DNA of 64,000 bases, taken from assembly GCA_025617745.1 (NCBI GenBank), contig CM046853.1, positions 12,602,974 through 12,666,973 of the forward strand, written 5' to 3'. The translations under genes were made by a program, and so were the position numbers. This DNA comes from Heliocidaris erythrogramma. Its lineage: Eukaryota > Echinodermata > Echinoidea > Camarodonta > Echinometridae. Under the pieces are notes generated by a model. That model was not told the DNA's origin. It did no database searches and was given only the letters and a program-made list of their open reading frames with translations. Shown piece by piece: positions 1 to 64,000 of the stretch (the stretch's first letter is position 1; each line of letters opens with the position of its first letter).

Positions 1-510
1 ATATAATTTACCACCATCAAATTGAACAGAACAAGATGTGATGCTAAGAAATTCAGTGCACCCCATTCTGGTTCTTAAACTTTCAGGTACCTAACACTTC
101 TATTTAATGTTTTCAAATTTAGGACAACTGAAACAGTGGTTCAAAACCCTTTATACCATACACCCATCCCATCACTTTGAATCTGAAATGTGACAACACT
201 AGATATTCTTGGTCAGTAGCATTAATCCCCAAACAATGCTCAATTTCAGAATTATAAGGGATTCAAAATGATTTTATTTCATTTAAGACTCCCAAAGGGG
301 AACCCCCAAACAACTCCTACGAAACTTGTAACCACCACGTTTTGAACCACTACTTTAAACGTTGTTTATTTTAGGTGAAGAAAACAAACAGGATAAATTC
401 TGTTTTTAACATTAACCGAAGTGCCATTACAGACAGGAATTTCCTAATACAAGTGTGGTGCAGTGTAAAAGATGGAAAATGAAACTAGATGAATATTCGA
501 CCGCGCGCGG
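1..510. other. Unassigned AT-rich flank
   Basis: No convincing gene or repeat seen. The short open frame at 455-679 runs into the repeat that follows and has no recognisable protein features. A perfect CG-rich palindrome (GACCGCGCGCGGTC, about 500-513) closes the stretch, directly before the first composite repeat. Confidence 0.5.
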
Positions 511-514
511 TCGG

Positions 515-2099
515 AATTTATGCCTCCGCCATCACCAGATTGGAAATGTATGGCATACATGTACACTCTATAAAAAAGGATTGGTCCAACAAAATGACAA
601 ATCTTTTCACTTAAAATGCACAGGAGACAGAAAAATTATTTCATTTGATAACGAGGCTAAAACCAGTAATTTCATGTAATTTCATGTAAATTGACCTCTG
701 ACCTTTGACCTACTTACCCCAAAATCTAATCAGTTCATCATTCTATGGGGATGCATACTGGTACCTAGTTTGAAGTTCTCACCTCAGATAGTTCTTGAGA
801 TATCGCGGTAACGGTGCTAAAAACCAGTAATTCCATGTAATTTCATGTAAATTGACCTCTGTGACCTCTGAAAATTGACCTACCTACCCCAAAATCTAAT
901 CAGTTCCTCTTTCTATGGGGATACATACTGGTACCAAGTTTGAAGTTCTTACCTCAAATAGTTCTTCAGAAATCGCGGTAACGGTGCTAAAAAACAAGAA
1001 TTTCATGTAAATTGACCTGTGACCTGTGACCTTTGACATACTTACCCCAAAATCTAATCAGTTCCTCTTCGTATAGGGAAACATACTAGTACCAAGTTTG
1101 AAGTTCTTATCTCAAACAGTTCTTGAGATATCGCGGTAACGGTGCTAAAAACCAGTAATTCCATGTAATTTCATGTAAATTGACCTCTGTGACCTCTGAA
1201 CTTTGACCTACCTACCCCAAAATCTAATCGGTTCCTCTTTCTATGGGGATACATACTGGTACCAAGTTTGAAGTTCTCACCTCAAACAGTTCTTGAGATA
1301 TCGCGGTAACGGTGCTAAAAACCAAGAATTTCATGTAATTTCATGTAATTTCATGTAAATTGACCTCTGTGACCTCTGAACTTTGACCTCCTTACCCCAA
1401 AATCTAATCAGTTCATCTTCGTATAGGGAAACATACTAGTACCAAGTTTGAAGTTCTTACCTCAAACAGTTCTTGAGATATCGCGGTAACGGTGCTAAAA
1501 CCAAGAATTTCATGTAATTTCATGTAAATTGACCTCTGTGACCTCTGACCTTTGACCTACTTACCCCAAAATCTAATCAGTTCATCTTCGTATAGGGAAA
1601 CATACTAGTACCAAGTTTGAAGTTCTTACCTCAAACAGTTCTTGAGATATCGCGGTAACGGTGCTAAAAACCAAGAATTTCATGTAATTTCATGTAAATT
1701 GACCTCTGTGACCTCTGACCTTTGACCTACTTACCCCAAAATCTAATCAGTTCATCTTCGTATAGGGAAACATACTAGTACCAAGTTTGAAGTTCTTACC
1801 TCAAACAGTTCTTGAGATATCGCGGTAACGGTGCTAAAAACCAAGAATTTCATGTAATTTCATGTAAATTGACCTCTGTGACCTCTGACCTTTGACCTAC
1901 TTACCCCAAAATCTAATCAGTTCATCTTCGTATGGGGATACAGACTAGTACCAAGTTTGAGGTTCCTACCTCAAATGATTCTTCAGATATCGCGGTAACG
2001 AGAAGTGGGACGGACGGACGGACGGACGGACGGACACACGGACGGACAACCGAAAACATAATGCCTCCGGCACCCACCTTTGGTGGGCGGAGGCATAAA
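515..2099 (+). mobile_element. Pearl/Helitron-like composite element 1 (tandem core, GACG tail, 3' hairpin)
   Basis: Eight tandem copies of a core unit of about 170 bp are visible; the landmark TATCGCGGTA or a one-base variant recurs near 801, 971, 1129, 1299, 1479, 1648, 1818 and 1988. The array is followed by a GACG microsatellite (about 2010-2045) and a strong hairpin (about 2060-2098) whose right arm ends GGCGGAGGCATAA. The same terminal motif, TTATGCCTCCGCC, opens the element near 518. A tandem core plus microsatellite plus terminal hairpin is the layout described for pearl-type and Helentron-like non-autonomous elements. No coding capacity. Exact ends and target-site features are not certain. 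Confidence 0.7.
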
Positions 2100-3384
2100 A
2101 GCTTGTAAGCACTTTTACATTTTCTGCTGATATATTTACGGGCTTTGTAAGAACTGCAATTTATTTGAATTAATCGCAACTTAACCCCTACCATGCCGTG
2201 GGCGGCAAATCCCGCCCAAATGTTGGAGTGTCAACATTATGTTTAGGCTTAGAATGGCTTGAAAATTTTTCCTCACTCAGAAACCGGTGCCTTCAATATA
2301 ATGTTTATTCCTATGGAATATATCTTTGTCCAGTTTACTCAAGAAAAAACTAACTGAAAATTAGTAACTGCCTCTTGAAAGTTCATTTTTGACAATTGCT
2401 CAAATATCAGGTGGCATGGAAGGGGTTAAAATTCATTGCAATAGTGTAGGAGATTGTAAACTGGTGACTGATTGGAGGACTTGTAATCAAACTCTTTATA
2501 AGACAAGGCCATGGAAAGGTTGGTATGATATATCAATGGATATTGGATATTGAATAACACAAATGGGAAAAAATGTAACGAATCATGATTCTGCACAAGC
2601 ACAAGTCTACAATGCAAAGTTCCCTTTATAGTGAGATTTCCAAACTGCAATACATTTTCAAATTTTCACTAGAACTTTTGTGAACTTCAAAAATTTAATT
2701 GCTCTCAGCTCTTGGGTTTTCTTTCTTTCATTTTTGCTGCATTATTTTTCAAATTTTAGAGTGAAAATGATAGTTTGAAGAATGCTTTGCACAGAGCAAT
2801 TCAAAAATATAATAAACGGACAGTATGCTGCATTGACGGAATACTTATTGATACCACATAACTTCCAACAAATATAATAACAATGATCACATTTACATAG
2901 AAATGATGCTATAGTACAGTATCACATTTCTGTTTGGTAGGTATAAAAAGACAATATGTACAGTTTAACCAATTTGAAAATACAAAATGGATTATGATAT
3001 TCAAAGCCTTTCTTAACAGCTCAGAAATATATTGAATCAGAAAAGACAAATATCAGTATATCACCATGTGTACAGAATAAAATTGGTATTAAGTACACAT
3101 TTAAAAGGTGCATATACTGAAAAGTAAATATGAATAGCAAATTAAAAAATGCTTGGTATTTTGTGTAAGCCAGATAAAAAATGAGGACCAAATAGCGAGG
3201 TTATTTCTATGGATAACATTACTTTGTACATGGACTTTGCAGAATTGAATTGAATTGAAAAACTTTGTCTCAAAATATAATTTTCCCTATTTTCACTCAT
3301 ATGGCAAACTATGACACTGTTTGGGTTTTGTGGTGACACATCATATATAAAGAGTCTGAGATACCTGGATTATCAACCCAATGT
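2100..3384 (-). other. Probable 3' UTR and downstream flank of the zinc-finger gene
   Basis: The region follows the stop codon of the minus-strand zinc-finger gene. It is AT-rich, with no long frame. A minus-strand AATAAA (TTTATT on the plus strand, about 2305-2310) could be the polyadenylation signal. That would make the 3' UTR about 1.1 kb; this is inference only. Confidence 0.35.
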
Positions 3385-3528
3385 TTAAAATCTGAGCTCT
3401 GGCATGTCAGCTGCCGTTTCTTGGAGGCTTTGAGCTATAGCTGATACTATACCACCTTGGCTTTTGGGGGGAACAGCAATCCCTTCTGGTTGAAGCTCTT
3501 CATTTCCCCCTCCTTCTGTTTCAAAGAG
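3385..3528 (-). CDS. Zinc-finger gene, last coding exon
   Basis: Encodes 47 residues and a TAA stop. It begins LFETEGGGNEE after a minus-strand acceptor (TTTGCAG) and ends with a Gln/Ala-rich helix-like segment and PELRF. Phase 0 matches the preceding exon. Confidence 0.78.
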   Translation of the reverse strand, partial: LFETEGGGNEELQPEGIAVPPKSQGGIVSAIAQSLQETAADMPELRF

Positions 3529-6500
3529 CTGCAAAGTGAATATACACATGTATACAAAATTAAATAGCATGATATCTCTACACGGTGACCAATGGAGGGG
3601 GGGGGGGGTCAGCAGAGATTTAGCCACATTATTCAGTATCAGAGTTAGACATCACATACCAATTTAACAGAGCCCACAACAAGAAGAATCAATCATGCTT
3701 TTTGAACTGTTCAATCAGCTCTAGTTTAGTTCAAACCTGATGAATTTTCAGCAGTTTGCTTCAAATCATTTTTTGAACTGCTTGATATACATTAATTAAA
3801 ATTTTAAAAAGTGACATAGAAACTAAGAGAAAAATCTTCAAAGAAAATTTCCTCATCCCCTTCTCTAACCAGCTAGATGAGATTTGATTTAGTATAACAC
3901 ACACTTTTCATAGTATCAAAGCTGAATTATCTCAGGCCATCAAATGGTTAAAAGAGTTTTATATTGCCATTACCTCTGGAGGTAATGGTGATTTGTTTTC
4001 AGGTTCTGGTGGCTTCAATTCTTGTTGCCCTGGCGGATGTGATGTGGAGGCCATCAACGGTTCAAGTTGCTTTGTCTGAGCAGCCTTAGACAGCTCCAGA
4101 TTTTTCATGTGTTTTTTCCCTGATTGCATGAGCAGTGAGAAAGAACATGGTACATGTTACACTTGAAAACAGAGGAGAACCTTGTTAAACATTTCAGTAA
4201 GAAATGTTACTGAAATGAAATTTCAGAGACTGTGCTGTGAACTGTAAGAGTAGTACAATTTTTTTTAGCTCATCATAAATGGTTTGATTAAGTAGATGGA
4301 TGCAAATATGTTTACTTTTATCTATCCTGCTTATTTTCAATCAATTATCCATATTTTTTACCAAGTTATCATACCATTGCTTCATATAAGTTTACTGAAA
4401 TAATTGCCTTAAAATATAATATAGTTACATCTCTTCCATGATATACTGGAAATAACAAGAGAAAAATATATCACTGAATGTGATTAATACCCTAAATTTC
4501 CTGAGCATTCTTGAAAAATGAGGAAGTGGTTTGATCTGTAATATTTCACCCAACTTATTTCCATAATATCCTGTTACCATGGCAATGTATGTGCCAAATT
4601 TCATGAGCACTGCTCGAAAAATTAGGAAGTAGTTCGATCCGCAAGAGTTCCCACTGAGTTATTGCCATAATATGCCGTTGACATGCTGTTACCACGGCAA
4701 CGCAGTTTCCGACACTTGCAAAAAATATGTCTTGCACATCTTCACAAGACCAATGTGTGTGCCGAATTTCACGAGCATTGCTCAAAAAATGAGGAAGTAG
4801 TTTGATCCGCAAGATTTCAACCTGATTTATTGCCATAATATGCCGTTACCATGGCAACGCATTTCCGACACATTAAAAAAAAAATTTGCCTTGCACACCC
4901 ATCCCAAGACCACTGTGTGTGGCGAATTTCACGAGCATTGCTCAAATAGGAGGAAGTAGTTCGATGTGCAAGATTTGCAACCGACTGACCGACCGACCGA
5001 CCAACCGACCGTACACCGATTCCTATATACCCCCTTCAAACTTCGTTTGGCGGGGGTATAAAAAGGCAACAGGAGGACAAGGCATCATTTGTTTGAAAAT
5101 ACACTGATTTTTATAACCTCTGACCTTACCCAGTGTCTTTAAAAGGTTTTAAGTTACGCTTCATCTATTATTAGATATATGGTTACATCACAATAACGAG
5201 ATACATGCAGTAGGACCAATGGGGAGACAATAACAAACAATGCCTCTGGTGACAGAGGCATATATATATAAAACTCCTCCATAAAAGATCCAGGGTATTT
5301 GTGATCTCACACTCATGAAAATTCTCAAATTAGAATCAAAATGATACCTGCTATTTATGATTATAATCACAATTTATATCTGGAGATACACAAAGCTTTC
5401 TAAAAAGAAAAAATCAACAATACCTGAACATACTACAAGGCACTCAAGGTACAACAAGGATTAACCACGGAATTCTCTTGGGCCCAAATTTTCCATACCT
5501 TTCAAAATTTGCGCTCATGTTTTGTAATGGAGAAAAGAGTACATTATACAGTGTGAGTCAATAAAAAGGAAACCCATATTCAAGCCCTGATATCTTTAAA
5601 AACAAACTGCTCACCAAACTGCGATCATGGATGACTGAGCACTGGCCATGTTTAAAAAGCATGTCAAAATTGTCTTTGCCCATGTTTAGGCTGAATGGGG
5701 TTCAGGAGTTACTTTCATTATTTATGAGTGCATTCAACTGGAATAGAGACCATTCAAGCAACCTTGAGGCGACCAGCCGTTTCATTTAAAACTTTGGTAG
5801 ACTAGAAGCAAATTTGGAGTCAAAAGGGGCCTGAGCTTTTGACTCCATTTTACTCCATTGGCTCGCTATTATTGGATAAGCAGTTTTCAGCAGCTTGTTT
5901 TCGATATTTAGAAGCAAATTTGACATGTATCAGGAGAAATGTTACTCTTCTGCTGTCCATAGTCAGATTTTATTGATCAAAAATATCATATTAAAGGAAA
6001 CATGATGGACTGCAATGTGATTATCTTTTATTAAATTTATATGTACTGATTGCAACCATATTTAGGGTTGAATCTGGGTTTCCTTTTTATTGACTCACAC
6101 TGTATTGTCTGGAGTCTATACCTATATCAGAAGAATATAAAACATAAACTAGAGCACTCGGAGGGGGGGGGACCAGTCCACGTACATGTATCCCCCGAAC
6201 CCGTCACCCCTCCCCCATTTGAATCAATGTTGTGACTGAAATGAATAAATTGGCAATTTGGGACCTCGGGTATTACTGCTGACCTTTTTGTACTTTTGTC
6301 ATTTTTTAGTTGTTTTGAAATTGAAGGTGATCCGACAAAAACTGCAGCCGGTAGAGCGCTCACAAGAAATTCTTTACTATTTCTTTTTAAAATATGGTTA
6401 CCATGGCAACGATGACTCCACCCACATCAAAAACAAAAGGCGTCTTCATCTTACCATAATGCACCTCCATGCGAAATTTGAAGGTGATCTGACAAGAACT

Positions 6501-9500
6501 GCAGCCGGTAGAGCACTCACAAGAAAATCTTTACTATTTCTTTAAAAATATGGTTACCATGGCAACCATGTCGACCCCGCCCACACCAAAAACAATAGGC
6601 GTCTTCATCTTACCATAATGCACCTCCATGCAAAATTTGAAGGTGATCCGAAAAGAACTGCAGCCGGTAGAGCGCTCACAAGAAAATCTTTACTATTTCT
6701 TTAAAAATATGGTTACCATGGCAACCATGTCGACCCCGCCCACACCAAATACAATAAGCGTCTTCATCTTACCATAATGCACCTCCATGCAAAATCTGAA
6801 GGTGATCCGACAAGAACTGCAGCCGGTAGAGCGCTCACAAAACAATCTTTACTATTTCTTTAAAAATATGGTTACCATGGCAACCATGACTCCGCCCACA
6901 CCAAAAACAATAGGCTTCTTCATCTATACCATAATGCACCCCCATGTGAAATTTGAAGGTGATCCGACAAAAACTGCAGCCAGTAGAGCGCTCACAAGAA
7001 AATCTCTGCAGCGGACGCGGACGCGGCGCGACGCGACGATGCCAAATCCATAGTATTCCCGAACACTAGTTCGGGGGATACAATAATACATGAGTATATA
7101 TTTACCCACGCCGATGAAATCGGCAGGATTATGTAAAGGGCTCCGTATGTTTGTTTGTTTGTTTGTTTGTTTGTTTGTTTGTTTGTTTGTTTGTGTGTTT
7201 GTGTACAAGATAACGAGAGAACAGGTGAACGGATTTGCACCAAATTTTCAGGGAATGTTCTGATAGTGACAGGAAAGAATCGATTAGATTTTGGTGATGA
7301 TTGGTTGACCCCTGCAAATTCTGTGTGACCTTGAAGTTTTGACCCTGTAGTAAAGTATAGGAATTTCAGTTCAGATAGTGACAGGAAAGAAACTAGAAAG
7401 TTTGATGACCCCAAACTTCGCCTGCCGATGCAGAAATATTTTTGGCCAATCAAAACACTCATTACTTCGTCTCACCAAAAATCTATTTCAGGTTTATGAA
7501 TTTTAGAAGACTTTTAGACCCATTATTTGCCATTTCACTTCAAATCCGTACGAGCCTGCAATGAATAGTCAAAGCCAACGTATCCCAGCAACAAGGGATT
7601 TTTCGCGCGCTTGAACTGTACTATTGCGAAATCGAAATCGCTAGGTATACGGTACGGTACAGGCTATATAGCTATCGCGCGCGATACCTTTTTTTATCTA
7701 CAACTTCATTTAGATTCAGGCCTAGGCCTAGGCCCTAGCACGTCTAATTTCTCCTCTATTTCTTATCTTCTGTGCATTTCTGTTTATTTTCCCCGGTTCT
7801 TTCCACTTTGTTGTGGAAGTTTTTGTGATTTATTTTATCCTGGTGGACGTGTAGTACATGATTTTAATTGTTTTCGGTGAAAATCTGGTGAGTTTGTTCG
7901 ACGTGAGTGAGTCTATCGCACTCGCAAGTGTTCGCGTGTGTTGTGAATGTCAATGGGCGCGGCTGTGTGGTTGGGAGAATACGGTAGGCTAGGGAGTACA
8001 TAACTATACACAGCGCTGTCGCGAAGCAACGGCGTCTGGTCGGGCTAGGGAGTACATGTACAGTGCCTGTGCTGTGGCTGTGTTTTGTAGTAGGATTGAA
8101 CTTTTTTCTTTGGGTTATTACGGTCCTGTCATTTGAGATTTGAGTTAGTTTATAACTCATTTATGTCTGTTTGAGTGGATTTCGTAGTTGTAAAATATAT
8201 ACAAAAACTGTACGTAATTTTTTTAAATTTGTGTGGATTTGCAAAATTTGGTGGCTGAGGTTCGCCGAATGTACGCCAGTATACACTTTGACTTTGTTGA
8301 TGGGTGGTGACTGAGCTGAGTGAGTAAGCTCTGTGCCTGGCATGCATGTCATTTTGAAGTCGAGATCCAACTTATTTTGTCGTCATAATTATTTTATCCA
8401 AGCCCGATGATAAAAAACAACAACCCCAATTGCAATGTAAAGATAGAACATGAATACATTTACTAACACTGACATGACTGAACACTGAATACAAATTGCT
8501 AACATTTTTTTCCTCATCACGCCACGCTCTCTGACATGTCTACTCAATTACTTTTAGGGGAGGGATGTTTCAATAATAAAATATCTTTTTCAGAAGAATT
8601 TTTTCAAGGGTGGGGACACACAAAGTTATGACCTGGATATGGCAAAATTTATTGGGGGGGGGGGGAGATGTGCCTCTTGTTATCCCCTTTGAATGGCTAC
8701 TGCTTACAACAATAATCGCAACAAAACAAAACCTATATTGGGTTTACTTTTTTTTATAAACGACAGGGGAACCAACCAGTAAAAATATATCTATTTCTGC
8801 AGTTTCAAGAATAATAGCGCCGCTAAGGCGTGGGTCTGCCGCCTTTGACGGCCTTTCTAGTTGTTTTATGTTTTTCTTTAGGATTTAAAGTTTACAACCA
8901 TCTGAAAAAATAATTTGTATACCGCTAGATAGTATGAAATTAACCTCAAAGAACAGTTAAGGAGTATGAAGGAAATAAAGGATAGCATTAAGGTGCTCGC
9001 GCGGAACCGAACTCCCGAGTTGCGTTCTGCGCGAGCCCTTATCATGGCAAGCGCGTACGGGTGTGTCAAGTAGTCTAATCGCGAGTCGCTTTTATGCTAT
9101 TCTAATTAAACTTGCAATAACTCTTTATAGAAGTAATATTTAAAGCCCTTATTTTGAATATATAGTAGTATAATGACATAGAACCTCTAACATACAGAGC
9201 AAACTATTTTTTAGCCATTGGTACCCTTTAAAACAAGGAAATCATTAGCCCCAAGACTCTAGTTAGAATTAACAGGAGTGCCTGGTATAAATCTTTTCTA
9301 ATATTCTCTCTATGATAGTCTTTATAAGTTGATTTAAATAACTCACCAATCAAATGCAGGTTCAGACTGTAAGGGTCTGTAGCTTTAATGCCACAGAGCT
9401 CGCATGAAAACATATTTGCAGAAGTAGCAGTACACATACTGTTTTTCCTCTCAATGTTTTCCATTCTTTGCTTGTGCTTTTTACCTGTAGACATAATGGA

Positions 9501-10146
9501 AATAAAAGATCTATGAACTATGATTTCATATGATACACCACAATATGTCTCCTGAAAGACACAAATTGTTCAAAAATGAAATATTTAAGACTTAATTAAT
9601 TAGTGAACAAATTGAACAAAATTAAAAATATCTATCACACAGAACTTCTTTACATTAGAAAATATTTTTTTAAGTGAAATGGTAATGAGACTAACAATTT
9701 TGATCTCAGGAAATAAAAAAATGCCTCAGATACCTGGAAGTCCATTAAACCTCTGAAATGAAAATTGCATACACTTGGTACTGATTGTTAATTGTTTATT
9801 TCATATCAATTATATAGCTGTGTTTATATACGGCATATCAAGCTTATATTCCTCAAGATGGTTAAAACTGCAGTCACAAAATTTGCTAGTGACCGCAGGG
9901 CAGTATAACATATAATATTGGCCAGGCATAGCTCTATTTGTGATTATAATGCAAGGACGCAATACATGTGCATTACAAGGAGGCATAAAAACAACTTACC
10001 AGCAAAATGGGCTGCAAGAAGTTCAGGAGATGTTGTGTTGATGCCACAAAGGTCACAATGGAAGAGTTGTCTCTGTTTTCCTCCTGCATCTCTTTCAGCT
10101 GCAGTAGGCTTCCCTTTTCCCTTTTGTGAATTTATATTTTCACGTC
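3385..10146 (-). CDS. Matrin/U1-type (JAZ-like) C2H2 zinc-finger protein, 3' part of gene
   Basis: Four minus-strand exons join in frame: 10146-10000, 9484-9347, 4119-3974 and 3528-3385 (stop at 3387-3385). All introns are GT-AG, with phases 1, 1 and 0. The joined protein (about 190 residues visible) has two fingers of spacing C-x2-C-x12-H-x5-H: the first begins FHCDLCGINTT and is completed by GKKHKQRM from the next exon; the second begins FSCELCGIKAT and is completed by GKKHMKNLEL. A 23-residue linker separates them. This spacing is that of zf-met/U1-like fingers found in ZNF346 (JAZ), ZNF385, ZFR and ZMAT proteins, many of which bind double-stranded RNA in the nucleus. The C-terminal tail is Pro/Glu-rich and ends PELRF. 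No orthologue is assigned. The first exon seen begins mid-codon, so upstream exons exist; they may lie near 10.75 kb, in the 500-N gap or beyond. Confidence 0.85.
3974..4119 (-). CDS. Zinc-finger gene exon completing finger 2
   Basis: Starts with the last two bases of a Gly codon, then KKHMKNLEL, which supplies the final His of the second finger. The rest is a low-complexity Pro/Gln/Glu linker ending SPLPPE. The donor is GAG|GTAATG on the minus strand. Length is 2 + 48 codons, so the phase fits both neighbours. Confidence 0.85.
4425..5062 (+). mobile_element. Pearl/Helitron-like composite element 2 (5' end not seen)
   Basis: Core units recur with the landmark AGGAAGT near 4519, 4623, 4791 and 4950 (spacing about 160-170 bp, plus one short unit). 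Each contains GTTACCATGGCAACG-like and CACGAGCATTGCTCAAA-like blocks. The array ends in an ACCG/GACC microsatellite (4981-5012) and a hairpin of ATACCCCC with GGGGGTAT (about 5026-5060). It is the same plan as element 1 with a different sequence. It sits in the long intron between exons 3974-4119 and 9347-9484. Confidence 0.65.
5549..6102. mobile_element. TA-flanked Tc1/mariner-type MITE
   Basis: Terminal inverted repeats of about 35 bp begin CAGTGTGAGTCAATAAAAAG on the left and are mirrored at 6068-6102. TA dinucleotides flank both ends (5547-5548 and 6103-6104). CAGT ends and a TA duplication are typical of Tc1/mariner/pogo. No transposase frame is present, so the copy is non-autonomous. 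Confidence 0.82.
6187..7082 (+). mobile_element. Pearl/Helitron-like composite element 3
   Basis: Begins TGTATCCCCCGAAC (6187-6200) and ends GTTCGGGGGATACA (7069-7082), a perfect 14-bp inverted pair. Five core units of 157-159 bp carry the landmark ACTGCAGCC(G/A)GTAGAGC near 6341, 6498, 6657, 6816 and 6973. They are followed by a GGACGCG-type tail (7012-7040) and a hairpin (about 7055-7082). The left arm of that hairpin repeats the 5' terminal motif. Non-coding. Confidence 0.72.
7146..7196. repeat. (TTTG)n microsatellite
   Basis: About ten TTTG units. On the minus strand it reads as a Thr-Asn-Lys-Gln repeat in spurious open frames. The sequence to about 7500 beside it looks like another dispersed repeat but was not classified. 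Confidence 0.9.
7560..8360. other. CpG-rich patch, possible promoter
   Basis: CpG is conspicuously dense compared with the flanks (for example TTCGCGCGC near 7600 and ATCGCGCGCGAT near 7674). A donor-like CTG|GTGAGT lies near 7886 on the plus strand. No coding exon is recognised. It could be an unmethylated promoter of an alternative transcript or a young repeat; the sequence alone does not decide. Confidence 0.3.
8957..9235. repeat. Dispersed repeat, copy 1
   Basis: Shares blocks in the same order with 22741-22955: TAAGGAGTATN, AATAAAGGATA, CCTTATC-ATGGCAAGC, TAGAAGTAATATT, ACAGAGCAAA and CACTTTAAAAC-like ends. This copy keeps CpG-rich stretches that are AT-rich in the other copy. Class unknown. 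Confidence 0.6.
9347..9484 (-). CDS. Zinc-finger gene exon: end of finger 1 and start of finger 2
   Basis: Begins with the remainder of a Gly codon then KKHKQRM, giving the final His of finger 1. It carries CELC and the first His of finger 2 (LNLHLI) and stops one base into the next Gly codon. Length 138 = 2 + 45 codons + 1. The minus-strand acceptor is GTCTACAG and the donor GTGAGT. Confidence 0.88.
10000..10146 (-). CDS. Zinc-finger gene exon with finger 1 core
   Basis: Encodes a basic Gly/Lys-rich stretch, then FHCDLCGINTTSPELLAAHF, and stops in a Gly codon at a GTAAGT donor. The acceptor is AACACCAG. Length 147 = 2 + 48 codons + 1, a phase 1-1 exon like the next one. Confidence 0.86.
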
Positions 10147-10745
10147 CTGGTGTTTCCAAAAAGGAGAATAACACAGATTAATTCAATTTTTCAAATCATT
10201 CTTAGCAACTGATTTCTAAAATACCATTTCAGAGTCTCACGGTGTGAACTACCATGACAAAGTGCACATGACACCAGAATAGGAAATATACATGTCATTT
10301 GCAAGTCCTTTGACTTATATATATGTTTATCACCACAATTGTCATAAATAACAATGTACACATTGGACATATATAACATTTTCATTACCAGATGACCTTC
10401 AACAGAAACATGAAGATTTCCAAAGAGTACCAACTGTCATTAATTACCCATCATTATTCTTTTCTAAACCAGTTGACCTCTGATGACCTCTGATCTTGGC
10501 AATTGTCCTTTTCAAAAGCACCATAACATCAAGGTTACCATTGTGTTCTTAAGACCCAAATTTATTTGAAATTGTAGCAGTTACATGTATGGTGCGCAAC
10601 TACATGTATATTAGAGAATCCTGTATGTACACATTAACATTTTTGTGAGGGATAAAGGAATGATGGACATTCTGTTTGTGTGGGGCTTCTTCTGAGTGTT
10701 TCTTTGCATGGTCACAAGGTCTGGAATCTAAACGAGACACCTCAC

Positions 10746-10793
10746 CACTGGACTTAAACAAGGGTTCAACAACCTTTTTGCTATGTTCCGATG
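10746..10793 (-). CDS. Candidate upstream exon of the zinc-finger gene
   Basis: A 48-bp minus-strand stretch between GTACAG and GTGAGG. It has the phase needed (2 + 15 codons + 1) to join the exon at 10146-10000 and would read SEHSKKVVEPLFKSS before a Gly codon. The phase match is the only support; the acceptor has a weak pyrimidine tract. Confidence 0.25.
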
Positions 10794-10799
10794 CTGTAC

Positions 10800-12490
10800 G
10801 ATGAATTCAAGAATGTATCTTTATAAATGTACAAACTAAGGGTAATTGCAAGTAGATCATCTGTGCTTTGTTCCATGATATATGGGAAACTCAAGGACTT
10901 GATCGGCAGGCAGTTTGAAGTATGTCAAATGTGATCTCTTTTCCACTCAGAAAATTAACAAAAATGACAGAAATACAATTGCACTCCTAATACAGTATTG
11001 CTTAATTTGCTGATTCCCAAATGTTCCCTGAATAACAAACAAATTGTTTCAACATGGACAGGTTCCACTCTGTATTTTAGAAAAACCACTTTCAACATGA
11101 TTTATGACTAGCCTGTCTCTTTCTTCATGTTTCAAAATAATACTTTAAAGGTAGTACATAGTGTTTGCAAAGATCATAGATTTTTCAAATGTATATTATA
11201 TTCGATCCAAGTGACCTACAGAAGAAGATAATGGTCATTGGTCCGGTTAAAATCGGTCAAGGTTCAGAGATATAAAGGGTTTTCTTTTCTCGAGCTGTAT
11301 AGCGCAATCGTTGGCAAAGATATTCTCCTCCGCCAAAATAAAGGTTTTANNNNNNNNNNNNNNNNNNNNNNNNNNNNNNNNNNNNNNNNNNNNNNNNNNN
11401 NNNNNNNNNNNNNNNNNNNNNNNNNNNNNNNNNNNNNNNNNNNNNNNNNNNNNNNNNNNNNNNNNNNNNNNNNNNNNNNNNNNNNNNNNNNNNNNNNNNN
11501 NNNNNNNNNNNNNNNNNNNNNNNNNNNNNNNNNNNNNNNNNNNNNNNNNNNNNNNNNNNNNNNNNNNNNNNNNNNNNNNNNNNNNNNNNNNNNNNNNNNN
11601 NNNNNNNNNNNNNNNNNNNNNNNNNNNNNNNNNNNNNNNNNNNNNNNNNNNNNNNNNNNNNNNNNNNNNNNNNNNNNNNNNNNNNNNNNNNNNNNNNNNN
11701 NNNNNNNNNNNNNNNNNNNNNNNNNNNNNNNNNNNNNNNNNNNNNNNNNNNNNNNNNNNNNNNNNNNNNNNNNNNNNNNNNNNNNNNNNNNNNNNNNNNN
11801 NNNNNNNNNNNNNNNNNNNNNNNNNNNNNNNNNNNNNNNNNNNNNNNNNTTTCTAGCTTTCTCTCCCTCATTCTCCCTTTTTTTCTCTCTGTCTTGTTTC
11901 TTTCTCTATATCTATTTTTTTCTCTATATACATGCTTCTGTTCTCTTTTTTTCTCTCTCTCTCTTTAACCTTCTCAACTGTTCGTTCCTGTTCTTTCTCT
12001 TAGTTCTACTTTGATGACACAAAAGTTTTAACAATTTTAAAATTTTAAATGTAATATTGAGAGTTCTGTTCAGTTTTATTATGTATGATTATTTAGTAGT
12101 ATAATTTGTAGGTTGTATATAGTCATTCGTATTTTTATATTTTATGTGCTTATATGTTTTGACTCTGTAAACTTCATAATTTCAGCTTTAAAGCTGCATG
12201 TTCTTTTATTGAAATAAACTGACACAAAAAACCGAAACTTAATTTATGATGAATATTCTAATTTGTTTTTCAAAAAGAGCACAAACTAGATATAAATAGA
12301 GTATCAAATACATGTGTATATGATATTTGTTTGTTCACCTACAATTCTTTAGTTCGGGTATTATATAATAATTCCAAATATTTCTAATGCACAACATGAA
12401 TAAAATGTACTCAAAGTATATTTTTGCCAAGGAAAGAATATCCTTTTCATGATTTTCCGCAATTTCTTTCATTGTGACCTGCATGCTCAT
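10800..12490. other. Non-coding stretch with assembly gap
   Basis: 11350-11849 is exactly 500 N, the usual placeholder for a gap of unknown size. Open frames spanning it are meaningless. 11850-12003 is CT-rich low complexity. The rest is AT-rich with no recognisable gene. Confidence 0.8.
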
Positions 12491-12500
12491 AATGTTACAG

Positions 12501-14056
12501 GGCTTGCCTCGAATGGGTGGGTTGCGGGATGGGAACGGGAACGGGGACACGGAACGGGGACACCCTTTCGAGACAAGCCCCCCCCCCCCCCGGTTATCTC
12601 GAATGGACGCGTTCCCAGCGAGAAGTTCAATGAACGCGCCACTTCGAGACAACCGGGGGGGGGGGGGCTTTCCTCGAATGGGTGTGTTGAGTAGACTTTT
12701 GTAACAGACGTTTTAGAAATTTTTGAAAAATGTACTCTTGCTGGTTTTTTCGTTTTTCTTTTGTCTAAGATGTAGAAAATATAATAAAACAGTATCTAAA
12801 AAAAGCTTTTGACAAGGAAATCATTATTTGTGCAAAATAAATAGGAGAATTGAATAATTATGCATTAAAACACACGGGACGAAAGGGCACACACATGCAT
12901 ACATACACCCTCAAGCTGTTTCTGAATAAAACATGGACAAATGTTTCCCATTGTTTTGTCTGTCGTAATTGTACTCAACAGGACATTCACAGACACCATA
13001 CAAATACATTAGCAAATATCTTGTTAGTCTTTGTTTTTGGTTAGATCAAATGAATGTATGAGGTTGCATGAATTCATAATGGAATGTTCATTTAAATTCA
13101 AAGGTCTGGTCAGGCAGACAGTCCAGAATAGAATGTTAATTCACTGCGGCATATTTTTTTTTATGGGGGGGGGGGCACAAGATGGCCATGCCCCACCCCT
13201 TATTGGTGGGTGAGTAAGAAAATAGGAAGATGGAAAAATATTCCCGGGAAAATGTAAATAGGGGTCAATTTTCGCAGACTCTGGTGGTTTCCTCCCCGGG
13301 GATAGGAAGGGGGGGGGGGGTTAATTTCCTATATTGCCTGGATAGGGGGTCCAATATCTCAGAAAATTCCTCGGGATAGGGGGGTAAAACAAATTCCAAC
13401 TTCTCCAGGATAGGGGGTCACTTTTGAAAAGGAGGTACGAGCATAGGTCTACCCCTTGTATGGGGAGTTGGGGGCCGGTTACAAACGACCTTTTGATATG
13501 CGTTTTGACTTTTAATAGTGGGTATTGATAGAATGATAGTGGCATTAAAAGGTGTTTCTAACTTTGGAAAGATGATAAACACACCTTGGCTTATGTCAGC
13601 ACATGTCTGTAACACAATTTCACAATATTTAAGAGGTCACGCCAAAAAAATAAAAATAAATAAATAAAAAATCCTGGCTACGCCACTTGCCCTTTCGTCC
13701 CCGTGTGTTTTAATGCATAATTATTCAATTCTCCTATTTATTTTGCACAAATAATGATTTCCTTGTCAAAAGCTTTCTTTAGATACTGTTTTATTATATT
13801 TTCTACATCTTAGACAAAAGAAAAACGAAAAAAAACAGCAAGAGTACATTTTTCAAAAATTTCTAAAACGTCTGTTACAAAAGTCTACTCAACACACCCA
13901 TTCGAGGAAAGCCCCCCGGTTGTCTCGAAGTAGCGCGTTCATTGAAGGTCTCGCTGGGAACGCGTCCATTCGAGATAACCGGGGGGCTTGTCTCGAAAGG
14001 GTGTGCCCGTTCCCGCTCCCATCCCGCTCCCGCAACCCACCCATTCGAGACAAGCC
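12501..14056. mobile_element. Mutator-like long-TIR element with 9-bp target duplication
   Basis: Flanked by the direct repeat ATGTTACAG (12492-12500 and 14057-14065). The arms (about 12501-12888 and 13690-14056) are inverted copies of one another over more than 350 bp. They begin GGCTTG(C/T)CTCGAATGGGTGG and contain several CTCGAATGG/TTCGAGACAA subterminal repeats and poly-C/poly-G tracts. Long TIRs with a 9-bp duplication are the hallmark of MULE-type elements. The interior has no transposase; it holds G-rich GGATAGGGGG repeats (13270-13420) and a CCTGGCTACGCCACTTG end typical of another MITE (about 13673-13690), so it may be a nested composite. Confidence 0.8.
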
Positions 14057-14065
14057 ATGTTACAG

Positions 14066-15045
14066 TGTGTTATTTTGGGGCTGTAAATCACATATTGGAT
14101 TTTCCTTCAAACCATGACTATAACGTCGTCAGTCGAAATAACAGTCATTCAGAATGGGGAGGGGGCATTAAAAATATTGTATTCGTCATTATAAGCACTA
14201 AAATATCAAACACATTCGACAAATTATCTTTCCCGGACTTCATCATATTTTCTCTTCATCTCAAAATCATGAGGTTTACCAAATTTTTTTCTGCATGTAT
14301 ATTGGTGGATAGTTGTTGGGGTTTTTTCTCTAAATAAATATACCTGTACATGTATGTTTTAAAAATGTCTTGCTTATGGTTGCCTGTCAATTTATGGTTG
14401 GGGACCTCAGGCAAGTGTGTTTGTAGCATCCTGAATTCATGCAATCTGTTTTTCCAACTGAAGGAGTCATGGGTCAGAATGACTTCGCAAGTTCACATTA
14501 TGAATATTAAATTAAAAATCAAGCCTAACTAAACTAGCCCTATATACATGATGTACTCTCTAAAAATTAATTCTGACCCACGACATGAATCCCCAAGGGA
14601 GTGTTATATTGATGAATAAGAGTGTAAAATTGCATTTTCTTTGTAGAGAACACTCTAAAATAAATCGACATTCACTCTTGAAAAAGTGATCACTGACGTG
14701 ATTCCCGGAGGAGTGAAGATTATTAAGTTAAGATAAGATTTATTTCCAATTCAATTCAAACATAAAAATACAACATTTGATAAGATAGAAAACAAAACAA
14801 ACAACAACAAAAAAAATCAGCGACCGTGTACAATATAAGTTCATGCACTCTCTCTAGTATCATTCATTACCGGTACCACAAACGTTCAGAGATAAAGTTG
14901 AATACATGTATAAACGAAAATCATCTTGCATGATATATCTTATCATATTCACAAAATTACATGTTTAAACAAGAAATGTAATTCAATTCATGATGTAAAG
15001 AGCTGTGTTTTAAAAGGATACATACAAGATGGAAAGGTTATTTAA
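14066..15045. other. Unassigned AT-rich stretch
   Basis: No gene recognised. Around 14725-14780 the minus strand reads like an AATAAATCTTATC-type retroposon 3' tail, which would suit a LINE fragment, but no coding remnant is seen with it. Confidence 0.4.
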
Positions 15046-15885
15046 AAATATATACTGACGGATCAAACAAGAAGACAAAAGCACCGGTTCTGCATTTTAC
15101 CTGAACTGGATATAAAAAGATTTTTTAGATTAATGTCAATAAATATAATGAGAGCAGAATTAGCAGCTATATATGGCTCTGGAATGGCTTGAAGATTGCA
15201 GAGGAATGTCAGTCGTATTTTTAACAGACTCATGGTAAGCACATCAGGCTATATATAGAAAACAATCAAATACAAAATAGTAGTTGATATACTATATAAA
15301 ATACAAATACTACAAATGTCAGATGTAGCTGTATATTTTGAATGGATACCATCCCATTGCAGTATTTGAGGTAATGAAATTGTGGATAATCTAGCCAAAA
15401 AAAGAGCGTCAAAAGAAAATATTGATCTGGAAATTCCATATATAAAAGAGGAATAAACAAACCATATGTCATCAATTTACAAAGAAACTTGGCGAGTTCA
15501 ATGGGAATCCTCATCAAAATTAATGGTAGACATTTATTTGATATACAGCCTGACGTTACATAAAGTGTAAATTTCCAAGGTCTTAACAGAAATGAGGTAA
15601 TAATCCATCAATTATTAAGACTAGGAAAATGCAAATTAAATTACTATTTATACATATGTAACCAACATGAAAATGGTACATATTGTAATGTCTCAGAAAC
15701 AATAGAACATTTCTTACTTCAATGTAAGAAATACGAATGAGAAAGAAGGATAATGCAAAGAAGACTTTGAAGTCTAACGTAATCTAACGTAACTAATTTA
15801 AAAATTAGTTTAGTGAAATTATTGGGAAGAGATGCAAATTTTAGAGTCATCTTGAATTATATTAAAACAACAAAAAGATTTTAAT
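15046..15885 (+). pseudogene. Decayed non-LTR retrotransposon ORF2 3' part (RNase H)
   Basis: Frames broken by stops and shifts still show RNase H landmarks in order: YTDGSN near 15055, MRAELAAIYGS near 15145, FLTDSW near 15220, EWIPSHCSI-GNEIVDNLAKK near 15340-15400. About 250 bp on comes a C-terminal Cys/His knuckle (ICNQ...YCN...ETIEHFLLQCKKYE, near 15650-15740). RNase H followed by such a knuckle is typical of I/Jockey-like LINEs. At least three in-frame stops make it dead. Confidence 0.8.
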
Positions 15886-17720
15886 AGTTATTTTACTGCT
15901 CCATATTAGCATATTCTTACATTTCCAATATGGAATACAGTCATGAGAGTATGTTATCCTCAATGTAAGATTGTAGTTTGAACGCCCAAAAGAGAGTAAA
16001 AGGGGTGTAATTTTTTTCTTCTCAATATTGTGAGATGAAGTGTAATAATTGATATATATTAAAGATAAAAATATACATTGAACCGAAAAACTGCTTTCGC
16101 CACAAATAGTCTGACAGTAAATCGGATACTGGGGCCAGTAAAACATTCTTACTGGTCAACGGTTGGAGAAGGTCTCCTTCGCGGCTGGCGATTAGTTGTG
16201 GGTGGCAAGGACAGCGGCCCAATCACCCCTTGTGGGTTGCACATAAGAGGCCAAAAGACAGAGGTCCACGCACCCCTTCTACTAGTTCACCAGTTACTCA
16301 GTTATTCGAGGAGCTGAGACTACTAGTAGTGGCCACACAAATAAACTGCCCCCTTTTTGTATCATATGTATTTGTATATATATGTATAGTAGACCTATAG
16401 GCCTATAATTGTACCTTATAGAAATAGTGGAATAAATCGAAAAATATAAAAATATGAGAAAACGGAATTCGACTCGTCATTATTTGGTACGAAAGTTTGA
16501 TTACAACAACGAACAATTAATGGTGATGGGAAACTAATTTTGCACTTCGCAGAGGCAGGTGAGCCAGTTCAAACCCGAAGACATTGGCCGGGAAAAGCAA
16601 AACCACTTCAACAAAGTGGACATCACAACGATGAGGCCTAATAAGGAACGTCAGTAACGCAGATAATCTATTAAGATTGAAGAGCGCCATCAGCTCCAAC
16701 AACAACAACAACAACATGAGATGAAATATTATAAACTACATGTTAAAAGACAAATAAGAGAAGACCGATAGACTATATTTGAACACGAGGGGTTGTTTAC
16801 AGACGTATAGCTGGTCGCGGAGACTGTACTCTCTTCTAATTAAATCATTTAAAAAAATGAAGTTTTCATAAATTTGAATTTAAAGAATATTGCGCACCAA
16901 TACAATTATTTTCAAGTTTGCTCATATTATAACTTTGTTATATATTTTGACAAATTTTATTTGTCTTGCTTCATGATCATATGAATGAAAAAAATATATC
17001 TAAGATTTGATTAATATCTAAATGCACTCTTAGAACCTTATTGGAAATGTAAACCATATGTCTAATCATGAGCTTTATCCTGTCAGGATACATTCCCCTT
17101 TCTACGTTATACATTTCATGTTCGAGTATCGTATTTATGCTTGACAAATCAAATCAAATAGGGTAGAAAAAAATGTGTGTTAACAAGAGTTAACAAGAGA
17201 TTCTGAAAACACAATTTTACAATATAGGAGCGATTTAGGAGCGATATAGGGGGTCGGCCAGCTCAATTGAGGGGGACGGAAGGAACTAGGCTCCGAAGAT
17301 TGGCCAGGGCCAACAAAAATTGAAGAGAACAGTGACACCTTGGAATAGCTATTAAAAGCACTCTAAAGTTGAAGTTACAAATACAAAATGCTAAATTTCC
17401 TCGAAGAAATTTATGGGCGTCAACGATCATCAGTTAGAGTTTTGAAAACTGGGCAGGCCCTTGGGAGTCGGGGGTGATGGGGAATGCAGCACCCCAAGAT
17501 TAAGTTTTGAGGTTGAGAAGGTTGGGGGTGCTGAAGCAACCCCAGATTTTTTTATGGGGGCACTTGCCCCTGGAAGTCATAAAGCAGGGGCGCAAAAAAG
17601 TGCATTAGAAATGGAGTTTTTCTTAGGATAAAAAATGGGAAACTTTTCTAAAACTCGGTCACTTCGCTCCCTCGCATGTATATTGCTTCAGGATCTCTTA
17701 TTTTCGCACTCCAATATTGG
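15886..17720. other. Unassigned, probably repeat-derived stretch
   Basis: 16080-16440 may be the 3' UTR of the LINE remnant or a separate short retroposon ending near AATAAA. 16500-16720 ends in a CAACAACAACAAC run, again retroposon-like. 17220-17700 is G-rich and unclassified. No gene seen. Confidence 0.4.
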
Positions 17721-17725
17721 CTATA

Positions 17726-18624
17726 CAGTGCGTCCCAGAAAAAACGAAACCGATATTAATCGATGTTTAAATCATATCTTAATCACAATTAGGATTGATA
17801 AATGACTCATATTTGTAAAGCGTGGATCCTCTTCTTTCATTGATGCCACTCATAATGATACATACTTCACGTATGAGTGAATAAATACAATATGAAGCAG
17901 GGCTACCAAAAAGTCGTTTGGCTAACGATATCTGAATTTCGAAGAGATAATCACATTTCTAGAAACTTCGTTTTCTGCCCTTTCATAATTATAACACCTC
18001 AGTCGGGAAACATGAGCCAGGTATGACAAAGCTCTGTCGGTGTAAATTGATGCTTGCATTTCCATTATTTATTAAAAGCTACCAGATCGTCCCAGTTATG
18101 TTACTAGAAATACCTGTTGCTCTGTTGTTAACTGCATGGTATAGGTTAATGAAATTGTACCTCACTATCAATCAGCTTTTATCATTTTGTACTCGCCACT
18201 CAATTTTGTTGGCGATCAGCCATGCATGAAGTCTTTTGTCTTTTTGTTTATTGCCAGGACAGGCAGCCATTGCAAACGGATTCGTTTAATAAATCACGGA
18301 AATGCAAGCATCACTTTACACCAACAGAGGTTTATCATCCCTGCCTCATTTTTCCCGATTGAGGCGTCATAATAAGGACAGAAAACGAAGTTTCTAGAAA
18401 TGTGATTATCTCTTTGAAATTCAGATATCGTTGACCAAACGACATTTTGGTATAGCCCTGCTTCATATTGTCTTTATTCACTCATGCGTGAAGTATGTAT
18501 AATATGAGTGGCATCAAATGAAAGAAGAGGATCCAAGCTTTACAAATACGAGTCATTTATCAATCATAATTGTGATTAAACATAATTATAAACCTCGGTT
18601 TCGGTTTTTTTCTGGGACGCACTA
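17726..18624. mobile_element. Palindromic Tc1/mariner-type element (CAGTGCGTCCC family)
   Basis: The left end CAGTGCGTCCCAGAAAAAAC is mirrored at the right end (about 18605-18624). TA flanks lie at 17724-17725 and 18625-18626. The inverted arms extend more than 300 bp; for example GATGCTTGCATTTCC near 18048 pairs with GGAAATGCAAGCATC near 18298. The two halves differ by scattered substitutions, so it is an old hairpin MITE. Confidence 0.85.
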
Positions 18625-18626
18625 TA

Positions 18627-19540
18627 TAAACATCATTTTAAAAAAGGTTTCACAATTGAAGAAAAAAACGTTATTCTCATTGCCTTTTTCCCTTTTATCA
18701 ATTCAGTCTGTGTTTAGATATTGCGCGCCCAATATAGAATATAATATACGTATATAAGATAGCATTTTCAAAGTTTCACCATTTGAAGAAAAAAAAAAAT
18801 TGTAACTTTATGTTACATAGCGAAATTGCTCGACTATACACGCAGTTGCGTGTAAGTATGTGGGAAAGAGGTGGGGTGGTGGCAATTTCATTTATTGCTC
18901 AGATCAGAGCACCAGAGCAATAATACAGAAAGCGCTTTTAAAGTTTGGAACCTAACAAAATATATTCACGTTTTCAGTTGCGTTTGCTTGCTTCGCACAC
19001 TTGCACAAACAATGTAAATGGATTGGCAATAATTTTTTGGAGCGTTTGTTTGTTGTATGTTGCTCCCGGATCTCGTAATTTCGTTCCCCAGTATATTTTT
19101 TGAAGGGCTCAAGATTGATAAAATTTTTTCGTTGCTTTGCTTGCTATATATCAGTTTCATCATCCTCTTGTTAAAATTGCACCCCAATCAGTGGCGCCGG
19201 AAGTGGGGGGACAGGGGGCGGTCGCCCCCCCCCCCAAAAAAAAAGCGCGCTCAGACTACCTTTCAGTTTGCATTAAGAGCTAGGAAAGGAAAGCATGTCA
19301 GTATGAATGTTAATAGACTGTCTAACGTTAATATGGGCAGTGCCCCCTTATAGCCGCGTATAGGTGCACTTTCCCTTCCCCCGGGTGGCGTCGAAAGTCG
19401 GGCATTGTGAAAAAGGAGGACGATACGAATCTCCCTTCTGCCTCGGTAATCGCAAGATGAAAAGGGAATAAGACGAGTGAAGTAAAGCCGAAAAACCTGT
19501 TTACAAATAAATTGTAGTAATAAGAATCACATCCATTTTG
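18627..19540. other. Unassigned stretch with a partial MITE end
   Basis: CAGTGGCGCCGGAAGTGGGG near 19190 resembles the end of the CAGTGGCGTA family found complete just downstream. It is followed by a G/C homopolymer patch and poly-A. No partner end was located. No gene seen. Confidence 0.4.
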
Positions 19541-19545
19541 ATTCA

Positions 19546-19756
19546 CAGTGGCGTATCCAGGGGCTGGCGCCGTCGTAAAAAAAAAAAAATAGCAAAAAAA
19601 AAAAAAGTTGTTCATTAAATAGGCTTCAAAATTGGTCACATATAGGATTATTTTGCATCTCCCAAAGGGGAGGGGGCACCCCTCCCCCAGGACGGCGATC
19701 AATAATGCCTGGCGCCCCCCCCCCCCCCGTATTGGGAAATCCTCGATACGCCCCTG
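19546..19756. mobile_element. Short MITE with CAGNGGCGTATC ends
   Basis: The left end is CAGTGGCGTATCC and the right end mirrors CAGGGGCGTATCG. ATTCA is repeated on both sides (19541-19545 and 19757-19761). Only 211 bp and non-coding, with internal poly-A and poly-C runs. Superfamily not certain. Confidence 0.65.
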
Positions 19757-19763
19757 ATTCATA

Positions 19764-20300
19764 ATGATCATATGATGATGGTGATGATGATGATGATGAT
19801 GATGGTGATGAAGATTGTTATTATTATTGTTATTATTAGTGGTATAGTAGTATTATTGGTATTATTAGTATTATTTTATTATTACTGCATAAACATTGTC
19901 ATTATGTTTTCATAATTTAATTATCATAATCATTATGATGGGTATACGGTCTAATAAGTAATTATCATCTTGCTGTTTTTTTTATTAAGTTTTGTTTTAT
20001 TCAACATACGTCTTAATGTCTTTTCAAGAGACTCCAAACCTTTAGATACATTCTTTTATGTCCCTGCTTGATTTTACTATCGTTCTAATTCTTTGATTTT
20101 TTAAAAAAGTAAAGCATTACTACCCTATAGACGTTGGGCCCCATCATCGAAAAAGATTTGTAAACGTTTTACCACTTTGATTCATATGATCATATGATGA
20201 TGATAATGATGATGATGATGATGATTATGATTATTATGATTATTATGACGATGATTATTATTATTATTATTGTCATTATCATTACTATTATTATTAAAGT
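19764..20300. repeat. GAT/TTA-rich microsatellite pair
   Basis: Two GAT-rich tracts (about 19770-19810 and 20190-20235), each grading into ATT/TTA triplets and each preceded by a GATTCATA-TGATCATATGATGATG block, suggesting a local duplication. Confidence 0.7.
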
Positions 20301-20727
20301 TGTTTTATAATCAATTATTTTGTTTATTGGTATAGGAGTGCGTATTGTGAGAAGATATAAGGAAAGCGTGAGGTTTTATTTTTATTAAAAGTAACAGAAT
20401 CATCAGCATGGCCCCTCTTTCCATGAAAAGTGAGCCCCCTGGAAGGTTTACCCCTCCAATCCAAAAGTGCTTCCGGCGTCCCTGACCCCAATAGGATTAA
20501 GTGCATAAAACCGCTTTTGCAACGGCTCAACATTTTGAAGAAATGTCAACTTTCTGACTATTTCTTAATTCCATGAATGTTGCGCCCACCCAATGTTTGA
20601 AATTCTGATCTCTGGCCTTTCAAATGCTCAACTGCAAATTTTCCTGGGTATGATTGCATAAGAAATTGCGTGAGTTTGGGAGTTAAAAATGCCTCCCCCT
20701 TCATAAAAAGAAATCGCCCCCGGACCC

Positions 20728-20736
20728 CAGACCCCC

Positions 20737-20768
<32 letters not shown>
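20728..20768. repeat. Poly-C tract
   Basis: An almost pure C run of about 40 bases. It makes a spurious poly-Gly frame on the minus strand and its length is probably unreliable in the assembly. Confidence 0.9.
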
Positions 20769-20771
<3 letters not shown>

Positions 20772-20899
20772 CACCACAAACAACATAATTGTGCCTCCTA
20801 TAGTGTTATTTGAAGAAGTTGTTTTTAGTAGGCACAATAATGGTAACAAGGCAGACCGGGTGCTTTTTAGAAACACAAACTTCGGCTTCAGTCTATAAT

Positions 20900-21098
20900 G
20901 ACATAGGCCTACGACCATCGATCTAGGACTCGGGTCAAGGGGCAGCGCTTTAGATTATGGACCTGGGTTTGCTGGCCTAGCCTGGCGCAGCGTAACGCAA
21001 CATATAGCGCTAGCTGCAGCGCTAGCAGCTAGCTCAGTTCAATGAACATCCGGGGAATCTGGAAGTAATGTATGAGATCAATATGGCGGCGGATACAT
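20900..21098 (+). promoter_or_regulatory. HUWE1: Probable HUWE1 promoter and 5' UTR exon
   Basis: A GC-richer patch with repeated AGCGCTAGC palindromes (about 21005-21032) precedes AATATGGCGGC (21080-21090). This exactly matches the YY1 motif that sits just downstream of many housekeeping start sites. A strong donor CAT|GTGAGT follows at 21099. The next good acceptor on this strand with the HUWE1 start codon is at 25407. No transcription start can be read directly; assignment to HUWE1 rests on orientation, motif and lack of another gene between. Confidence 0.45.
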
Positions 21099-22018
21099 GT
21101 GAGTCGTCATTTCTGTTTTTGCTCTCTTTTCAGTCTATTTAGAGTTTGTTTGTAATCTTTAAGTTTTTGAATACTTAGTTGAGCATTTTATTTTTAAGTG
21201 AATGGGCTTTGTTGTGCCTTTATATGCATCATTATGTTAGATTTACCTAGTACAAGCAACCATTTATTACGGCGGTAAAGACTAAGTCGGTGTTTGTGTG
21301 TGACTGGCTATGGAATGTACTGTGCGAATGATGTGCGTGCAGTTACTACTCGCAAATGAATGGTGACCTGCAAATTTGAGTGATCAAATGTTATTGCGTA
21401 CTGCCTTGGATATACATGATATAGATCAAAGTTAGACTGATAATTAAATGAAAATTATTTTGTGGCTGAATGACAAAAGAGTCTAGTTGACATATCGTGC
21501 TCCTTTTTTAGCCTTTCTTTTCACCGAATTTCAGCAGTGAAAAAAATAAGCGGGGCTAAAATCATGAAAATTCCTAAAATAACGCCAGGGCGATTAACTT
21601 AGCATCATTAGGCCCCGAAATTCTTGAATGAGTTGAAAAAGCCACCGTAAATGAAAAAATATTTCTGCCCATGGGTGGTAGTGCATTGAAATATCTGAAC
21701 ACAATAGGTGGACTTTATCTAAGTAGCCCTCGCGAAAGAAATTTTAATTTTTACACTGCTTTTCAGGTTTCTGTTATTAAAAGATGATGAGCATGATGAG
21801 GTTGATTGCAAATGTTTCCAAGTCTAACTTAATTTTATTTTTGTCTTTTTTTATATCACAAAAGGCTAAATAAGTTGAACATGATAAAGGCGGCTAATAA
21901 AGTAACAAAGCAAGCTTTCAGTTTCAAAGTTGTAGTTTTTCGGACATGTCGGAACCATCCGTAGAATATGTCATGAGGAGCTAATATTAATCATGCCTGG
22001 TCTTGATGGAGGCAGCAA

Positions 22019-22048
22019 GCGTGTGTGTGTGTGTGTGTGTGTGTGTGA
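22019..22048. repeat. (GT)n microsatellite
   Basis: About 13 GT units inside the proposed HUWE1 5' UTR intron. Confidence 0.9.
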
Positions 22049-22740
22049 GATTGGGTTTTTACAGATGTGTATCTATTTTTACAGACGTGTATTTGTTCAT
22101 TTTGTTAAAACATTCAAAGAATATATGTTGATTGTATAATTTGTATTTCATGGAATCATAAAGATCATTGAAAAAAAAAAAGTTATCAATCAAATATTAT
22201 TTAGGTCTGGGAGCGACCTTAAACGTCAGCATCCAAGGTGCACCAGAATAATCGAATAATCTCATGAAATAAATGAATCCACTGCTCATTCAGGTCACCC
22301 CAGGTCATTTTCATTTTCTGGGATGTTTATTTTTCAAAACAACATTAAGTCAAGGTTTGTGCTTGTAGTGTGAGCCCTGAGAGAGCTAGAATTAGAATCT
22401 TCATCATCAAATACATGGAAGTACTCGTCCCTTCGTCACATCTACATGTACGTTCCATTTTAACCATCTTCTCGCTGAGATAAGAAACAAATTTGCCTCG
22501 TACATGTATGCATACAGAAAGGCATTTGAGCATGCTGGACCATCTTCAGAAATTTTTTGAGCGACTGGCATATCTTCCTCAAATGATGAAGATTTCAATA
22601 GTATTTATGAGTATGATGATAATCATGCTCATGTCCGACAATGATTTCTCTCTAATAATTAGATCTATTTGAACTTAAATTTTAGAATGTTTAATATGTA
22701 TAAAATTACCATAAAAAGTAATATTCTATTGGTTGATGTT

Positions 22741-22955
22741 TAAGGAGTATACAGAAAATAAAGGATAACATAAAACCCCATAGATATATGTCATAAGGCC
22801 TTATCCTATGGCAAGCATGTACTGTATTTTAACTTGCATTGTCTTTTTGTAGAAGTAATATTATAAGCTTAATATTTTTTTATAAGAGTATTGGGACTTC
22901 GAAATTCCCTAACAGAGCAAAATATCTTTTAGTGATTGATACACTTTAAAACCTG
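22741..22955. repeat. Dispersed repeat, copy 2
   Basis: Diverged copy of the unit at 8957-9235, in the same orientation, here AT-rich where the other is CpG-rich. Non-coding. Confidence 0.6.
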
Positions 22956-23373
22956 GGTCAGCTCTCTTCTAACACAGAACTGTTAAAGACCTCAGCCTGA
23001 CCCAAAACAACCATATATTGACGTAAAGCTTAGTAAACAAAGAATATAATTACCCTGGGTATTCATAAATTTTCGTCTCCGTTTATCCATAAAAAATAAA
23101 AAAGATAATTTTTTTTTGGTCTGCCCCCTCCCTATTGCGTAACAAGAGAGGAAACTGCAGGGGGTCGCTAGACGTGTGACGACATGTCATGTATACAGCT
23201 CCGAGTGCGTCTACACGATATGTCGTCATCAAATTTTCACCCCCGCAAAGTAGCGTTCCTCAGAGACGGGGCCCTCGTCAGAAAAACCACTGGGGCTCAA
23301 CATTCGGGACGCTGTTACTCATTCCACAGGAAACGGAATCTCATGAAGTTGGTTTCAATTTGTTCAGAAAATA

Positions 23374-24182
23374 CACTAAAGGAAAAAAGAAACTTATAAA
23401 AGTTCAAGAGATCACCAAATTAAATTCTCTGCATGGAAATGTACCAAATTTGGATATAATGTTGATTCAATGCATGGCTTTAAATGACAGTCAATAACAA
23501 AAAGTTTTCTTCAATGCCACAAAAGAAATGTGCACTGAAGCAAAGGACTCTCTAATCCCCAAGTCACAAAGACAAACTGCAGCCTTGTACACCATATGCA
23601 TGTCAATGAATGAAACAAAAGAATTTCAAAAGGATTTGCAAGTTCATCCAAACAGATTAATAGCCAGTATGTCCACCTCTAGCTTGCTGGCAAGCTGTAC
23701 ACCGTCTTCGCATGCTTCCGATCAGATTCGCGATGGTAGCTGGGGAACATTGTTCCATTCCTCTTGCAGTGCTGCAATGAGCGTCTCCCTATTGATGGGT
23801 GATTGTCACGCCTTGACACACGTCGACCAAGCTCTTCCCAGAGATGTTCAATTGGGGAAAGGTCTGGTGAACGGGCGAACCATGGCAGAACATCAATATC
23901 CTCTTGCTCGAGGGGTGCAAATCCCTTTTGAAATTCTTTTGTTTCATTCATTGACATGCATATGGTGTACAAGGCTGCAGTTTGTCTTTGTGACTTGGGG
24001 ATTAGAGAGTCCTTTGCTTCAGTGCACATTTCTTTTGTGGCATTGAAGAAAACTTTTTGTTATTGACTGTCATTTAAAGCCATGCATTGAATCAACATTA
24101 TATCCAAATTTGGTACATTTCCATGCAGAGAATTTAATTTGGTGATCTCTTGAACTTTTATAAGTTTCTTTTTTCCTTAGTG
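23374..24182. mobile_element. Tc1-like element with long inverted repeats
   Basis: Ends read CACTAA(A)GGAAAAAAGAAAC inward from both sides, with TA at 23372-23373 and 24183-24184. The arms (about 23374-23640 and 23920-24182) are long inverted copies. Mirror-image open frames arise on both strands because of this. The unique centre holds a transposase fragment. Confidence 0.85.
23679..23925 (-). pseudogene. Tc1/mariner transposase C-terminal fragment
   Basis: The minus-strand frame contains DVLPWFARSPDLSPIEHLWE followed by ELGRRV. This is the block around the last catalytic acidic residue (the E of the DDE triad) in Tc1 transposases. The N-terminal DNA-binding domain and the first two aspartates are absent, so the protein cannot be functional; the element is an internally deleted derivative. 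The Met in the same frame lies in the inverted-repeat arm, not at a natural start. Confidence 0.88.
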
Positions 24183-24545
24183 TATATAGCTCCCGTGGAT
24201 GAATAAAGTGTATATTTCAAAATTCGGTCAGGCTGAGGTCTTTAACAATCTTCATTCAAGAAGTTCTTATAGCTTTTATGTTCTTATGTAAAATGGCCCA
24301 CATTCATCATAGTGTATTGAAAGAGACAGTTGTGACACATGTTTGCAAACATGGATCGCACACAATCCATTAGCAGTCATAGGTTTGTTTTATTTTTTTG
24401 TTTTATTTTTTGTTTTGTTTTGTTTTGCTTTGTTTTGAAATAGAAGCATGTACTCTTGCTTCTTGAACTTTAATTTTGAAGGTAGTCACACCTTCAGGAA
24501 ATCACCCCTGTATAGCTGTCTGTTATACACGGTTCTGGGGGTTAA

Positions 24546-25116
24546 AGGGCAATCCAACCTTGGTAATAAGATGATTTGTGTGAAAGCAGAAAAATAAAAA
24601 CAGGATAGGGAAAGTTTGAAAGAAATCGGACAAGGAATAAGAAAGTTATGGATGTTTAAAAAATGAGATCAATACATCTATGCGAATCTCAAATTGTCGA
24701 TTGTGACATACCGGTACTTGTGGACAACTCTCCTGTTGTCCTACACAAAAATATCATTAATTTGCGGTTTTCTCCGAAGTGCCTTTACCCTCGGGGCAGT
24801 ACTCAAAATATATTGTAGATATCACATTCTTATAGGTCCTCGTGAAAGAAAAAGATCCTACTGAGTAATACATTTTGAAAAAAATGAAATTTTAGTCATT
24901 TTGTGTGTTGGAGCAAATGGGGGAGTTGTCCGCAACTACTTCACAGTGACATTACCTATTCGGCCAATTTGAAATTCCCATATGTGTAGTGATTACAACT
25001 TTCAAAAATTTTAAAACTTTATTGCTTGTCTGATTTCATTCAAACTTTCACCAATCTGCTTATCTGATTTTTCCTCTTTCATTCAGAACAACTTACCATT
25101 ATGGTTGGATTTCCCT
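24546..25116. mobile_element. Palindromic TTAA-flanked MITE (AGGG..AATCCAACC)
   Basis: Ends AGGG(C/A)AATCCAACC are inverted at 24546 and 25116, with TTAA on both sides (24542-24545 and 25117-25120). Further inward pairing is visible (GGACAACTC near 24722 with GAGTTGTCC near 24922). TTAA duplications are typical of piggyBac-type transposition. It lies about 290 bp upstream of the HUWE1 start exon. Confidence 0.8.
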
Positions 25117-25407
25117 TTAATGTTTTACATGTATGAGTAACTCAACTTTATAAAGAGTCTTAGTTATTCTACACAAAAGTCCTTGAAGTGTTAACTTAGT
25201 TTGTTGATTTCAACTTACAAGTATGACCTCCAACTCATCAAGTGTTTCTTCAAGTTGTTGGGGCTCTTCTACCTTTCCCTTTTTTAAGACATCACAGCGA
25301 TCCAAGAGCCTTGAGATTGCACAATGGAATATAACATGCTTTTAAGCTTCATTATATATCACATTAATCATTCTTCAACATCTTGTTTCATTATTCTCTC
25401 AATTTAG

Positions 25408-25484
25408 TCTCCTGATTGTGTGTTTGACAAGGAAGAATCATGAAGATTGACAGGAGTAAATTGAAGAAGAGCACCTCTGAAGTA
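25408..25484 (+). CDS. HUWE1: HUWE1 coding exon 1 (32-nt 5' UTR plus start codon)
   Basis: Acceptor CTCAATTTAG ends at 25407. The ATG is at 25440 and gives [15 protein letters not shown], matching the conserved HUWE1 N-terminus, which fixes this start. The exon ends on a full codon at GTA|GTAAGT. Confidence 0.93.
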
Positions 25485-28400
25485 GTAAGTCATCTCAGAA
25501 TTGTTCATTCTACAATAATTTGCTTCTCACAGCCTTCTTACATGCCCATATTTCCCTTCTAATTGGATGAATATATACAGTTAAAAACAAAATTATTCAT
25601 ACCCCTTTTGATTTTGAAGTCTTAGGTGTTTTTCTTAAGAATGAAAGGTGTGCTAGTGGAATTTGGGCATTGGTTGAATACTTTAATTAAGTTCTGTAGG
25701 TGAACAGTGATTGTGGTTTCACCTCATTTGCATAACAATGGATATACTAATATATTCATTTCCTTTTAGAAATATTCATATCCTGGTCCAGGCATGACAT
25801 TGAGGCATATTCCTTTTGGAGATACACATGTTTCAGGCATTCCTAAATTCTGTACATGTTTCATACATTCCTAAATCCTGTACATGTTTCTGACAATCCT
25901 AAATCCTCTACATGTTTCAGACATTCCTAACTTCTGTGCATGTATTACAACTGTTCAGTGATGTATGAATAATTCTGGACAATTCATCTTTCAGAGAAAA
26001 AAAGTGATTAAAATACCCCTGAACCATCAAATTTTGTAAATTGTCTTGTGTAGTTATTCTTACATTTGTTTGTTGCATACTCAAGTATCATAAACCAGGA
26101 AAAAACAATTTTTCACAAAAGAAAATTGGAAAGAAAAAATCATAACATGGTAAGGGTGCATATATATATGAATAATTTTGTTATCAACTGTATCTAGCTA
26201 GCAGCCACTATCACCGTACTGTACTCCATGCATTATGCTGTGATTTGGATGATATTTCTCCAAAACTGAAATTTCTCATTCCTTGGACATTCCATTTAAT
26301 GATTAAATGAAGAAAGAAAGAATTTTTGTCTTATAGTTATATAGAAAAAGGTCATCTGCGTATATGATCTGTCTGTATATGATCAAAATATGAATAGAGT
26401 CCGTAATGAATTTTAGAATTCAGAAGGATTTCAACCTGTGAGAGGCTCTTGCTAGAAAATTCAATGAATAATAATGTAACAAATTATACTAGGACTGTAT
26501 TTGAATATTAGGTTATTGATTTTAGTTGTAATTTCTTGCTTTGTTTTTGGATAAATCATGATGATACAGCATTCAATGTCAACTGATCCCAAGTAGTCTA
26601 CTTCACGTTCTGAATCAGGCTTTAAATGTTGAATATAATCTCCTTTTAATATACTTCTTACTCTAACAATTTCTGAATTCGCTTTACTTTGAATATACTT
26701 GAAATATTGAAAACTCAATGTACTTTATTATATTTTCAGCCCTTTGACTGTCAAGCTTTGATAGAGAGATTAAAAACCAGCAATGATCTCCTGTCAGAGC
26801 TACAAGGAATCAAATCTTGGAACTATGGCAAGGTAAGCTAAGAAAAATACATTTACTTCATTGCCACATTCTTAAAATGCTGTGCTGAAAAGAGCCATAC
26901 ATGTACAAGTTCAGTATATTGTATAACCTGATATTGAATTTTACTGAGGTGTTCTTTTTCTTGAATTACACATGAAAGGTATTTGGAAAGTTCAAAGCAA
27001 TAAATTATTATCATTAATGACCATTTTCTACATGTAAGTTGTATGTCAAAACTGCACTCAAACAAAACGCTTCCATTAAAGGAGAATTAACACTAGAATA
27101 TAAATGTACTTATGTTAAAAAGTGTAATATATTCTTAATCATTGACCTGTATCACTTTAGAAATAAAATATCAGAAAAGGGTTTAAATCAAGACATTCTA
27201 GCACACGGTATCATCTGCTAACACTTCGGGGGCTGCCATTTTCTTGATGACATGGAGTTGTACATGAAGACACTGGAGACCGTTCCGGTCAGGAAGATAT
27301 TTTAATCCACGAGCTAAATTGCTTCTATTCATTATAAAAAAGCCCCATACATGTATATGATGGAAAATACATAACAGGTGTATACATTTATCTTAAAATT
27401 TGAAATTTATAGATTTCGTTTTAAATTCTCCGGTTTTGCTAACTAGAAATCGATTTCTTGGTCTTGCCTGTCAGAGCAGAACATAATTTATACAACGCGC
27501 ATTCTGACTTTTGAAGTCCATTATCTCAAAGCAGGTGAATGCATAGTTTGTCACTATTGACGCTCGGGAAAGTCATCATCCATAAATTTGAATTAATTCG
27601 CTCTGTCACGTACGTCATAGTATCAAGAAAATAGATTGATATTTAGTAAAATCGTAATTTTCAAAGAAATATAATACACATTTTTGTTTTTAGAATATAT
27701 GTATATATATCTGTTAAATATTTTAAATCTCAAATGGAATTTTGTATCAGGAAGAAAGACAATTTTGCATTCGGATTAAAAATATCTTTATGTACACATC
27801 AAGAAAATGGCAGCCCCCTGGTATCGCTAGCAGACGCTAAATCTTGCTGAGAAAATCCTGATTTATACCCATCTCGTATATTTTAATGCAAAACTACGTA
27901 GGGCAACAAGAAGGAATAGATTACATCTTTGAATATGAGCACATTTATATTTTGGGGTTAATTCCCCTTTAAGTACAAGCCCCTCACAACTCATCTGCTT
28001 CAAATGTAAAGCGATATTTGCTTGTTTAACCTATTTTTTTTTTATCAAGAATTGTATGTTTTAAAAACTAACCATCTTTAATGTAGACTTGACATAATGT
28101 GTAGAAATATTTTAAAAGATCAATCCTCATTGGCACTTATACTACCTTTTGGTCATATAAGCAACTGCGTCATCTCTCTGTGTTAATTTGGTGTATGTAT
28201 ACATTTAAACATTTATCATGTTCACATGTGGTTAATTAATAAACTTTCAAGCTTTAACAAATTTTAATTTTGTTCAGAGAGAGGAAGATTCAGCTTGGTA
28301 TACTTTCTTTGTTGATTATCTTGCTGTTTATATCCATGTATACAAATTTTGTTTAATTCTCAAAATCCCTTTTCTAAAATGATATAGTCAAACCTGTCTA

Positions 28401-31400
28401 TTTAGGCCATCCAAGGTAAACCAAAACTGGCAACTCGGCCTTTGTAGACGGGTTCTTCAACACATATTTCTTCCTAGAGAAAAAGCAATATACAGTCAAA
28501 CCTGTCTTAGCGGCCACCAAAAAATCCCCCGCAGGATATTACTGTGTTGTAGACCCTGCATATAGCGGTCACCTGCCTAACGCGGCCAGCGGCCACCCAT
28601 TATGTATCCCTCGGTCAATATCTGACCGCGTATAGCGGCCACCAATATCGAGCCGTAGCTTCATGCACAAAAAGTAGTTTTGCCATAAAAAGTTAGGTAT
28701 AATAAAGCCGCGATGTGTTTACCAAGTCGTAGCTCAGTCACACTCTCAAACAAACGTCGTGAATAGATTCTACAATGGCCAAGAAGATCTAAAAGTTTTA
28801 CCACATTGCCGACTAATTAGAGATTAAAAGTCTTTTTATTAAGAATTAAGCACTAGTATTGTTCGTTTACGTAATATTCGCACCATCCAGCTGCGATCTC
28901 CTGCACCTGTATTGTATCACGGTCGGCATTGATAGCGATCGCCATTGCGCAATAGCACAGGCTCGTACACTTCAATATTAATTTTTATTTTTTTAAAGAT
29001 TTATCCAAAAAAAATCTAAAGGGTTAAAGCTATCGAAAAAAATAATAAGAGTGATTTTTTTTTAGAAAGTGAAAATAATAAAATACTACCCAGCTATTAT
29101 TTTTTAAGGATCAATAATAACGATTTCATGTAAGAAATTGTCCTGCTGAAAAACAGCAGGAAAACTCGTCCACCATAACCAGCGATCCATTGCATCAAGC
29201 GAGCACCTTCTATCGCCTGTTCTCAAAAACAGTTAACTTATTTTAAACCATTCAAAAGGCAAATATTTATTGAATGAAAATTGATTGCATGATTTTATTC
29301 AAAAGATAAACTTATTATTGTAATTTTTGGACAAGAAGCAAAAGCATGATTAGACATCGTTTTTAGACTATAAAAATCAAGAACAGCAGTCTACCGCGGG
29401 CGACTACGTACGTGGTAATTTGAGGGAAAATTCATTTTACAGAGATTGCTCGTATATCTATTGTTTTTCTCATTTATTGACAAAGCACATTATTTTGGCA
29501 TTTTATATATCATATGACATGTTATACATCAAATCTGTAGATCTATAGCTTGTTTTCCTAAGTGATATATAAGGATACATGTACACTATAAGTGATGTTG
29601 CGTGTATGTGTAAAAATTAAAAATGGCCGCCGACCTGTCTATAGCGGCCACCTGTCTATAGCGGCCACTTTTTCTGTTTCCCTTTGGTGGCCGCTATAGA
29701 CAGGTTTGACTGTACTATAGACAGGTGGCCCTTGTAGGGAGATGCCCACTATTCAAATTTGACTCCACATATATACATGTAGGCTTACTTGTATCTCTTT
29801 TATCATTAAAAACATATTGGGAAGGAGTTTGTTTCATACTTTCATTGTATCTTCCTGTTTGAAGTTTGGATAGCCAGTCTTTGTTTTTATGGGTTTGCAG
29901 TAATTCAGTACTTGTATTGTTGACTGCTGAGTATTGCACACACTTGCAGTGAGTCATCCTGTGATGTACTGATCACAGAGATTAACTGTCTATATATAGA
30001 CCATACTACCTGCTCATGACTGTGTGTGTATAAATTAGAACTGTTATAGGCTCGATATTTGTGTCAGTTCATGTATGTGTTGTTTTTGTTTTGATATGAT
30101 CCACATGTACCAGCATCTGCCCTTAAATGGAACACTATTGGTTATTTGACATTTCTCTGTAATGTTATATTTGTTAAAAAAGGTTGTTTGAAAGGGTTAA
30201 AAATGTCTCCTTATGGACATGAATGCATTTTAAGGACTCTCTACAATTGAATCTCAATAGCATACTGTAAACTAGGGCTGTATCGAAACAGTTAAACGTT
30301 TGGAAACGACCATGAGGTCCCAAAACGGAATGGATTTCACAGTTTTTGGTTAGCTGTGAAAAGATGCTACAATGTACATGATTTTGAATACATGGGAATG
30401 TCCAAATGCAAAACATAAAAACTTGCTATAAAAGCCTAATTTTCCTCCTTTTTCTTCATAACAGTGCTAAACAGTATCAATTACCTCCCATGATTTGATT
30501 TTAGAATGTCTTTTTTCTTGTTATTTTGTGGTTTAAAAGTCAGCTCTAGCTTCAAATGCCGATAATCGTTCAGCAATGGGGCTGCCGTCTTGGTATTCAT
30601 GAATACATGTATGCATAGCTTTATGTAAATATGTGTAAAACCAGCTAGCTCTGTGTATTGTGTAAAGTTCTCTGGCGCCCTCTCCTGATCAGATCTTACA
30701 TGCAGGGATTTGATAGACAATATGGCTGCCCCCATACAATGGAATCAACATTTTGAAGCTTAAACTCACTTGGAAAACTACAAAATATCAATAAATATGA
30801 CATTTTAAGCTCAGGTTTTGGTAGGTAAATGTATACTTTTTATCACTATTACAATTTTAAGAGGAAAATAATGGCTTTTGTAGTAAGTCTCTTTTTTGTT
30901 ATCCCTGTGACCCGTGTGTCAAAAATCATATTTAGATCACCTAATTGTTATAAATTTGCATGTGTGTGGGTGCGTTTAACCGAAAACCATTTGGTTTTTA
31001 GCCCTCGTTAAGCGGAAAATGAAATAACCGATATATTACAGCACTACTGTAAACCTAAAATTATGTTTCCAATTCCATATTTAATACAATTTTATGATTC
31101 TTGGTAATGTTTGGGACATACTTTACCCTGGATTTGCCCTTCTTTATTCAATTAATTTGCATATTGTTATTACATGTATTTTACATGTTCAGTCAGACCG
31201 CAGGTCGTATGCAAATGAGCAAAAATCACGCATTTTAATTCCAGTGCCTGAAATGGACTCTCTCCCTGCACCCAATCAGCTGTATCGCATGGTCATCTTT
31301 AAAGTTATGTTCTTCAATAAATATTAATGCTGTGCTCATTAGACTTTCTGCAAAAATAAATGAATAGTTTACCAACACGGATATTTTGTTTCAGTCAGAA

Positions 31401-34400
31401 TTTTAGAAATAAGTTGTTTAAAATAACTGATGAAATAGTCATACAAAAGCCTGTTTTTCACAAGATTTCAAGTTGTTAAAAGACATATAAAAAGTATATG
31501 AGCCGCCATCAAGACACATATGTATGGAAGCGCTGGAATCTCATCTTTTTCATCGTTACATTCAAAACATCCATAAATTTATGACAGAGTCAGGATCCAG
31601 CAATATTCAGCCGCAGATTATCCGTTGTCAAGACCATGGTCAAGACCATAGAATCTTAGCCCTGTGATTGGCAAGCGAGCCATCTGTAACCAAGTGCGCG
31701 TTTGAATGAAACAATGCGCAACCTGTTGCTTCATCCTTGCGCAAACATGCGCATAGCTGTTGCCTAGCTGTGAGAAAACATCTTGCGTGGTGGTAACCAA
31801 TCGGAATGCTGGAATTTTTAACTTTTTTAAGGACAAAGTGTGTACATTGGTTGCATATTGCTGGATCTTGACCCTGTCATGAAGTGCACATTAATGTTAT
31901 TTCAATCTTTGGAAAGTACAGAAAATGCCCCTTACGCTCATGTTAAATTTGCCCTGGCTCGCAATAAAACTAAGGTAGTTTTGGCCAGATTTATATTTCA
32001 TTTCATTTCCATTTTTTACCAATTTCGTCTTTTATTTTGAACACAATAAAAGCATGTCACAAATCTCTGATCCCTCTTCTTTTATTTGATGTATAACTCA
32101 TGACAATTAGTGAATGATAAGTAGTCTATTCAACAGTTTGCAAATGAGATGTTCCTGGCTGTTCTTGCTCATTATGAATTCATAGTCAGGCAGAACTGGA
32201 AATAAAATAGCGTGCTTTTAGGGGACCTGCGGATTGGCTGTGTTCATGTTAGTGAAATATTTACATTGTGCACTGTATGATTGTTTAATTCTTTGTTTGT
32301 TATTATGCCTGTGTGATGGATTTATGATAGATGTAGCTTTGGGTCAGTGGTATATTTATTTTCAACTTGCAAGCCATATTACCAATTTACAATAGTACAT
32401 GGACTGTGCTAATACAGAAATGTACTTTCTTTAAAGCTCATGTATTGCTTTGGTAACAAAAAGAAAATTGGAAAGAAATATAGTCTTATGTTGTTCTCCT
32501 TTCAGGAATTGTTTTATTGCCGTTCTCTTTCTCTTGTTTTTTTCCTTTCCATCTACTTATCCTTCTTCCTCCTCTCATTTATCTTATGTTGTCCTTGAAG
32601 TGTGAGCTGTACCACTGGGTGGATGTCTTGGACAGGTTTGATGGCATCCTAGAAGAGGGTTGCTCAGCTCCACCTGACCAGTCATGGCGACTCTCATGTG
32701 ACCAGTCACAGAATACTCGCCTTAGGGACTCTGTACACAGTGTGCTTACCTTCACAGCTCTGCTCATTGAGCATAGCTTCTCAAGGCATCTCTACAGCTC
32801 AGTCGAGGTGAGAAATGATTCAGGGTGTTAACAGAGAAAATGACGTGAAAGTATTCAGGTTATCAAGAAGAGACCAGTATATTTCTGTTTTGTTCTACCC
32901 ATTGGGGATGACATGGTGTAAATACATCTTTCTAAAATAGTGCGGTACAGAATTTTGACCTGATTTGAGGTATGGATTGTCCTCCCGTTCCCGTATAATT
33001 ACCCTATTTCTACTTGTCTTTTCCCAAATGTAACTTTTCTCATTTATGTTCCATCTCTTGAGCATACAAAACATAGTACATTATAACATGATTATATGGC
33101 CTTGTTCTGACTCTAGTTTCATATTATATTTTGTTTATTATTCACAGCATCTTACAACTCTTCTAGCTTCTAGTGACATGAATACTGTGTTAGCTGTCTT
33201 GAACTTGGTGTATGTTTTCAGGTAAGAAAATCCTCTTTGAATGCAATGTTACATGAACCCTATGGAGAATGGATGTATTATAGGACACCTATTATCAATA
33301 TGATAAAATTTTATATCATTTAAAATCAGGTATTGCAAAACTCATATTAATGGGAATGTTTAGTTTTGGTACTCCCTAAAAACTTTTTGTCAGATTTCTT
33401 GGAATTTTGTTGATAAATAGCAAGATACTAGCAATACTAAAATGCTGTGAAGATTTCACCTCCTAGAGGGAAATATTTTACAAATGAGAGATAAAAAATC
33501 ATTTATATACCAAGCCAGGGCTATAAACTCCCAACAACAGCAGTGTGCACTCCACACTATAACACATGCAAAAACCTATGAGGATTAAGTGTATTCCACA
33601 CACACAGTGACACACATGCTATCTCCACGCGCAGCCCCGAGACTGTTGTGTTGCGAGCCATCGGGGTGGAAAGGTCCTAGCATAGGACAGTATGTTACGG
33701 TGATCTAGCTTTCCTTGCAGATGTTTACACTAAAATTCACTGGAAATCATTAATGGAATACCACATGATCTCATACAAACCTCCTTTGATACAAGGAGAA
33801 CAACATGAGACTATATTGAACACGTTTCTTTCCAATTTCCTTTTGCTATCAAAACTGTCTATGAGCTTTAATATGATTGATATCAAAATAAGTACATAGA
33901 TATAAAGTCATGATTATTACTTATTATAAAACAGGTTCAAGAATGTAGCCATCCTGATTGGTAAAATAACAACACGTGACCGTGCAAAAAATAGTACTAA
34001 CGTACGGCAAAAAGTTACTAGCGCACGGCTCTGGTGCGTGCAAACTTAAAACGCAATGAAATCGTATAGTTTAATTTGTCATTTTAGCACTGAAACGCGC
34101 ATGGCTTTTGTTGGCTGTGCTTGTGTGATGTCATCCAGGAAAGCAAATGGCAGCCTCCATGACTGTGCGACTCTTGGCGTTTCTATGGGGTTCATAACCA
34201 TATTTATAGACTTCATAATCATATTGCCGACCCGTTTTATAAAATTTTTACGCACTCCCATGTATTAATAATATAATGTAGAAGCTGCAGATCATGGTAC
34301 TGGAAAACTGCTCATTTGAAGATATTTGGAGGGATTACATACATGTATTTGCAGAGATTATGCAACTTTGATGCATTGTCTCCACCGACTCTAACTTTTA

Positions 34401-37400
34401 CAGTAAACGGTCCAACTTCTTGATCAAGCTGGGTGCAGAGAAAAGGCAGGAGCTCTTCAGCAGGTTAACCTATTTAGCGGAGAGCTGGGGTGGGAAAGAA
34501 AATGGCTTCGGCCTGGCAGAGTGCTGCAAGAAGACTTCCAAGCAGGTAACAATATGAAATTTCTTAAAACAGCAAGTTAATCAATTGCTGTTTCCAGTTT
34601 ACCATGTCATGCCAGAAGTGTGCTTTAATAGTCAAGAAACTGAAGATCTTGCCCTCTAGAAGTAGTATGAACTAGGATAGTGTCATATGTTATTTATGTC
34701 AGAGAATGGTGTCATATGTTATTTATGTCAGAGAATGGTTGCTGCTTAAATACTGTAAAATCAGAAAATCTTTCGCGTGCAATTAATATTCCCGAATTCA
34801 CGAGTGGTTCAGATTCGCGAAAGTTTCATGCCACAAAATCATTGAATTATTATTGCCATAACACTAAATTTTGGCAAATCGCGATAACTTCTTGCTGTGA
34901 AAATGGCTGTTTACAATTCGCGAAAAGTTCCATGTTGCGAACATCTTTGGTTTTACAGTATCTGAAATGTCAAACACTCAGTTTAAATACAGCCTTAGTA
35001 AGAATACATGTTATACAAATTGAAGTATAGAGAGGAAGAAAAATTTATCTTGGTGAAAATGTAAATTGGAGTTCTCTGATTTTGTGAATGGAAACGTGTT
35101 TCAAATCGTTATTTTATTGTATCTGCAGGGAATCCCTCCAAGTGCCACAACTCTCCATTTTGAGTTTTACTCAGAGAACACTGGTGAAGAAAAAGCTCCA
35201 TCCAAGAAGGTAAGATATCTTTTTATACACTTCCATGCTTGATCTAAATGGGACCTGCTGTATATGCAATTAAAGGGTAAAGTCTTGGTATGAAAGGTTT
35301 ATGAATTTTATTTTTACTTGATTTAGTGAAGAGAGGAAAAGTTTTGTCAGTAAACAAGCCACGTGGATTTTTAGTGAATATTTTCTCTGTTGGAGGTGTG
35401 TCGTAATACCATCCAATCGATCCAGTCAGTATTTATAAAGCGCCAATATCTAGCTGCCTAATCAAAGGCGCTGTACCATCGATATTATGTGTGATGTTCC
35501 CAGCAAGATTAGTAAAATATTAAAGTCTTTTATGAATTGCTATGATTGTATTCAGATGATCATTATGATTGCATTGATACCTCCATATTTAATTTAGTAA
35601 ACTATCACTTTTGTAAAGTATAGAAACTAAAAGAATGCATTATTCAGATTTATTTTTTTCTTCATTCTGGTTGGTGTGTATTTATGATATCATTTCTTTA
35701 CTTTTGCATTGCAATGTACATGCCTTAAATTCCAGTATCATTTTCTGTTATCTCTTATATGTAGCATTCAGTCCAGGCAGTTACAGTTCTTCACTTAGAA
35801 CATGTAGACAAAGTAAGTGAACCATAGTATATAGCTCTTGAAAAAAATAGTAGTAAAAAGTGGTACTAGTAACCAAACAATGTGATAGTTAAGAAATACA
35901 AAATACAAAATAAGAAAATACAAATTTTCATGACTCTGCAGTATTGAAAGTGTCTTTCTGGCTGCATGATTTAAATTAGTAGATATGTGAATGTAGAGAA
36001 ATTACAAACCAACTCCATATGTATTTTTGAATCACTTACATATGTATTTTATTGATCCTTCAGTATTTTGACCAGATTAGCACAGACCCTTCAATTTTAC
36101 AGGTTTTAGGGCTTCTTCTCTTTGTATTATTATTTGTATGATGAAGGATTTTCAGTTTACAAGTGAAATTGGTGTAGCTCATGCAGTAGTTTCTCAACAT
36201 CTCATGGTTTGGAGTGCGCGACCACATAGAAAAGGGAATATGCAATTGAATACACGCAGGCTAAGACAATGGATGTATGCGCGCAGCCCTTGAAAAATGC
36301 TTGGGTAGAGACAAAATAGTTCTCTGTTTGTGTAATGTGCAAATTAATACAAAAACGTAAGGACGTAATGGTGAAAATGAGGTACATGTAATAGGTTTCA
36401 TATAATTAATAATATGGAATGAATGTTCTTTTGTGTAACACAAGGGTATATCACACTCACTTTGAAAATATATCACTCGTCATGCCGACTCGTGAAATAG
36501 TCCACTTAAGGCCATTCAAGTTTATATAAATATTTCATATGTATATCCCATATCAGCCACCTTTGTTATAAACTATTTATGTTCTTCCATGTAAACAGCT
36601 TTCACATGACCCAGTAGATATCATGGAAGATCAGCTGTCACAGCACAATGTCCCCAAAGACAAACTGGTGAGTGAAAAAATATTATTTCAAATGACAATT
36701 CGAGAATATCGTAATTCATCCTAGCTATTTGGCACTTCATAGCATTGACACTGTGAAGTAAATCTTCCTGTTGTAAAAATCTCTGCTTAATTTTATAACA
36801 TTTTTAATAGACAACATAATGGAAACATAGATTTTAGAAGGTTTATTTACTTTTTAATCCTTAAAATGTTACTCTATCGAATTCAGGTACACCTTACAGA
36901 GTACACCTTTTTTTTGCTGGAAAATTGGTAAATAGATGAATGAAGTGAAGCAGGAATCATTTTTTTATTTGTTTGTGCTGTTAAGAAAGGAGAATAATTC
37001 AAAACATAGGTTGTTTTTTTTTAATTTTAATTGTTATTAATTTCTTGTTTTGGTACAGATGCTTCTATTCACACACATACGACTGGCCCATTGCTTCTCT
37101 AACCATCAGAAGCGATTACAGTGTGTACAAGCTAGGCTTCAAGCCCTCTCTGTCCTAGGTAAGATCAATGCACGTCAGGAAATATATCATACCCAAAGTT
37201 TGGTTTTGTTTTTGATGTAGTAAAGTGTAGATTATTCACTTTGATTTGTATAGTATTGTATATCATGTTAGAAGATCATAAAAATAGATCTTCTTTCAAA
37301 ATTTTTGTTGCTCTGAGAAACTTTTCCTTTGACATCAGACAGTGAAGTGTGACTGATTCGATCTAAATTCAATTCCTCGTTCCAAAGAAAGATTTGATAG

Positions 37401-40400
37401 AGATTTTCATTACTTTAAGCAGAAATAGAAAAGGCATTGTATATAAATGGAGAAGAAACTAATATACCTTTTCTGACAGGATTTGTTGACTTGAATGTTT
37501 TGACAAATACTCTTGCTCTGAACGCTTAATTATTTAAGCTCCTTTAACCTATAATTTTTTATACGTTCATTGAATTTGTATCTTAAAATCTAGAGATGAA
37601 ATATTAAAAGTATGCTGTTCGTTCCATCTGTTTTTGTTCCAGTCTATTCAAGTGCAATCCAAGAAATCTCTAGTTCTTTGTTGTATAGTGGCCTCATAGA
37701 GGAATTAGTTGATGTTCTCCAGCTTGAAGATGCTAAGCTAGTGGTAAGTACTTGATAAAGACCCAAGATTTCAAACATACCATAACTTTATCTTTTAACA
37801 AGTACATCATATTGAGATGTGATATGATTACTGGAAACATTACATAGATGGAAATCTACTAATTTCCCTCATCAATATTTGCACGAGTTGATTTGACAGT
37901 ATCAATTTCAAGGATTCGGACCTTGTTTACATTGAAATAATCTTAATGTTAAAGAGCCTAATCTTCCTGAGTGTCTCTGCATGTTCTCACCTAAGACCCC
38001 CCCCCCCCCCCCCATTTTCTCTGATTGTATGATTTAATACATTATTTTTCCCGTTTTATTTACAGGATATAAAATCTGCTTCTCTTAGAACTCTGACTTC
38101 AATCATTCACCTAGATAGAAATCCAGAGTAAGTAACCAAGAAATATTTTTGAGTTAGTATAATAATGGATCGTTACAAAATACAACCTATCTAGTATCCC
38201 ACTTTGTCAAATTTCCTATTTATTTTTGAAATATGCTAGTTCAGACATTTTGTTAAATTACACAACTTATTTACTTACAATTTTATTTGTTGTGTAAGTG
38301 TTGTATATCAGTAGATAAAGTCTAATATTGATCGATACCAGTTTAGAAAATGTAATATTGCCACAGAGAGTTCCATGATGTCAAATCAGTTAATGCATAT
38401 TGCATACCTAATTACATTTACATATTTGAGGTTTATACCCAATAAATGCCTTTTCTCAGCAGGCTAATTAGCATAATAGATGCCACCGGTGCTGCATCTT
38501 ATCATGGTTTCCTACCTGTCATGGTCCGGCAGTGTATACAAGCTATGATTGGTAAGTTTTATTTTTCATGTACAAATATTAATTTTCATTGTATGCTTCA
38601 ATCTTTATTCTTGTACTTTGCTGTATTATTCAAAGAAATAGTAATAGTAGGCAAGTTTAGCAGTGTTGCTATGCTGCTCAGTTCCATTTTCTGATCACAA
38701 GACCTCCATTATATGCCATATCCATATGTTGCTACTGTATTGGTAGTAAAACAGGCAATCTGCATTCCCTTGAAGATATCGTGCCTTTTTCGTTTTTGGA
38801 GCATCATTCATTTGCTACAACTGATCTTTAGATACCAGTCAGGTGCTCACTGTAGTTGAATAAGTTTTAGTAGTAGAGAGTTTTCAATGTTAAAAAAAAA
38901 TATGAATAGATATTTGTTTACATGGTATGAAATAAATATTTGTTTACATGGTATGAAATAAATAAGCCTGAGTCATATCGAATATTTCATAATCCGGGAT
39001 TCGACGGCTTTGATTCTGTCGAATACCGGTGCATCGATAAATGATGGGCGGTAAAAACAGAGTCGCACACAGTTGCACGCAGTGCATGAACCATGCACCG
39101 GTGACCGGTCCACTGGCATCGCGGGCATATGTATGGGGCTCTCGCTGCTCGACATTAGCGATAGCCCGCTAGCCAAAGGCTAGTAAAAATCACGACGGAC
39201 TAGCCAAAACCTTAAGTTTCTAGTCCATATGGCTAAGCCAAAATATCACTCTAGTGTCGCACGAAGCGATGCTCATTGTCGACACATCCGATAATGATTC
39301 AAATTCAAAGAATTAATAATCTTACTTTGTCTTTGGAGAGCTAAATGGAACACGTTTGTTCGATGCAAAAAAAAAAACAATACGAAATAAACTTTTCGTC
39401 GCTCATGACTAGACTTCATTCAGCTTCAGATCATTTCCAAGAAGTAATTGCCAATTTGATGAGAGTGTGATATAGTTATTGCGAATTAAGTAGGAACACT
39501 CGTACTCATGCCCGTATTTATCATGTTCAATTATACAATTGTCAAATTGACAATATTATCGTAAACTTCAGTTCGTAAAGACAAAACGATTTTTCCATAG
39601 AGAAAGCACAGGTAAAGCGCGACGTCCTCCGCGAGCGAATTAGCAAAAGTTAGCCAACAGTTTGAAGTCGCCTTCACATTCTCTGCTAGTATATATGCTG
39701 TACGTTACGGAGTTTCTTTTTTTATTTGCTTTTTTTCATGGTGGCTACGGTAGTCAAAAATCTGGCGGACTACAAATCGATGCACCGGTTTTGCCGAAAC
39801 GAAATCGGGATTCGATGTCTTCGATCGAACACCGGCTAACCAATCGATTTGACTCAGGCTTAGAAATAAATATTTGTTTACATGTTTATTTCAATTTTTT
39901 ATTACAGATCCTAACATGGAGTCATTCCCACACAGCCTTGCCACTTCTCTCTTCTCATTCTTATATCATCTAGCCAGTTATGAAACGGGTAAGATAATAC
40001 CAGTGTTTTTTTTTTTTTTTTTTTTTTTCCAAAATGAATCAAATACTTCAATTTCATAGCCTAAATTTATTGTATTTTTTTTACTTTCATAATTTGTAAG
40101 TTAATGGAAATGTGTTTTACTTTGATTGATTGATGTCTGATTTTTTTTTTTTTTGTACTCAGAATATTATGTACTTATGAAATTCATAAAAGAATTGGAA
40201 CGAATAGAAATCTACATTGTTAAAAATTAAGACATACTACCTCGGTACTTTTACAGCAGCAGTATTCCATTCAATCAGAAATATACTGTCAGGTGTGGTA
40301 GTTAGGTTTGCAAAGTCTACTTCCCTTCTGGTTTTAGGCTGATGTCATTAATATTCATTATGTTTGATTTTTGCATTGTAACAGGTGGTGAGGCCTTAGT

Positions 40401-43400
40401 GTCTTGTGGTATGATGGAATCTCTTCTCAAAGTCATCAAATGGCCAGGAGAAGATGAACAGCTACACACAACGGTAAGAGTCTGAACCTTTTTTTTTAAA
40501 TCAAGAAATGAAGGATAGGAGAAAGTCATTGTTTATTGTGTATTGATATGAAGAAAGGATATATATATTGCATGTCTTCAGATTGTTCTGCCCGTTCTCA
40601 GTAGCTGAGAGGAACCTAAAGAAGTAACCTGCTCCCGTCCGGGTTAAATATTAGCATACTCTTGGTATAGAATATAGAATATGTCTTCATATATGAAAAC
40701 TGTTGATTGATGCCATATGCAATTCTCTGATTGTTGTACGTGACAGCTATTTTTTAGATGTAGACATTCTTTACTAAGCTATTGCCAGCATGCTGTCTCT
40801 AATTTGGCATTTTGAGATGCCTCTCACGATTTCTGTACTTTCAAATGGAGAGTTTAACATGCAAGTGTAAATTTCTCTTGGATGCTCATTTTCTTTCCTT
40901 TCAGCAGTTTTCTTTCTTTCATGAATTTTGATCTTGTGAAGTTTATGAGAATGGAATGCGGTTGACCATTGTTGACTTCCTGTTTTGCGCGATAGCACTT
41001 GTCTTTCGATTCCTTGAGTTTCAGCTCTGTCTGTATCCTGGAAACCAAAACATCATTGATATTCTTCCTGGCTTTTTTCTTTACACCAAAGATATGCATG
41101 CATGCTGTTCCATCTACTGTACTGTTCCAGGCCGTCGATGAGGGCCATTGCCTTCTGTAGTTTATTTTTTATCTCAAGTTGTTCTTGGAGTTTGCTGACT
41201 TCTGAATTGCATAAGGTGATATGAAGCATCCGTATCATTTACGTTAAGTTTTACACCCTTTATCGTTTTTCTTTTATCCTTCCACATTCCAATGCAGTTT
41301 GTAACGAGGGCTGTACGTGTAGTCGACCTGATCACTAATTTGGACATGGCTGCCTTCCAGACCCATGGTGGACTCTCCACATTCATCAACAGACTAGAGG
41401 TATGTATCCTTTGACTCTCTGAACTTTTTTTTTCTTCAGAAAACAACTCCCACATTGAGTTAAATACCTTTGTATTTAAGGCAATGCTCTGGTGAATGTA
41501 TTAAAAGTATTTTCAACAAAAGTATTTCAAATTAATGAGAATGCTCATTTACCATTTCACATGAAGAATACTGTCTGCAAAGAAGTCACCTGTAAGTTGA
41601 GACAAAAGTTGAGGCTGCCAAGTAAACAAGTGAAATAATGGAAAATAGTATTTTCTGTTTTAGTGTGATTCTTTTTTTATAAAGTGAATATTTCTCTTAA
41701 TAAACCCTTGATTTCAATAACATTTATGTTGCTGTGTTGTTCTCCATTACCTCTTGCAGCATGAGATTAGCATTTGTCGGAGGGATGTACCCTATGTCAT
41801 CAAACCAACGATACGAACCTCCCAGGATGCAATCCACTCTGCCCCACCCTCCCCATTCTCTGAGGACAGTACCACCATGGAGACAGACAGTCCTTCAGAT
41901 GGACAGAGGGTCAATGAGGGTGCTTCAACAAGCTTAGGGACTGGAAAAGAAGAGAGTACAAGGCCAAAGAAGAGTAGATCAGGTCAGTTAGCTGCATGGG
42001 TGATTCAAAGATTTAAAGAGTTTTGGGGGAGTGAGGTGTTACACTGGTGTGTATCCACTGGACAGAATGTCACATTGACAAAATGAAGACAGTATTTCAA
42101 ACTTGTAGAGGGATGTGTGTTGTCATGTGGAAACTAGCAGCACTACTACTTAGCTGCAGCCTATGGTGAAGCCTTATTCAGTACATTTAAAAGAGAAGAA
42201 ATGTTAACATGATTTTCACCTTATTTTGTTATTATTTTCCATTGCTGTATGCCATATTCACTTGAAATCATATTTTGGTCAAATTTATGCAATCAATCAA
42301 CCATTAACCAGGGAATTAGCTTCCCATCAAAAGACAAGAAAATTTGACATTGATTTTGTGAAATTCATTTTACAGCAACCCAATGTTTCCCTCAGAGAGC
42401 AGCCCTGCTGAAGTCCATGCTCAACTTCCTCAAGAAGGCTATCCAAGATCCCTCTTTCTCGGACAGTATAAGGCATGGTACGTATTATATACAGTATATC
42501 TCCCTGGAGGGTTTCATATTCTAAGCCTGTAGAAAGTGTCAAATGAAAATTGTCCTACTTTTGTTATGCAAACAATTCTTTAATATGTTTCTTAAATTCT
42601 CTGTCATGTCACTGATATCTGGGTGTCACATATTTCAAAGACTGTTAAGCCCATATTCTCATTGTATTGTGATATCTGAAATGTTTGTTGTGTTAACCTA
42701 ACTCAGTGGTAGACATCTTGGGTGACAGGGAGGGGTTTTGGGCAAAATTGTAATCACAAAATGACCAAGACATTTGAATTGAAATTCTCTGCCTTTTTAA
42801 AGATTATTGTAGCAGATTTTTGGTATTGGCAGTGATTCAAAGATTGAGCTTATTATGAATATGGTTTATTGCCGATGTTAGTACTCTGTCAACTTTGTTT
42901 TCGCAGTATGATTTACCCTGTCGTTGATCTCCTTTTTTTCCACAGTAATGGATGGTTCATTACCGAGCTCATTGAAGCATATCATTAGCAATGCTGAATA
43001 CTATAGTGCATCACTGTTTCTCCTTGGTAAGTATTTATCTCCATTTTTTTCCTGTCCATTTAAAGACGTAGTTTACTGAGTCATGTCTTCACAAGACTTA
43101 ATAATTTAAAAATTGTGAAAAATGGTCTAGAGTATTAATAGCTTGTCCTTGAGATTAAAGTATGCAGGAATAATGCATTAGGTAGTGAGAAATGTACTTA
43201 TGTGGAAGTTTGTAACATGATCCTGTTATCCGTTTCTTTCAACAGCTTGTGAGCTAGTCACTGTGTATGTGTTTCAAGAACCGTCACTACTGTCATCACT
43301 ACAAGACACAGGACTCACTGATGTTATGCTGCATGCCCTTCTTATCAAAGATGTAAGTATTTTGAAATTTGAATTTGTTTCCTAAAAAGTAAATTTTATT

Positions 43401-45616
43401 CATATCCACATCGTAATTTTTTTCACATGTCATTGTGAGTATTAAATGTGTGTTCATTTCTAAGGACATATTAATCATTGTCATGTTCTGCTGAAAGCAG
43501 TTTTATTTTACCTCTGTTTCTTAACCCTTTCAAGACAATACACCACATTTTGTGGTTTGGCTCAATAACTTTTGATTCAGAGCTCTAAAAAATACACCAG
43601 ATGCATGAGTAGAAAGAGCAAAATTTTCTGCACATACTATGTCCATTTTAATTGCATGACCATATTGCATTTGATACCAGAAATTTAAAAAAAAGAGAAT
43701 AAGCTTTGATATCCTGAAATTGGCAACATATTGAGAGTTTCAAAATAATTGTTTTTTTTTAAATAAAAATTGGCAATTGTTTCAACTTTTCGACAAATTC
43801 TTAACCATGTATATTGTTTTCAAAGACCTTACACCTTATTAGAACCATGGAGCACTATTGTTGCCAATTTGAAGAACAAAATGTGATCAGTTTAGACCTT
43901 AAATAATTCCTGTCCTGAAAGGGTTAATAAAATAACATCAAGGAAAGACCGTTATTTTCTACTCTTTTGTAGGTCATTCTTGTATACGCTCTCATTTATA
44001 AATCTCCTCTTCCCCCTTTTTATTATATTTTTCTTTCCTTCTATTTATATCCCTCATTTCCTCTGCTTCAATATCTTTCATTTCATTTTCTGATAATTTT
44101 CATTGTAAATTGTGCTCTTCTATTTGCCTTTCCTTTTCTATCTCTTTGTTTTTCTTTTTCTATCTCTTTCTGTCATTAATGCAGTACATGATTTAATGAA
44201 ATTTATCATTCAGCTCTTCTATTGATGATCATCTTAACAGGTTCCTGCAACCAAAGAGGTATTGGGCTCCTTGCCTAACATATTCAGTGCCCTGTGTCTC
44301 AACTCAAGGGGTCTGGATGCATTCAATCAATGCAAGCCATTTGAGAAACTCTTCAAAGTCCTCCTGTCTCCAGTGTACCTGCCAGCAATGAGAAGAAGAA
44401 GGACAAATGATGCATTGGGTGAGGCTTTGTCCAATGTGTTTATATTCTGATAGGCGAAACAAATCTTACCTTTAAAAATTGGGGGAATAATTCAGGCGCC
44501 TTGGAATTATATAAATTCATGCTAAATTGTAAATAAATTCTCAGTTTCATTATTCTAAACTAATACACTATGATTTGGAAATAGGGACTGTATGATAATT
44601 GCAATCTTCACAGATAACTGCACTGATCATGCATATTGTCACATGAGATGGTAGAGCTTTACATTTTGCAGTAAGTTTGGGGAATCTATACTTTCGGCTT
44701 TCCAAGTCATTAACATAGTTATATATGATTCCTATATACTTATTTTTTAACTTCAGAGATTGCAAATTTGCTATTTACAAACCCAAATCAAAGGCTTATA
44801 ATGGCATTCTTTTCTACTGGAAGAATGGAATACGTTTTTGTGGTTATTTCTAACAAAAATCTCATTGATATTTGCTATTCAAGTCTCTGAAAGGCTTAAA
44901 TATTTGACAAAATGTACCCTATATATTAAATTTTTATTTGTTTGTAGGAGATACTGCATCATCACTAGGTAGTGCCATGGATGAGTTGATGAGACATCAG
45001 CCTTCTCTCAAAGACCATGCTATGATGGCTATTATCAAGGTCAGTTGTTTTTTCTTTCGATATATCATTGTATTTTAGCAACAATAATTACTTGGTTTTG
45101 TCATTATATTTAAGTTGTGTGCCTTGTCATATCGTTTTTGCTCATGCAAACTACACAATCTTTCTTGATTTTTGGGAGGACTTTGATTTTTCTAAACTTC
45201 ATGTTCCCTTCACATTGCTTCAAATATGTGGAATATTCTGTAATGTGAATCACATGCTCTGAAGTTGAGGAAATATTATCTTTGATTTCCAGCTGATGGA
45301 AGATATATGCAGCATGGGGCACAACCCCAACATCGTGTGCAGCCGATCCGCAGTGAAGGCCAAGACACCAGCTTCCAACCAGTCTCAAGCAACCAATGGA
45401 GATGACACATCTAGTGATGATGAGGATGAAGAAGATGAGGTACCTACGTCTGTCAGGGAGCAGGAGTCCAAGATGGTCACACCCGTCCAACCTCAGTAAG
45501 CTGAATGACAATGATGATTAGGAGGTTGAAGATGAGGAGGATGATGATGGTGATGATCATGATAATGATGTTGATGATGATGGTGATGGTGATGGTGATG
45601 GTGATGGTGATGGTGG

Positions 45617-45657
<41 letters not shown>

Positions 45658-48600
45658 CCTTGTAAATATTGTATACCAGCCGTGCATTTATCAAATGTTT
45701 ATTAGTGAAAAGAATTAACTAGATCTTCACCTATTACTTTATTTTATTTTGCATATGTAGTAGTGTTGTCCCTTTATAAGTGCAACTTAGGTAGACTTTA
45801 CTTGTTTTTCAAATGCACAGATTCACAATGTTAATATTTTATAATTTTATAAAAGGTAGGCATTTGTTATTTCATAGTTTAAAAAAAAATTGTTTTATTA
45901 CTTTTTATGCATTGTTTCCCTCTTGCTGTCGCTTTCACAGACTGACAAGATAAAAGCCAATGCAATATTATTTACTCAAGACATGTCAAGAAGACTGGAG
46001 ATCTTATAATGAATTCAAGTCATACATGTCATGTGTGACATTTATATCAGGCACATATTCTTATACATGCTGAATGAAATGATCACATAAGTAGGCTAAT
46101 ACATTTGTTTTATGTACTACTTAGTATTCTTAAGCATTAGGCATTTTAGCTGAAATTTATTGATTACATTTTGCAAAGAAATGTGCTGTATAATCATGAA
46201 GATACTTTGAAAGTGAAAAGTATTTTTTACTTTTTTTTTTCTTCCAGATCCACAGACCCTAATGAAAAAACTCCTGTACCTCTCATGGACTACATTCTCA
46301 ATGTGGTAAGTTCTTTGAAATGTTGTAGTTGGAATAGTTATGGTTATGATATTTGAACCATTCATCTTGATGAAATCCTTGTTATAAGTGCTTATAAGCA
46401 AGAGTCAGCTACAGGATGACAGCTATTGCCATTATTATTTCCTGATTTCAGATGAAATTTGTGGAAGCTATCCTGTGTAATAATGCAACTGACGATCACT
46501 GTTGGGAGTTTGTTAGTCATCGTGGTCTGGAACCTCTGCTCAAATTCCTGCGACTGCCCAACCTACCCATAGACTTTCCCACCAGTAGTGCCTGCCAGTC
46601 CGTTGCTAGTGTATGCAAAGCCATTCTGGTAGGTCTCAATATTTTTGTTATAAATCTATATGTTTGTTCCATTGTACCATTGTTAGATAGTATTTAATTC
46701 AACTAATATCCATACAAGTAATGATTTTTGATCAGCTAGCATGTAGTGAATTAACAAGAGTTATGCTACCTGCAGTTCAAGCCAAGAGATATGCTGTTGT
46801 CCTGTTCTGCAAATGCTGCCACTTCAATTATTCCCTTTCAGTTTGAGGCAAGATATTAATTTGTATTTTATCAGCTAGATCTTATGTGCAAGGTTGGTAC
46901 ATACATCTGTGCATTTGGTTGCTGCTTTTGACCTTGTAGTGTTTCATAGAAAGTGGGTATTGAAATAGACATTCAATCCAATTCTTCCCCTCCCCTTTTT
47001 GTGTAGTCACTTGCAAGAGAGTCTGGTGTGCTGAAGGAAGGTCTTCTAATGCTGAAAGAAGAGCTCACTGCCCTGAAGCCTCTCCAGCTCCCCCTGGAGC
47101 CCCCGGGTGGATCCATCCTTCTCAGGGAGCTGGTCAACTCACCAAACTTCACTGGTGCCCCCCTTGGAGCTCCTACCACTCCTCTTCTCAGGGCCATGGT
47201 CTCTGCTCACTCCTATGTCACCATGCTGGTACATGTATGCAGAGTTGGACAGGTAGGCTTGACTTTTAACTTTTGATAAACTGCTAGATAGTAATATGGA
47301 CATGTGTGATGTTAATTAATCTTGGTGCCTTTAGGGAAATTCCATATTTCGTCAAGCACACATCATGTACAACAAATTGATATCAATTACAATTCATATC
47401 ATTTATTTGTTTGCTTATATTTAAATTGTTATGTATATGTAGTACCATAAATGTGCTATGAAACCTTTCTACAAATTTGTTAATGATGTTTCCTTTTCCT
47501 CTTGTGAACTGTCACCCTAATTTGATGAATATATTCACCTCAATTTTTTTATTCTTCTGACAGACCGATGTGAGGACCATCTCAGTCAACCAGTGGGGTT
47601 CAGACCTTGGACAAGAGGTATTACGTCACTTGAGTCATCTGTACATCTCATTGGTTTGGGAGAGCATAGTTCTTTTGGCTCTGTTCACCCCCGGCACCCT
47701 CCCAGAGGGCTGTGAACTTGGCAAGCTTGAACGGGAGAAACTTCTCCCCAAGGACTTCACCAAGGACTCTGCAGATGCTACCACTTCAGCAGCATCTGCT
47801 TCAACAAGTAAATCTGATAGCAATGTAAGAACTAGTGAAATAGATCCAGTGATCGGATCAGCAAGCACACTTATGGACGTCAGTGATGCCCTTTCAACCA
47901 TGGAGGTGGATGATTCCAAAGAGGGGGCCAAGGACCCCAAAGCAAGGCCCAAGCCCAATGCCCAGATGCTGCAGTTGGTGAAGCAGGCCATGCCAGTGCT
48001 CTATGCACCATCAAGACTTGGGAAAGCACTCTCTGAGTTGTTCGGTTTGTTGGTGAAGCTCTGTGTAGGGTCATCGGTCAGACAGAGAAGCAGGCAGCAC
48101 CTACATCCCAATCCTAGCCCTCCTTCTGAAGCAGCCAGGAATACAGCCAAGGTTCTCATGGAACTACTTCTCAACAGTCTTTCATGGACTCCTCCGCCAG
48201 CTAGCCCACTGCCAAAATTCAGGTAGGATCTTCTATTAGTTCAGCCTTTTCTATATTCATGCATTTCCAGTTAGCTCATCTCTTCCAACAGTGTTAACTA
48301 GGACCCAGAAAACATTTGGATTGATATTGAAGATATTACTATCAGAATGTTGATGTACAAATTGTTTTCCTTTCTCATTTTCATAAAATGCGCGTACCAT
48401 ATATCTGATTGATTGTCCTAATGAAATCTTATGTCATCTGAACTTCATGAGCACAGTCCACTTTATGTTTATGCAGTATTTTTTACTATATTTATTCCTT
48501 TTTTGGCAGTTGAGGTAAAACAACATTTTATCATTTCTGTTGAATCTAGGGTAACATTCTACATCTGTGCTGTTAGCTTTGCATCTCCTATGCTGTTTGA

Positions 48601-51600
48601 CGAGAAGAAGAATCCTTATCATCTCATGCTACAGAAGTTTGTCAGCACAGGAGCTCATGCAGCTCTCTTTGAGTAAGTCACTTGTGTACTTTAATCAAAA
48701 TTGATATAATTATAATTTAGATACAACTAGTTTTTCGTTTTGAACATACTTTGCCACATTTGTAATTCTTTCTTTCTTTTGGAAAATATGTGTTTTCACT
48801 ATAAAGGAGGTTAAAGTCGTTCTTCTTCCCCTTACCCTATGTAATTCTTGAAAATTTTGATCATGCATCTATACAAGAATAATAACTTTCATATGTGAAA
48901 CTTTATACATGGAAAAGAAATATTGTACAACTTATATTGTTGGCTAGCTGTAAACCATTTACAAATTCAGGACAACTTTACACTCAAATGTTGATAAATC
49001 ATCTACATGCACATTGACTTTATATCAACATTGCATTAACCATTTTATTTTGTTCACAGTGCATTCCATTGGGCAGTCACCATGGGTGGTAAGATGAGAG
49101 CCTCAGAATGTATGGAACATCCAGACCTTCCAGGTAAGCATCTACAATCTCAAAATATATCATTTAAATTTTCTGAGGAGACTTGTTCAGTGTGCAAGTA
49201 AAATACGATGAAATATAAAGGTTTTATACTGAATTGTGTTCCAGTATTGTTATGATCTGTTTATTTCCTTCCATTTGTTTAAAATATGCTCGCTTTGAAA
49301 TACACAAATATTGTTCTTAAAGGAGAATTAACCCCTGAGTACAAATTTACTTATATTGAAAGGTGTAATATATTCCTACTTATTGGCCTAAATCATTTTC
49401 TAATAAGATATTAGAAAAGGGTATAAATAAAGATATTCCAACACCCGGTATCGTCTCCTACTCATTTACATGGGGGCTGCCATTTTCTTGCTGATTTGGA
49501 TTTGTACATGAACCATTGAGAAATGTTCCGGTCAGGAAGATATTTTGAATCCAAGACCTAAATTGATTTTCTTCATTACCAAAAATCCCATATGTGACGA
49601 AAAATATAAAGTGGGTGTTTACATGATTTATAAAAATTAAATCTTTATAATGATACTTTTAAATTGTCTGGTTTTGCTTAACAAAAATCTATTTTCTTGG
49701 GTTTGCCAAACAGAGCAGAACATAATATATGCAGCATGCATTCTGACTTTTCAAGTCCCATTATCCGAAAGCAAGGTGAATGCATAGTTTGCCGCTATAG
49801 ATGCTCAGGGAAGAAGCATCCATAAAATTTGAATTAATTTGCTCCGTCCATTGCGTCACAGTATGTAGAAAATAGATTTATATTAAGCGAATATCGATTT
49901 TCAACAGAAATATATATGGAAATCTTCAGTTTAAAAATAAATTGACATATCTATTCTATATTTTTAATCTCAAATGGGTTTTTAATTTTGAAAAAGGCAA
50001 TTGGGCATTTGGATTAAGAAAATCTTCTTGTACACATAAAAAAATGGCAGCCCCCATGTATTGCTAGCAGACGATACATATTGCTAGCAGATGATAAATT
50101 TTGCTCAGAAAATCTTGATTCGTATCGATCTCGTATATTTTGACGCGAAGCCATATAGTCTAACAAGTAGGAATAAATAACACCTTTGAACACTATCGTC
50201 TTTATTGTTTGAGGTTAATTCTCCTTTAAGTTTACAGTATTGTGACATTTAAATTTGTAATGTCCAATTTTAAATGAATTTTTTTTTTCTGTCATTCAGA
50301 GGGAACAGGTGAGTTCATAGATGCATGGCTGTCACTCATAGAGAAGTTAGTCAACCCAGAGTCAGTCTTGGACTCTCCACATGCTATGCCTGCCAAGGGT
50401 ACAGTTCCTGGCTACACACCTTTCAACCCTGTCCAGTTCCTCATCAATACGCACAAGGTAAGAATCAACCACTGTCATCCATGAAATAATGCAGAGTATA
50501 GGAAATGGTAAGATCACAACTGGAAATTCTAGTTGAACTTTAATGTTCCTGCTCAAGGTGTAAGGAAGATTAATTTCATTTATAAAACTAGATGTATTCC
50601 ACGACAATGATGTTACTGTTTCACAGTATATATGCACCCCCAATTTAACAGTTATGATTATTAATAGAGTATTGAATTTTTAGAATATGATGGAGGTATG
50701 AAATGTAAAAGAGTATGAGCCTAATGTCAGTATGACCATTATGCAACATGTTCATTTCCTTCTCTGTTCCAGTCTGCATTTAATGTGATCATGAATTTGT
50801 GGGGTTGCCGCTCTCTCAAGTCCCTGGGCAATCGTACAGCTGAGAGTCTCCTGGCTATCCTTTGCCACATCGTACGTGGGGAATCGGTCATTGCTGAGCG
50901 GGTCAAGCAGGCCAAGAGTGAGGAGGCTGGGAGTAGTTCTGCAGAGGGGACATCGTCTGGTGGGGCAAGCACATCATCAGGATCGGCTGGTTTCAGTAGG
51001 GCAACGAGAGGTCTGTTTGAGTCAGGATTCCTGACTGGATTGAGCCGGAGCAGTAGCAGACCAAGAGCTGAACCCAATGAGGAACATATCAGACAGGTGA
51101 AGATGTTTTTCATGATTACAGCAATAATAATGGCATTGCACCCTTATGTCAATTTCCATAACTTCATAGACATTTCGAGACTAAAATATTGTCTTTGATG
51201 TGCTGACACCTTGGTGCAACTGAAGCTTGAAATATAATTAAAGTTAAGACTAAGAGTAAAATAAATAGTAATAGTAAAATAAAAAGTGATGAGCACAGTC
51301 TCATCTAGTTTATAGTATAATTTGCACAAAATATAGGCAAATATTTTTATGTCTGCATAATCAGGACAGTTTTGGAGTCTGGATTATTTGTAATTAGCCT
51401 TTTGTTGTTATTCAACCTAAATTTTGAATTGTATAATTATAATTATTTTCCATTAAAGATCTTGTCCTGATTGAAAGCTGATTGCCTAGATTTAGTTATA
51501 TAGCCATATTTTGGTTTATGATAATCCCCCACCTGTGCATGGTGTGGCATTCTTCAATCGTTCATTGCATTGTCTCATGTCTACTAGCTGATGGACATGG

Positions 51601-54600
51601 GTTTCCCAAGGGAACATGCTTTAGAAGCTCTACAGCAATCTACCTCCCTGGAAAGAGCAGCTGAGTGGGCCCTAACACATCCACCAAGACTTCCTCAGGT
51701 AAGTACATCAATGGTTCTTCTTTTTATCTTATTCTGTTTCTTCTTCTGTAGTATGGAAATATTTATGAAATTTGTGTGAACTTGACCAGTACCCGTCTTT
51801 CTTGAGCACAAGGTTTATGTGAATGCATGTCAGCTACTATACATGTTTAAAACTAAAGCAGGTAATATTACATACATGGATTATTCAGAATTAGAGTGTA
51901 TTGGGTGATGAAATCAACAATAACGTAGTATACTATGCACATGTACTCTCATATCCATGACAGCTGTGTATATTTTTTTCTCAAATATAGTATAAAGAAT
52001 TGTATGGGGGAAAAAATCTATGTAATTTTTCCCCTCTCTGAAGAAATTATGACGGTACCAATTTGGAATAACACAGTTTGAATTTGCGATAAGTTTCTGA
52101 AAAAGTTTATGTAAATTGAAATAACATTATCTCTGTATTGACCCTCTCTCCTTATTTCTCTGACTCTTGTCTACTTTTTGTACATTTACAATAGACGTTT
52201 GGAACAGGATTGAGTGAAGAGGAAGAAATGATGCAAGCCATAGCCATGTCTCTAGGTGAAGCAATACAACCATCAGTAGATCAACAGGTAAGGATATTGG
52301 TTTAAAAGAATAGTCATGTCTATCAATATAGTGATGATAATGCAGATGAATCTATGATAATGCTGATGAATCTATGATAATGGTCATATAATTAAGGAAT
52401 CTTCTAGAAGGGAAATATTTTTCCAGTTATGTATGATTTTATGAACATAGAAATTTCCAGAAGAGAGAGTATTATTCATATGTGAAAAGTGAATATAATG
52501 TGTAGCAGTGAAATAATCAGAATGCACATACAGTAGAGAACATTCTAGATCTTTACATTGTGTGTGATGTACTATAGGATAATTGCAATGTATAATGTAC
52601 ATGTTGGAATGTGTTGATTACATGTATCCTGACCTTTACATGAACCTCTTAGAGTGTAACATTGCAATGAGTCTATTTATAGAAAAGGGGAATCCCCTTC
52701 CTTTGTTTGTTACAACTAGAACTATGTAGAACTTACAAGAGAGTTCCAAACTTTCATGAATACTGTAGTAGAATGTAGAAAATTCTAATTAAGGGTTGAG
52801 ATTGTATATAAGCTGGGAGCTTGCACAGAAATTTCAGAATTTATACCCTGAATACATCGTGGAGCATATATTGCATAAGTTCTCAGTTAACACCATCTGA
52901 TATTGATATCAACCTGTGGAGATCATCTTGGACCTCATCTTGGACTTCATCTTGGACCTCATCCTTGACATATTTGACGTCGTGTTCGACATCGTTATTG
53001 ACATTGTGGTCAACATCGTCATTGACATTGATTATCGAGATTGCAGTTGACACTGTTATCGACATTGTGATTGCCATCGTCTTGGACATCGTCATCGACA
53101 TCATTATCGACATCGATGACCTCCTGAATTATTTTGGACATTCTTCGGCTGGATCTGGAATCTTCTTCTGCCAGTTGGACAACATACCGTTTGGATTCAA
53201 TATTTGTGGATTAGCAGCCAGCTTACTCTACACTTCAGGAACATTCTGGACTAATAGGAATTTCCCAGCTGAGAAATTGTAAGTCTTTACCAGTTTAAGT
53301 ACATGTAGTGTATTTGTAACTAGAATCTGTAATTCTGTTATATCTGATGTTGGTAAATAATTAAATTAAACCATAAATCATCTCAAGTTTATATCTTTTG
53401 TTTGATTCTTATCTTTTGTGGATTTTGGATCGTAACAAACTGGGGGCTTGTCCGGGAAACGTAGCCAAATATAACAAGTCAAAAACAACAAAATTTAGAG
53501 AGAAATTTTGGAAATCTCAGGAAACTTCTAGAATACATTGCAGATAAGTTCTTAAATTCTGTAATTGTTTGTTGCATGCTTCATCATGACGACAATAGAT
53601 GTTGAAGTGTTTGTTAAGAGGACAGATTTGTCCCTTGGTCAGTTGAAGTCACTCAGAAAAGATGACTTGAGAGCTGTATGTCAGCATTTGGGAGTAGTTC
53701 TTACTCCTGAGTTAAAGAAGGCAGAGATTATTGATCTGCTAGCTAGTCACATGAAGCTCAGTAAAGAAAGTGAGGTTCCTTCTAAGGTTTCAAGTGATGT
53801 TCAACTCCAACTAGCAAAACTTGAGTTGGAAAAGGAGAGAATGAAATTAGAATTTGAAAGAGAAAGAGAAGAAAGGGAGTACCAGTTGAAATTGAAAGAA
53901 ATGGAGTTAGCACATGCAAATACTAACTCTACCAAAGAGAAATCTCCCCAAGGTTTTGACGTAGCGAAGAACATTCGCCTTGTGCCAAAATTTGATGAAG
54001 AGGGAGTTGATGCATATTTTGTATCATTTGAAAAAGTGGCCAAGAGGTTGGAATGGCCTCAGAAATACTGGACTCTGCTTCTTCAAAGCGTTTTTGTGGG
54101 AAAGGCGGCAAAAGTCTACTCATCTCTCTCTGAAGAGCAATCATGTGACTATGCTACAGTGAAGAATACTATTCTTAATGCATATGAGTTGGTCCCAGAA
54201 GCATACAGACGTAAATTTAGGAATATGCAAAGACAATCAGGCCAGACCTATGTTGAGTTTGCTAGGGAACAAGAAATGATGTTTGACAAGTGGTACAGAT
54301 CACTGAAAGTTGACGAAGATTTTGCCCAACTGAGAGAAGTTGTCCTCTTAGAGGAATTCAAAAAGGGTGTTCCTTTTGGCGTTAAGTCTCACCTAGATGA
54401 CCAAAGAATTACTCAATTGAGTAAGGCAGCTGTGGTAGCTGATGAATTTGAGGTCACACACAGAGGTAGTGGGGATAGGCTTCCTTTCAAAAACTTTCAG
54501 AATAAGAAGGGTAAAGGGGCATTTGAATCCCACAAGAAATTTGGTGAGGGAAAAACTGCTAGCAAGGAGAATGACACTGACAAGTCTCAGGCAGATAGAG

Positions 54601-57600
54601 GCGCGAAATCAAGTGAAAGATCTGTTAGTCAAAGTTCCAAAGTTTGTTTCCATTGCAATAAGCCAGGACATTTGAAAAAGTCCTGTTGGGAATTGATTGG
54701 GAAACCAACCAAAAGTAAGAAAGATGTGGGCTTAGTCAAGCAATCAAGTATTCCACCCAAGGAGTCCGTCCAGTTGGAATCAGTCCAAGATGTTGAGAGT
54801 GTTTCTCTAGTATTTGCCGATAAGGTCAAGAAGGTTGATGAGAGCTTTAGAAGCTTTTTGCATGATGGTGAGGTATCCCCCTGTTCGACTGGTGCTGTAG
54901 GTAAGCCAGTGGTTATCCTTCGAGATACAGGGGCTGCTCAGTCCCTGATGATGTCAGGGCATTTGACTCTCCCACCAGAGAGTTCAGAGAATGCCAAAGT
55001 TTTGGTTCGAGGCATTGGTCCGGATTATGTGTCGGTTCCTTTGCATAAGGTCGACTTAAAGTGTGACCTAGTTAGTGGTCCTGTAACTGTTGGTGTCGTA
55101 CCGGAATTACCCGTGGACGGGGTTGACTTTTTGTTGGGTAACGACTTGGCTGGAGAGAAAGTTGTTGCATCTCCAGTGGTTTCAGAGAAGCCGGTTGAGG
55201 TAGCTGAAACTGAACGGTTGCAGGAGGATTTTCCTGGAATTTTCCCGGATTGTGTTGTCACTAGGTCTCAGGCTCGGAGGGCTGAACAGGATGATGCGGA
55301 TTCTATTGAGGTGGAGGAGAGTACTGATGTCTGGTTAGCTGAAACCTTTTTCAAGGACTTGGATGGGGATAATGTTGAAGGCTCTGTTGCAGACAATGAT
55401 GAGTTGTTTAGCAAATCTTCCCTTGTACAGGCACAACAGGCGGATCCAGAATTGAAAGGCTTGTCACAGACGGCATGTTCTGAGGCTGAGGCTGATAAGG
55501 TTCCTGAGTGCTATTATGTCAAAGGTGACATATTGATGAGGAAGTGGAGACCTCCCCGGAAACCAGCTAATGAAGAGTGGTGTGTAGTTCACCAAGTTGT
55601 TGTTCCTCCCTGTTACCGCACAGAGATTCTGAGGATGGCTCACGAGTTGCCTATGGCAGGTCATTTAGGTATTCGGAAGACGGAGGTTAGGGTCATGAGG
55701 CATTTCTATTGGCCGAAGATGCACAAGGATGTTGTGCAGTTCTGTAAGACATGTCATACATGTCAGGTGGTTGGGAAGGCACAGCCTTCTATCAAGCCTG
55801 CTCCCTTGATACCGATACCTGCATTTGATGAACCTTTTACTAGGGTTCTTGTTGACTGTGTTGGACCCTTACCCAGAACTAGGTCGGGTCACAAGTATCT
55901 TCTTACGATTATGGATTTGTCTACACGTTTTCCAGAGGCGATACCGTTGAGAAGTACCACTGCACAGCCAGTAGTACAGGCGCTAGTGCAGTTTTTCACT
56001 AGGTATGGTTTGCCCAAGGAAATTCAGTCAGACCAAGGATCGAATTTCATGTCAGGAGTGTTTCAGCAAGTGATGCATGAGTTAGGGATAAAGCAGATCA
56101 AGTCATCCGCTTATCATCCACAGTCCCAAGGTGCATTAGAGCGCTATCACCAGACCCTGAAGACCATGCTTAGGGCATATTGTGAAGAGTATCCTGATGA
56201 CTGGGATAAAGGTATCCCATTCTTGCTGTTCGCGACCAGGGATTCCCCGAATGAGTCGACAGGCTTCAGTCCATTTGAGCTGGTCTATGGTCACGAGGTT
56301 AGGGGTCCCCTTAAGCTGATCAAAGAAAAGTTCATGGGTCAGAATGACGAGGTAAACCTTCTTGACTATGTGTCAAAGTTTCGAGAAAGGCTCTCAAAGG
56401 CTTGTGAGGTAGCCAAAGAACACTTGAAAGTGTCGCAAGCTAAAATGAAAACACAGGCAGACAAGAAGGCAAAAGAGCGCAACTTCAAGCCTGGAGATAG
56501 GGTGTTAGTGTTGTTGCCTTTGCTAGGTGAGCCCTTGAAAGCTAGGTTTAGTGGTCCCTACACTGTCAAAAAGAAACTGAATGATGTCAACTATGTGATC
56601 AGTACCCCTGACAGAAGAAAGAGTCAAAGAGTATGTCATGTAAACATGCTGAAAGAATACTTTGAACGTGAGGCTAATCAGCCAGTAGGTGTAGCACATG
56701 TTGTAAAAGAAGAGAAGCTAGAAGATGTAAATAAAGGCAATGTAGAGACAGAGAGTGAATTGTCTCACACAGATGTGTCTACAAATGAACCATGTGGAGT
56801 GAAATTGTCTAACTCAGAAATGTTAGAAAATTTGGATGATGCACTGAAGCATCTCTCTGATGAACAGAGAATTGACATATCTGGCTTGTTGAAAGATTAT
56901 AAGCATGTGTGTAAAGATAGACCAGGTCGTACTGCCTTGACTGTACATGATGTAGATGTAGGTGATGTAAAACCTATCAAACAACATCCATATAGACTTA
57001 ATCCAAGCAAGTTGGAAAAAGTGAATGAGGAAATCCAGTTCATGTTAGATAATGACATAATTGAACCAAGTCAGAGTAGTTGGAGTTCCCCTATTGTAAT
57101 GGTCCCAAAGCCGGATGGCTCTCAGAGATTTTGTATAGATTACCGCAAGGTAAATGCAATCACTAAGACCGACTCATATCCAATTCCTAGGTTGGAAGAT
57201 TGTATCGATAGGGTTGGGAACTCTGCCTTTGTCACTAAGATAGACTTGCTGAAGGGATATTGGCAGGTGCCACTGACTGACAGAGCCAAGGAAATATCAG
57301 CCTTTGTCACACCGGATGGCTTATTTCAATGCAAAGTCATGCCGTTTGGAATGAAGAATGCCCCAGCAACCTTTCAAAGATTGACAAATCAGGTGATTGC
57401 TGGGCTTGACAATTGTGTTGTGTACATAGATGACATCTTAGTGTACAGTGATACATGGAATGACCATCTCAATCATTTGAGATTACTGTTTGACAGACTA
57501 GATAAAGCCAACTTAGTAGTTAATCTGATGAAGAGTGAATTTGGCAAGGCAAAGGTCACTTATCTTGGTCATGTGGTTGGTCAGGGGCAAGTGCTACCGA

Positions 57601-60600
57601 GAGAAGCAAAGATTCAGGCAATCTTAGACTTCCCCATTCCCACAACTAAGAAAGAGTTGCTCAGATTCCTAGGTATGAGTGGTTTCTACAGGAAGTTCGT
57701 TCCAAATTACAGTACTGTGGTTAGTCCACTCACAAACTTGCTGAAAGCAAAAGTGAAGTATGTATGGTCTGATGCATGTCAGAGATCATTTGAGAAGTTG
57801 AAGGCCATTTTGGTGAATGAGCCTGTTTTGGCAGCTCCAAACTTCACAAAGCCATTCAAGGTGGCTATTGATGCCAGTGATGTTGGAGTGGGAGCAGTGT
57901 TGCTCCAAGAGGATGAAGAAGGCTTTGAAAAATCAGTCTGTTACTTCTCAAAGAAACTCAACCAATATCAGAAGAAGTATTCAACTATCGAAAAAGAGGC
58001 TTTGAGTCTTGTACTCGCTCTCCAGCAGTTTGAGGTGTACCTAACCAACAGTAATGGTGATATCATGGTCTACACAGACCATAACCCTCTTGTGTTCTTG
58101 GAGAAATTCAAAACAAAGAACCAAAGACTGTACAGGTGGAGCCTTATGCTCCAACCTTTCCCCTTGAAAATTGTACACATTCGTGGAAAGAATAATGTGA
58201 TTGCTGATGCTCTTTCAAGGATGTAAAGAGAGAAATTACTCTTTTTTAGACAAAGTTTGTCATTTATAATTGCATTTTTCTTTTTTGATGGTCCTTAAAT
58301 ACATGTGTGATATGTAATGCCTTTGTACAGGATGAAAGGCTTATCTGGATAATTTGAAACAGGTTGAATCTTAAAGAAACCTTTACTACGGTAAAGCTTT
58401 CTTTTTCCCGGTGGGGGAGGTGTGATATAATTAAGGAATCTTCTGGAAGGGAATTATTTTTCCAGTTATGTATGATTTTATGAACATAGAAATTTCCAGA
58501 AGAGAGAGTATTATTCATATGTGAAAAGTGAATATAATGTGTAGCAGTGAAATAATCAGAATGCACATACAGTAGAGAACATTCTAGATCTTTACATTGT
58601 GTGTGATGTACTATAGGATAATTGCAATGTATAATGTACATGTTGGAATGTGTTGATTACATGTATCCTGACCTTTACATGAACCTCTTAGAGTGTAACA
58701 TTGCAATGAGTCTATTTATAGAAAAGGGGAATCCCCTTCCTTTGTTTGTTATAACTAGAACTATGTAGAACTTACAAGAGAGTTCCAAACTTTCATGAAT
58801 ACTGTAGTAGAATGTAGAAAATTCTAATTAAGGGTTGAGATTGTATATAAGCTGGGAGCTTGCACAGAAATTTCAGAATTTATACCCTGAATACATCGTG
58901 GAGCATATATTGCATAAGTTCTCAGTTAACACCATCTGATATTGATATCAACCTGTGGAGATCATCTTGGACCTCATCTTGGACTTCATCTTGGACCTCA
59001 TCCTTGACATATTTGACGTCGTGTTCGACATCGTTATTGACATTGTGGTCAACATCGTCATTGACATTGATTATCGAGATTGCAGTTGACACTGTTATCG
59101 ACATTGTGATTGCCATCGTCTTGGACATCGTCATCGACATCATTATCGACATCGATGACCTCCTGAATTATTTTGGACATTCTTCGGCTGGATCTGGAAT
59201 CTTCTTCTGCCAGTTGGACAACATACCGTTTGGATTCAATATTTGTGGATTAGCAGCCAGCTTACTCTACACTTCAGGAACATTCTGGACTAATAGGAAT
59301 TTCCCAGCTGAGAAATTGTAAGTCTTTACCAGTTTAAGTACATGTAGTGTATTTGTAACTAGAATCTGTAATTCTGTTATATCTGATGTTGGTAAATAAT
59401 TAAATTAAACCATAAATCATCTCAAGTTTATATCTTTTGTTTGATTCTTATCTTTTGTGGCTCTTGGATCGTAAGATAATGCTGATGAGGAGTTGGATGA
59501 CTGTAAAGAAGTAATTAAAGCAAGTTTTCCAACAGCTCTGCCTTGCTGATTGTGATTATGAAAACAAGAAAAACATTTAGTAATCTGATTTTTATGGAGA
59601 TCCTCTAGTTTTCAGCCTATGTTAGTACTGGTGACAGATGTAACCTAAAACATCACAACCATACATAAGTCACAAGAGATTTTCTGTGTGAGAATCATGA
59701 ACTTAAACTTCTCCTTTGAGGATTACCCCATAATTATTTTCCTATATTCCTTGAATATCTTCAGGAGGAGGAAAAGAAAAAGAAAGAGGAGGAGGAACGT
59801 AAGAAGAAGGAAGAGGACGAAAGGAAGCAGAAGATGATGGAAGAACAAGACAAGATTCCAGAGGAAGCGCCACTCGATAAGGCCATCCTCAATGAGTTTG
59901 TGGATTCTATGCTGCCAGGATGTCTCAAGCTGCTTGATGATATACCAGAAACTGTTTACAGGTAATGCAATTATAACAGAATTGTCTATCAACAAAAGAA
60001 AGAAAAAAATTATATTTACATATATAATTATAATGAACAATATTGTGATATCAAAAGCTTTGATGTTGATGACTTTGTTTCATGTGGTAATGAGGTGCCA
60101 AAGATGCTATAAGATGCTAATGGATTGTACATGTTTTAGAGGACAATAGTTGGTGAAATGTTTTTGTCTTGTATTTTTTGCAGAGTGTGTGATCTACTAG
60201 TGGTGGCCAATAATAGGAATGGCACTGAATGGAGAGACAAGATGCTTGAAATGGTTATCAGTCAGGTAAGACTTCACATACTTACCTAACAAAAGAACTT
60301 GGTTTTATTTCTATTAATACAGTTGTAATTTTATTTCTCTTGAGTCTTAACCTATAATTCCATTTATTATTTACACACTTTTTCCCTGTCCCATGTTTCA
60401 GTCTTTCCTTTCTCACTTCTTCGTCTCTTTATCCAGATATAAATGAAAATATCAAATACTTACTAAATACATTTTTGCAAGGAGTTATGAGGGGTTTTGC
60501 TTTAATTTATTCATTTCTGTATTGATGTATTAGACTTTCTTAAAAGAAAAAGGGAATGAATATATCAAGGTGATAGTAAGTCAAGCCGTTGCGCTATGTA

Positions 60601-63600
60601 GTGATTTTAAATCTGGATACTACTTTGTTGTTTATGTTACAGATTTCTGAGAACGCTCGGTTGTTGTGCAATAGCTTTGCCAGTATTTTAGTGGACCCAG
60701 CTGGTGTGACAGACACTAAGGTCATAGAAAACTTATCTTCATGCCTGGCCTCTAGAATTCACCTACTCTGTCTTCTCTTTGAGGTAAGTGCAACACTGTC
60801 GAACATCTTTTTTGTAAAAAGAAAACTTAGATTTAAAGCCTCATTCATCACTTATAATCACAAATGAAGTGGACAGAAGTAGTGAAATTGCACTTTTAAT
60901 TGCTTATTCCCATTTTGTTTGAGTGTGGAGATTCTCTCATGAATATGTTGAATTACAATAAAAACCTTAAAGACTCTAAGATTTTCTCTGTTGTTATAGT
61001 GATACTTGCCATTATACTCACTCCTATGGTTGGTTGTATCATTTGCAGGAGATTCGAATGGCTTGTGCTCAGAGAGTTGAGGCTTCTAACATCCTTGATA
61101 CCCTCATTACACTTCTCTACACAGCACAGAAATGGATGGCTAAGATGAAGCTTACCAAGACACCAAAGTATGAACCATTCTTGTTTTATTATTGATGCTT
61201 CTTCATTTTCATGTTATTTTCGCATTGTATCTCGTTTTTGTTTGTTGTGTATATGAAGGTATCATTGATTTTGAATTTGGTCAGCGTGCAGTATGTTGTA
61301 ACTTATTTGAGTTCCTTTAGTGAGAATAAATATGAACAAAATCCATTAGCTACAGCCCTAAATTTTAGGTATGCACTAGATACCTCGGCTTTTCCTGGAT
61401 TAACATTGATTATAATTAAAGAGCTTATAAAACCTCCATATATTTTATCAATGACATATTTACAGGCAGGATATGATATTTTCCTCTTTAACTTAGTTTT
61501 TATGAAACTTATCTGGATGCTGTAAAATGTCCAGCATGAATATATTTCAGCTTCGTATTCATTCATATTATGAATGTTTTGATTTGTTTGCCATAGGTGG
61601 ATGGGTCCAGCACTGCTCCTCATTGATCTCTATGAGAAGACTGTTCTCACATGCAAGAGGAAGGTGGCACAACAGGTAAAAATGGAGTTCTGTTTTTCAT
61701 TAGGGTTGCAAAGATGAAAGAGTTATGCAGCCAGTGCTCTCCACCCATAACTGCCATATGAAGTCATTCTGATATTTGTTTTATTACTCTTATGGATTCC
61801 TTTGTCTGTGACATGTTTAACATATTTTTCACTTCATCAAAATTTGACAGGGCATGTTCTGAATGGAATAGTTTCCCCACAAATAAAAGAAAGCTATGTT
61901 TCTCCATCTGTACAGGGTGCTTCACATACATGGAAGTGGTTTGATGACTCTACAGGCCGCTGGTGTACTTACAGTCGTAGCAACAACAAGACCATAGACG
62001 ATGCGTACTGGGCAGGCAAACCTAGCGTGAAGTTCACTGCTGCCCGGAGAAGATATGTTGTCCACTTCAACACCATGATACAGGTAAATGTGTGCAATGA
62101 AGTTACTCAAAGGAAGGATACTGGTACTCTTTTTAAGTACTGCCAGAAAATTAGTTGTAAGCTTCTCAATATGGGCATAAAGACACCTTTTCAAGTACTT
62201 TGTCGTTAAGAACTTTAAATAATTTCTTTTTTCCTTTCATTCCCATATTTGTCTCCCTCTGAACCCCTCTCTCTCTCTCTCTCTTTTTTTCTTTGCCCGT
62301 TTCTGTCTGTCCACACATGTATCTCTCTTTCTTGTGCAATTTTTTTTCTCTCTCTCTACATGTGTATCTGACTCTGTACGTGCGTATTGATATATCTCTA
62401 CCCGCTTCTCTCTTTCTATCTTTTATACATAGGTGAATGAAGAGACAATGAACAAGAGGCCTATCATGCAGGCCTTACCCACCCCAAAGGCTGAAGAAGA
62501 CAAAGGTGATAAGAAGGAGGATGATGGAGAGAGAGAAGCCAAGAAGCTCAAGACTAGTGAGAGTCTGGAATCTGCCACAAAGACAGAAGGTAAGAAAATA
62601 ATTTCTGAATCTCTTCAATGCAGTGAGTTTCAGAACAAAATGATTTGCATTGATCACTATTCATAAAGCACTCTAAACTAATTAATGGAAGTTTCCACAG
62701 TAATTATTGAGGTTTGATATTAAAATATGTTTTAATTGTTTAGTTAATACATATGAGATATTTATGACTTGCGTGATTTTGCTATAGTTTTGAATGCATG
62801 TTACTTCCTTGACTTATAAATGCAGATGTAAACTCTACTTAACATTTAGCTAATTCGTTGAAATACCAATTTACAATAAATTTTAGTAAATGCAGTTTTT
62901 TTATGATATGCTGCATCCTGTAGAAGAAATAACATTACAAAACAATCATCCTATCTTTTTAAAAAGCTAATTACTCATTTGTCTTTTCCCTTTTAGTTGC
63001 AGGAACAAGTCAAGAGAGTAAGGATGAATCGATTGCCAAAGAACCTGAAATCATTGAGATTCAAGGACTGGGAGAAAAAGAAATTCCAACTCTGATCAGG
63101 TAAACCACCCTTTTTCAGTAATTAATATACTATTAATACATGGTTGAGAGTGCGTTGGTACGATCTGGCAACACAAATGTTTTTATCGTGGTGTACTATA
63201 CGCACGAAGCGCAAGCCGATTGTGTTGGACACCACGATAAAAACCTGCGTGTTGCCGGATCGCACTAACGCACAAACTCACAACCATGTATTAAAAGATT
63301 TATAAAACGGTCGGCAATATGATTATGAAGTCCATAAATATGGTTACAAACCCCATAGAAACGCCAAGAGTCGCACAGTCATGGAGGTTGCCATTTGCCC
63401 TCCTGGATGACCATCGCATAAGCGCAGCCAATAAAAGTCATGCCCGTTTCAGTGCGCGCATGTAATCCCTGCGCTAAAATGACAATTAAACTATGCGATA
63501 TCATTGCGTTTTTCAGTTTGCACGCACCAGAGGTACGCGTACGCGCAGCTCAGCCGTGCGTTAGTTCTTTTTTTTGCACTGTTACGTGGTGTTATTTGAC

Positions 63601-64000
63601 CAATCAGGATGGCTACATTCTTGAACCCGTTTTATAACACATGACATTAATTTATCCAATACTTTCGCATATTAGTTTCACATCTGAAATGTGTAGTCAG
63701 TTTGGGAGGTCAGATTTGATCATTGTCAAGAACTGATTGAAAGGACCACTTTATTGTTAATATTTTGCTGGTTTATGTAATTCACTCTTTTGCTTTTCTT
63801 TTCTGTGTTTGATAGAAAATATTATAACATTATAATGTATGACAACAATTTTTTTTAAATCCATGTGACAAGTAACGAGGAAAGTGAACCCAGTTAAACC
63901 AGTAATTATATTCCAACTATTTCTGATTTCCATAGGGCATGTGTTGGTCTGATTGGTGTGCCAGTGGATCCAGACACCATGCATGCTGTCCTGAGGATAT
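25440..64000 (+). CDS. HUWE1: HUWE1 HECT-type E3 ubiquitin ligase, N-terminal 41 exons (runs off edge)
   Basis: HUWE1 (Mule/ARF-BP1) transfers ubiquitin to p53, MCL1, MYC, histones and others through a C-terminal HECT domain. Forty-one exons, all GT-AG, join in one frame: 25440-25484, 26740-26832, 32601-32807, 33148-33221, 34404-34545, 35129-35209, 35765-35812, 36599-36667, 37059-37158, 37643-37743, 38066-38127, 38463-38551, 39908-39988, 40385-40473, 41298-41399, 41760-41982, 42376-42477, 42946-43026, 43246-43352, 44241-44418, 44948-45039, 45293-45495, 46248-46305, 46452-46628, 47007-47252, 47564-48222, 48550-48672, 49060-49133, 50300-50457, 50773-51096, 51588-51698, 52195-52287, 59765-59961, 60184-60265, 60643-60783, 61049-61167, 61597-61675, 61916-62083, 62433-62589, 62997-63099, 63936-64000. 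They give 1,834 codons of a family usually near 4,370. Rough order: DUF908 90-380, DUF913 430-815, UBA 1397-1433, UIM 1440-1460, WWE 1671-1740. BH3 and HECT lie beyond the edge. No frame break seen. Intron 32 carries a full LTR retrotransposon. Confidence 0.97.
26740..26832 (+). CDS. HUWE1: HUWE1 exon 2 (residues 16-46)
   Basis: [14 protein letters not shown]...IKSWNYGK, conserved N-terminal helices leading into the armadillo-like solenoid. Phase 0 at both ends. Confidence 0.95.
27080..27968. mobile_element. Palindromic TTAA-flanked MITE, copy A (HUWE1 intron 2)
   Basis: TTAA at 27076-27079 and 27969-27972. Ends AGG(A/G)GAATTAAC are inverted. The inner arms pair over hundreds of bases, for example GGGGGCTGCCATTTTCTTGA near 27229 with its reverse complement near 27801. 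It is homologous to the element at 49321-50225. Confidence 0.88.
28493..29712. mobile_element. TA-flanked MITE with CAGTCAAACCTGTCT ends
   Basis: The left CAGTCAAACCTGTCTTAGCG pairs with the right end near 29685-29712, with TA at 28491-28492 and 29713-29714. Subterminal GGCCGC/GCGGCC boxes recur near both ends. Matching fragments just outside (28387-28440 and 29715-29735) suggest insertion into a related older copy. It lies in HUWE1 intron 2. Confidence 0.82.
32601..32807 (+). CDS. HUWE1: HUWE1 exon 3 (residues 47-115)
   Basis: Starts [17 protein letters not shown], a signature stretch of the family, and ends [17 protein letters not shown] at a GTGAGA donor. Beginning of the DUF908 region. 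Intron 2 before it is about 5.8 kb and hosts two MITEs. Confidence 0.97.
33148..33221 (+). CDS. HUWE1: HUWE1 exon 4 (residues 116-140)
   Basis: [20 protein letters not shown] followed by VYVF; ends two bases into a Ser codon. Confidence 0.96.
33924..34242. mobile_element. Dispersed element with TTATAAAAC(A/G)G ends, copy 1
   Basis: Starts TTATAAAACAGGTTC and ends ACCCGTTTTATAA. About 320 bp, non-coding, rich in CGCAC/GTGCG. An inverted-orientation copy is at 63300-63637; shared blocks include TGGCAGCCTCCATGACTGTG (one mismatch in the other copy). In HUWE1 intron 4. Confidence 0.75.
34404..34545 (+). CDS. HUWE1: HUWE1 exon 5 (residues 140-187)
   Basis: [16 protein letters not shown]...[17 protein letters not shown]; the [17 protein letters not shown] block is nearly invariant in HUWE1 and its yeast relative. 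Ends phase 0. Confidence 0.97.
34681..34738 (+). repeat. Perfect 29-bp tandem duplication
   Basis: Two identical copies beginning TGTCATATGTTATTTATG, head to tail, in HUWE1 intron 5. Probably a recent slippage or assembly event. Confidence 0.85.
34753..34958. mobile_element. TA-flanked MITE with CTGTAAAA ends
   Basis: CTGTAAAATCAGA at the left pairs with TTTGGTTTTACAG at the right; TA on both sides (34751-34752, 34959-34960). Internal TTCGCGA/TCGCGAA boxes. 206 bp, non-coding. Confidence 0.78.
35129..35209 (+). CDS. HUWE1: HUWE1 exon 6 (residues 188-214)
   Basis: [32 protein letters not shown] is a conserved family stretch. Phase 0 at both ends. Confidence 0.95.
35765..35812 (+). CDS. HUWE1: HUWE1 exon 7 (residues 215-230)
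   Basis: [16 protein letters not shown], aligning with the short variable stretch of the human protein ending in IEQLDK. The acceptor ATATGTAG is not strong and CAG sites 7-16 bases downstream are alternatives, so the left boundary is less certain. Confidence 0.78.
36599..36667 (+). CDS. HUWE1: HUWE1 exon 8 (residues 231-253)
   Basis: [20 protein letters not shown] followed by DKL; acceptor GTAAACAG, donor GTGAGT. Phase 0. Confidence 0.93.
37059..37158 (+). CDS. HUWE1: HUWE1 exon 9 (residues 254-287)
   Basis: [20 protein letters not shown], very strongly conserved, continuing to ALSVL and one base of a Val codon. Confidence 0.97.
37643..37743 (+). CDS. HUWE1: HUWE1 exon 10 (residues 287-320)
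   Basis: [20 protein letters not shown] then [14 protein letters not shown]. Closes at phase 0. Confidence 0.96.
38066..38127 (+). CDS. HUWE1: HUWE1 exon 11 (residues 321-341)
   Basis: [20 protein letters not shown], conserved; ends two bases into a Glu codon. The preceding intron has a C-homopolymer of about 17 bases at 37998. Confidence 0.95.
38463..38551 (+). CDS. HUWE1: HUWE1 exon 12 (residues 341-371)
   Basis: [20 protein letters not shown] then VRQCIQAMI, matching the invariant SYHGFLP block. Ends one base into Asp. Confidence 0.97.
38963..39862. mobile_element. hAT-like element with 8-bp target duplication (HUWE1 intron 12)
   Basis: Flanked by GAAATAAA (38955-38962 and 39863-39870). 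Ends TAAGCCTGAGTCA and TGACTCAGGCTTA are perfect inverted 13-mers. The terminal region also pairs more loosely (TCGAATACCGGTGCATCGAT near 39018 with ATCGATGCACCGGTTTTGCC near 39775). 900 bp, no transposase. An 8-bp duplication fits hAT. The right end is only 45 bp from the exon 13 splice acceptor. Confidence 0.85.
39908..39988 (+). CDS. HUWE1: HUWE1 exon 13 (residues 371-398)
   Basis: [20 protein letters not shown] then HLASYET, conserved. Phase 1 at both ends. A T-homopolymer (about 23) follows shortly after the donor. Confidence 0.97.
40385..40473 (+). CDS. HUWE1: HUWE1 exon 14 (residues 398-427)
   Basis: [20 protein letters not shown] then [10 protein letters not shown]. The [12 protein letters not shown] block is invariant across the family. 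End of the DUF908 region. Confidence 0.97.
41298..41399 (+). CDS. HUWE1: HUWE1 exon 15 (residues 428-461)
   Basis: [20 protein letters not shown] then [14 protein letters not shown]. Start of the DUF913 region. Phase 0 at both ends. Confidence 0.97.
41760..41982 (+). CDS. HUWE1: HUWE1 exon 16 (residues 462-536)
   Basis: [20 protein letters not shown], then a poorly conserved Ser/Thr-rich acidic linker ([10 protein letters not shown]) and basic TRPKKSRS. Donor GGTCAGT is weaker than average. Confidence 0.92.
42376..42477 (+). CDS. HUWE1: HUWE1 exon 17 (residues 536-570)
   Basis: [20 protein letters not shown] then [32 protein letters not shown] is near-identical to vertebrate HUWE1. Donor GTACGT. 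Confidence 0.96.
42946..43026 (+). CDS. HUWE1: HUWE1 exon 18 (residues 570-597)
   Basis: [20 protein letters not shown] then SASLFLL. Phase 1 at both ends. Confidence 0.96.
43246..43352 (+). CDS. HUWE1: HUWE1 exon 19 (residues 597-632)
   Basis: [20 protein letters not shown] then [16 protein letters not shown], conserved solenoid helices. Confidence 0.97.
44241..44418 (+). CDS. HUWE1: HUWE1 exon 20 (residues 633-692)
   Basis: [20 protein letters not shown] ... [16 protein letters not shown]. The [12 protein letters not shown] block is invariant. The Arg-rich end precedes a variable loop. Confidence 0.97.
44948..45039 (+). CDS. HUWE1: HUWE1 exon 21 (residues 692-722)
   Basis: [20 protein letters not shown] then [11 protein letters not shown], conserved. 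Donor GTCAGT. Confidence 0.96.
45293..45495 (+). CDS. HUWE1: HUWE1 exon 22 (residues 723-790, acidic loop)
   Basis: [20 protein letters not shown], then a disordered Ser/Asp/Glu loop ([10 protein letters not shown]) matching the acidic loop of human HUWE1. Ends two bases into a Gln codon at CA|GTAAG. A GAT microsatellite begins soon after the donor. Confidence 0.94.
45508..45658 (+). repeat. GATGAT/GATGGT microsatellite in HUWE1 intron 22
   Basis: About 150 bp of GAT-based triplets and GGTGAT hexamers. It gives Met-rich and poly-His open frames that are not genes. Confidence 0.95.
46248..46305 (+). CDS. HUWE1: HUWE1 exon 23 (residues 790-809)
   Basis: [29 protein letters not shown] matches the invariant end of DUF913. 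Confidence 0.96.
46452..46628 (+). CDS. HUWE1: HUWE1 exon 24 (residues 810-868)
   Basis: [20 protein letters not shown] ... [16 protein letters not shown], strongly conserved. 59 codons, phase 0. Confidence 0.97.
47007..47252 (+). CDS. HUWE1: HUWE1 exon 25 (residues 869-950)
   Basis: [20 protein letters not shown] ... [11 protein letters not shown] ... HVCRVGQ. Conserved; phase 0 at both ends. Confidence 0.96.
47564..48222 (+). CDS. HUWE1: HUWE1 exon 26 (residues 951-1170, largest in window)
   Basis: 659 bp. It begins [20 protein letters not shown] and ends [14 protein letters not shown]. The middle is a disordered Ser/Thr/Asp-rich insert ([20 protein letters not shown]) corresponding to the low-complexity linker of human HUWE1. 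[18 protein letters not shown] is conserved. Confidence 0.97.
48550..48672 (+). CDS. HUWE1: HUWE1 exon 27 (residues 1170-1211)
   Basis: [20 protein letters not shown] then [10 protein letters not shown], a conserved block; phase 2 at both ends. Confidence 0.97.
49060..49133 (+). CDS. HUWE1: HUWE1 exon 28 (residues 1211-1236)
   Basis: [20 protein letters not shown] then HPDLP; completes an Asp codon and opens a Glu codon. Confidence 0.95.
49321..50225. mobile_element. Palindromic TTAA-flanked MITE, copy B (HUWE1 intron 28)
   Basis: TTAA at 49317-49320 and 50226-50229; ends AGGAGAATTAACC are inverted. Internally homologous to copy A at 27080-27968, including GGGGGCTGCCATTTTCTTG near 49472 and its mirror near 50040. 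Non-coding. Confidence 0.88.
50300..50457 (+). CDS. HUWE1: HUWE1 exon 29 (residues 1236-1288)
   Basis: [20 protein letters not shown] ... [19 protein letters not shown](I/L)DAWL is conserved. Confidence 0.96.
50773..51096 (+). CDS. HUWE1: HUWE1 exon 30 (residues 1289-1396)
   Basis: [37 protein letters not shown], then a Ser/Gly/Ala-rich disordered insert (about residues 1340-1365) and PNEEHIRQ before the UBA domain. The insert is longer than the equivalent linker in vertebrates. Confidence 0.96.
51588..51698 (+). CDS. HUWE1: HUWE1 exon 31: UBA domain
   Basis: [20 protein letters not shown] then [13 protein letters not shown]. The MGF loop and the AxEWxLTHP-type end are diagnostic of a ubiquitin-associated domain (37 residues here, one exon). 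Human UBA is near residues 1316-1355. Confidence 0.98.
52195..52287 (+). CDS. HUWE1: HUWE1 exon 32: ubiquitin-interacting motif
   Basis: [20 protein letters not shown] has the UIM pattern: acidic run, then hydrophobic-x-x-Ala-x-x-x-Ser. The UIM binds ubiquitin beside the UBA. The next intron holds the LTR retrotransposon. Confidence 0.98.
52382..53435 (+). repeat. 5' LTR
   Basis: Direct repeat of 58421-59474. The first bases (GGTCATATAATT) differ from the 3' copy (TGTGATATAATT), so the canonical TG start is altered here. It contains a TATA box and, at about 52915-53120, an imperfect GACATCGT(C/T)ATT-type minisatellite that makes a 153-codon frame. The exact 3' limit is uncertain by a few bases. 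Confidence 0.92.
52805..52812 (+). promoter_or_regulatory. TATA box of the 5' LTR
   Basis: TATATAAG within GTATATAAGCTGGGAGC; transcription would begin about 30 bases on, near 52835-52845. The same box is at 58844-58851 in the 3' LTR, pointing into HUWE1 exon 33. Confidence 0.6.
53441..53458 (+). other. Primer-binding site (tRNA-Pro-like)
   Basis: TGGGGGCTTGTCCGGGAA, close to the complement of the tRNA-Pro 3' end used by many retroviruses (one C/T change in the first 17). It is a few bases inside the 5' LTR, as expected for minus-strand priming. Confidence 0.75.
53565..58226 (+). CDS. gag-pol: Gag-Pol polyprotein with PR-IN-RT-RH order
   Basis: One open frame of 1,553 codons; the second ATG (53586, residue 8) is an alternative start. 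Rough layout: SAP-like helices 22-62; charged coiled coil 77-118; Gag 130-300; CCHC knuckle C361, C364, H369, C374; aspartic protease with DTGA at 454-457; integrase zinc-binding H693, H700, C730, C733; integrase core D764, D823, E859 (35 residues between the last two); GPY module near 997-999; reverse transcriptase with YIDD at 1287-1290; RNase H acidic residues D1436, E1478, D1505. It ends ADALSRM. No chromodomain or envelope frame. Gag and Pol share one frame with no stop or shift, so processing must rely on the protease. Similarity of RT and IN is to Ty3/gypsy, yet IN precedes RT as in Ty1/copia. Confidence 0.96.
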   Translation: MFVACFIMTTIDVEVFVKRTDLSLGQLKSLRKDDLRAVCQHLGVVLTPELKKAEIIDLLASHMKLSKESEVPSKVSSDVQLQLAKLELEKERMKLEFEREREEREYQLKLKEMELAHANTNSTKEKSPQGFDVAKNIRLVPKFDEEGVDAYFVSFEKVAKRLEWPQKYWTLLLQSVFVGKAAKVYSSLSEEQSCDYATVKNTILNAYELVPEAYRRKFRNMQRQSGQTYVEFAREQEMMFDKWYRSLKVDEDFAQLREVVLLEEFKKGVPFGVKSHLDDQRITQLSKAAVVADEFEVTHRGSGDRLPFKNFQNKKGKGAFESHKKFGEGKTASKENDTDKSQADRGAKSSERSVSQSSKVCFHCNKPGHLKKSCWELIGKPTKSKKDVGLVKQSSIPPKESVQLESVQDVESVSLVFADKVKKVDESFRSFLHDGEVSPCSTGAVGKPVVILRDTGAAQSLMMSGHLTLPPESSENAKVLVRGIGPDYVSVPLHKVDLKCDLVSGPVTVGVVPELPVDGVDFLLGNDLAGEKVVASPVVSEKPVEVAETERLQEDFPGIFPDCVVTRSQARRAEQDDADSIEVEESTDVWLAETFFKDLDGDNVEGSVADNDELFSKSSLVQAQQADPELKGLSQTACSEAEADKVPECYYVKGDILMRKWRPPRKPANEEWCVVHQVVVPPCYRTEILRMAHELPMAGHLGIRKTEVRVMRHFYWPKMHKDVVQFCKTCHTCQVVGKAQPSIKPAPLIPIPAFDEPFTRVLVDCVGPLPRTRSGHKYLLTIMDLSTRFPEAIPLRSTTAQPVVQALVQFFTRYGLPKEIQSDQGSNFMSGVFQQVMHELGIKQIKSSAYHPQSQGALERYHQTLKTMLRAYCEEYPDDWDKGIPFLLFATRDSPNESTGFSPFELVYGHEVRGPLKLIKEKFMGQNDEVNLLDYVSKFRERLSKACEVAKEHLKVSQAKMKTQADKKAKERNFKPGDRVLVLLPLLGEPLKARFSGPYTVKKKLNDVNYVISTPDRRKSQRVCHVNMLKEYFEREANQPVGVAHVVKEEKLEDVNKGNVETESELSHTDVSTNEPCGVKLSNSEMLENLDDALKHLSDEQRIDISGLLKDYKHVCKDRPGRTALTVHDVDVGDVKPIKQHPYRLNPSKLEKVNEEIQFMLDNDIIEPSQSSWSSPIVMVPKPDGSQRFCIDYRKVNAITKTDSYPIPRLEDCIDRVGNSAFVTKIDLLKGYWQVPLTDRAKEISAFVTPDGLFQCKVMPFGMKNAPATFQRLTNQVIAGLDNCVVYIDDILVYSDTWNDHLNHLRLLFDRLDKANLVVNLMKSEFGKAKVTYLGHVVGQGQVLPREAKIQAILDFPIPTTKKELLRFLGMSGFYRKFVPNYSTVVSPLTNLLKAKVKYVWSDACQRSFEKLKAILVNEPVLAAPNFTKPFKVAIDASDVGVGAVLLQEDEEGFEKSVCYFSKKLNQYQKKYSTIEKEALSLVLALQQFEVYLTNSNGDIMVYTDHNPLVFLEKFKTKNQRLYRWSLMLQPFPLKIVHIRGKNNVIADALSRM
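58410..58420 (+). other. Polypurine tract
   Basis: GGTGGGGGAGG directly abuts the 3' LTR. One T interrupts the purines. Expected primer for plus-strand synthesis. Confidence 0.75.
58421..59474 (+). repeat. 3' LTR
   Basis: Starts TGTGATATAATT directly after the polypurine tract. Differences from the 5' LTR seen: two in the first four bases, A/G and A/T near base 25-35, C/T in TTA(C/T)AACTAG, and two in the last 20 bases. It carries the same TATA box and minisatellite. Confidence 0.92.
59765..59961 (+). CDS. HUWE1: HUWE1 exon 33 (residues 1465-1530, charged helix)
   Basis: Opens with a Lys/Glu-only helix ([20 protein letters not shown]), then [20 protein letters not shown] and IPETVYR, matching DTMLPGC and DTVYRVCDL of human HUWE1. 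The acceptor TCTTCAG is intact despite the retrotransposon about 290 bp upstream. Confidence 0.96.
60184..60265 (+). CDS. HUWE1: HUWE1 exon 34 (residues 1530-1557)
   Basis: [20 protein letters not shown] then LEMVISQ; completes the Arg codon of exon 33. Confidence 0.95.
60643..60783 (+). CDS. HUWE1: HUWE1 exon 35 (residues 1558-1604)
   Basis: [20 protein letters not shown] ... [14 protein letters not shown]. Less conserved than the exons before; frame and splice sites are clear. Confidence 0.94.
61049..61167 (+). CDS. HUWE1: HUWE1 exon 36 (residues 1605-1644)
   Basis: [20 protein letters not shown] ... KMKLTKTPK; ends two bases into Lys at a GTATGA donor. Confidence 0.94.
61597..61675 (+). 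CDS. HUWE1: HUWE1 exon 37 (residues 1644-1670)
   Basis: [20 protein letters not shown] then RKVAQQ, matching the human KW-x-x-P(V)LLLIDFYEKT block before WWE. Confidence 0.96.
61916..62083 (+). CDS. HUWE1: HUWE1 exon 38: WWE domain
   Basis: [20 protein letters not shown] and, later, [19 protein letters not shown]. The W-W-E signature residues (WKW, RW, and the acidic/RRRY strand) are visible. WWE domains bind poly-ADP-ribose related ligands and occur in ubiquitin ligases. Human WWE is near 1603-1680. Confidence 0.98.
62433..62589 (+). CDS. HUWE1: HUWE1 exon 39 (end of WWE, Lys/Glu linker)
   Basis: [12 protein letters not shown] matches human VNEETGNRRPVM and closes the WWE domain. The rest is a disordered Lys/Asp/Glu linker (residues 1745-1778). 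The preceding intron ends in a CT-rich tract. Confidence 0.96.
62997..63099 (+). CDS. HUWE1: HUWE1 exon 40 (residues 1779-1813)
   Basis: Linker, then [17 protein letters not shown], corresponding to human ILIQGLTEDMVTVLIRAC. Phase 2 end. Confidence 0.95.
63131..63297. repeat. Hairpin palindrome in HUWE1 intron 40
   Basis: ATTAATACATGGTTG at the left is mirrored by CAACCATGTATTAAA at the right; CGATCTGGCAACAC pairs with GTGTTGCCGGATCG, and TTTTTATCGTGGTGT with ACACCACGATAAAAA. It abuts the element at 63300. Confidence 0.75.
63300..63637. mobile_element. Dispersed element with TTATAAAACGG ends, copy 2 (inverted)
   Basis: Reverse-orientation homologue of 33924-34242; begins TTATAAAACGGTCGG and ends AACCCGTTTTATAA. 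CpG sites are better kept than in the other copy. Non-coding. Confidence 0.75.
63936..64000 (+). CDS. HUWE1: HUWE1 exon 41 (partial, cut by window edge)
   Basis: [20 protein letters not shown] then RI, matching human [20 protein letters not shown]. Continues past 64000. Confidence 0.96.

Follow-up and report, generated by a model that had tools for sequence, protein, structure and literature searches.

The stretch analysed here, referred to as the window, comprises 64,000 nucleotides of the forward strand of contig CM046853.1 of the echinoid Heliocidaris erythrogramma, and all positions given below are those of the window unless another contig is named. A complete LTR retrotransposon lies on the plus strand at positions 52382-59476. 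Its two LTRs are direct repeats of 1056 bp each (52382-53437 and 58421-59476) that differ by eight mismatches and no indel, and the 4-bp sequence TAAT flanks both ends of the element as a target-site duplication (52378-52381 and 59477-59480). Reading of the sequence also revealed a primer-binding site, TGGGGGCTTGTCCGGGA, at 53441-53457, which we take to resemble a tRNA-Pro site, and a polypurine tract, GGTGGGGGAGG, with one T inside at 58410-58420. Together with a full coding frame, these are the features expected of an autonomous LTR retrotransposon. The first-pass annotation mentions none of the LTRs, primer site, polypurine tract and target duplication, nor the SCAN-type capsid described below. 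The inner LTR tips of this copy are normal (TG and CA); the outer tips are altered (52382-52385 and 59475-59476), with GG for TG and GA for CA. Since the target is a stretch of short repeats, later slippage or conversion at the outer tips is possible. In the three other family copies for which both outer LTR ends were fetched, the LTRs end in TG...CA in every case, and 4-bp target duplications (AGAA, CCCT and CGTC) were read on both sides. The first-pass annotation had called the element fully intact, which holds for the coding frame and not for the outer LTR tips. Within each LTR, GACATCGT-like repeats (52821-53282 and 58860-59321) hold a 153-aa frame open, and this frame was without a Pfam match in the 3' copy.

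Downstream of the element we found an exon with the WWE domain of HUWE1 at 61928-62113 (HUWE1 match 1.6e-22; Pfam 1e-13). A short stretch preceding this exon matched HUWE1 weakly (E 0.25), behind a better-scoring AN1-type zinc finger protein 2B (0.098), and we read it as a putative ubiquitin-interacting exon. The element therefore most likely lies within an intron of a HUWE1-like gene and has the same orientation as that gene. The window also contains a run of N at about 11350-11850. As to the host mitochondrion, TGA must be read as Trp in COX1, and the COX1 AAA codons stand opposite mammalian Asn at three of four places and opposite Gly at the fourth. Compared with the best PDB chain, COX1 scored 851.0 bits with translation table 9 (echinoderm/flatworm) versus 838.4 bits with table 5. 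A large-rRNA match abuts the COX1 start and tRNA-Arg follows COX1 on the same strand, an arrangement which we take to be an echinoid- or holothuroid-like mitochondrial gene order. Mitochondrial code and gene order thus indicate that the host is most likely an echinoderm.

The coding region of the element consists of a single gag-pol frame that is uninterrupted from the first ATG at 53586 to the stop at 58226 (the open reading frame is listed from a TTG at 53565). The absence of a Gag-Pol shift, as claimed by the first-pass annotation, is real. The Gag N-terminus has what we would call a SAP-like look, for which Pfam gave no support. It is followed by a SCAN-type capsid domain (54195-54461; Pfam SCAN, E 3.8e-10) and a CCHC zinc knuckle at 54645-54686, recognised by its motif together with a Pfam match of 0.0024 and 18.3 bits that is under the curated threshold of 20.8. 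The protease is represented by the active-site motif DTGA (54924-54935), with a sub-threshold RVP match (0.076). The integrase (IN) comprises an H2C2 zinc-binding domain (55602-55772; Pfam Integrase_H2C2, E 5.6e-21), a core (55833-56141; Pfam rve, 1.1e-14, 54.9 bits) and a C-terminal GPY module (56553-56654; Integrase_p58_C, 2.9e-8), in which GPY itself is encoded at 56553-56561. The codons of the catalytic D, D(35)E residues start at 55854, 56031 and 56139, corresponding to D764, D823 and E859; 35 residues separate D823 from E859. Reverse transcriptase (RT; 57102-57575; RVT_1, E 1.8e-35) with its YIDD motif at 57423-57434 and RNase H (RH; 57840-58160; RT_RNaseH, E 8.1e-33) stand last. Pfam matches and motif positions thus bear out the order described earlier for this frame, namely CCHC, DTGA protease, H2C2/DD35E integrase with GPY module, YIDD RT and RNase H, with the SCAN domain preceding them all.

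In Ty1/copia elements IN also precedes RT-RH, as in the window element, but RT and IN of the latter are of the gypsy type. The nearest solved structures are those of yeast Ty3 (PDB 4ol8, 7q5b), both for RT-RH (2.8e-85) and for IN (3.5e-43), with 40% identity to the window element in RT and 28% in IN; unlike the window element, Ty3 carries RT-RH before IN. No copia entry was seen among the best 60 of 197 solved-structure matches for RT-RH or among the listed matches for IN (116 in all). The host genome also holds gypsy elements of normal order (L009-L038), which share the superfamily with the window element, and 12 of them showed 27-32% identity to its IN. A scan of viral contigs with the RT piece of the window element found no relative.

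The first-pass annotation had suggested a search for further copies, and the family proved to be multicopy in the host genome (1.06 Gb, 26 contigs). A 1,001-bp piece of the element gave 233 candidates, and all 40 scored places, the window included, were 98-100% identical. Pairwise comparison of seven copies without frameshift, one of them the window copy (L001), over positions 54000-58000 yielded a pooled pN/pS of 0.20 (21 pairs; L004 was excluded owing to a frameshift). Therefore, the protein of the family is under purifying selection. A genome search for SCAN domains was scored for 150 of 545 candidates, all of which were above the cut-off, and open frames of at least 1500 aa were present at 39 of these 150 places. 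Thus, a single long gag-pol frame is common in the SCAN group and not peculiar to the window copy. Among the normal-order gypsy elements, open frames reached up to 1791 aa at the 150 rve places listed. On one strand at C4:47772064, 47778198 and 47784332 (L082, L083) the internal region of the family occurs three times at a spacing of 6,134 bp, with an LTR behind the third internal region and then another primer site; these loci are a tandem (LTR-internal)n array.

To place the domain order of the window element we compared it with other loci of the genome. All eight family loci fetched, one of them the window itself, have the order SCAN-IN-RT-RH, and the six longer stretches of other SCAN elements likewise read IN, RT, RH. 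One of these six, L070, has its frame shifted in RNase H. At 26 of the best 30 SCAN loci (L039-L068) IN comes after SCAN with no intervening RT or RNase H match. Two of the remaining loci (L050, L063) show no pol match within the stretch, and at the other two (L047, L052) RT/RH is close to SCAN and an IN match is absent; we rejected a third domain order for this pair and read them as probable internal-deletion derivatives. The CCHC motif is retained in the SCAN frame at 21 of these 30 loci. A protease motif, LRDSG, was found in the SCAN frame at 22 of them with a wider pattern; the narrower pattern DTGA/DSGA matched at none of the other SCAN loci. Moreover, the listed matches include nine pairs of SCAN and RNase H that share a strand and are no more than 5 kb apart, and in each of them RNase H lies 3.4-4.6 kb downstream of SCAN. 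At C11:8974316 an rve match was listed 2.6 kb upstream of its SCAN partner, and at C12:863532 rve and RH are 4.6 kb apart; both pairs were taken as neighbouring elements. The corresponding rve search was scored for 150 of 2,431 candidates, the lowest listed at 62.2 bits, so that the window family with its 54.9 bits falls below the lowest rve match listed. RT and/or RNase H lies upstream of IN at 29 of the best 30 rve loci (L009-L038) and the remaining one (L031) shows IN alone; the IN-first order occurs at none of these 30.

All sequences in the phylogenetic trees came from this one genome, apart from the Ty3 segments that served as outgroup; named sequences of Gmr1, CsRn1, Mag and copia were not part of the set. 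In the first trees nine IN-first sequences were combined with normal-order loci, of which 10 out of 30 entered the RT tree and 12 the IN tree. Since near-copies are among the nine (the window, L003 and L007; L072 and L075), they represent about six families. In a second round the long-branched L036 was removed, leaving 9 and 11 normal-order sequences, respectively. In the RT+RH tree, in which L003, L007 and L070 have a partial RNase H, the nine IN-first sequences form one clade with a support of 97/98. In the IN tree without L036 the IN-first clade is supported with 92/92 and the normal-order sequences with 97/94. With L036 kept, the IN-first clade received 92/93, but the normal-order sequences were not one group and needed two changes. 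RT alone (194 aa) gave 56/80 for the IN-first clade. Hence, within one genome plus Ty3, the window element groups by both RT and IN with the other IN-first elements and separately from gypsy elements of normal order, albeit less firmly by RT alone. The agreement of the IN and RT+RH trees argues for one rearrangement inside gypsy within the sampling of one genome, and the most likely origin of the IN-before-RT order is within Ty3/gypsy itself.

Two deep groups can be told apart among the sampled IN-first elements. The first is the window type, to which L071, L072 and L075 belong; the second comprises L070, L073 and L074, and its IN is about 40% identical to that of the window type. RT identity of the window element is 42-48% to the second group and 31-50% to several normal-order sequences, i.e. 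it is no closer to the former. L040 is the same element as L070, and its Gag N-terminus differs from the window type and is shorter. This second IN-first type, with the shorter, different Gag N-terminus and DSGC replacing DTGA, was observed at L039-L046 and L070.

The Gmr1 clade of Ty3/gypsy (Goodwin and Poulter 2002, as cited in later work) combines gypsy-type domains with an IN placed upstream of RT (PMC8220671, PMC3587641, PMC6238403, PMC2774666), and a SCAN-type Gag is reported for Gmr elements (PMC4131045). In all three respects the window element is alike: its pol is gypsy-type, its integrase lies upstream of reverse transcriptase and its Gag capsid is of the SCAN type. With RT+RH and IN each forming a single IN-first clade, the Gmr1-group membership proposed earlier is supported. 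The accompanying statement that Gmr1 is reported from deuterostomes only is out of date. Four crustacean elements were related to the Gmr1 clade by RT/RH and are called the first in protostomes by their authors, the RT and IN pieces being non-overlapping so that the order was not seen in one piece (PMC3587641), and the annelid family LGF3 was placed in the clade (PMC8220671). Another report lists Gmr1 among the clades of several phyla but did not recover it in its own annelid set (PMC8556966). In frogs, a SCAN domain was described for over 50% of the Gmr elements and, as that account puts it, for no other type (PMC4131045). The vertebrate SCAN domain is considered to derive from a Gmr1-like Gag (PMC4592553, PMC3424704), and the SCAN fold is reported to be common to the capsid lobes of Ty3 and HIV (PMC6525542).

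The unusual order could be read falsely if two normal-order elements had been fused, through misassembly or through nesting of one in the other, and the first-pass annotation had itself named misassembly as a finding that would overturn its reading. However, the window frame is single and uninterrupted, the identical order recurs at the seven other family loci and in the six stretches of other SCAN elements, and the position of RNase H downstream of SCAN in the nine listed pairs points the same way. As independent loci share the IN-RT-RH order and the 40 scored places match at 98-100%, misassembly is ruled out in practice; we found nothing in favour of such a fusion and regard it as extremely improbable. 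Domain order taken by itself would also suit the capture of an integrase of copia type by a gypsy element, or else a copia-like element, with the order inherited from copia. This was rejected as very unlikely, since the integrase is of the gypsy type according to its H2C2 Pfam model, its GPY module and its best solved match, the Ty3 integrase. Moreover, the IN and RT+RH trees, which contain no copia integrase, both give an IN-first clade beside normal-order gypsy.

That the IN-first order arose a second time, by convergence and independently of vertebrate and tunicate Gmr1, seems unlikely to us, even if somewhat less so than the two preceding scenarios. The trees contain no named Gmr1 sequence and support from RT alone is modest, which would leave room for it; but a SCAN-type Gag has been reported for Gmr1-like elements (PMC4131045, PMC3424704), and as SCAN is followed by IN at 26 of the 30 SCAN loci, an independent origin needs the convergence of two traits. 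We therefore favour, with a probability of roughly 0.92, a complete, recently inserted and presumably autonomous Gmr1-type Ty3/gypsy LTR retrotransposon in an intron of a HUWE1-like echinoderm gene. The window element is a good, clean specimen of a known group and not a new kind of element. Judged from its sequence features, the element would be transcribed from its LTR and translated into one Gag-Pol precursor, which would be cut by the element's own protease. Particles would be assembled via the SCAN-type capsid, tRNA-Pro would prime reverse transcription, and IN would integrate the element by cuts staggered by 4 bp. A single move of the IN module within a gypsy lineage most likely gave rise to the IN-before-RT order.

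As an example of the unusual placement of IN before RT, the window element is clean, young and multicopy. The same genome holds relatives in both orders, so the timing and manner of the move of the IN module can be asked. It is conceivable, though in our opinion rather doubtful, that the second IN-first group represents a clade not yet described, sister to Gmr1 proper; if true, this host would offer a place for dating a single rearrangement. Furthermore, the window element carries the capsid type that is thought to be ancestral to the vertebrate SCAN transcription factors (PMC4592553, PMC3424704).
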